Of a stretch of 32,837 nt of DNA, positions 1 through 32,837 are shown piece by piece. Made by a program: the position numbers and the translations under genes. The stretch lies in contig NZ_BIXY01000085.1 in NCBI RefSeq assembly GCF_008326305.1, positions 1 to 32,837 on the forward strand, written 5' to 3'. The notes beneath the pieces are model-generated. The model was given only the letters and a program-made list of their open reading frames with translations, had not been told where the DNA came from and did no database searches. The stretch is from Dictyobacter arantiisoli. GTDB lineage: Bacteria; Chloroflexota; Ktedonobacteria; Ktedonobacterales; Ktedonobacteraceae. The first letter of the stretch is position 1; each line of letters begins with the position of its first letter.

Positions 1-51
1 TATTGTGTAGTGCAGGAAAGGTGCTGTGCACCTTTCCTGCACTACACAATA
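1..51. repeat. Perfect 24-bp hairpin at the left edge
   Basis: Bases 1-24 are exactly complementary to bases 28-51 with a three-base loop. There is no U-tract on the + side beyond a short A run (51-55), which would read as U on the - strand before the hairpin, not after it. It could be a terminator for a gene outside the window or an extragenic palindrome. The arm contains TGCAGGAAA, which recurs in the hairpin at 18372-18424. Confidence 0.75.
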
Positions 52-134
52 AAAAGATGTTTGAGCACCGCAGGTGCGAAAACTCATGCACAGAGACCGT
101 GGAGACCACGGGAGGCTGACACTCTCATAGTGGC
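52..134. other. Non-coding stretch with two small hairpins
   Basis: Between the left hairpin and the kinase 3' end I see no credible gene. Two short stem-loops are present: 65-69 with 73-77 (GCACC/GGTGC) and 97-102 with 106-111 (CCGTGG/CCACGG). Together with the 1-51 hairpin they make three consecutive foldable segments, which could belong to a structured RNA or a mobile-element end. Nothing identifies which. Confidence 0.3.
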
Positions 135-151
135 CTAGTCCTACAGTTGTA
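135..151 (-). promoter_or_regulatory. BlaI/CopY-like operator; left copy of 17-bp inverted repeat
   Basis: These 17 bases are the exact reverse complement of 6710-6726. The inner ten bases (142-151) fit TACANNTGTA, the operator core known for BlaI/MecI/CopY-type repressors. The repeat overlaps the stop codon of the histidine kinase (141-143). Read leftward, a weak -10-like CACTAT follows. It may be an operator for a gene beyond the left edge or one end of a mobile module. No repressor gene is in the window. Confidence 0.45.
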
Positions 152-1385
152 AATAAAGAGCATCTTTTCTTCCGCCCTCGTCAGAGTCAGAACCGTCCAC
201 CAGCGGCAACCAGATTTCGAAGCAGGAGCCGCGTCCCACGGTGCTGCGGAGACGAATTTCGCCCTGATGAACTTGCGCCACCCACTGCACGATTGCCAGG
301 CCCAGTCCACTTCCACTCGTTATTTCTTTCTGGATGCCTTCTTCCTCCACTGGGAGAGATGCATGTGAACGTGCTGCATCTACACGATAAAAGCGCTCAA
401 AGAGATAGCTCTGATGTTCCTCAGCGATTCCTGGCCCATTATCCTCTATCCATATCCGGCCCCATGCTTTTTCTCCTCGCATCGCAGTGCTCCCTTCGAC
501 AAAGACGCGGTTACCGATCCCAGAGGTATATTTGAGCGCGTTATCAATCAAATTGGTCACCATCAAGGTCAGAAGCAGACGATCTCCATGTACGCACAGT
601 TCAGGAAATTCCCCAAAACTCAGATCTATGCCTCGTTGGCGAGCCAGGGTCGCAAATCGTTCCACCACCTCGAGGGTCACTTCACTCATATCCACCGAGG
701 CCGGGGTGAGAATGGTTTGCTCGATGTCGGCTCGCGCGAGGAGCAACAGGTCGTTGACCAGACGGGTCATGTGATCTGTCTCGGCTTGAATCAGGGAGAA
801 CTCCTGTCGGTACGCTGCGATTGTGTCGAGCGCCTGTTTATAGGTTTCTGGCTTGCTCCCCCCAGACAAGGCTCGGTTTGTCGCGAGCGTGAGAATACTG
901 AGTGGGGTCCGTAACTCATGGCTCGCATCGGCGGTAAACTGGCGTTGGCGGCTCAAGACGGCTTCTAAGCGATTGAGCATTTCATCGAAGGTGCCTGCCA
1001 ATTCGCCCAATTCGTCGCGACTGGTGAGATGGAAGCGCCGACTGAGGTCCGTCCGCCCAATCTCCTGAGCCGTGCGGGTAATCAGCCGGACTGGACGCAT
1101 GGCTCTGCTCGCTAGCCAATAACTACTGGCAGCAGTGAACAGCAGGATCGCCAGACCCAGCAAGAAAATTTGTCGCGCGATTGGCAGAAGGTCACCAGGA
1201 GCAGATGATGGCAGCATCTTGGCGATGGTGCTATACAATAACCCCCCAAAAAGCAAGAGAACAGATGTGATTGTCACGATGTACCAGAGCGTCAGTCGGA
1301 TACGTATACTGCTCAGATGGAAATACATTTGTTGCCAGAGCGTTTGATTGTGACGCTCTGGTTGTTTCCTATGACGGTCGCGCAT
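141..1385 (-). CDS. Sensor histidine kinase (HisKA/HATPase_c, HAMP), two TM helices
   Basis: Membrane-bound sensor kinase of 414 residues that should autophosphorylate on a His and pass the phosphate to the regulator encoded just upstream. TM helices lie at about 29-51 and 69-91 with only about 17 residues outside the membrane, so there is no sizeable sensor domain. A HAMP region follows at about 90-145. The H-box SHELRTPL carries His156. The N-box NLIDNALKY starts near 278, G1 is DNGPGI (315-320) and G2 is GSGLGLAI (358-365). All catalytic boxes are intact. ATG start, preceded by GAGGAG seven bases upstream; only 22 bases separate it from the regulator stop, so they form one transcript. The very short external loop is typical of kinases that sense the membrane or a partner transporter, which suits the nearby ABC genes. 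The stop codon lies inside the 17-bp inverted repeat. Confidence 0.93.
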   Translation of the reverse strand: MRDRHRKQPERHNQTLWQQMYFHLSSIRIRLTLWYIVTITSVLLLFGGLLYSTIAKMLPSSAPGDLLPIARQIFLLGLAILLFTAASSYWLASRAMRPVRLITRTAQEIGRTDLSRRFHLTSRDELGELAGTFDEMLNRLEAVLSRQRQFTADASHELRTPLSILTLATNRALSGGSKPETYKQALDTIAAYRQEFSLIQAETDHMTRLVNDLLLLARADIEQTILTPASVDMSEVTLEVVERFATLARQRGIDLSFGEFPELCVHGDRLLLTLMVTNLIDNALKYTSGIGNRVFVEGSTAMRGEKAWGRIWIEDNGPGIAEEHQSYLFERFYRVDAARSHASLPVEEEGIQKEITSGSGLGLAIVQWVAQVHQGEIRLRSTVGRGSCFEIWLPLVDGSDSDEGGRKDALYLQL

Positions 1386-1407
1386 TGCTTGTCTCCTCTC
1401 TTTCTCT

Positions 1408-2082
1408 TCACTCTGGTGGATGCAAGCGATAGCCTACACCACGCACCGTCTCGAGCAATTTAATAGGAAACGCTTCATCAACCTGGCAGCGGAGACGGCG
1501 CATGCAGACCTCAACGGCATTCAAGGTCCCAGTGAATTCATAGTTCCAGATATGGTTCGCAATCATTTCGCGCGTCAGCACCTGGTTGGGATGGCGCATC
1601 AAATATTCGAGCAGGGAAAAGAGCCGTGGCGTGAGCTCGATGCGTTGCCCCGCTCGCTCAACCACATGGGTTGCGGGATCGAAACTCAGATCACCCACAC
1701 GCAGGACGGCACTTTTCTCCGCTCCATTGCGACGCAATAAAGCCCGGAGACGAGCCAGCAGTTCGCTCAGGGCAAAAGGTTTGACCAGGTAATCATCAGC
1801 ACCACTATCCAAACCACGCACACGATCGGCCACCGTATCGCGCGCGGTTAAGAGGAGAATCGGCGTATTGAAGTGTTGACGTCGAAGATCTCGACACACC
1901 TCCAGTCCGTCTTTGCCTGGCAACAAAATATCGAGGATGAGCACATCGTAGGAAGTAGACTCAGCCAATGCCTGCCCCTCCACGCCATCATACGCTGGAT
2001 CAACGGCATAGCCTTCGTCAACTAAGCTCATCTGAAGTTCATGATTCAACCGCCGATTATCTTCAACCAGAAGAATGCGCAT
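1408..2082 (-). CDS. OmpR/PhoB-family response regulator
   Basis: Cytoplasmic DNA-binding regulator of 224 residues, the normal length for the family. The receiver domain (1-115) has the acidic pocket ED (7-8), phospho-acceptor Asp51 in LILDILLPGKDG, Thr79 and Lys101 in LVKPF. The C-terminal winged helix (about 128-222) contains ELTPRLFSLLEYLM and ends in TVRGVGYRL, the typical wing. It is transcribed divergently from the DedA gene and precedes its kinase. Its own promoter carries the same TGTCAG direct repeat found before the DedA and ABC genes, so autoregulation is very likely. ATG start with a purine-rich GGAAAGGGAACGAGAG leader. Specific function of the pair is inferred from neighbours only. 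Confidence 0.95.
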   Translation of the reverse strand: MRILLVEDNRRLNHELQMSLVDEGYAVDPAYDGVEGQALAESTSYDVLILDILLPGKDGLEVCRDLRRQHFNTPILLLTARDTVADRVRGLDSGADDYLVKPFALSELLARLRALLRRNGAEKSAVLRVGDLSFDPATHVVERAGQRIELTPRLFSLLEYLMRHPNQVLTREMIANHIWNYEFTGTLNAVEVCMRRLRCQVDEAFPIKLLETVRGVGYRLHPPE

Positions 2083-2116
2083 CGCTCTCGTTCCCTTTCC
2101 TTTCTGTCTCTCCTCT

Positions 2117-2149
2117 ATTATCCCTCAAAAACCTGACACCGTGCTGACA
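2117..2149 (-). promoter_or_regulatory. Response-regulator box and promoter of the regulator-kinase operon
   Basis: Read on the - strand, TGTCAG (2149-2144), five bases, and a second TGTCAG (2138-2133) are followed after exactly 10 bases by GATAAT (2122-2117). An 11-base direct-repeat period just upstream of a -10 is the usual layout of OmpR/PhoB-type activated promoters; the PhoB box is a TGTCA direct repeat with the same period. The site is the near-perfect mirror image (one mismatch in 17) of the rightward site at 2165-2181. Confidence 0.65.
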
Positions 2150-2164
2150 AGAAGAGGGCAGAGA

Positions 2165-2197
2165 TGTCAGCATGGTGTCAGAAGAAACGAGTATGCT
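2165..2197 (+). promoter_or_regulatory. Response-regulator box and promoter for DedA gene
   Basis: TGTCAG at 2165-2170 and 2176-2181 (period 11), then 10 bases, then the -10 hexamer TATGCT (2192-2197). No good -35 is present apart from the box, as expected for an activator-dependent promoter. It shares a 54-base divergent control region with the regulator promoter. Confidence 0.65.
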
Positions 2198-2251
2198 CTC
2201 TCCGAATACATCAATGAGTAGTCAGGATCAGCAACTAGAAAGAGGTTTTCG

Positions 2252-2914
2252 ATGAATGGAATACAACTCACGCAGCTTCTCGCCACCTATGGCTATGGAG
2301 CAGTCTTGCTCTTTGTCACCATTGAGAGCACTGGCATCCCCTTTCCGGGCGAAACAATGCTCCTTATTGCTGCCATTGCCGCCGGAATGACGCATCAACT
2401 CGCCATTCCCTGGGTCATTACCGCCGCAGTCGGCGGTGCCATCCTGGGCGATAACCTGGGGTTCTGGATCGGACGTACAGCTGGTTACCGCTTACTCCGC
2501 CGCTATGGGCATTACATCCACCTTGATGAGCGCAAGCTCAAACTGGGCCATTACTTGTTTCTCAAGCATGGTGGCAAGGTTGTCTTTTTTGGACGCTTTG
2601 TGGCGGTCCTGCGCGCCTGGGCAGCCTTCCTGGCGGGAACGAACCGCATGAGCTGGCCCACCTTTTTGCTCTGCAATGCGAGCGGTGCCGTGGTATGGGC
2701 GAGTCTTGTGGGACTCTCAGGCTACTTCTTGGGAAATGTCATGCATCAGTTCAGTGGACCCATTGGAATCGCCACCACGGTAGGAGCGGGAATCGTCAGT
2801 TTTATCTGGTTCATTGTCTGGCATCATCAGAGCCGCCGCCTGGAGGGTGAGGCCGAACGAGCACTGCCTGGTTCCCTGGATGATTACCGCAAGGTGCTGA
2901 GAGGAGAGAAGTAG
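2252..2914 (+). CDS. DedA/VTT-family membrane protein
   Basis: Integral membrane protein of 220 residues in the DedA (SNARE-associated, VTT) family. Members are linked to undecaprenyl-phosphate or phospholipid flipping, membrane potential and resistance to cationic peptides. Family hallmarks visible are ESTGIPFPGE (25-34), the glycine-rich re-entrant segment GGAILGDNLGFWIGRTAGY (about 61-79), and FFGRFVAVLR followed by AFLAG (about 112-129). Hydrophobic helices lie near 12-35, 47-66, 137-160 and 172-192. The C-terminal tail is charged and cytosolic. ATG start preceded by AAAGAGG. It is expressed from the regulator-boxed promoter at 2165-2197, divergent from the two-component genes, so a role in envelope stress controlled by that system is a fair inference. 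Which lipid or ion it handles cannot be read from the sequence. Confidence 0.9.
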   Translation: MNGIQLTQLLATYGYGAVLLFVTIESTGIPFPGETMLLIAAIAAGMTHQLAIPWVITAAVGGAILGDNLGFWIGRTAGYRLLRRYGHYIHLDERKLKLGHYLFLKHGGKVVFFGRFVAVLRAWAAFLAGTNRMSWPTFLLCNASGAVVWASLVGLSGYFLGNVMHQFSGPIGIATTVGAGIVSFIWFIVWHHQSRRLEGEAERALPGSLDDYRKVLRGEK

Positions 2915-2945
2915 CGCTATCTCCGCAGCCAGGACAAAACACGTG

Positions 2946-2978
2946 TGTCAGCGTCTTGTCAGGAAACAGCAGTATACT
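2946..2978 (+). promoter_or_regulatory. Response-regulator box and promoter for the ABC transporter
   Basis: TGTCAG at 2946-2951 and 2957-2962 (period 11), then 10 bases, then -10 TATACT (2973-2978). The geometry is identical to the two sites at 2117-2197, and the following bases (GAAAC.GC/GAGTAT.CTCT) are also similar between the two rightward promoters. The transcript would begin near 2985, leaving a leader of about 130 bases before the ATPase gene. Confidence 0.65.
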
Positions 2979-3117
2979 CTTCCTCAGTCCAGTCCAACGA
3001 TCTTTCCGTTGGCACCAATTCCATACCTGGGCAAAAAACGGAGAGATGGAGCAAGATGGAAAATGGCATGATACATGAACTGGCCAGCATAAATGAAAAA
3101 GAAAGGCGAAAGATACC

Positions 3118-3864
3118 GTGAACGAACAACAAGAGAGGGGCATGTTCTCTGATCCGTACCTATCTCCTGACGTGATGGAGGTATCTTCCATCATGAAGCG
3201 TCTCTCCCTAGGACGTGAACAGATTGACATTCTCAAAGGCATCACCTTGACCGTGAAACGAGGAGAATTGCTGGCACTGGTCGGGCCATCTGGCTCTGGC
3301 AAAAGTACACTCCTTGGCATTCTTGCCGGGCTTGATACGCCGACAAGTGGACACATTGTGTTGGATGGCATTGATATTACGCGGATGTCTGAGGGCAAAT
3401 TAGCTGCGATACGCAATCGCAAGATCGGCATGGTTTTTCAAGCCTATAACCTGATTGCTACGCTGACCGCACAAGAAAATGTCGAGATCCCTCTGTATGT
3501 GGGAAAACATCCAGGCTTGCCCTCAGCTCGTGCCAGAGAGCTTCTGGACCTCGTCGGACTCTCACATCGCCTGGGGCACCGGCCCGCGCAGCTTTCCGGG
3601 GGCGAACAGCAACGCGTGGCGATTGCGCGAGCATTGGCGGCTGATCCAGCCCTGATCATTGCCGATGAGCCAACGGGAAACCTGGATGAGCAGAACGGCC
3701 AGAAGCTGCTCAAGCTGATCGCGGATCTGCGAGCGCAGACGGGAAAAACCTTTATTCTTGCCACACATGATGCGACCGTTGCCGCGCATGCCGATCGTGT
3801 CATACGGATGAGGGATGGCGTGATCGCAGGCATTCACGAGCAGAATGGAGCGCGCGTGCAATGA
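3118..3864 (+). CDS. ABC transporter ATPase, MacB/LolD type
   Basis: ATP-binding subunit of 248 residues that should power the FtsX-type permease encoded next. Walker A is GPSGSGKS (56-63), Q-loop Gln108, signature LSGGEQ (159-164), Walker B LIIADEP with Glu184, and switch His217. The PTGNLD stretch after Walker B is typical of the MacB/LolD/FtsE group. The GTG start at 3118 gives about 20 extra residues before the family-typical [10 protein letters not shown]; an ATG at 3175 or 3193 (the latter 11 bases after GGAGG) is a possible shorter start. The stop overlaps the permease start (ATGA), so the two are translationally coupled. Expression is probably driven from the boxed promoter at 2946-2978. 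Confidence 0.95.
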
Positions 3865-6644
3865 AAGCAGCTCTTTTTGTCACCTATCCGTTGCGCTCGT
3901 TGCGGCGCGGCGGCGGCTCCACGCGGCTGGCGATTCTCTGTATCGCGATCGGAGTCATGGCAGTTGTAGCGATTCAGTCAATTGGACTGATGGCGACCAA
4001 CTCCTATGTAAACAACGCCCGTACGGCCAATGGAGGCGACATTTCCGTGCGGACGGCGAACCACAATATGCCTTTTATCCCAGGCAACTTCACGTCCTTC
4101 GCGCAACTCAAAAACGAACAATTGATTCAGGACTATACTCCAGTCAACCTGGAACAGGGCACCATCGGTACTCAGTCCGCGCCAGCGAATGGGCTTCTGG
4201 TGCAGGTTGTCGATCCAGCGCATTTTCCCCTGGTAGCCAGGCCCACTTTCGTCTCGCCTGCCTCGGGATCACTGAAAACACTTTTGACAGCCAATCAGGT
4301 AGTAGTCACGCAGACCTTTCTCACACACTACCACATGCAACTCGGCGATACATTTGACCTGCAGATCCAATCAGCGCAGCAGAGCGCGGCGGCGCGGACG
4401 CTTCATGCGCGCATAGCCGGTGTGATCGCCAATACTGGCATGTACCCCGCAGGCAATACATTTGTGCTGACCTCGTTTGCCGCGTACCAGGCGGCCAATC
4501 CAACGTTGCCCGTGACCTATGAAAGTGTCGATATCACCACGCAAGATCAGGCTCATACGAATGAGACACTGCGCGTACTCCAGCAGCAAGTTCAGCAAGG
4601 ACATTTGCCACCTGCCTCTTTCCAAACGGTGGCCGAGGTGCAACAGCATGTGCAGTCTTTCACCAACTCGGAGACGCAATCGCAGCAACTGGCAGGTCTG
4701 CTCGCCCTCTTTATCGCTGGTCTGGGCATTATGAATACCATGCGCGTGTTACTTGCCCGGCGCACACTAGAGATTGCAATGCTCAAGACGGTGGGCTATA
4801 GCCGGATCAGTCTCGCGCTCCTCTTTGGGATAGAAACGGGCGTGTTGGGCTTGCTCGGCGGCATACTTGGAACCGGGATATCGGTGGGTATCAGCTATGG
4901 AGTAGTAACCAGATTGCTCTTGGTGCCATTTCAACTTGACCCGTTGACGCTTGGTGGTGGTCTTGCCCTGGGCGCATTCACGGCGCTCAGCTTTGGGCTG
5001 GTGCCCATTGTCCAGTCCGCGCATATCCGCCCCATTACGGTTCTGCGCGAAGGCTCAAACAGCGATTCGGCCAGCAACCGTAGCCTGACGTTTGCGCTGT
5101 ACAGCCTGGTGGTCCTCCTGTTTTGTCTGCTGGCGAGCATTCTTTTGCAGAACCTGTTGCTGGCCTGTGCGGGCGTCTGCGGAGCAGTCTTGTTCCTCGC
5201 ACTCCTGAGCCTGGGCATTCGCCCACTCATCTGGGGCGTCAGTGCTTTTCCCATCCTGGAACAGTATAGCATGAAGTACCTGACAGGCATGTTCGCTGGC
5301 ATAGTATGCGCGGCGCTACTCTGTGTGTTCTTCCCGCTCATAGGAGGCGTAGTTCTGGCTCTCTTCTGCCTCGCATTGGGAATGAAGGTGTTGCCTCAGA
5401 GCTGGAAGATCAACACCAAAATGGCTTTACGCAATCTCGGAAGAAGGCCCATGCGTACAACCATGCTGGTTCTGATCCTGTTTGTGGGGGTCTTTGTGAT
5501 TGGCAGTCTTCAAGCTATGAATCAAGGTCTGCAAAGCCAGCTCGCCACCACGATGAATCAAAGGCTTTCCTACAATGTGATCGTCAAACTTCCGCGCAAT
5601 CAGGCACAAGCGATACAAGCACAACTGACCACGCTGCCAGGTCTGCTGACCTCTTCCTCCACAACAGTTGCGGCCACATCCCCTGTAACGATCAATGGCC
5701 AGTCCTGGCAACACTTTTTTCCGCTCACCCAACTCAATCAGCAGGCTGTGGTGCAGCGCAACTTCGATGGCGTTGAGGGTTATGATCTCGCCAATCAGCA
5801 CAGCCCTGATCCACGCTTCATTCATATCGTCACCGGGCGAACCTTGAATACGAGCGACGCCGGGACCAATCATGTGCTCATTCCCTATACTCTCCCGCAG
5901 GCCAACACCTTCTCCCTGAGCATTGGGGACACGCTGACTGTGACGAGCGCGGAGGGCAGGACTAGTCCCACCTTAACCGTCGTTGGAGAATACACCACAG
6001 CGGACATCTCGCTGACGCAGGTATCGCCCATTTTGACCCCGGAGTCGGTCGTAACAACGCTGGCCCCGACCACGGCGCAAACCGTCTTCTACTTGAAGGT
6101 CGATCCAGCGCAGGTAGCACAAACGGAAACAACGCTTGATAATGCACTGCCCGGTATTACCTTTGTGCCAACGCCAGCCAGCGGCATTGACAGTTACCTT
6201 CAAGGACTATCCAGCATTGTCTGGATCTTCACAGTGATTGCCAGCTTCGTGCTTCTGACTGGTATGCTCATCATGGCGAACATGGTCGTGCTGGACTTAT
6301 TCGAGCGCCGCCGGGAACTGGGGATTTTGAAAGCCCTTGGCTATTCCCAGCAGATGCTATGGGGGGAAATGCTGTTTGAGTACGGCATCATCGGGGGCAT
6401 CAGTGCGACCCTGGCCATCGTACTGATAGCCCTGCTCGCCAATCTCTTCGGCAATCTTTTCTTGCGCGCAACAACCAGTGAGTTGAGTCACATAGGCGCG
6501 CCGGTCGTCTTGAGCTTTGCACCCAATGGATGGCTGCTTACCAGTCTGGTCGTAGGCACAATCCTGCTGGTGACGGTTACCTCCTTGCTCGCTTCCTGGC
6601 GCACGGTACACGTACGCCCTCTTGACGTCTTGCGCTATGAATAG
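3861..6644 (+). CDS. Double-FtsX ABC transporter permease, 927 residues
   Basis: Membrane subunit of the transporter. It has two MacB/FtsX units in tandem: TM helix at about 22-44, an extracellular domain to about 275, and a first FtsX core (about 280-400) ending IRPITVLREG. A cluster of four or so extra helices (about 408-510) follows. The second unit has a TM near 535, an extracellular domain (about 560-780) and a second FtsX core ending VRPLDVLRYE. This layout matches long LolCE/MacB-like permeases of Gram-positive-type and monoderm bacteria, which act in lipoprotein handling, peptide or drug export, or mechanotransmission rather than classical import. The start codon overlaps the ATPase stop by four bases. 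No outer-membrane or adaptor (MacA) partner is nearby. Substrate is unknown; kinase, DedA and transporter together suggest response to membrane-active compounds. Confidence 0.92.
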   Translation: MKAALFVTYPLRSLRRGGGSTRLAILCIAIGVMAVVAIQSIGLMATNSYVNNARTANGGDISVRTANHNMPFIPGNFTSFAQLKNEQLIQDYTPVNLEQGTIGTQSAPANGLLVQVVDPAHFPLVARPTFVSPASGSLKTLLTANQVVVTQTFLTHYHMQLGDTFDLQIQSAQQSAAARTLHARIAGVIANTGMYPAGNTFVLTSFAAYQAANPTLPVTYESVDITTQDQAHTNETLRVLQQQVQQGHLPPASFQTVAEVQQHVQSFTNSETQSQQLAGLLALFIAGLGIMNTMRVLLARRTLEIAMLKTVGYSRISLALLFGIETGVLGLLGGILGTGISVGISYGVVTRLLLVPFQLDPLTLGGGLALGAFTALSFGLVPIVQSAHIRPITVLREGSNSDSASNRSLTFALYSLVVLLFCLLASILLQNLLLACAGVCGAVLFLALLSLGIRPLIWGVSAFPILEQYSMKYLTGMFAGIVCAALLCVFFPLIGGVVLALFCLALGMKVLPQSWKINTKMALRNLGRRPMRTTMLVLILFVGVFVIGSLQAMNQGLQSQLATTMNQRLSYNVIVKLPRNQAQAIQAQLTTLPGLLTSSSTTVAATSPVTINGQSWQHFFPLTQLNQQAVVQRNFDGVEGYDLANQHSPDPRFIHIVTGRTLNTSDAGTNHVLIPYTLPQANTFSLSIGDTLTVTSAEGRTSPTLTVVGEYTTADISLTQVSPILTPESVVTTLAPTTAQTVFYLKVDPAQVAQTETTLDNALPGITFVPTPASGIDSYLQGLSSIVWIFTVIASFVLLTGMLIMANMVVLDLFERRRELGILKALGYSQQMLWGEMLFEYGIIGGISATLAIVLIALLANLFGNLFLRATTSELSHIGAPVVLSFAPNGWLLTSLVVGTILLVTVTSLLASWRTVHVRPLDVLRYE

Positions 6645-7192
6645 ACGCACGCATCAAGCTCTTGCACGGCTTTGTCATTACAAGCGCCGATGCGCTCTCG
6701 CCAGTCATCTACAACTGTAGGACTAGTGTTAATATAGATGTATTTCGTTTGTCAAGTGTTTATTCTGCAGGAGAAATATGGAAGAAGTAACTATATGCGG
6801 TCGCCATGTCCGAACTGGACGGTTGCTTTTCAAAGAAGAATCGAGTATGCTTCAGGACAGGATATAGTTCAGTGTCTTATTCTTCGTAATCTGCGAGGTC
6901 TGGAGCCACAGGTCTGGACTGGTTGCTCTCTACAACTCAAAGCAATATCAGAGACAGATCAATCGTGTGCACTCCTCCTGCAGATATTCTGGACGCAGCG
7001 TCGCGCATTTCCCCTTGCTTTTCCATGCTCCATCACGATGGGCATGTATAACAATAACGAAGAGGCTTTGTTTCGGCGCATCTGGCTACCCACACATCCA
7101 GCAAGGCCAAAACAAGCACCCAACCAGTGCCGGTGGGAAAAGACAATACATATAGCCTGCCTTTTATTCTCTTACTCGTTAAGGAGTACGTC
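6645..7192 (+). other. Intergenic stretch upstream of the serine hydrolase
   Basis: No gene here has family support. It holds the right copy of the 17-bp inverted repeat (6710-6726) and an extended -10 promoter (6727-6735). A 29-codon reading frame opens at ATG 6778 behind AGGAG and closes at TAG 6867. A 152-codon frame runs 6738-7196 and its stop overlaps the hydrolase start as ATGA. Its composition (many Cys and Trp) and lack of a recognisable motif argue against a working gene. A degraded or frameshifted small gene is possible. Confidence 0.3.
6710..6735 (+). promoter_or_regulatory. BlaI/CopY-like operator with extended -10; right copy of inverted repeat
   Basis: TACAACTGTA (6710-6719) is an exact TACANNTGTA core with the flanking C/G extending the dyad. 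Immediately downstream is TGTTAATAT, an extended -10 (TGn at 6727-6729, TAATAT at 6730-6735). An operator sitting between where -35 and -10 contacts fall is a typical repression layout. The likely target is the hydrolase at 7193, or a small gene before it. Bases 6710-6726 are the reverse complement of 135-151. Confidence 0.5.
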
Positions 7193-8494
7193 ATGAGACA
7201 GACTATCAACACATTGGTAAAGGCACGCCTCAAGGCAAATGGACCAGGAACAGCAATCGGTATCATACAGAGGGGTACATTGTTGCATAACCAGGGTTAT
7301 GGACTGGCTTCGCTGGAATGGAACGTTCCCGTTACACCAAATACTGTCTTCCGCATTGCTTCATTGACCAAACAATTTACGGCGATGGCGATCCTGATTT
7401 TGCAAATGCAAGGCAGGCTCAATATTGAGGATCACCTGTCGCTCCATCTTCCAGCATGCCCTTCCGCGTGGCAGGAGATACGCTTACGCCATCTCTTGAG
7501 CCATACGTCAGGACTGATCAATGTCTCTGAATTAGCCGAATTTCAGAACCGTGCCGCGCAACATCTCTCATTAGAAGAGGTTATCGCATTATTCAAACAT
7601 ATTCCCTTGCTCTTTGAGCCGGGCACAGATTTTTTCTATGGCAATTCCGGTTACCACCTGCTGGGATTAGTTATCGAGCAAGTGACCCAGATGCGCTATG
7701 AAGAATTTATACGCTATGCTATCCTGAAACCATTAGGCATGCAAAATTCCTACTTCCAATGCACCACACCAATCATTCCCAATCGTGCCAGTGGCTATAT
7801 TACGCAGGATGAAACGATTGTCCCGGCCCCCTATGTCAGCAATATCAGCACGCACTCCTCCGGCGCAATGGAATCTACACTCCATGATCTGGTGCTCTGG
7901 GAACGTGCTCTGCATAATCACACGCTGGTCGATGCAGAAACGCAGCGCCTGATGTTTACTCCCCTTCGCTTACCCGATGGGCGCTGTGTAGAATACGGTT
8001 TTGGCTGGTCCTTCTCAACCTATCGCGGGAAGTCCCTCACCTGCCACGGTGGCTGGGCAAATGGATATCGTACCCTCGTCGCCCGCTTTCTCGAAGATGA
8101 TCTTACCATCATCATCCTTAGCAATAGCAGGGAATTCTCAACGGAGCGTATCGCCCTGGAGCTGGCGGCACAGTATATTGATTTTGCGCCGATCACACGA
8201 CAAGAGCTTTCACGAGAAATCATCTCGCTCCAAAAGATCGTTGGACATTACGACATGCCGGGCTCGCATATCGAGGTATTTGAGCGCGAGGAACGCATCC
8301 TGCTACGCAAAGGTGTTAAAGAAATTACACTGCTTCCAGTTAGCGAGAACGTATTCGTCCCCGAGAGCGATCATGATGTCACCTATCACTTCTCTCAGGA
8401 ACGCAATGGGGCATTTCATTCACTGGTTATTACCTATCCTTTGCATTTTGCCGTCGCCAAACGCCAGAGCGCCAATATGATCGCTATCGATTAG
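7193..8494 (+). CDS. Serine hydrolase, class C beta-lactamase / PBP-like fold
   Basis: Protein of 433 residues in the beta-lactamase-related (AmpC/EstB/PBP-type) family. The active-site set is complete: SLTK with nucleophile Ser57 and Lys60, YGN at 149-151, and HGG at 285-287 in the KTG/HxG position. LLSHTSGL (101-108) is also typical. A C-terminal part of about 90 residues (343-433) follows the catalytic domain and looks like the small beta domain found in related esterases and peptidases. The ATG at 7193 is chosen because AAGGAG lies six bases upstream; an in-frame start at 7127 would add 22 residues with no ribosome site. No signal peptide or lipobox is seen, so the protein appears cytoplasmic, which argues for an esterase or D-amino-peptidase rather than a secreted beta-lactamase. 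The BlaI-like operator upstream is suggestive of beta-lactam-type control. Confidence 0.88.
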   Translation: MRQTINTLVKARLKANGPGTAIGIIQRGTLLHNQGYGLASLEWNVPVTPNTVFRIASLTKQFTAMAILILQMQGRLNIEDHLSLHLPACPSAWQEIRLRHLLSHTSGLINVSELAEFQNRAAQHLSLEEVIALFKHIPLLFEPGTDFFYGNSGYHLLGLVIEQVTQMRYEEFIRYAILKPLGMQNSYFQCTTPIIPNRASGYITQDETIVPAPYVSNISTHSSGAMESTLHDLVLWERALHNHTLVDAETQRLMFTPLRLPDGRCVEYGFGWSFSTYRGKSLTCHGGWANGYRTLVARFLEDDLTIIILSNSREFSTERIALELAAQYIDFAPITRQELSREIISLQKIVGHYDMPGSHIEVFEREERILLRKGVKEITLLPVSENVFVPESDHDVTYHFSQERNGAFHSLVITYPLHFAVAKRQSANMIAID

Positions 8495-8547
8495 TCAGAG
8501 CAGGCTACGTAGACAAAAGATACACATTTTGTGTCATTCCCACCAAT

Positions 8548-8587
8548 AAAAAAGTGGAGGAACAATGAATACTCATTCGTTCCTCCG
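8548..8587 (-). terminator. Rho-independent terminator of the actin-like operon
   Basis: GGAGGAAC (8556-8563) pairs with GTTCCTCC (8579-8586), and an inner AATG/CATT extends the stem with one bulge. On the - strand the hairpin is followed by six U (A run 8548-8553). It lies just past the proline-rich gene and also faces the hydrolase 3' end. Confidence 0.8.
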
Positions 8588-8654
8588 CTCCTCAGCAGGC
8601 TGATTGCGCTTCCCTGTTGGCTAACGTATGTGCATAGCAAAGAACAAGGAAACA

Positions 8655-9173
8655 CTATAAGAGTGACCAGTAATCAGCAGCATCATCTGCATTTTGATCA
8701 GCATTATTAGAGGTAGTTACAATAGTGTCACCATCCTTCATTAACGCACGCATACGTCCTGTGACTTGAGAAGGAGCAGGAGCATTATTGCTGCCATAAT
8801 TTGATGGCGACATTGATCTAACCGCTGGCTGAACAGGCTGAACGGGTCGCGGAGCTGGCGCCTCATATGTCGATGTTGGCGTTGGCATTTGAACCGGTGT
8901 AACCACTGGATGGACGGGCGACGGCGATGAGTTTGCTGTAGGCTGGACGACCGGCTCGCTTTTTGATACGACGGCTGGTACCTGAATGACCGGCTGCACA
9001 ATTCCCCGGTTCATCATGTCATAATATTCAGTCAGGCGCAGCGCAATCAACTGCCCTGGATTGTCAATCATATGGTGTTTAACGGCATCCTGCCTCAATG
9101 CCTCTAATGCTTCAGAGTCCTTCAACAGACCAACTGTAAAATGCAAAAATTTTTCTGATGAAGATTGTGTCAT
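8655..9173 (-). CDS. Small proline-rich protein paired with the actin-like gene
   Basis: Not a family I recognise. The 172-residue protein has a folded-looking N-terminal part (about 1-60) that is mainly helical (LKDSEALEALRQDAVKHH, then QLIALRLTEYYDMM). A low-complexity linker of about 85 residues rich in Pro, Val, Ser and Gln follows, then a segment GRMRALMKDGDTIVTT and an acidic tail ending DDAADYWSLL. Downstream of the actin-like ATPase by 35 bases on the same strand, it is in the position of ParR-type adaptor genes in parMRC plasmids. The short helical domain plus a disordered tail would suit an adaptor, but no ribbon-helix-helix sequence is evident. The ATG at 9173 is preferred over TTG 9191 because AGGGGAG sits six bases before it. 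Confidence 0.75.
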   Translation of the reverse strand: MTQSSSEKFLHFTVGLLKDSEALEALRQDAVKHHMIDNPGQLIALRLTEYYDMMNRGIVQPVIQVPAVVSKSEPVVQPTANSSPSPVHPVVTPVQMPTPTSTYEAPAPRPVQPVQPAVRSMSPSNYGSNNAPAPSQVTGRMRALMKDGDTIVTTSNNADQNADDAADYWSLL

Positions 9174-9208
9174 ATGATTCTCCCCTATCAATCAATCAGC
9201 CTTAAGTA

Positions 9209-10357
9209 TCAAAAAGTACGCATACTGGTAGAATTCCCAACACTACTGCCTGTATTGGTTCCACCACTTGTACTGCCAGTCTGAACTTTACGGATCAACA
9301 GACGACCGGCCAACGTACAATATCCGATACAATTGGCATGACTGGGATCGTCAGGGCGTGACAGGTGAGGAATACGCTTCTTTAAGAAGGAATAGAAATA
9401 ATAGACACCACCGCCAATATTGAGTACCGGTTTAAAGCTAGCGGCCACGGCATCACGATCACTTTGACGCCAGGCGGAAGCCACAAAGGATACAATTTCG
9501 CTACCCACCTGCGCCACAGCCTCATTGACCAGACGTTCAAGATCATAATGCCCAATGGTTTGGCCATAAGATGAAATTTCAGGATAGCGTGTAATTTCGC
9601 CTTGAGCCTGCGCTGCATGCGCATGCATGATCTCACGAGCCTCTAACAGAGACAATGGACGATCATATTTATTCTCAAAGGAATCCATCAGCATTTGTGT
9701 CGCTGTCTCAACGCCGACAGGCTTACCTTTACAATATTCAACAACCGGCACCTGACCGCGGGCGACATACAGATCCGTCGTACGACCGCCGATGTCAATA
9801 ACCGCGCTCTCAGTAAAGCCATTTGCTGAGCGATCATTATAGGCAATCAGTGCGCCAGCACCTTCCATCACAACCGTCGCAACCTCAACGACGACGCGCC
9901 GGGGAGTTTTTTCGTCGTTAAGCGTAAACAGGTAGGTGCCATCCAGAGATTCTTTAATCGCAGCACGCAGGGCGGCATTTTTGATATAGGTTTCAGCAGG
10001 CAAACCAGCCACGACATAAATACCAAATTCAGCATCTGGAATCAGAGTTGCTGCGATAGTCAACAAGCCACGCAAGCTAAATTTACTCGCATAGCGTTGA
10101 ATATCACCACGCCCATTATATACTTCGATTGACTGCTGCAAAGCAAGATCGCCAATCGCGTAGGCTGTCTCTTCATTCACAAATTGCATTACGTGCACAT
10201 TGGTTTGCTCAACATTGACACCCAGATTGCGGAGTGCCGTCGTATCAACCTTAGCAAACGCGGTAGGAATGCTTAGCGAGACGGTTTTGCCATTGATGAC
10301 CGTTACGCCACCAATTTCCGCATTCCCAAAGTCATGACCATATGGATACCATTTCAT
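9209..10357 (-). CDS. ParM/StbA-like actin-family ATPase
   Basis: Filament-forming ATPase of 382 residues of the bacterial actin-like (ParM/Alp) type. Phosphate-1 motif is DFGNAEIGG (from Asp9), phosphate-2 is DIGGRTTD (188-195), and the adenosine motif is NIGGG (313-317). Between them are IPTAFA and VAGLPAETY, typical of ALP-type ParM relatives. The last 25 residues are Gly/Ser/Thr-rich and probably disordered. Known relatives segregate plasmids or form cytoskeletal filaments. Here the gene sits among ordinary chromosomal genes beside a tRNA, with a proline-rich partner but no helicase or replication gene, so it may be a chromosomal cytoskeletal element or a relic of an integrated plasmid. 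A 14-bp palindrome lies 21 bases before the start and may be an autoregulatory site. Start ATG; AGAAGAGAG lies about 10 bases upstream. Confidence 0.88.
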   Translation of the reverse strand: MKWYPYGHDFGNAEIGGVTVINGKTVSLSIPTAFAKVDTTALRNLGVNVEQTNVHVMQFVNEETAYAIGDLALQQSIEVYNGRGDIQRYASKFSLRGLLTIAATLIPDAEFGIYVVAGLPAETYIKNAALRAAIKESLDGTYLFTLNDEKTPRRVVVEVATVVMEGAGALIAYNDRSANGFTESAVIDIGGRTTDLYVARGQVPVVEYCKGKPVGVETATQMLMDSFENKYDRPLSLLEAREIMHAHAAQAQGEITRYPEISSYGQTIGHYDLERLVNEAVAQVGSEIVSFVASAWRQSDRDAVAASFKPVLNIGGGVYYFYSFLKKRIPHLSRPDDPSHANCIGYCTLAGRLLIRKVQTGSTSGGTNTGSSVGNSTSMRTF

Positions 10358-10377
10358 TGATGTAAGCTCTCTTCTGC

Positions 10378-10391
10378 CATTTCTAGAAATG
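10378..10391. promoter_or_regulatory. Perfect 14-bp palindrome before the actin-like gene
   Basis: CATTTCTAGAAATG reads identically on both strands and lies 21-34 bases upstream of the actin-like start codon, within the probable 5' leader or promoter. The sequence beyond it is AT-rich. A homodimeric repressor site or partition site is plausible, but no repeated iterons accompany it. Confidence 0.4.
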
Positions 10392-10517
10392 AGAAAAAAA
10401 TATCACGCAAATCCAAAATCGTAAATATATATAATCAATTGTGTAACGAGATCTCCTTTATGGATAGCCTTTTATAGATTAATAGTACTAATGTCAGCGA
10501 AGCCAGAAGCAACCCAT

Positions 10518-10620
10518 CCACCTGAACAGGTGGGGCACAAGGCATGTACTTGCACTCCCACCATAGCGTCAAAGGAACAGCGATTCATCCCCGCCATGAA
10601 TGGACGGGGCTTTCTCGCTC
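10518..10620. mobile_element. IS200/IS605-like end remnant (possible guide-RNA scaffold relic)
   Basis: This stretch has no gene. It contains CCACCT-gaac-AGGTGG (10518-10533), an alternative long-range pairing GGTGGG (10529-10534) with CCCACC (10557-10562), and a hairpin CCCCGCCA-tgaa-TGGaCGGGG (10589-10609) followed by CTTTCTCGC. A GC-rich hairpin preceded by TTCATCCCCGCC and followed by GGGGCTTTCTCG resembles right ends of IS200/IS605 (TnpB-type) elements as I remember them. No transposase or TnpB is nearby, so it would be a solo end. A plain terminator-like hairpin is the alternative. Confidence 0.4.
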
Positions 10621-10653
10621 GCTTCCTGTAATCACATGGTACAAGTACTCAAC

Positions 10654-10694
10654 AGCAAAAAGCCAGCCTGACATGCATGTGTCAGGCTGGCTTT
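10654..10694 (-). terminator. Terminator of the tRNA gene
   Basis: A 15-bp perfect stem (10659-10673 with 10680-10694) with a six-base apex. On the - strand it is followed by five U (A run 10657-10661 overlapping the stem base). It begins 11 bases after the tRNA 3' end. Confidence 0.85.
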
Positions 10695-10704
10695 AAATGC
10701 TTAT

Positions 10705-10780
10705 TGGTGGGCCCAGCTGGATTCGAACCAGCGACCAATCAGTTATGAGCCGACTGCTCTAACCGCTGAGCTATAGGCCC
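10705..10780 (-). tRNA. tRNA with CAU anticodon (Ile2-lysidine type or elongator Met)
   Basis: All cloverleaf parts fold: acceptor GGGCCTA with TGGGCCC (one G-U), D stem GCTC/GAGC, anticodon loop CTCATAA giving CAU, T stem GCTGG/CCAGC with TTCGAAT, discriminator A and an encoded CCA. The body is close to bacterial tRNA-Ile2 (ileX, where C34 becomes lysidine), especially TTAGAGCAG and the GGTCGCTGGTTC stretch. Elongator Met cannot be excluded by eye, since it shares the anticodon loop. It is not initiator Met (no mismatch at position 1-72). Confidence 0.93.
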
Positions 10781-10791
10781 TTGCGGATAGC

Positions 10792-10820
10792 ATTGTACCA
10801 TAACTGATGGTGTTTGTGAA
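10792..10820 (-). promoter_or_regulatory. Sigma-70-type promoter of the tRNA gene
   Basis: On the - strand TTCACA (10820-10815), a 17-base spacer, then TACAAT (10797-10792), 11 bases before the first tRNA base. Spacing and position are ideal. Confidence 0.75.
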
Positions 10821-10915
10821 GGGGTTTACCATGAATTTTTCACTCTTCCATACATCTATTTCAGCTCTTAAGAGATAACAGCGTGCTATTTTGAACGGAA
10901 CTCGCTTTTTTTCGC

Positions 10916-10944
10916 GCACACTCATCCATAGCGTGTGCTATAAT
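10916..10944 (+). promoter_or_regulatory. Extended -10 promoter for the 2-oxoacid oxidoreductase genes
   Basis: TGCTATAAT (TG at 10936-10937, consensus TATAAT at 10939-10944). GCACAC (10916-10921) and GTGTGC (10933-10938) form a dyad across the spacer, so a repressor may bind here. There is no good -35. Transcription would start near 10951 and leave a leader of about 315 bases before 11267. Confidence 0.55.
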
Positions 10945-10950
10945 ATTATT

Positions 10951-11266
10951 AGTTAAGTGCTACTTTCAACCTTATAAGTTGATAGAAACGGACAGTTGGA
11001 TTGAGGATGTCTATGCTCAGTCAGCTAGAAATGGTTTCGGTATTATGCACTTGCAGATATATTCCGTTCACTACTGGCTGGCACGTGGAAGAAGAATACG
11101 ACATCACAGAGCATGTATCTCTCATATTCGCACGCAGAGATATTTAGATGTCACTATGTCTACAACCAAACAAACATCCCCATTCTTTAGCACAAACCAG
11201 ATTATTGTCTTCACCGCACTGTGCTCAGTTGTGTAGCGCGGTCAACGTGTTTCCAGGGGGCATTCG
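10951..11266 (+). other. Long untranslated leader before the oxidoreductase
   Basis: No supported gene lies in this stretch. An 85-codon frame opens at TTG 10979 and ends at 11236, but it lacks a ribosome site and a recognisable motif. Leader-type regulation is possible; I see no known riboswitch core and no terminator-like hairpin with a U-tract. Confidence 0.3.
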
Positions 11267-13072
11267 ATGATGAATGAGGTAACGATTCGGATCGGTGGTG
11301 AATCCGGCGAGGGGACCATCTCCGGTGGTGATATCCTTGCGCTGGCGTCCGCACGCTGGGGGTACCATGTCTATACCTTCAGGACGTTTCCAGCTGAGAT
11401 TCTCGGCGGCCCATGTATGTTTCAGGTCCGTATTAGCGATCATCCGGTGAAGTCGATGGGCGATTATGCCGATGTACTGATTTGCTTGAATCATGAGGCT
11501 TATGAGCGCAATATCGGTGACCTGCGTCACGGTGGTGTGCTGATCTATGATCCATCCGACTTTACTCCTGAAAGTAGTGATTGCGTCACGTATGCCATCC
11601 CTTTTAATGAGATCGCACGTAAAGAGATTCAGCTGTTCCAGACCAAAAATATGGTGATGCTTGGTGCCATTTGCGGCCTGTTTGGCCCTCCTATCGAGGC
11701 AATCATCCAGGTGGTACAATCCAAGCTCTCGCGCTCACGTAAGGCCAATGCAACACTGATGGAGAAAAACCTGCTGGCCCTGGATGTGGCAAAGCGCTAT
11801 GTGACAGAACAATTGACGAAACAAGATCCTTATCAGCTTGGTCCGGTAGAGAAGATGAGTCGTGTAGTGCTTAATGGCAATCAGGCAGTCGTGGCTGGCG
11901 CGCTGGCAGCCCAATGCCGTTTCTTCGCTGGCTACCCAATTACACCCGCCAGTGACATTATGGAGGGGATGGCAAAGGAGTTACCACTGATTGGTGGAAC
12001 GTTTCTGCAGGCGGAGGATGAGATTGCAGCGCTGGCATCAGTATTGGGCGCCTCCTATGGTGGTGTGCGGTCAATGACGGCAACATCTGGTCCTGGTTTC
12101 TCATTGATGACCGAGTTGATTGGCCTCAGTTCGATGTCTGAGCTGCCAGCAGTGATTGTGGATGCTCAACGCGCTGGTCCCAGCACAGGCATGCCGACAA
12201 AGATGGAACAGTCCGATTTGAGCTTCGCGTTAAATGCGGGACACGGTGATACTCCACGTATCGTGATCGCCCCTTCCAATGTGGCAAATTGCTATGAGTT
12301 GATTATCCAGGCCTTTGCTATGGCTGACCGCTATCAAATGCCCGTACTATTCCTGACGGATCAGTCACTCACGGCACGCGTGGAAAGTGTTGATAGCCAT
12401 ATCTTTACGATGCCTGAGATTCAGGAACGCGTGCAGTATTCATCCCAGTCCGAGCATGCCAGCAATGGTCATCAGCATGGGGATCAAACGAGCGCCAACG
12501 AGCAGTTGTTAGTGGGTGCCGGCGTCACAGGGACTCATGCGCGTCCCTATGCTCGCTATGCCTATACTGATACAGGCATTTCGCCGATTAGCATCCCTGG
12601 TACAGGCGCTCCAGCCTATGTGGCAACTGGACTGGAACACGATGAAATGGGACATCCCAATTATGAGCCAGAAGACCATACAGCCATGATGGAGAAACGT
12701 TTCCGCAAACTACAAACAGCTCAGGAAGAGCTACCACAACCTGAGCGTTATGGCACAACTGATGCTACCATTGGCATCATCGGCTGGGGTTCCACAGAAG
12801 GAACCATTCAGGAAGCGGTAGATCGTGCCTGTGCCAGAAGACTTAAGGTTGCAGCACTACATCTAAAAATCCTATCACCACTCCCCGATAAAGCCATTCA
12901 GGCCTTTATTCACTCAGTTGATAAGATTATCGTGCCCGAAAATAATTATTCAGGACAACTTGCTAATCTATTAGGCGCGAAATATGGTCTGCGAGCGATA
13001 CGTGTTAATAAATTTGGTGGAATTCCATTTACAGCAGGGGAAATCTTACAAGCAATCGAGGAGGTTTGCTAA
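11267..13072 (+). CDS. 2-oxoacid:ferredoxin oxidoreductase, fused gamma-alpha subunit
   Basis: Large subunit (601 residues) of a CoA-dependent 2-oxoacid:acceptor oxidoreductase, most like the KorA/OforA type that turns 2-oxoglutarate (or pyruvate) plus CoA into acyl-CoA, CO2 and reduced ferredoxin. Residues 1-190 are the gamma domain (GGESGEGTISGGD at 10-22; RTFPAEILGG). From about 197 the alpha domain has YPITPAS (223-229), the ATSGPGFSLM segment (272-281) and QRAGPSTGMPTKMEQSDL (301-318). PGTGAPAYVATGLEHDE follows, then the domain III transketolase-like end. A hydrophilic stretch around 388-420 (SSQSEHASNGHQHGD) is longer than I expect at this position. ATG follows AGGGGG. The beta gene starts two bases after its stop. 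There is no ferredoxin-like delta domain, so electrons must go to a separate ferredoxin. Confidence 0.93.
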   Translation: MMNEVTIRIGGESGEGTISGGDILALASARWGYHVYTFRTFPAEILGGPCMFQVRISDHPVKSMGDYADVLICLNHEAYERNIGDLRHGGVLIYDPSDFTPESSDCVTYAIPFNEIARKEIQLFQTKNMVMLGAICGLFGPPIEAIIQVVQSKLSRSRKANATLMEKNLLALDVAKRYVTEQLTKQDPYQLGPVEKMSRVVLNGNQAVVAGALAAQCRFFAGYPITPASDIMEGMAKELPLIGGTFLQAEDEIAALASVLGASYGGVRSMTATSGPGFSLMTELIGLSSMSELPAVIVDAQRAGPSTGMPTKMEQSDLSFALNAGHGDTPRIVIAPSNVANCYELIIQAFAMADRYQMPVLFLTDQSLTARVESVDSHIFTMPEIQERVQYSSQSEHASNGHQHGDQTSANEQLLVGAGVTGTHARPYARYAYTDTGISPISIPGTGAPAYVATGLEHDEMGHPNYEPEDHTAMMEKRFRKLQTAQEELPQPERYGTTDATIGIIGWGSTEGTIQEAVDRACARRLKVAALHLKILSPLPDKAIQAFIHSVDKIIVPENNYSGQLANLLGAKYGLRAIRVNKFGGIPFTAGEILQAIEEVC

Positions 13073-13074
13073 TC

Positions 13075-13920
13075 ATGACACAAACACTGATCAATCCAAC
13101 GCCCAAGGACTATAAAAGCGAGGTCAAGCCGACCTGGTGTCCAGGTTGCGGCGACTTCGGAGTGCTCAACGCAGCCTTCCGTGGTCTGGCTGAGCTGAAA
13201 CTGCCAACGGATCAGACAGTGGTGGTCTCAGGTATTGGCTGCTCCAGTCGCTTCCCACACTTTATGAAGACATTTGGTTTTCATAGTGTACATGGGCGTG
13301 CGCTACCAGTCGCTCAGGGATTAAAGATGGCACGTCCCGATCTTACGGTTCTTGCCGTGGGTGGTGATGGAGATTTCTTCAGCATCGGCGCGGGCCATTT
13401 AATCCATGCCGCGCTCCGCAATATAGATATCACTGTCGTAGTGATGGATAACGAGATCTATGGATTAACCAAGGGCCAGACTTCACCCACGTCACCTCAT
13501 GGACACGTCACGAAGTCTACACCTTATGGCCTGCTCGCGTCGCAGTTTAATCCTATTGCCACTGCACTCTCGCTAAATGTCAGCTTTGTGGCTCGTGGCT
13601 ACTCGGCCAAACCCAAAGATCTTGCTCTATTGATTAAACAAGGTGTTGAACACAAAGGTTTCTCCTTTATTCATGTGCTCAGTCCTTGCCCCACCTTCTA
13701 TCATACCTTCGATGCCTGGGATGCTGCGGTCACACCCATCTCTAGCACGCATGATATGCATAATAAGGCGGAGGCCATCACGCTGGCAATGGAAAAAGAG
13801 AAGCAATATACCGGCATCTTTTACCAGGAAGATCGCACGACAATGGACCAGGCAGCCCATCAAATCGTCCAGGAATCCCAGCCATTTGATGTCACAAACT
13901 ATATGAAACGCTATGTATAA
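13075..13920 (+). CDS. 2-oxoacid:ferredoxin oxidoreductase, beta subunit
   Basis: Thiamine-diphosphate and [4Fe-4S] subunit (281 residues) that pairs with the preceding gamma-alpha chain. TPP/Mg binding is shown by GGDGDFFSIG (96-105) and MDNEIYG (124-130). The four cluster cysteines expected of beta subunits are Cys22 and Cys25 in WCPGCGDFG, Cys56 in GIGCSS and Cys205 in LSPCPTF. The motif GQTSPTS (134-140) is also typical. The ATG at 13075 is chosen because GAGGAGG lies 10 bases upstream; a TTG at 13066 would abut that site. Together with the alpha gene it forms a compact two-gene operon like KorAB of actinobacteria. It works in an oxidative or reductive TCA step, with direction set by the ferredoxin pool. 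Confidence 0.94.
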   Translation: MTQTLINPTPKDYKSEVKPTWCPGCGDFGVLNAAFRGLAELKLPTDQTVVVSGIGCSSRFPHFMKTFGFHSVHGRALPVAQGLKMARPDLTVLAVGGDGDFFSIGAGHLIHAALRNIDITVVVMDNEIYGLTKGQTSPTSPHGHVTKSTPYGLLASQFNPIATALSLNVSFVARGYSAKPKDLALLIKQGVEHKGFSFIHVLSPCPTFYHTFDAWDAAVTPISSTHDMHNKAEAITLAMEKEKQYTGIFYQEDRTTMDQAAHQIVQESQPFDVTNYMKRYV

Positions 13921-13948
13921 ACGGCTACCCTTACGCTGAAGGCTCGAT

Positions 13949-13981
13949 AAAAAAGGGACTGGCATCGTGATACCAGTCCCT
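13949..13981. terminator. Hairpin between convergent genes
   Basis: AGGGACTGG (13954-13962) pairs with CCAGTCCCT (13973-13981), with ATC/GAT extending inside. On the - strand it is followed by six U (13949-13954), making it a good terminator for the zinc-ribbon gene; on the + strand only a weak T-rich tail follows, but it may also stop the oxidoreductase transcript. Confidence 0.75.
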
Positions 13982-14070
13982 GCTTGTTGTGTTATCAGCT
14001 CTTTATCATCTGAGTGAGCAATGCAAGAAGAGCTTACAGGAAGACGAGAAGAGACTTGTGCTCCTGACGT

Positions 14071-14301
14071 TTATTGGTGTTGTTGGCGCACATAAGTCGC
14101 TGCCGTTACAGTGGCACTGAGAGCGTTTGCAACCCCCTGAGTAAACTCTTCACCGCACGGCTGGCAGAACGTGCCACTTTCATTATGGTACAAACCACCA
14201 ATCGCGGTCAGTTGCCTTTCCGCAGGCTTACCACACCATTCACAATGGCTACCCTGAGGGGCAAAATCGACAGAAACAGGTCGCTGAAATTCATTGGACA
14301 T
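14071..14301 (-). CDS. Small zinc-ribbon protein
   Basis: Short protein of 76 residues with two CxxC knuckles (CEWC near 20-23 and CQPC near 47-50) separated by about 23 residues, a likely Zn ribbon. The tail (about 55-76) is Ala/Thr/Gln-rich and may be helical. Function unknown; such ribbons often serve as accessory or nucleic-acid-binding factors. The ATG at 14301 is preferred because GAGGAGG lies about six bases upstream; a TTG three bases earlier is less likely. It stands alone on the - strand with its own terminator. Confidence 0.7.
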   Translation of the reverse strand: MSNEFQRPVSVDFAPQGSHCEWCGKPAERQLTAIGGLYHNESGTFCQPCGEEFTQGVANALSATVTAATYVRQQHQ

Positions 14302-14628
14302 CAAGAGCCTCCTCTACTGCTGGTCGGTGTTACTGTTCGTATCCATCAAGCAAACAGTACACAACAAGAGGGACTTTCATATCGATGGAAGCAGGTAAAA
14401 TACCATAACGACCACGATATGGTTATCCACATGCGTCTTTGCCCATGAGCTTCATTGCTCGACGCTCAGCGCCCCCCGCTCAACATATTGAGGAGATCTG
14501 AGTATGAGATACTATACCACAAAATGGTATAAGATTCCAAATCATATTCGTCAGCACCACAATACTGATCAGTGACACTCACTCTATTATCGTATCGCGA
14601 ACAAATCGTTCTGCTGCTTTTCTTTGTC
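14302..14628. other. Intergenic region with a possible 23-codon frame
   Basis: ATG 14504 to TGA 14575 on the + strand encodes 23 residues (MRYYTTKWYKIPNHIRQHH and four more). GAGGAG lies eight bases before it, a good ribosome site. The same segment contains a dyad TATACCA (14513-14519) / TGGTATA (14525-14531), so it could equally be an operator. A second dyad ACCATA/TATGGT lies near 14402-14422. Nothing else is seen. Confidence 0.25.
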
Positions 14629-14949
14629 CTATCTATCTACGGCATCATTTCTGGTACCTGACGCTTCATTGAGCGCCGTATCAGTAGAGATATTCTGAGC
14701 ATTAGCCGCCGCATATTGCGCACGCTGAGCAGCCAGTTGCTGCTTCGTTGTCAGATATGCCCCAATGATCCAACCCACCAGACCTAATCCGACGGTGATT
14801 GCCAGAAAGGTAAACACCACCGTATTAAAGGCTACATTAAATACCGCTGCCAGCACACCTGCCAGCACCATACCAACAATCAAACCAAGTGTCACGCCAA
14901 TCAAACAGCCAGGATGGGCCAGATTGCGTCCTTCTAAATGCTTCATCAT
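14629..14949 (-). CDS. Small two-TM membrane protein
   Basis: Unrecognised protein of 106 residues. After a short polar N-terminus it has two long Gly/Val/Ala/Leu-rich helices (about 15-39 and 42-66), joined by a tight turn. A polar, Gln/Ala-rich cytosolic-looking tail follows (about 67-106: TTKQQLAAQRAQYAAANAQ, then a charged end). It resembles small glycine-zipper-type membrane proteins. Two adjacent ATG codons (14949 and 14946) are possible starts; the ribosome site is weak. Monocistronic as far as can be seen. Confidence 0.65.
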   Translation of the reverse strand: MMKHLEGRNLAHPGCLIGVTLGLIVGMVLAGVLAAVFNVAFNTVVFTFLAITVGLGLVGWIIGAYLTTKQQLAAQRAQYAAANAQNISTDTALNEASGTRNDAVDR

Positions 14950-15371
14950 GAGAACAAAAGATACCTTTACGAAATTTTGCTTCTATAAAAGATGATAACG
15001 CGACGACTCGTAGGCGTCAAGAGAAATGTTGCCTGCAACGGCATACCTCCCGGCGATCATAAACAGAAAAAAGATACCTCTCTACCACCTGCCTCTAGTG
15101 CATGCTGGCTATTTCCATAGCAAGTTACCATATTATGTTGAAACATCAGTATAATAAGAATATCGGTGAAGCAAGCATTCAGCTTCAACCACGCTATCTC
15201 ATCTCGCCTCTTGCGGAAGATAAACGCCGCAATAAGTGAAAGGATATTCATTACATCCCACAACCGTTTGTATTGCACACCGGTATAGCTACGAAATCAT
15301 CTGTCCTGAACGTAGCTACACCAGCGCATTGATGGTCCACAATGGCAAAAACAACTCGTAGCCTGAAGTGC
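14950..15371. other. Intergenic region, no supported gene
   Basis: A 73-codon GTG-initiated frame on the - strand (15057-15278) has two hydrophobic patches but no ribosome site or family motif, so it is not called. TAGCTACG (15286-15293) and CGTAGCTA (15311-15318) form an inverted repeat with a 17-base loop just beyond the acetyltransferase 3' end; without a U-tract it is at best a weak terminator. Confidence 0.3.
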
Positions 15372-15842
15372 TTAGAGCCGATAACGTAACACGAGCATGT
15401 CACGGATCATTAAACCATTGACATACATGGGCGGTTGGATATAGGCAAAGAAATCCAGTCGAACATGATCCATGCGGAAACCACACTGCTGATAGAAAGA
15501 GATGGCCTGTAAGGATGTATTGTCAGTCCCGACGAGTACAGCCACATTGCCACGTCGCCGCGCCTCTTCTACAATCCTTTGCATGATCGCATGACCATAG
15601 CCCTGACGTCGCCGCTCGGGGGCAATCTGAATATACTCCACTTCACTGTCAACTTCGCCCCAACGCATCACGACAGCACCCACGACAGCGTGCTCGTGCC
15701 AGACGATATACGACGTATGGGCACTATCGCCGAGCAAAGAGAGGATACGCGCCTCATCCTCATCAGCCTCTAACAACAGCGGTACCAGGGTGGCATATTC
15801 AGATGATTCCACGGGGCGCAAGACGATGACATTCTCAAACAT
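15372..15842 (-). CDS. GNAT-family N-acetyltransferase, YvbK-like
   Basis: Acetyl-CoA-dependent acetyltransferase of 156 residues. The acetyl-CoA loop is RRRQGYG (about 77-83) after beta strand YIQIAP, followed by AIMQRIVEEARRRG, and the later strand has FYQQCGFR. The C-terminal part PPMYVNGLMIRDMLVL matches the ending of Bacillus YvbK-type proteins as I know them. Substrate unknown. It lies 27 bases after the SDR stop on the same strand and is probably co-transcribed. The ATG is preceded by GGAG at a long spacing, so translation may be modest. Confidence 0.85.
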   Translation of the reverse strand: MFENVIVLRPVESSEYATLVPLLLEADEDEARILSLLGDSAHTSYIVWHEHAVVGAVVMRWGEVDSEVEYIQIAPERRRQGYGHAIMQRIVEEARRRGNVAVLVGTDNTSLQAISFYQQCGFRMDHVRLDFFAYIQPPMYVNGLMIRDMLVLRYRL

Positions 15843-15869
15843 GCTCGATTTTTACTCCATTTACAGACA

Positions 15870-16646
15870 TTACCAGGCCATCGCGCCACCATCGACAACC
15901 ACAGTCTGACCCGTGATATACGCAGCGGCGGGTGATGCCAGAAAGACCAGGACGCCTTTGATATCATCAGGGGTGCCGAAGCGGGCTAATGGAATATCCG
16001 CCAGCATTTCCTGCTCATAACGCGCGAGGATGGCCTGTGACATGCGCGTGGGGAACCAGCCCGGAGCAATGGCGTTGACTGTAATATTGTGGCGCGCCCA
16101 ACTGGTTGCCAGATCGCGTGTCATATTAATCACGGCCGCCTTGCTGGCATGATAACCCACTACCTGCAAATACCTGGGATTGCCACCCGTCAGGCCAGCC
16201 ACGGAAGCGATATTGATAATCTTTCCGCCCTGTCCCTGCGCAATCATCACCCGCCCCACCTGCTGACTCATCAAGAATGTTCCTTTAACATTGACATCCA
16301 ATACTTGCTCGAACTTCTCCAGCGGCATATCTTCGGGAGGGGCTCCCCACGTCGTGCCGCTATTATTGATCAGGACATCAATAACACCAAAGCGTTCTTG
16401 AGTTGTTCTTACCACCCGCTCCACATCCTCTGGATTCGTCACATCGCATGCCAGAGCCAATGCCTCACCGCCATTAGCCTCGATTTCTGCACGCACCGCG
16501 TCGCACGAGGAGAGCTTGCGTGAACACAGCACGACACGCGCTCCCATCTCAGTCAATGCCTGCGCGAAATACTGTCCCAACCCACGCCCACCACCAGTCA
16601 CAATTGCCGTCTTGCCGTCCAAACGAAATAGATCCAATGTCCCCAT
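15870..16646 (-). CDS. Short-chain dehydrogenase/reductase (classical SDR)
   Basis: NAD(P)-dependent oxidoreductase of 258 residues with a Rossmann fold. Cofactor motif is TGGGRGLG (17-24), structural NNSG at 94-97, and the catalytic set Asn119, Ser148, Tyr165, Lys169 (YHASK). The ending ITGQTVVVDGGAMAW is typical of the family. Arg in CSRK (about 43) after strand beta2 favours NADP. It resembles gluconate 5-dehydrogenase and 3-oxoacyl-ACP reductase-like members; the sequence does not settle the substrate. It is first in a two-gene unit with the acetyltransferase and divergent from the DUF4032 gene. Confidence 0.9.
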   Translation of the reverse strand: MGTLDLFRLDGKTAIVTGGGRGLGQYFAQALTEMGARVVLCSRKLSSCDAVRAEIEANGGEALALACDVTNPEDVERVVRTTQERFGVIDVLINNSGTTWGAPPEDMPLEKFEQVLDVNVKGTFLMSQQVGRVMIAQGQGGKIINIASVAGLTGGNPRYLQVVGYHASKAAVINMTRDLATSWARHNITVNAIAPGWFPTRMSQAILARYEQEMLADIPLARFGTPDDIKGVLVFLASPAAAYITGQTVVVDGGAMAW

Positions 16647-16766
16647 TGCTCAAACAACCTTTCTGACCTTCACTGGTCATACACTCATGACGATTTATTG
16701 TGTGAGTTTGCATTGCTGAACTCAAGCATGCTATCATCACTTTAACATATTCACTGGTTATCTATG

Positions 16767-16861
16767 CTCGACTTTGTACAATTTTGAAAACGTGAGCTCG
16801 AAAATGCGTCGCACTCGCCCTTTTTCTCAGGCTCACAAGCCTAAAAATGTACAAAGTCGAG
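16767..16861. repeat. Imperfect 95-base palindromic element
   Basis: Perfect 14-base ends (16767-16780 and 16848-16861, CTCGACTTTGTACA and its complement) and an inner GTGAGC/GCTCAC pair (16792-16797, 16831-16836) give a folded cruciform or RNA hairpin about 95 bases long. It sits between the divergent SDR and DUF4032 genes. It looks like a miniature inverted-repeat element or a large dyad operator. There is no ORF inside. Confidence 0.55.
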
Positions 16862-16931
16862 GTATGAAGCTGTCTTGTTTGAGCACCAAAGGGGATGCAC
16901 TATTAATACGCAGCAAATTAAAGTAACATTT

Positions 16932-18365
16932 ATGATGGGGGATGTAGATCGCCAGCGCCTGGAAAAATTGCCCTGGGAGACACAATTAGAAGAATGGGAA
17001 ACAAACGGGGTAGAATTACTGCTGGTGCGACGCGGCGATTCACGACATCCAGTGATCTTTGTTGAGCGCGAGGGCGTACGCTATGCTATCAAAGAAACAA
17101 CACCGCATATGGCTGAGAAGGAGATCCGCAACCTTCAGGTGATTGAGCAACGGGGCATTCCAACCCTCAACCCGATCGGGACAGTACATGTGACCAAGCC
17201 ACCTATAGCTATCGAGGTGCCAGGCATGCGCGGTATGCGACAGTATATTAATGCCGATAATGGTTATACGGTAACGCGTCTGGCTCCACGCGTCGTGCCA
17301 CACGTCCTCCTGTATCGCTTGCCGCTCACCAGACGTACCAAACAACGGATGCTCGCTGCAGTTGCCACGCTGATGGTCGAATTACATGAACATGGGGTCT
17401 ACTGGGGTGATCCCTCGCTCGCTAATGCCCTCCTGCGCATTGATGGACGACATATTCTGGGCATTATGGCTGATGCAGAAACAGTGGAACTCTTTCCCGG
17501 ACCCATTACTGAAGGCTTACGCGAACAAGATCTGGCCCAATTTGGAGAGTCACTCTCCTGGCAGGCGGAAGATCTACGTCAGGCGAAAGGCTTGCCAGAA
17601 GATGTACAGGTCCTGGATGATGAGGATTATCAATATTTTCGACAGCGCTATCGCATAGTACGGCGTGAACATGCTCATATCACCGGTGAGCATGATCCTA
17701 GCGCACTCTATCAAACACATCTCATTATGAGCACAGTGCAAGATTGGCAGAGTACATTGGCAGAAAAAGCCAACAGTCTAATGCGTGAAATCATACCTGT
17801 CAGGCCTGTCTGGTATCAGCAGCGTATCTATGACATGCTCCACATTACCATTCCACGCTCCCATGCACGTCGCTTCTACAATCTCATCGTCGGACATCAG
17901 GAAATCATGAGCCGCAATGAGGACTATGCGGTCAGTATCGAGGAGGCAGCGCAGGACTGGTACGAACGATATCATCTACCCACCATTCTGCTTCTGCGCC
18001 AGAGGCTGACCAGCGAGGAAGATCCTATGCAGGCATACTTCGCTATCATGCAACACAAGTGGGATATGAGCATGAAAGCAGGATATGAAATCCCATTGGA
18101 TGAGGCAGTACAGGATTGGGAACAGCATACAAAGCAGAATAGACAACGAAATCCGATTGATCCAGCATTGTACACGGCCTGGTGGCGTAAACGCCAGCGT
18201 CAGCCTGTCGAGGACACGGTAAAACCACCTATGATTGAGGGAGAAGAGCTTGATCCATTTCTCTCTACAACCGAGCGACCGCTAGTCCACCTTGACTTAC
18301 CGCAACTCGAACAAAAACTACCGCAGATCCTGCATCCTGAAGAATATAGTGATGAAGAAATCTAA
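16932..18365 (+). CDS. DUF4032-type kinase-fold protein
   Basis: Protein of about 477 residues that I match to DUF4032-containing proteins (annotated at times as lipopolysaccharide-kinase-like). Kinase-like landmarks are YAIKET (Lys54), a helix with MAEKEIRNLQVIEQRG, the loop HEHGVYWGDPSLANALL (152-168) with Asp160 and Asn165 in HxD...N-like positions, and ADAET (Asp181) in the DFG-like place. The second half is helical and contains two related WDMS/AQDWYERYH-type segments; the C-terminus is acidic. Start is uncertain: ATG 16932/16935 has a poor ribosome site, whereas ATT 16902 has AAAGGGG seven bases before it and TTG 16875 opens the frame. Biochemical role is not established; a small-molecule or lipid kinase is an inference. 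Confidence 0.75.
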   Translation: MMGDVDRQRLEKLPWETQLEEWETNGVELLLVRRGDSRHPVIFVEREGVRYAIKETTPHMAEKEIRNLQVIEQRGIPTLNPIGTVHVTKPPIAIEVPGMRGMRQYINADNGYTVTRLAPRVVPHVLLYRLPLTRRTKQRMLAAVATLMVELHEHGVYWGDPSLANALLRIDGRHILGIMADAETVELFPGPITEGLREQDLAQFGESLSWQAEDLRQAKGLPEDVQVLDDEDYQYFRQRYRIVRREHAHITGEHDPSALYQTHLIMSTVQDWQSTLAEKANSLMREIIPVRPVWYQQRIYDMLHITIPRSHARRFYNLIVGHQEIMSRNEDYAVSIEEAAQDWYERYHLPTILLLRQRLTSEEDPMQAYFAIMQHKWDMSMKAGYEIPLDEAVQDWEQHTKQNRQRNPIDPALYTAWWRKRQRQPVEDTVKPPMIEGEELDPFLSTTERPLVHLDLPQLEQKLPQILHPEEYSDEEI

Positions 18366-18371
18366 GAGGGT

Positions 18372-18424
18372 ATTTATCTGTTGCAGGAAAATGTGTTGGG
18401 CATATTTTCCTGCAACAGATAAAT
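18372..18424. repeat. 24-bp hairpin between convergent genes
   Basis: Bases 18372-18395 pair with 18401-18424 (one G-U) around a five-base loop. It abuts the recA stop codon and starts six bases after the DUF4032 stop, so it probably ends both transcripts, yet neither side has a U-tract. The arm contains TTGCAGGAAAA, like the hairpin at 1-51 (TGCAGGAAA). Confidence 0.7.
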
Positions 18425-19561
18425 TTACACTTCTTCAATCCCCGCTTCAGCCAGTACAACCTCCTCCGAGTCCTCATCAGCGTCCTCGACAACCTCGGCC
18501 TCAGCAGCCTTAAAGGCCAGCATGTTGCCTCGGATCTGGTCGTCAATCGCGGTTGCCACATCGCTGTTCTGGCGCAAGAATTCTTTGGCATTCTCACGTC
18601 CCTGACCCAGACGAATATCGCCCACCGTAAACCAGGCACCGCTCTTCTTCACCAGGCCCATCTCCAGGCCCAGATCGATCAGACCGCCTTCACGCGAAAT
18701 ACCTTCGCTATACATAATATCGAACTCTGCTGTGCGGAATGGTGGCGCAACTTTGTTCTTTACCACACGTACGCGGGTACGGTTGCCCATCACATCCTGA
18801 CCCTGCTTGATCGAATCTGTACGGCGAATATCGAGGCGGACAGAAGCATAAAACTTCAACGCCTTACCACCAGCAGTGGTCTCTGGATTACCAAACATCA
18901 CACCGATCTTCTCACGTAACTGGTTGGTAAAGATAACAGTGGTATGAGAATTGCTGATCGCACCGGTCAGTTTACGCAGTGCATGACTCATCAAACGTGC
19001 CTGCAAACCAACATGGGAATCGCCCATCTCGCCTTCAATTTCAGCACGGGGAGTCAAAGCGGCTACCGAGTCTACAACGACAACATCAATTGCGTTACTG
19101 CGCACCAGAGAGTCCACAATTTCGAGCGCCTGCTCACCGGTGTCCGGCTGAGAGATGAGGAGATTTTTGGTATCGACGCCCAATTTTGTTGCATAGCTGG
19201 GATCAAGTGCATGCTCTGCATCCACAAATGCTGCGAAACCGCCATTGCGCTGTGCGTTCGCGATCACATGCAGACACAAAGTTGTCTTACCAGAGGACTC
19301 AGGGCCATAAATCTCTGTAATACGACCGCGTGGTACACCACCAATACCCAGGGCCAGATCCAATGCAACGGAACCAGTTGAAATCGCCTCAATATGGACC
19401 TTTGCTGAATCGCCGAGCTTCATGATGGCGCCTTTACCAAAGCGGCGCTCAATTTGTCCCAGTGCCAGATCTATAGCTTTCTCACGATCAGACATTCCCG
19501 CTGTATTGGCACCTGAACCAGCAACAATAGCGGCGTTCTTTTCCTTCTTACTAATTGGCAT
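18425..19561 (-). CDS. recA: RecA recombinase
   Basis: ATP-dependent strand-exchange protein and SOS co-protease, cytoplasmic, 378 residues from ATG 19561. Visible landmarks are the core start [20 protein letters not shown], Walker [27 protein letters not shown], and loop L2 with [13 protein letters not shown] followed by the [11 protein letters not shown] strand. The C-terminal tail is acidic ([11 protein letters not shown]), as in other RecA proteins. A longer frame opens at 19603 but GGAAGAG about six bases before 19561 supports the shorter form. The N-terminus has about 22 extra residues ([14 protein letters not shown]) before the usual start. It is monocistronic; I could not recognise a LexA box upstream, though lineage-specific boxes exist. 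Confidence 0.98.
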
Positions 19562-19965
19562 TCTTTCTCTTCCGCAGAGTATAGTCATAAGCGAGTTCTT
19601 CACTCACCCATGATCCAAGGACCCTGCTCCTCCTTTTTTCAATCCACTCAAAGGTCTCTAAGTGATGGTACATTCTCTATTTCACAATGCGCACAGGATC
19701 ATCTATGGTCCATCATAAAGACTTATTGATAGCTCTACGATGGTTGGAAGGTTCGCCCCTGTCGCTTCTGGAAGTGTTTCTATACTATCTATTCTTTGTG
19801 AGGGCGAAAAAGCGGAAATAATTATGCCCTTTCAGCCGTTTTCGTACAAAGTAGAACAAGTGTACCACGAGGCGCTACATGTGTCAAGCTACATCAACAG
19901 GGACGCTACAAAGGTAAGAAGTTGTGTGCACGTCTAAAAAGGGATGGGATCATGGCCCGATAAAG
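19562..19965. other. Intergenic region upstream of recA
   Basis: About 400 bases with no supported gene. A 65-codon frame (19740-19937) has no ribosome site and no motif. The recA promoter must lie here on the - strand but I cannot place it with confidence. Confidence 0.3.
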
Positions 19966-19966
19966 G

Positions 19967-19993
19967 AAAAAGGGATGTCCGTATAGACATCCC
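19967..19993 (-). terminator. Terminator after recR
   Basis: GGGATGTC (19972-19979) pairs with GACATCCC (19986-19993); on the - strand five U follow (A run 19967-19971). It ends the dnaX-ybaB-recR transcript 24 bases past recR. Confidence 0.75.
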
Positions 19994-20016
19994 CTTATTT
20001 GTACGTTTCTGTACAA

Positions 20017-20628
20017 TTACATTTCGCGACGCCCCTCCAGGGCCCGGCTCAGTGTCCCTTCATCCGCATACTCAAGATCGCTTCCCAATGGTAAGCCACG
20101 CGCTAACGTCGTAACTTTCATGTGTGGGACCGTAATTTTATTCTTGATATCGTCCTTGATTACACCAGCCGTATAATCGCCCTCGAAACCCGGGTTGGTC
20201 GCGAGAATCACCTCGTGAACCGAGCCATCCACCAAACGTTTCAGCAATTCATCGATACGAATATCTTTCCGCCCGATCCCATTTAGTGGCGAAAGCGCAC
20301 CATGCAAGACATGGTACAATCCTTTATAGACACCCGTCTTCTCAAGGGCCAGCACATCGAGCGGCTCCTCTACCACACAAATACTATCTTGATCGCGACC
20401 CGGATTACTACAAATAGAGCACGGATCGGTCTCAGTAATATTATAGCAGCGCGAACAGTAGACAATGCTTTCTTTGACGCGTATGATAGCCTCTGCCAGA
20501 CGTCGAGCCTGATCTGTTGGGCTACGTAAGATGAAAAAGGTCAGGCGTTGCGCCGTCTTTACACCGACCCCAGGCAGCTTGGATAGTTCTTCAACCAGAG
20601 CCGCCACAGGAGCTGCGACATCACTCAT
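20017..20628 (-). CDS. recR: Recombination mediator RecR
   Basis: Ring-forming DNA repair protein of 203 residues that works with RecF/RecO to load RecA at gaps. N-terminal helix-hairpin-helix (LSKLPGVGVKTAQRL), a four-cysteine zinc site (Cys58, Cys61, Cys70, Cys73) and a Toprim domain (about 82-175, starting ICVVEEPLDVLALE). Length is standard. It starts two bases after the ybaB stop, so translation is coupled. Third gene of dnaX-ybaB-recR, a widely conserved cluster. Confidence 0.97.
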   Translation of the reverse strand: MSDVAAPVAALVEELSKLPGVGVKTAQRLTFFILRSPTDQARRLAEAIIRVKESIVYCSRCYNITETDPCSICSNPGRDQDSICVVEEPLDVLALEKTGVYKGLYHVLHGALSPLNGIGRKDIRIDELLKRLVDGSVHEVILATNPGFEGDYTAGVIKDDIKNKITVPHMKVTTLARGLPLGSDLEYADEGTLSRALEGRREM

Positions 20629-20630
20629 TT

Positions 20631-20927
20631 TTAAAACATTCCAGGAATCTTCATTCCACCAGTGGCACTGTTGACAAGCTTCTGCTGCGCATCGGTCACT
20701 CTATCATGAGCATCCTTGGCAGCTGCCTTCACCATTACCTCTAGCTCTTCAATATCATCCGCACTAAACGCCTCAGGATCGATTTTGACGCTGGTAATCT
20801 CATATTTACCGCTCATAATGACTGTAACCGCACCGCCACCTGCAGTACCAGTAAACAGATTAGCTTCTAGCTCCTCCTGCATCTTCATCAGCTTCTGCTG
20901 CATTTTCTGTATTTCGCGCATGTTCAT
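20631..20927 (-). CDS. ybaB: YbaB/EbfC nucleoid-associated protein
   Basis: Small DNA-binding dimer of 98 residues. The N-terminal coiled helix (MREIQKMQQKLMKMQEELEA) and the core with GGGAVTVIMSGKYEITSVKIDPEA are diagnostic of the family. The C-terminal helix ends in GGMKIPGMF, the typical tail. It lies between dnaX (15-base gap) and recR (2-base gap), its conserved position in many bacteria, and may affect nucleoid structure or repair. Confidence 0.96.
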   Translation of the reverse strand: MNMREIQKMQQKLMKMQEELEANLFTGTAGGGAVTVIMSGKYEITSVKIDPEAFSADDIEELEVMVKAAAKDAHDRVTDAQQKLVNSATGGMKIPGMF

Positions 20928-20942
20928 GGAAAGAAAACTCCT

Positions 20943-23078
20943 TTATTTCGGCTGAATATCTTGAATTTCCGCTCTAAACATGCGAATCACTTCCGATACG
21001 ACCGGATTGCTCTCCGCATGCTTTTTGATGATTTCTAAACGTGTCTCTCTGTTCTCAGATGGCACTCTCATATTCTCGCTCACAGCGTCATTTCTGGCAA
21101 GTGGTGAAACAGCAGGTGTCACCTTTTCGACTGTCGGAGTCACAACAGAATTAGCCGGGCGATCAGGAGGGCGTTGCTCTGGCTCGGGGGTACTGGGTGG
21201 TGGTACAGCAGGAAATACCGATCCTGGTGCCATTGGTTGCTCAGATTGAGAGGGTAGTGCTGGTAGTGCTGACGCAACACTAGCTGCGCGATTCGTCATC
21301 GACGTAGCAAAATGGGCATTGGGTGGCAGCAAGCGAATATCGCACTCAATATTTAATTCTATCTTTAAGGCCCAGCGGATAGTAGCATTGTACTCATCAT
21401 TTTGTAACGTTTTATAGTGGAAGTCAGCAATTGCTTTACCCACGATGATTGGTAGCTGAGCAGTCCCTTCAACACCCAGGATTGTATATCCGCTCAGCAA
21501 AGCTGCGATCTTGGAGCCATCTTTACGCGTTTTCACACGTCTTCGAATCGCTTCCCACTTGTCTTGTACTGTGTCAATTGTCAGGGTCGGCGGCTCAGCG
21601 CTCACGGAAACTGGATCACCAGTGGTGGGTGCAGGGGCGGATGGCATCCCGGCGTAGCTGGCAATCGAGGTGTGCTGATTGATGGCTGGCGTAGCAGGTA
21701 CATCATGAGCAGTCATTCCCGGCTGGCTGGTTTCAATGCGTGGTGCTGCGCCTTCATGTATCTGCGACTGAGGTGCAGAAGATCTGCTTGCAGTAACTGC
21801 TGATGCAGGCCGAGGCTCAGTGGCCGGAGCAGCAGAATACGCTGCCTGGGATGGGGTAGATGACTCTGATGGCGCTAAATGCGTTGAAGGTATCGTCCTA
21901 TTTTGAGGTACGGACGAATTTCCTACATTGGTAGGATATGTAGAACCTGTTGCAGGATGGGCCAGGGCCACAGGTCCATCTTTAGCCCGACGATGGATCG
22001 CAATACAGGCCAGAAAAGCCAGCTCGAGTCCTAGTTGAGGCGTACTCTGGCTCTTTTGCATCAACTCATTCAGTGCGAATTGGCGAGCACATTCAGTCAA
22101 TTCATCCAGGACAAAATATTTCGAGACCTGCAGGATATCATTGACCTCGTCATCGGTATTATCAAGGATTGCAGCGATATTCGCGCCCGCTTTTGCCAGC
22201 ATCATCGCACGCCAGAACTCGGCAATCTGTCCATTGATCTGGCGTAAATCAGCGCCGGATTCAGATAGCGTATTGATGAGGTGCAAACCTTCAGCACTTT
22301 CCAGGTCGGCGACATGGCTGATGATTTTTTGGATTGCCCGGGGATCAGCCACGCCGAGCATAGTTTGTACCTGCTCTAGCGAGATATCTACACCACAATA
22401 TGCGATAGCCTGATCCAACAGGCTCAAGGCATCACGCATACCACCAGCGGCCGCACGTGCGATCAGTTCAGCAGCACCAGCTTGCAATGTCACCTGCTCT
22501 TGTTGTGAGACAAAATGCAAATGATCAACCAGCTGCCGCAAAGTAAAGCGTTTAAAATCGAAGCGCTGACAACGCGACAAAACGGTCGGTAACATCTTAT
22601 GTACATCTGTCGTTGCGAGCACAAAAATAGCGTAGTCTGGCGGCTCTTCCAATGTCTTCAGCAAAGCATTAAAGGCCTCGGTCGTCAGCATGTGTGCTTC
22701 GTCAAGGATATAGACCTTATACTTGCCAGTCGTTGGTGGCATCATCACTTTTTCACGCAGCTCACGGATACTATCGATACCACGGTTAGAGGCTGCGTCG
22801 ATTTCAAGCACATTAAATGAGGAACCGGCCGTAATTTCGCGGCATTGAGCACAGACATTACAGGGTTCGCCGTTCTTGGAGTTAGTACAATTAATGGTTT
22901 TAGCCAGGAGACGCGCCATACTTGTTTTGCCAGTACCACGCGGGCCGGTAAAAAGATAGGCATGACGGAGATTGCCAGAACTGAGAGCGTTCTTGAGTGT
23001 CGTAATCACTGATTCCTGGCCGACAAGATCGCCAAAGGTTTGAGAGCGCCATTTACGGTAGAGTGATTGTGAGGCCAT
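20943..23078 (-). CDS. dnaX: DNA polymerase III subunit gamma/tau
   Basis: Clamp-loader ATPase of 711 residues. The AAA+ part has Walker A GPRGTGKT (45-52), a zinc module with Cys64, Cys73, Cys76 and Cys79, DEAH (126-129) in Walker B, and the SRC finger near 167-169. Domain III ends near 370. A Pro/Ser/Ala-rich linker (about 375-500) and a folded tau-like segment (about 500-590, VQDKWEAIRRRVKTRK) follow, then a second disordered stretch and a short helical end. ATG with GGCGGGAG about nine bases before. I found no in-frame A-AAA-AAG slippery site, so a separate gamma form is not indicated. It lies directly downstream of the SRP RNA gene. Confidence 0.97.
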   Translation of the reverse strand: MASQSLYRKWRSQTFGDLVGQESVITTLKNALSSGNLRHAYLFTGPRGTGKTSMARLLAKTINCTNSKNGEPCNVCAQCREITAGSSFNVLEIDAASNRGIDSIRELREKVMMPPTTGKYKVYILDEAHMLTTEAFNALLKTLEEPPDYAIFVLATTDVHKMLPTVLSRCQRFDFKRFTLRQLVDHLHFVSQQEQVTLQAGAAELIARAAAGGMRDALSLLDQAIAYCGVDISLEQVQTMLGVADPRAIQKIISHVADLESAEGLHLINTLSESGADLRQINGQIAEFWRAMMLAKAGANIAAILDNTDDEVNDILQVSKYFVLDELTECARQFALNELMQKSQSTPQLGLELAFLACIAIHRRAKDGPVALAHPATGSTYPTNVGNSSVPQNRTIPSTHLAPSESSTPSQAAYSAAPATEPRPASAVTASRSSAPQSQIHEGAAPRIETSQPGMTAHDVPATPAINQHTSIASYAGMPSAPAPTTGDPVSVSAEPPTLTIDTVQDKWEAIRRRVKTRKDGSKIAALLSGYTILGVEGTAQLPIIVGKAIADFHYKTLQNDEYNATIRWALKIELNIECDIRLLPPNAHFATSMTNRAASVASALPALPSQSEQPMAPGSVFPAVPPPSTPEPEQRPPDRPANSVVTPTVEKVTPAVSPLARNDAVSENMRVPSENRETRLEIIKKHAESNPVVSEVIRMFRAEIQDIQPK

Positions 23079-23167
23079 AATAAATACTCCCGCCTATGTA
23101 TCCTCATGACGGGCCACGAGCCCACCCGCTGCCAGATGAGTAGAAGAAGTTGTTCATGGTAACAGAG

Positions 23168-23373
23168 AAAAACCGATTTTTACCCGGTCCTGCCGGTTAG
23201 CGTAATCAGGAACCCCTATGTCACCCAGGGAGGTCCACTTACCGTTGCTTCCTCACGGACCTGGCGGAGTTCACAAACATCTGCCGCATAGGACCCAATT
23301 ACGCCAACCGACAGGACCGGATAAAAATCGGCCCATCCCGCATTCAGGACTGTTTTCATTTCCCTCGTGGGAT
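23168..23373 (-). ncRNA. ffs: Signal recognition particle RNA (4.5S/6S type)
   Basis: The S-domain core reads on the - strand as GAACTCCGCCAGGTCCGTGAG then GAAGCAACGGTAAG, the Ffh-binding helix 8 signature. Flanking it, 5' CCGATTTTTATCCGGTCCTG pairs with 3' CAGGACCGGGTAAAAATCGG and the pairing continues through GCGTAATT/ATTACGC, giving a very long helix 5. The 3' end is the helix end plus five U. The 5' end is set by the promoter at 23380-23408, which adds about 40 bases before helix 5. There is no clear Alu domain. It targets membrane proteins with Ffh and FtsY. Its place before dnaX copies the scr-dnaX order of Bacillus. Confidence 0.92.
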
Positions 23374-23379
23374 GAACCC

Positions 23380-23408
23380 ATTCTACACCGGATCAGAAGA
23401 GTTGTCAA
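23380..23408 (-). promoter_or_regulatory. Strong promoter of the SRP RNA
   Basis: On the - strand TTGACA (23408-23403), 17-base spacer, TAGAAT (23385-23380). The -35 overlaps the mtnP stop codon (23405-23407). Likely also feeds dnaX. Confidence 0.85.
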
Positions 23409-24280
23409 GAGATATAGCGGCCAATTAATAACTGATATGTCTCTTTTGCCTCAACAGGAATGCGCGTGGGATCGGTCATGATCGCGCCTGCCAGCGCGTG
23501 CTCACAGGCACATGCCTGTTGCAGGCGATCAGTTCCAATCTTCTGCGCAACGCTCGCCAGGATACGCTGAGCATGCGAGACGTTGGCGCTTAAATTCGCC
23601 ACCACCAGATCCACCGAGACAGATTCTTCAGACTCATACCAGCAATCATAATCAGTCGCACAAGCGATGACGGCATAGCACAGCTCAGCTTCACGGGCCA
23701 GTTTCGCCTCGGGCAAGGCTGTCATACCAACCACATCCATGCCCAGTTTCCGATAAATATTTGATTCAGCCTTCGTTGAGAAGAATGGCCCCTCCATGCA
23801 AACATAGGTACCGCCCTCGTGAACTGTGACACCCTCCAGTTCACGTGCTGACTCTAACAAAAGTCCACTCAGCGTGGGACAGAACGGCTCGGCGAAGGCA
23901 CAATGCACTACGACCCCACCTTCAAAGAAGCTATTGACCCGACTCTTTGTACGATCAAAAAGCTGATCGGGGATGACCAGATCACGCGGAGCAATATCTT
24001 CACGCAAACTGCCAACCGCGCTGACAGAGATAACCCATTCCACGCCCAGGCTCTTGAGTGCCCAGATATTGGCGCGTGAAGGCACCTCTGTCGGATTCAG
24101 ACGATGCCCGCGTCCATGGCGCGGTAAAAACGCCATTGGCACGCCAGCCACCTTCCCAAGCGTAATCACATCACTAGGATCACCAAAAGGAGTTGAGATG
24201 CGCACCTCCTCTACCTCAGTCATTCCTTCCATCTGATAGAGACCACTGCCGCCAATCACCCCGATCTTTGCCTGTGTCAT
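23405..24280 (-). CDS. mtnP: S-methyl-5'-thioadenosine phosphorylase
   Basis: Enzyme of 291 residues in the purine-nucleoside-phosphorylase fold. It splits methylthioadenosine with phosphate to adenine and 5-methylthioribose-1-phosphate (methionine salvage). Visible are IGVIGGSGLY at the N-terminus, phosphate-binding PRHGRGHRLNPTEV, SAVGSLRE, the YVCMEGPFFSTKAES loop, and GMTALPEAKLAREAELCYA with ACATDYDCW. These fit MtnP better than inosine phosphorylase. AAGGAGG lies seven bases before ATG. Its 3' end doubles as the SRP RNA -35 element. tyrS lies upstream on the same strand with a gap of about 100 bases. Confidence 0.93.
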   Translation of the reverse strand: MTQAKIGVIGGSGLYQMEGMTEVEEVRISTPFGDPSDVITLGKVAGVPMAFLPRHGRGHRLNPTEVPSRANIWALKSLGVEWVISVSAVGSLREDIAPRDLVIPDQLFDRTKSRVNSFFEGGVVVHCAFAEPFCPTLSGLLLESARELEGVTVHEGGTYVCMEGPFFSTKAESNIYRKLGMDVVGMTALPEAKLAREAELCYAVIACATDYDCWYESEESVSVDLVVANLSANVSHAQRILASVAQKIGTDRLQQACACEHALAGAIMTDPTRIPVEAKETYQLLIGRYIS

Positions 24281-24384
24281 AGGTTATCCTCCTTGAAAAT
24301 CACCAGAGATACTGTGTAGCGTTGCTTATTTGTCCGGCATCGACATAACATCAGTATGTTCCATGCCAGATTTATAGCAGCCTA

Positions 24385-25617
24385 TCAGGCTTTGATACGA
24401 ATATGTTGGCGCTTGCCTACCTTCAAAATCGCCCCGTCGATCACTTCAATGGTTGTATTGGGATCAGTGATGCGCTCCGACTCACCAGATTCTCCTCTGG
24501 CAAAGAGTGAAACCCCTCCCTGCTTAATCAACTCGCGTGCCTTATTATTACTGGCGGCCAGACCCGCACTCACAATCAGCTCAACCACGTTTTGACTTGC
24601 GGCCAGATGATAATCAGGAATGTCGGTCGGCAGCTTGCGCTCGGAGAATTGGCGGATAAAAGCCTCCTGTCCTTCCTGGGCAGCCTCGGCATTATGAAAC
24701 TCAGTGACAATCTCACGGGCCATTCGTAACTTCACATCGCGAGGATTCAGTGTGCCCTCAGCCATCTTGCGGTCAAATTCATCCAGCTCCTCTTCATCTA
24801 TCTCGGTCAACGCCTCAAAATATGTCCGCATCGTCTTATCAGGTAAAGACATCAGCTTGCCGAACATATCCTTTGCGGGAGCAGTCATCGAGATGTAGTT
24901 GTCCAATGACTTCCCCATCTTCTTCTCACCATCCAGACCGACGATTAGATTCATCGTCAAGATCTGCTGTGACGCCTGGCCGAAGATTGGCTGGAGATCG
25001 CGTCCCACCAGGAGATTGAAGGTCTGATCTGTACCACCCAGCTCGACATCCGAACGCAACGCAACCGAGTCATAGCCCTGCAAGAGAGGATACATAAACT
25101 CAGCCAGCGAAATCTCGATGCCGGATTTGTAGCGCTTCGAGAAATCATCGCGCTCTAACATCTGAGCAACCGTTTTATAACCCAACAGCTTGATCGCATC
25201 TCCCAGATCAAACTTATCAAACCATTCGGTCTGGCGATGCACCTCTGTCTGCTCTGAATCGACGATACGGAAAAATTGATCCAGATATGTCTTTGAATTC
25301 TCAGCAACCTGCTCGGCCGACAATGCTTTACGGGCCTCAACACGCCCACTTGGATCGCCCAGACGCGCCGTCCAGTCACCAATCACGACGACCGTTTTAT
25401 GTCCCAATTTCTGGAACTGGCGCAGCTTACGGAATACCACCGCATGGCCTATCGTCAGATCATAGTGCGTCGGGTCCACACCCAACTTCACGCGCAACGG
25501 CTCACCTTTATTACCTTCAAGTAATAAGCGTCGTAAATCTGCTTCCTTCTCAACGAGCGCAACACCTCGTTTGAGAATATGATCGATCTCTTTATTTGTC
25601 GGGGACTGTTTCAACAC
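24385..25617 (-). CDS. tyrS: Tyrosyl-tRNA synthetase
   Basis: Class I synthetase of 410 residues charging tRNA-Tyr. The HIGH-type signature is HYDLTIGH (51-58) and the KMSKS loop appears as KMGKS (233-237), a tolerated variant. LGGTDQTFNLLVGRDLQ (193-209) belongs to the catalytic core. The C-terminal S4 RNA-binding domain covers about 345-410 (AASNNKARELIKQGGVSL). Length and the TIGH form fit the TyrZ/long-type clade. Start is GTG 25617 with GGGAGGAG nine bases upstream. I looked for a T-box leader (GGTGG-ACC) upstream and did not find one. Confidence 0.96.
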   Translation of the reverse strand: MLKQSPTNKEIDHILKRGVALVEKEADLRRLLLEGNKGEPLRVKLGVDPTHYDLTIGHAVVFRKLRQFQKLGHKTVVVIGDWTARLGDPSGRVEARKALSAEQVAENSKTYLDQFFRIVDSEQTEVHRQTEWFDKFDLGDAIKLLGYKTVAQMLERDDFSKRYKSGIEISLAEFMYPLLQGYDSVALRSDVELGGTDQTFNLLVGRDLQPIFGQASQQILTMNLIVGLDGEKKMGKSLDNYISMTAPAKDMFGKLMSLPDKTMRTYFEALTEIDEEELDEFDRKMAEGTLNPRDVKLRMAREIVTEFHNAEAAQEGQEAFIRQFSERKLPTDIPDYHLAASQNVVELIVSAGLAASNNKARELIKQGGVSLFARGESGESERITDPNTTIEVIDGAILKVGKRQHIRIKA

Positions 25618-25956
25618 CTGTCTGCGCTCCTCCCAATGCTATAAATGGAATATCTGATTAGCTGCATTGTAGCAGAAGATAAGAATGAAGTCGAGATGAC
25701 TTACCACACATATCTGACACTCAAGCTTCTTGATAGTCTTTCTATCAAACTTTCTAACAAAATTCTTACACAATGTATATGCTTCTCTAATATTGCGCTT
25801 ACATTCTTCTAACAGATGGTGGGTTATAGTATGAACATCAAGAACAAACAATGATGTGAGCCGCGAGACCAGGAAAAAAGACTCATCCGCGCGACCACAG
25901 AGTAGAGTAAAAATACAAAAAGTTTCAATGAAAAGCGAAAAAGAGGAGGTTCTACC
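25618..25956. other. Divergent intergenic region tyrS / hsp20
   Basis: No supported gene. It must hold the leftward tyrS and rightward hsp20 promoters. TATAGT (25825-25830) is a possible rightward -10 but lacks a good -35. No CIRCE element was seen. Confidence 0.3.
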
Positions 25957-26394
25957 ATGGCTAATATCACCCGTTACAATCCTTTCAGCGAAGTTGTTTC
26001 TCTGCGTGATGCGATGGATCGCCTGTTTGAAGAGAGTATCATCAGTCCCCGGAGCAGCAGTGTGAGCGGTCGTGGCATGGCTGCTAACCTCTATGAGACC
26101 AGGGATGGCTACACCTTACAGTTGCCGATGCCTGGTATCAATGTTGAGGATGTAGAGATTACTGTGCAGCAAGATACTGTTCAGTTGAAATGGGAGACGA
26201 AAGTACAATTTCCAGAAGGCGCTCAAGTCCACTGGAACGGCTTCCAGGCAGGACGCTATCAGCAATCCTTCACTGTCCCAGCACCGATTAACGCTGAGGG
26301 GGTTGAAGCCCAGTATGAAAATGGCATTCTGACCTTGCAATTGCCCAAAGCCGAGCACGCGAAAGCACGCACTATCAAAATCAATGCCCGCTAA
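25957..26394 (+). CDS. Small heat-shock protein Hsp20
   Basis: ATP-independent chaperone of 145 residues that binds unfolding proteins as large oligomers. N-terminal NPFSEVVSLRDAMDRLFEES, alpha-crystallin domain from about 45 to 138 (YETRDGYTLQLPMPG, VEDVEITVQ, FQAGRYQQSFTVPAPIN) and the conserved AQYENGILTLQLPKAE end. It lacks a clear C-terminal IxI tail (ends RTIKINAR), as in several members. AGAGGAGG precedes ATG. Own terminator at 26412-26452. Confidence 0.95.
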   Translation: MANITRYNPFSEVVSLRDAMDRLFEESIISPRSSSVSGRGMAANLYETRDGYTLQLPMPGINVEDVEITVQQDTVQLKWETKVQFPEGAQVHWNGFQAGRYQQSFTVPAPINAEGVEAQYENGILTLQLPKAEHAKARTIKINAR

Positions 26395-26411
26395 GCAACA
26401 AAGATTATCCT

Positions 26412-26452
26412 ACACAGGCCAGCAAGGAAGTTCCTGCTGGCCTGTGTACTTT
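26412..26452 (+). terminator. Terminator after hsp20
   Basis: ACACAGGCCAGCA (26412-26424) pairs with TGCTGGCCTGTGT (26435-26447), then ACTTTT. A strong stem with a short T run. Confidence 0.75.
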
Positions 26453-26620
26453 TGTCTATCTCTGTGTACCTTCCACTATCAGGAAAGGAAGAAATCATTC
26501 AAAACACAATAGCTTTACAGAGCAATGCACGCATGACCAACTATTGAATTTCCCTCTGCTGAGTTGGCAATAGCAGTCGATGGAAAAGAAAAGGAATGAC
26601 AAAGCAGAACAGGGCTGCTG

Positions 26621-26654
26621 TTGACTTGCAATGCTAGTATGCACGTAGTATACT
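26621..26654 (+). promoter_or_regulatory. Candidate infC promoter and leader hairpin
   Basis: TTGACT (26621-26626) followed by TAGTAT (26646-26651, 19-base spacer) or TATACT (26649-26654). The leader of about 130 bases contains an 8-bp stem TTTTGTGC (26679-26686) / GCACAAAA (26700-26707). The spacing is not ideal, so the exact -10 is unsure. Confidence 0.4.
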
Positions 26655-26785
26655 GAAACAGTCCGCAAGTGGCAGTTATTTTGTGCTGGCAAAAAATAGG
26701 CACAAAAGAACACACCTGGGTAGACTCAACGTTTCAACGCTGAAAGTGTGAATAGAATTATTACTAAGAAGAGGAGAATAGCCCT

Positions 26786-27499
26786 ATTAACAAGGATTTT
26801 CGGGGGAACGACCGTTCACGAGAGACACGTGTTAACGAGCGCATTCGAGCACGTGAAATACGCTTAATTGATGAGGATGGCGAGATGATGGGAGTGATGT
26901 CTCCCATGCGAGCATTAGAAATTGCTCGCGACAGGAATGTTGACCTGGTAGAGGTGTCCCCAAACGCTATGCCGCCAGTCTGTAAGCTGATGGACTACGG
27001 TCGCTTCAAATATGAACAGGCGAAAAAAGAAAACGAAGCCCGCAAAAACCAGAAGACCATCACTCTCAAAGAAATTCGCATGCGCCCACGTACTGACGAT
27101 CATGACATAAATGTCAAAACGCGTAAAATTCAGGAATTCCTGGCAGACGGAGATAAGGTCCGTGTCAGTGTACAATTCCGTGGACCTGATATGCGTCACC
27201 CGGACATTGGTCGAAAGTTACTCGATGGAATTGCAGAAGAGTTGAAAGGTATCGCGACTATCGAGCGCACTCCGATGATGGAAGGCCGCATGATGTCGAT
27301 GATAGTCTCCCGCGCTCCAGGCTGGGAACCACCAAAGAAACAAACACCCCTCCCTACGGGCAAGGAAAAAGCTACGCAAGCAGCGAACGCTGCTCCAAAT
27401 AATGAGAGCAACGAGAATGCGCCTGCAGCAGCCAGTACCCCACAAGCACCCGTAGCTACCACCGAGGAGTCACAGGTAACTGAGCCACAGGAACAGTAA
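26786..27499 (+). CDS. infC: Translation initiation factor IF-3, AUU start
   Basis: Initiation factor of 237 residues that binds the 30S subunit and checks the start codon. The N-domain has RVNERIRAREIRLIDEDGE, then VDLVEVSPNAMPPVCKLMDYG, the linker helix rich in Lys/Glu and the C-domain with KEIRMRPRTDDHD, KVRVSVQFRGPDMRH. The only start codon that keeps RVNERIRA is ATT 26786, with GAGGAG nine bases upstream (26771-26776). An in-frame stop lies at 26765-26767 and no ATG, GTG or TTG occurs before 26885, which would delete 33 residues. AUU starts are known in infC of other bacteria, where IF-3 represses its own translation. After about 180 residues there is an extra Ala/Pro/Gln/Thr tail of about 55 residues. 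No rpmI or rplT follows. Confidence 0.95.
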   Translation: MNKDFRGNDRSRETRVNERIRAREIRLIDEDGEMMGVMSPMRALEIARDRNVDLVEVSPNAMPPVCKLMDYGRFKYEQAKKENEARKNQKTITLKEIRMRPRTDDHDINVKTRKIQEFLADGDKVRVSVQFRGPDMRHPDIGRKLLDGIAEELKGIATIERTPMMEGRMMSMIVSRAPGWEPPKKQTPLPTGKEKATQAANAAPNNESNENAPAAASTPQAPVATTEESQVTEPQEQ

Positions 27500-27577
27500 G
27501 TTATTCGCCTCGTTATGTAGAGCTTTCCTGGGATGTGGTCCACAGGTTGGCCTACATCCAAACAAGAAACCAGCAAA

Positions 27578-27625
27578 AAAGAGGGGTGCTAGTTCATTCA
27601 AATGAACTATCCCCTTCTTTTTTTA
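27578..27625 (+). terminator. Terminator after infC
   Basis: AGTTCAT (27591-27597) pairs with ATGAACT (27602-27608) within a longer stem including GGGG/CCCC, followed by CTTCTTTTTTT. Confidence 0.75.
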
Positions 27626-27971
27626 TAGTCACACCATTTTATAGTGGCCCTTTGTATCTCTGGCAACGCATTTCGCTTGTACCTCTCTCACCTCATGAAG
27701 AGATATACTGTACAGGAAAGAAAAAAACGTTTGCTGGCCCGAACAACCATCCTATAACCATCCAAGAAGCGCAATGAATCGTGTCGTAGTGACGTTTTTG
27801 ACTATAATAGTGATACGCTGATTGCAATTTTTTATCGTAAATATACATTATGTTAGCGTTATTTGACTTTTCAGAACACGGTCACTAAGATAAGGCTATG
27901 TAGACAGGTCAATAACGAAGAAGAGATCAGAAAATAAGCGCACTCAAAATAAACAGTGCCTGAGGAGGCCA
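27626..27971 (+). other. Intergenic region upstream of the S41 protease
   Basis: No supported gene; in particular no ribosomal protein L35 or L20 frame is seen. A consensus -10 TATAAT (27803-27808) could start the protease transcript, with a leader of about 160 bases; the -35 is weak. Confidence 0.35.
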
Positions 27972-27974
27972 TTG

Positions 27975-29414
27975 GTGAGCAAATACGATGATCCTAGCTG
28001 GTATGAACAGCAACTCCCGCATGAGCAAACGCCATCACAACAACCACAGAACGCAGATGATTTCGAACACTATGCATTCCTTCCATCTCAAGACGCTAAC
28101 TATCCCCAACATCAGACATATATGCCACTTCCAGCAAGTGAGGAACCCAACCGTTTGCAACGGGCAGTCGGACGTACCGTGGCGCTAGCAGCACTGATTG
28201 TAATTGCTTTCTGTGGCGGTTGGTTCGGGCATGATTATATCAATAATCATTTTTTTGACCCCAATAATCAATCTCAATCCTATCAACACCTCTTTGACCA
28301 GGCCTGGCAGAAAATTGATCAGAATTATGTCAATCGTCAGGATATTAATTATCAGAAGATGGCATATGCAGCCATCAATTCTATGGTTACGACCCTGGGA
28401 GACACCGGACACACACGCTTTATGGATGCCAAAACTGCCAGCGAAGAAAGCCAGCAACTGAGCGGTAAATTCTCTGGCATCGGCATCTATCTCCATCAGG
28501 ATATCAAGACAAAAAATTTGATTGTTACAGCTCCCATTCCTGGCTCACCTGCCGAAAAAGCTGGCATCAAATCTAAGGATGAAATTATCGCTGTCGATGG
28601 TAAGAGCACAAGTGGAAAAGATGTGACGGGTGTCAGCACTATGATCCAGGGAAAAGATGGAACCAGCGTCAAGCTAACCATCCAGCGCCCGGGAGAAAGT
28701 CAGCCACATATCTTCAATGTCATGCGTTCAGAGATCCAGGTTCCCAATGTCCTCATGCACTACATTCCAGAGAAACACACCGTTCATATCCAGATTGTCC
28801 AGTTTGCGGATGGCGTCTCTAATCAGGTCAAGGATGACATCATGAAAGCCAAAAGTGAAGGGGCCACTAAAATCATCCTGGACCTGCGCGACAATCCCGG
28901 AGGTTTCTTAAACGAAGCAGTCAATACCACCAGCCTCTTCGTTAAAAGTGGACATGTGCTAATCCAGCAGGATAGCACGGGGAAACGGACCCCAGTTGAT
29001 GTCACAGGAAATACCATTGATACAACCTCACAGATGGTTGTGCTTGTCAATGGCAACTCTGCCAGTGCCGCTGAAATCGTCTCTGGTTCGCTCAAAGAAA
29101 ATGGTCGTGCCACTGTAATTGGTGAAAAAACCTTTGGTACAGGCACCGTTCTGCAACCATTCAATCTGGCCGACGGCTCACAACTCCTGATCGGCACACA
29201 GGAATGGCTCACCCCGAGTGGACATTTTATTCGCAATAGCAATGGACAACAGAATGGCGGTATTCGCCCAAACATAGAGGTTAAGATGGGCACAAATGAT
29301 GCCATTGTTACTCCGAACGATGAAAATCAACAGCAACTCACCACCCAACAGATTTTACAAAGCAAAGATCCTCAACTCATCAAAGCGCTTGAATTTTTAC
29401 AGGGTAAAAAATAA
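27975..29414 (+). CDS. S41 carboxyl-terminal processing protease-like protein
   Basis: Membrane-anchored, extracytoplasmic protein of 479 residues of the CtpA/Prc family. A polar, Gln/Pro-rich cytosolic N-terminus (1-62) precedes one TM (about 65-86). A helical N-domain, a PDZ domain (about 165-250, GIGIYLHQD, GSPAEKAGIKSKDEIIAVDG) and the S41 core follow. Nucleophile Ser364 lies in NSASAAEIVSGS. The Lys expected in the FGKG loop is Thr389 here (GEKTFGTGTV), though Lys385 lies nearby. It ends with GTQEWLTPSGHFI and a Gln-rich tail. GTG 27975 is preferred over TTG 27972 because TGAGGAGG then sits six bases upstream. It may trim envelope proteins, or may be catalytically altered. Confidence 0.9.
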   Translation: MSKYDDPSWYEQQLPHEQTPSQQPQNADDFEHYAFLPSQDANYPQHQTYMPLPASEEPNRLQRAVGRTVALAALIVIAFCGGWFGHDYINNHFFDPNNQSQSYQHLFDQAWQKIDQNYVNRQDINYQKMAYAAINSMVTTLGDTGHTRFMDAKTASEESQQLSGKFSGIGIYLHQDIKTKNLIVTAPIPGSPAEKAGIKSKDEIIAVDGKSTSGKDVTGVSTMIQGKDGTSVKLTIQRPGESQPHIFNVMRSEIQVPNVLMHYIPEKHTVHIQIVQFADGVSNQVKDDIMKAKSEGATKIILDLRDNPGGFLNEAVNTTSLFVKSGHVLIQQDSTGKRTPVDVTGNTIDTTSQMVVLVNGNSASAAEIVSGSLKENGRATVIGEKTFGTGTVLQPFNLADGSQLLIGTQEWLTPSGHFIRNSNGQQNGGIRPNIEVKMGTNDAIVTPNDENQQQLTTQQILQSKDPQLIKALEFLQGKK

Positions 29415-29470
29415 AAGACAAAAAGAGAGATCCCTCCTCGATTGTGGAGAGATCTCTCTTTTTGTCTTTT
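29413..29470. terminator. Bidirectional terminator
   Basis: A 20-bp perfect stem (29413-29432 with 29451-29470) with an inner CTCC/GGAG. A-rich on the left arm and T-rich on the right, so it acts on both strands, serving the S41 gene and the glmU-corC-like operon. Confidence 0.9.
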
Positions 29471-29488
29471 AAAGTCTCTATCAGAAGA

Positions 29489-30940
29489 TCAGGCTTCCTT
29501 AAATTCGTAGGAAGAGGGGGAAGCTTGTGGTGACTCATCATTGTGAACGGAAGACGCTTCGGGCAACGATAACTGCGCATTGGGAGGCGGCAACAACATG
29601 ACATCCTGGTTATCTTTCACATCTCGCTCAACACGTATCTTTAAAATACGTCTTCCCCGTGTCGCCAGCACGACAAAAGTTAAATTATCAAACGTGATGC
29701 GATCACCGACCCCGGGAATTTTATCCAGTTGCGCATAGACAAAGCCGCCCAGCGTCTCGTAATCGGCATCAGCCATTTGTGTATCCATCAACGCATTGAA
29801 ATCGTAGATGCTCATCTTGGCATTGATAATATATTCATTATCGTTAATACGTTCCGAGAGGACCTCCTCGTGGTCATATTCGTCCTGTATATCGCCCACA
29901 ATCTCTTCCATCAAGTCTTCAATGGTAACCAGACCCGCTACCGAGCCATACTCATCAATCACCATTGCCATATGGGTATGACTCAGACGTAGTTCGCGTA
30001 AGAGATCATCCAATTTCTTTGTTTCAGGCACACAATATGCATCACGCACCAATCCACCGATGGAGAGCGTGCCGTGATTTTCACGCAAATGCCGAATCAT
30101 ATCCTTGGTATAAAGGATACCTTTGATATCGTCAACACCTATCGCTGCATCATAGACTGGAATGCGGGAAAAACCTCCCTGCATTGCCATATCAACAGCC
30201 TCATTGACCGCCATCGAACTGGGCAATGTTACCATATCAATACGTGGTACCATTACCTCGCGCACCGTTGTATCCGCGAACTCAAAGATACTACGAATCA
30301 TCTCGGTCTTCTCTTCTTCCAGTACCCCTTCTTCTTCGCTCACCGTTACGAGCAGACGCAGTTCATCTTCTGTAATAAAAGGACCCCGATGGCGCATCTC
30401 GCCACTGAGCAGGCGAACCAATCCCGAAGTAATCGTGTTGAGAAGCCAGACCACTGGCCGTATTGCCCACGCCGTTGCGCGTACAGGCTCGATAAAAAAG
30501 CGTGCCCAGCGCAACGGATTTTGCACTGCGGCTGTTTTAGGTGAGATCTCACAAAAAACCAGCACAATCAGTGAGGTAGCAATAGAAGAGATAAGTTCAC
30601 CAAAAGAGGCTGAAAAAAAGCGTAATGCCAGAACGGTTGCCATACTGGATGCCACGACTACGGCAACACTATTGACAACGAGAATGGTGGCAAGAAAAAC
30701 ATTGGGCTCCGCCAACAGACGCTCAATTTTGAGCACCTGTGTGTCACCTTCTTCGGCCATATTCTTAAGCTTAATACGATTGACCGATGTAAAGGCTGTT
30801 TCTGCTGCGGAAGCCAGTGCACACAGGATTAGCGCAATGATAAATACACTAAGCTGTAGCCAGGCTTGCGCATCCAGATGTGTAAAATGAAAATTAACCG
30901 TGGCGGCTAAGCTCGATAAGCCAGGGCCGTCCCCGTCCAT
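29489..30940 (-). CDS. CorC/HlyC-family (CNNM-CBS) membrane protein
   Basis: Membrane protein of 483 residues linked in the family to Mg2+ or Co2+ efflux and tolerance. A DUF21/CNNM domain with about four helices (about 29-180; signature SAAETAFTSVNRIKL) is followed by two CBS repeats (about 225-345, VMVPRIDMVTLP, HMAMVIDEYGSVAGLVT) and a CorC_HlyC transport-associated domain (about 365-445, ETLGGFVYAQLDKIPGVGD). A polar Pro/Ser tail ends it. Near-full family features and length. ATG with AGGAGC five bases upstream; eight bases separate it from the glmU stop, so they are one operon. Confidence 0.93.
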   Translation of the reverse strand: MDGDGPGLSSLAATVNFHFTHLDAQAWLQLSVFIIALILCALASAAETAFTSVNRIKLKNMAEEGDTQVLKIERLLAEPNVFLATILVVNSVAVVVASSMATVLALRFFSASFGELISSIATSLIVLVFCEISPKTAAVQNPLRWARFFIEPVRATAWAIRPVVWLLNTITSGLVRLLSGEMRHRGPFITEDELRLLVTVSEEEGVLEEEKTEMIRSIFEFADTTVREVMVPRIDMVTLPSSMAVNEAVDMAMQGGFSRIPVYDAAIGVDDIKGILYTKDMIRHLRENHGTLSIGGLVRDAYCVPETKKLDDLLRELRLSHTHMAMVIDEYGSVAGLVTIEDLMEEIVGDIQDEYDHEEVLSERINDNEYIINAKMSIYDFNALMDTQMADADYETLGGFVYAQLDKIPGVGDRITFDNLTFVVLATRGRRILKIRVERDVKDNQDVMLLPPPNAQLSLPEASSVHNDESPQASPSSYEFKEA

Positions 30941-30948
30941 GTAAGCTC

Positions 30949-32394
30949 CTATTCCTGTTTCCCTAGCTCTGGCGCGACAGCATCCTCATCAGTAGCTGTC
31001 GGTAGCGTCCGTGCGACACGCGCAGGCACACCATACGCCAATGTATGAGCAGGGATATCTTTATTGACTAATGAACTTGCTCCGGTCATAGCATGATCGC
31101 CAATTGTTACGGGTGGAATAAGTACACTATCGCAGCCGATAAAGGCTCCGGAGCCAATTGTCGTGCGATACTTTTGTTTGGTAAGACCATTATAATTGGA
31201 GGTAATTGTGCCCGCACCAATGTTAACGTGATCACCTACCGTCGCATCCCCTAAATAGCTGAAATGATGCACATCGGAGCCCTCGCCAACATACGAGTTC
31301 TTGATTTCTCCAAAATTCCCCATCCGTACACCACGTGCCAGATGTGCACCCGGCCGACAATGACTGAAGGGGCCCATACTGACCTCATCTTCTAATACTG
31401 TCTCTTCCAGGGCTGAATTTCTGATAACGCAGCGATCACCAATCGTGGATTGATCAATCGTGGTACCAGGTCCAATACGACACCAGGAACCAATCGTCGT
31501 TTTACCTGTGATGATCGTATTTGGTAAAAGCACAGTATCAGAAGCGATCTGCACGTCACTATCGATATAGGTAGTCGCGGGATCAATGATCGTCACCCCG
31601 GCATACATATGCTGCTCCAGAATACGCCGACGCATAATCTGCTCAGCCTCAGCCAGTTGCACACGATTATTAACACCCAGCGATTCATCGAACGAGCCCT
31701 GCACCGTGGCGATAGCACGCTCTTGCGCACCGGCAACGGCGATTAAGTCTGTGAGATAATATTCACCGGCAGCGTTGCGTGGCAATGCCGTAAGTGACTT
31801 CCACAGCCAGGCGCGATCAAAGCAATAGACACCAGAATTTACTTCGGTAATGCTCAACTGCTCCGGCGTCGCCCGCTTGACCTCAACGATCTCACGTACC
31901 TGTCCATGTGAATCCCGCACAACGCGGCCATAATCTGAAGAGGTATCGGCCGTGGCGGTCAAAAACGTGATCGTTGCCTGACGCGCACTATGCTCAGCTA
32001 ACACCTGTGCCAGGATCTCGCTCCGTACCAATGGAGTATCACCATAACAGACCAGCACCGTTTCAGGCAAAGGGTCCAACGCGTCAACAGCATCTTGGGC
32101 CGCCAGTACTGCATGTCCGGTTCCCAACTGTTCTTCCTGCCGCGCATAGAGACAACGGTCGCCGAACGCTTCCAACACCTGCTCAGCCTTATGTCCGAGT
32201 ACCACAATGGGACGGCTTGCTGTTAGGCTAGCACGCAAAGAAGCGAAGGCAGCGGTAGATGGAATAGTCTCAACAGACTTCAAGACGTGTGCCAGCAACG
32301 GCTGACCGGCCAGTGGATGGAGGAGTTTTGACAACGTTGAACGCATCCGCGTACCCTTACCAGCGGCAAGAACGACGGTCGCATATGTATTCAT
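30949..32394 (-). CDS. glmU: Bifunctional UDP-GlcNAc pyrophosphorylase / GlcN-1-P acetyltransferase
   Basis: Enzyme of 481 residues that acetylates glucosamine-1-phosphate and joins the product to UTP to give UDP-GlcNAc for peptidoglycan. The N-terminal nucleotidyltransferase has LAAGKGTRMR (9-18), LLHPLAGQPLL, GTGHAVLAAQDA and CYGDTPL. The C-terminal left-handed beta helix has repeated hexapeptides, HHFSYLGDATVG and NIGAGTITSNYNGLTKQKY, the usual acetyl-CoA site. ATG 32394 fits the family start; a TTG 21 codons earlier opens the frame but adds residues absent in relatives. The ribosome site is weak. Operon with the CorC-like gene. Confidence 0.95.
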   Translation of the reverse strand: MNTYATVVLAAGKGTRMRSTLSKLLHPLAGQPLLAHVLKSVETIPSTAAFASLRASLTASRPIVVLGHKAEQVLEAFGDRCLYARQEEQLGTGHAVLAAQDAVDALDPLPETVLVCYGDTPLVRSEILAQVLAEHSARQATITFLTATADTSSDYGRVVRDSHGQVREIVEVKRATPEQLSITEVNSGVYCFDRAWLWKSLTALPRNAAGEYYLTDLIAVAGAQERAIATVQGSFDESLGVNNRVQLAEAEQIMRRRILEQHMYAGVTIIDPATTYIDSDVQIASDTVLLPNTIITGKTTIGSWCRIGPGTTIDQSTIGDRCVIRNSALEETVLEDEVSMGPFSHCRPGAHLARGVRMGNFGEIKNSYVGEGSDVHHFSYLGDATVGDHVNIGAGTITSNYNGLTKQKYRTTIGSGAFIGCDSVLIPPVTIGDHAMTGASSLVNKDIPAHTLAYGVPARVARTLPTATDEDAVAPELGKQE

Positions 32395-32646
32395 AGTTTG
32401 TACTGCAAACCCTTTATTTCTTTTAAATTGATGTCTAGAGGCTGTACCCGATAGCAAATGCTATACTGTCTATCAAGATCAAACAAGGAACATACCTCAG
32501 GGCGTTCGTTTGTCTCGCCCACATCAAAAAGCGGAAAAAGCTTTATTCACTGTTTCATTCAAAAGCTTATTTCTCTACTTATACACATACATAATACACG
32601 GAAAAGTATCTTACTGTCAACGTATCAACACACATGAGGGTGCGCG
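32395..32646. other. Intergenic region upstream of glmU
   Basis: About 250 bases with no supported gene. The leftward glmU promoter should be here; TTGATA with TATCGG at 17 bases (near 32441-32485 on the - strand) is a weak candidate. A + strand frame from 32510 is Gly-rich and lies over the better - strand frame at 32647, so it is not called. Confidence 0.3.
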
Positions 32647-32837
32647 TCATTTTTTTGCGAGATACTTTGGACGGCACGCCGGAGATCGCCTCCAAGGATG
32701 GGTGACAGAGGGACGATACGGCTCAGGCAATGGAGCGACAGGAGAAGGAGGTTGGGGAACAGGAGGAGTGGATGGAACCGGTTTTTTCGTCCCACGCAGC
32801 CAAAACCACCATGCTTGAATCATCTGCTTGGCGGCGG
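32647..32837 (-). CDS. 3' end of a proline-rich CDS cut by the window edge
   Basis: An open - strand frame enters from the right edge and stops at TGA 32647-32649. The visible part reads AAKQMIQAWWFWLRGTKK, then a Pro-rich run (PVPSTPPVPQPPSPVAPLP) and a basic tail with WRRSPACRPKYLAKK. An internal ATG at 32823 exists, but the frame is open upstream of it. The aromatic patch followed by a proline-rich basic tail would suit the cytosolic end of a membrane protein. No family assigned. Confidence 0.4.
   Translation of the reverse strand, partial: AAKQMIQAWWFWLRGTKKPVPSTPPVPQPPSPVAPLPEPYRPSVTHPWRRSPACRPKYLAKK

Follow-up and report, generated by a model that had tools for sequence, protein, structure and literature searches.

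If three neighbouring promoters share one direct-repeat box, which regulator owns that box, and how would it act upon the three? The case is raised by the window, a stretch of 32,837 nucleotides that makes up all of contig C85 of the 7.2-Mb assembly of Dictyobacter arantiisoli. A pattern scan of the window finds exact matches to TGTCAG-N5-TGTCAG at 2149–2133 on the minus strand (box 1, TGTCAGCACGGTGTCAG) and, on the plus strand, at 2165–2181 (box 2, TGTCAGCATGGTGTCAG) and 2946–2962 (box 3, TGTCAGCGTCTTGTCAG). They lie 5′ of a response regulator–histidine kinase operon, a DedA gene and an ABC transporter operon, at 50, 70 and 155 bp, respectively, from the start codons adopted here. At all three, exactly 10 bases (N10) separate the second hexamer from a −10 element: GATAAT for the regulator–kinase promoter (2117–2122, minus strand), TATGCT for the DedA promoter (2192–2197, plus strand) and TATACT for the ABC promoter (2973–2978, plus strand), matching TATAAT at five, four and five of six positions. 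Boxes 1 and 2 face apart with 15 bp between them and differ at one position in 17. In each of these respects, the placing of the boxes, the spacing and hexamers, and the mirror symmetry of the first pair, the earlier note on this DNA was accurate. A promoter search of positions 2000–3200 found no sigma-70 promoter with a −35 element; at spacings of 15–19 from the three −10 elements, the best hexamer matches TTGACA at no more than three of six positions.

What do these promoters serve? Box 1 precedes the gene of an OmpR/PhoB-family response regulator, the predicted owner of the boxes (1408–2082, minus strand), composed of a receiver and a winged helix (Pfam Response_reg, PF00072, 94.6 bits, and Trans_reg_C, PF00486, 87.9 bits, both above cut-off). 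Its partner in the operon is a histidine kinase of 414 residues (141–1385, minus strand; Pfam HAMP, HisKA and HATPase_c) with orthologues at 74–78% in genomes G022 and G041. Hydropathy places two transmembrane segments before the HAMP domain, at about residues 31–54 and 66–93, with some 11–18 residues between them; two such helices and a predicted extracytoplasmic loop of fewer than about 25 residues are the layout of an intramembrane-sensing kinase. The intact kinases of the nearest relatives (G041, G022, and G002 at 3.92 Mb) come close to it in length, at 403–418 residues, and those beside the other regulators at least 60% identical to that of the window mostly have 487 or more. Box 2 precedes a DedA-family membrane protein of 220 residues (2252–2914, plus strand; Pfam VTT_dom, 60.6 bits, cut-off 33.9). 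Box 3 precedes an ATPase of the LolD/MacB type (3118–3864, plus strand; Pfam ABC_tran; best NCBIfam model LolD, 238.7 bits, under its cut-off of 307.75) and a MacB-like permease of 927 residues (3861–6644, plus strand; Pfam MacB_PCD and two FtsX matches). Downstream of the kinase gene, at the contig end, positions 1–51 form a perfect 23-bp inverted repeat, TATTGTGTAGTGCAGGAAAGGTG-CTGTG-CACCTTTCCTGCACTACACAATA, which looks like a repeat element or a strong terminator where the assembly broke.

Might the three boxes be chance matches, or duplicated repeats devoid of regulatory meaning? Isolated copies do arise. A whole-genome scan returned four exact matches on both strands of the 7.2-Mb assembly, and the fourth, on contig C71, has no promoter context; it has no −10 element at N10 either, and for that reason we take it as probably due to chance. 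The other three, however, all fall in the window, within 830 bp and each with a correctly placed −10 element, where base composition predicts 0.86 exact matches in the entire genome. A given kilobase would contain three by chance with a probability of about 3e-13, and a reversed control pattern gave no match in the assembly. The boxes are, moreover, conserved in orthologous promoters across genera. The probability that they lack regulatory meaning is, in our estimate, close to negligible.

How far does this conservation extend? In the genomes of the class we scored a regulator gene as having its own box if TGTCA-N6-TGTCA occurred on the coding strand within 400 bp upstream with at most one mismatch, and used ACTGT-N6-ACTGT as control. 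Such a box precedes 28 of the 31 regulator genes at least 60% identical to that of the window; the control precedes none of the same 31. Regulators of the same class at 47–51% identity have no box of their own (0/14), and distant ones rarely do (3/90); on these counts we reject the idea that TGTCA boxes are widespread among OmpR-type regulators. (The outgroup regulators, at 44–53% identity among the matches listed, serve as outgroup only.) The spacing is equally constrained: 26 of the 31 boxes have a −10 element at N10 that matches TATAAT at four or more positions, and each other spacing from 4 to 16 accounts for no more than three. Across 47 genomes of the class, TGTCA-N6-TGTCA-N12-ANNNT occurs at 63 sites, against six for the reversed control. 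Judged by these sequence comparisons, the box follows the CopR-like regulator subfamily wherever it occurs.

Are the targets conserved along with the box? In G041 the gene order is that of the window and all three boxes are present, box 2 with one mismatch and box 3 as TGTCAACGTCTTGTCAG; the DedA reading frame is interrupted. Box 1, the predicted autoregulatory site of the regulator–kinase operon, is kept in G041, G022 and G002. G022 retains the mirrored pair with 15 bp between, and there the divergent gene encodes a different membrane protein, for which no Pfam match was found; the target set is therefore not fixed between relatives. G002 has kept the mirrored pair in a rearranged locus (C1, 3.92 Mb), whose right-hand box precedes a methyltransferase gene and a DedA gene 29% identical to that of the window, followed by remains of the ABC genes and by a kinase gene. 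Also in G002 (C1, 4.88 Mb), a second box is followed after 79 bp by the ATG of a DedA frame that is truncated; over 53 residues its product has 83% identity to the DedA protein at 3.92 Mb. These genes differ from the DedA gene of the window yet share its box type, and hence two types of DedA lie behind the same box. By eye, a frame resembling an IS66-type transposase (L077:6823-7611 in G002) occupies the place of the regulator, with both mirrored boxes remaining; this locus is apparently a decayed copy of the module.

In the four divergent promoter regions that could be aligned, the hexamer and −10 bases are invariant at 34 of 36 positions, and other bases at 34 of 116. Elsewhere in the class, neither the DedA homologues (60–70%) nor the ABC homologues (near 40%) were found to have a promoter box, and the boxes are thus ruled out as a general property of DedA or MacB-like genes. 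The earlier note had predicted that the adjacent kinase–regulator pair directly controls both the DedA protein and the MacB-like transporter. The boxes survive comparison of orthologous loci, which it had named as a check, and their type tracks the phylogeny of the regulators, as set out below; these parts of the prediction stand. Among the relatives compared, however, the full DedA and ABC set with all its boxes occurs only in the window and in G041, and binding and activation we infer.

If the box follows the regulator, can regulators of one genome be told apart by their boxes? At the sixth position of the half-site G is found before the window regulator, before its three close relatives and that of G015, and before one of those of G041 (AGTCAG); the remainder of the 31 mostly have T. 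When 36 regulators are placed on a tree, a branch with support of 95/92 separates the six G-type rows from all others. Both types coexist in G002 and in the window genome itself, where a paralogous regulator on contig C34, 63% identical to that of the window, is of the T type. This paralogue might bind the boxes of the window, instead of or besides the adjacent regulator, the two then sharing a regulon. Its own divergent promoters are of the same architecture, with TGTCAT-N5-TGTCAT and TTTCAT-N5-TGTCAT, and some cross-binding is therefore plausible. Yet the sixth base, T rather than G, tracks the regulator clade across 31 regulators, and the paralogue has divergent MacB-type ABC genes of its own. 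We consider ownership of the boxes by the paralogue, sole or shared, unlikely, and return to the adjacent regulator as their owner.

Three alignment columns of the regulators, 15, 175 and 187, separate the G and T groups completely. Residue 187 is leucine or proline in the G clade and serine in all others, and directly precedes the asparagine aligned with Asn212 of Mycobacterium tuberculosis PhoP, a residue in contact with bases where the recognition helix begins (PMC4832192). The change to G has a single origin on the tree; it is therefore one event and not repeated co-variation, and as such supports the pairing of box with regulator but does not prove the role of residue 187.

Several further copies of the box were seen in the relatives. 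In several with T-type boxes, a second perfect TGTCAT box coincides with the 3′ end of the kinase gene or follows it closely, pointing back into the gene (L076:9608-9623, L079:9370-9385, L083:6298-6313, L089:3699-3714 and L248:4933-4948), mostly with no −10 element at N10. Upstream of the regulator at L113 (G046:C72) four TGTCAT hexamers follow in a row with an 11-bp period (TGTCATCCGCGTGTCATCCTGGTGTCATCCCCATGTCAT), which suggests a longer operator able to accommodate more than one dimer. Away from any regulator, L247:6965-6980 (G041:C8:1432964) is a perfect T-type box whose −10 element at N10 is GATAAT; the gene that follows has, by eye, the look of a PIG-L-type deacetylase and is a possible distant member of a sister regulon. 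The site TGTCACAGATCTGTCACGGGAAATAAGTACTTT at L250:6153-6168 in G041, between genes that by eye are glnA-like and moaA-like, is identical in G041, G020 and G023. Finally, six tandem TGTCAG hexamers with an 11-bp period (units of TGTCAGGGCCA) at G024:C1:5067834-5067894 form a satellite-like array whose repeats mimic the box.

What kind of operator is this? OmpR/PhoB-family regulators bind direct repeats as tandem dimers (PMC4832192). The PHO box consists of two 11-nt units, with CTGTCAT as the E. coli motif (PMC4415409); it is this geometry that the boxes match, bearing out the earlier reading of their 11-base period as that of OmpR/PhoB-type activators. The regulator of the window has direct-repeat half-sites with an 11-bp period beside its own promoter, as expected of a tandem operator. 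Might the boxes then be Pho boxes, bound by a phosphate regulator of the PhoB/PhoP type, with the three units belonging to a Pho regulon? Both the TGTCA half-site and the 11-nt repeat unit equal those of the E. coli pho box (PMC4832192; PMC4415409). In its form CTGTCAT-N4-CTGTCAT, that box too is a head-to-tail tandem around a TGTCA core which replaces the −35 element. The N10 spacing to the −10 element also resembles that of the E. coli pho box at phoA. On the other hand, this genome has a pst operon with a PhoB-like regulator gene of its own at the end, and there pstS is preceded by TTAACA-N5-TTAACA, with no TGTCA box. Since the pst operon uses TTAACA repeats, the TGTCAG box is not the Pho box of this genome, and we reject the Pho-regulon reading. 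The window regulator scores 194.6 bits against TIGR02154, the PhoB model, far under the cut-off of 296.2; its targets, unlike those of E. coli PhoB, are its own operon, a DedA gene and an exporter; and the box tracks the CopR-like subfamily. We hold a Pho assignment to be very improbable. The TTAACA repeat itself (L243:6981-6997, G000:C40) has the spacing of the TGTCAG boxes and is the probable Pho box of the window organism.

By score the closest family is that of CopR/CusR (TIGR01387), at 254.8 bits, below the cut-off of 279.2. The likeness extends to the half-site TTGTCAT, identical in most relatives, to a regulator gene divergent from an export operon and to autoregulation, which is predicted for the window regulator. 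However, the site of E. coli CusR is a palindrome, AAAATGACAAnnTTGTCATTTT (PMC11195947), and the boxes of the window are tandem. The CusR-type palindrome TGACAAnnTTGTCA does not occur in the regulator–DedA intergenic region, which holds tandem repeats with their inner, inverted half-sites 15 bp apart. The kinase differs as well in having no periplasmic sensor domain, and no metal genes were identified beside the window regulator. Membership of the heavy-metal CopR/CusR group is rejected on score, site form and kinase layout. With TTGTCAT in most relatives, TTGTCAG at box 1 and a tandem layout, the boxes thus join a CusR-type half-site with a PhoB-type arrangement. M. tuberculosis PhoP, the second-best solved relative of the window regulator, recognizes TCACAGC-N4-TCACAGC (PMC4832192). 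The two share the OmpR/PhoB fold, direct repeats in an 11-bp register, the tandem dimer (predicted for the window regulator) and the conserved asparagine and glutamate positions of the recognition helix; they differ in the hexamer and in reach, PhoP being global and the window regulator local.

How would the adjacent regulator act? We consider it likely, with good confidence that covers the regulatory mechanism alone and not the physiological role discussed below, that the three boxes are its operators and that it activates its own operon, the DedA gene and the ABC operon. The neighbouring short-loop kinase, a pairing assumed from adjacency, would phosphorylate the regulator. Two molecules of the phosphorylated form, arranged head to tail as a dimer, would occupy each box, one on each TGTCAG in the 11-bp period, and would recruit RNA polymerase to the −10 element placed 10 bp downstream, substituting for the absent −35 element in a class II, PhoB-like geometry. 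Activation of the regulator–kinase operon by its own product would constitute positive feedback; the divergent DedA gene and the downstream ABC operon would be activated in the same way.

Could the boxes instead repress, with the regulator blocking all three promoters until phosphorylation or a ligand relieves the block? Their position over the −35 region could allow a bound protein to keep polymerase out, and back-to-back boxes are common in repressed divergent promoters. There is, however, no −35 element to block, and the fixed N10 distance to the −10 element is the spacing of PhoB-type sites that recruit polymerase. Repression appears to us quite unlikely; from the geometry of box and −10 element we infer activation.

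What might such a circuit be for? A tentative answer, by analogy, is a cell-envelope stress response, in which the DedA protein may handle a lipid carrier, for instance undecaprenyl phosphate, and the MacB-like exporter may remove an antimicrobial compound or lipid. Three considerations point this way. DedA proteins are undecaprenyl-phosphate flippases linked to peptide-antibiotic resistance (PMC12893004, PMC11474028); the protein of the window shares with DedA/UptA flippases the VTT-domain membrane architecture of a family tied to resistance to envelope antibiotics, although its score against the UptA model NF052604, 60.8 bits, is well under the cut-off of 250. Resistance modules are known in which a short-loop kinase accompanies an ABC transporter (PMC3023708, PMC10314905), and the window resembles the Bce type (BceRS–BceAB) in its short-loop kinase, adjacent regulator and co-encoded transporter. 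It departs from that type in its MacB-like permease, in the inclusion of a DedA gene and in a transporter that has no known sensing role. Lastly, divergent ABC genes are frequent next to the sister regulators in the loci of relatives.

The locus is an example of a well-known kind of local control. Literature searches found no published binding site for this regulator subfamily and nothing relevant on this regulator group in these bacteria. As a rather speculative possibility, a paralogous two-component family may have multiplied in the class, each pair driving its own operon and often a divergent ABC gene. All would use one operator plan of TGTCA direct repeats, N10 and a −10 element, and regulons may be separated by the last base of the half-site (G or T) in combination with substitutions where the recognition helix begins (serine to leucine or proline at residue 187). 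The clade of the window would then be a previously undescribed envelope-stress module of short-loop kinase, DedA lipid-carrier protein and MacB-like exporter. The analysis assigns a candidate operator to a regulator subfamily in bacteria for which there are few experimental data on regulation. The pair of box types, with the residues that accompany them, offers a concrete test of how paralogous OmpR/PhoB-type regulators stay separate. And by linking a DedA protein to a dedicated sensor and exporter, the locus suggests the class of stress to test.
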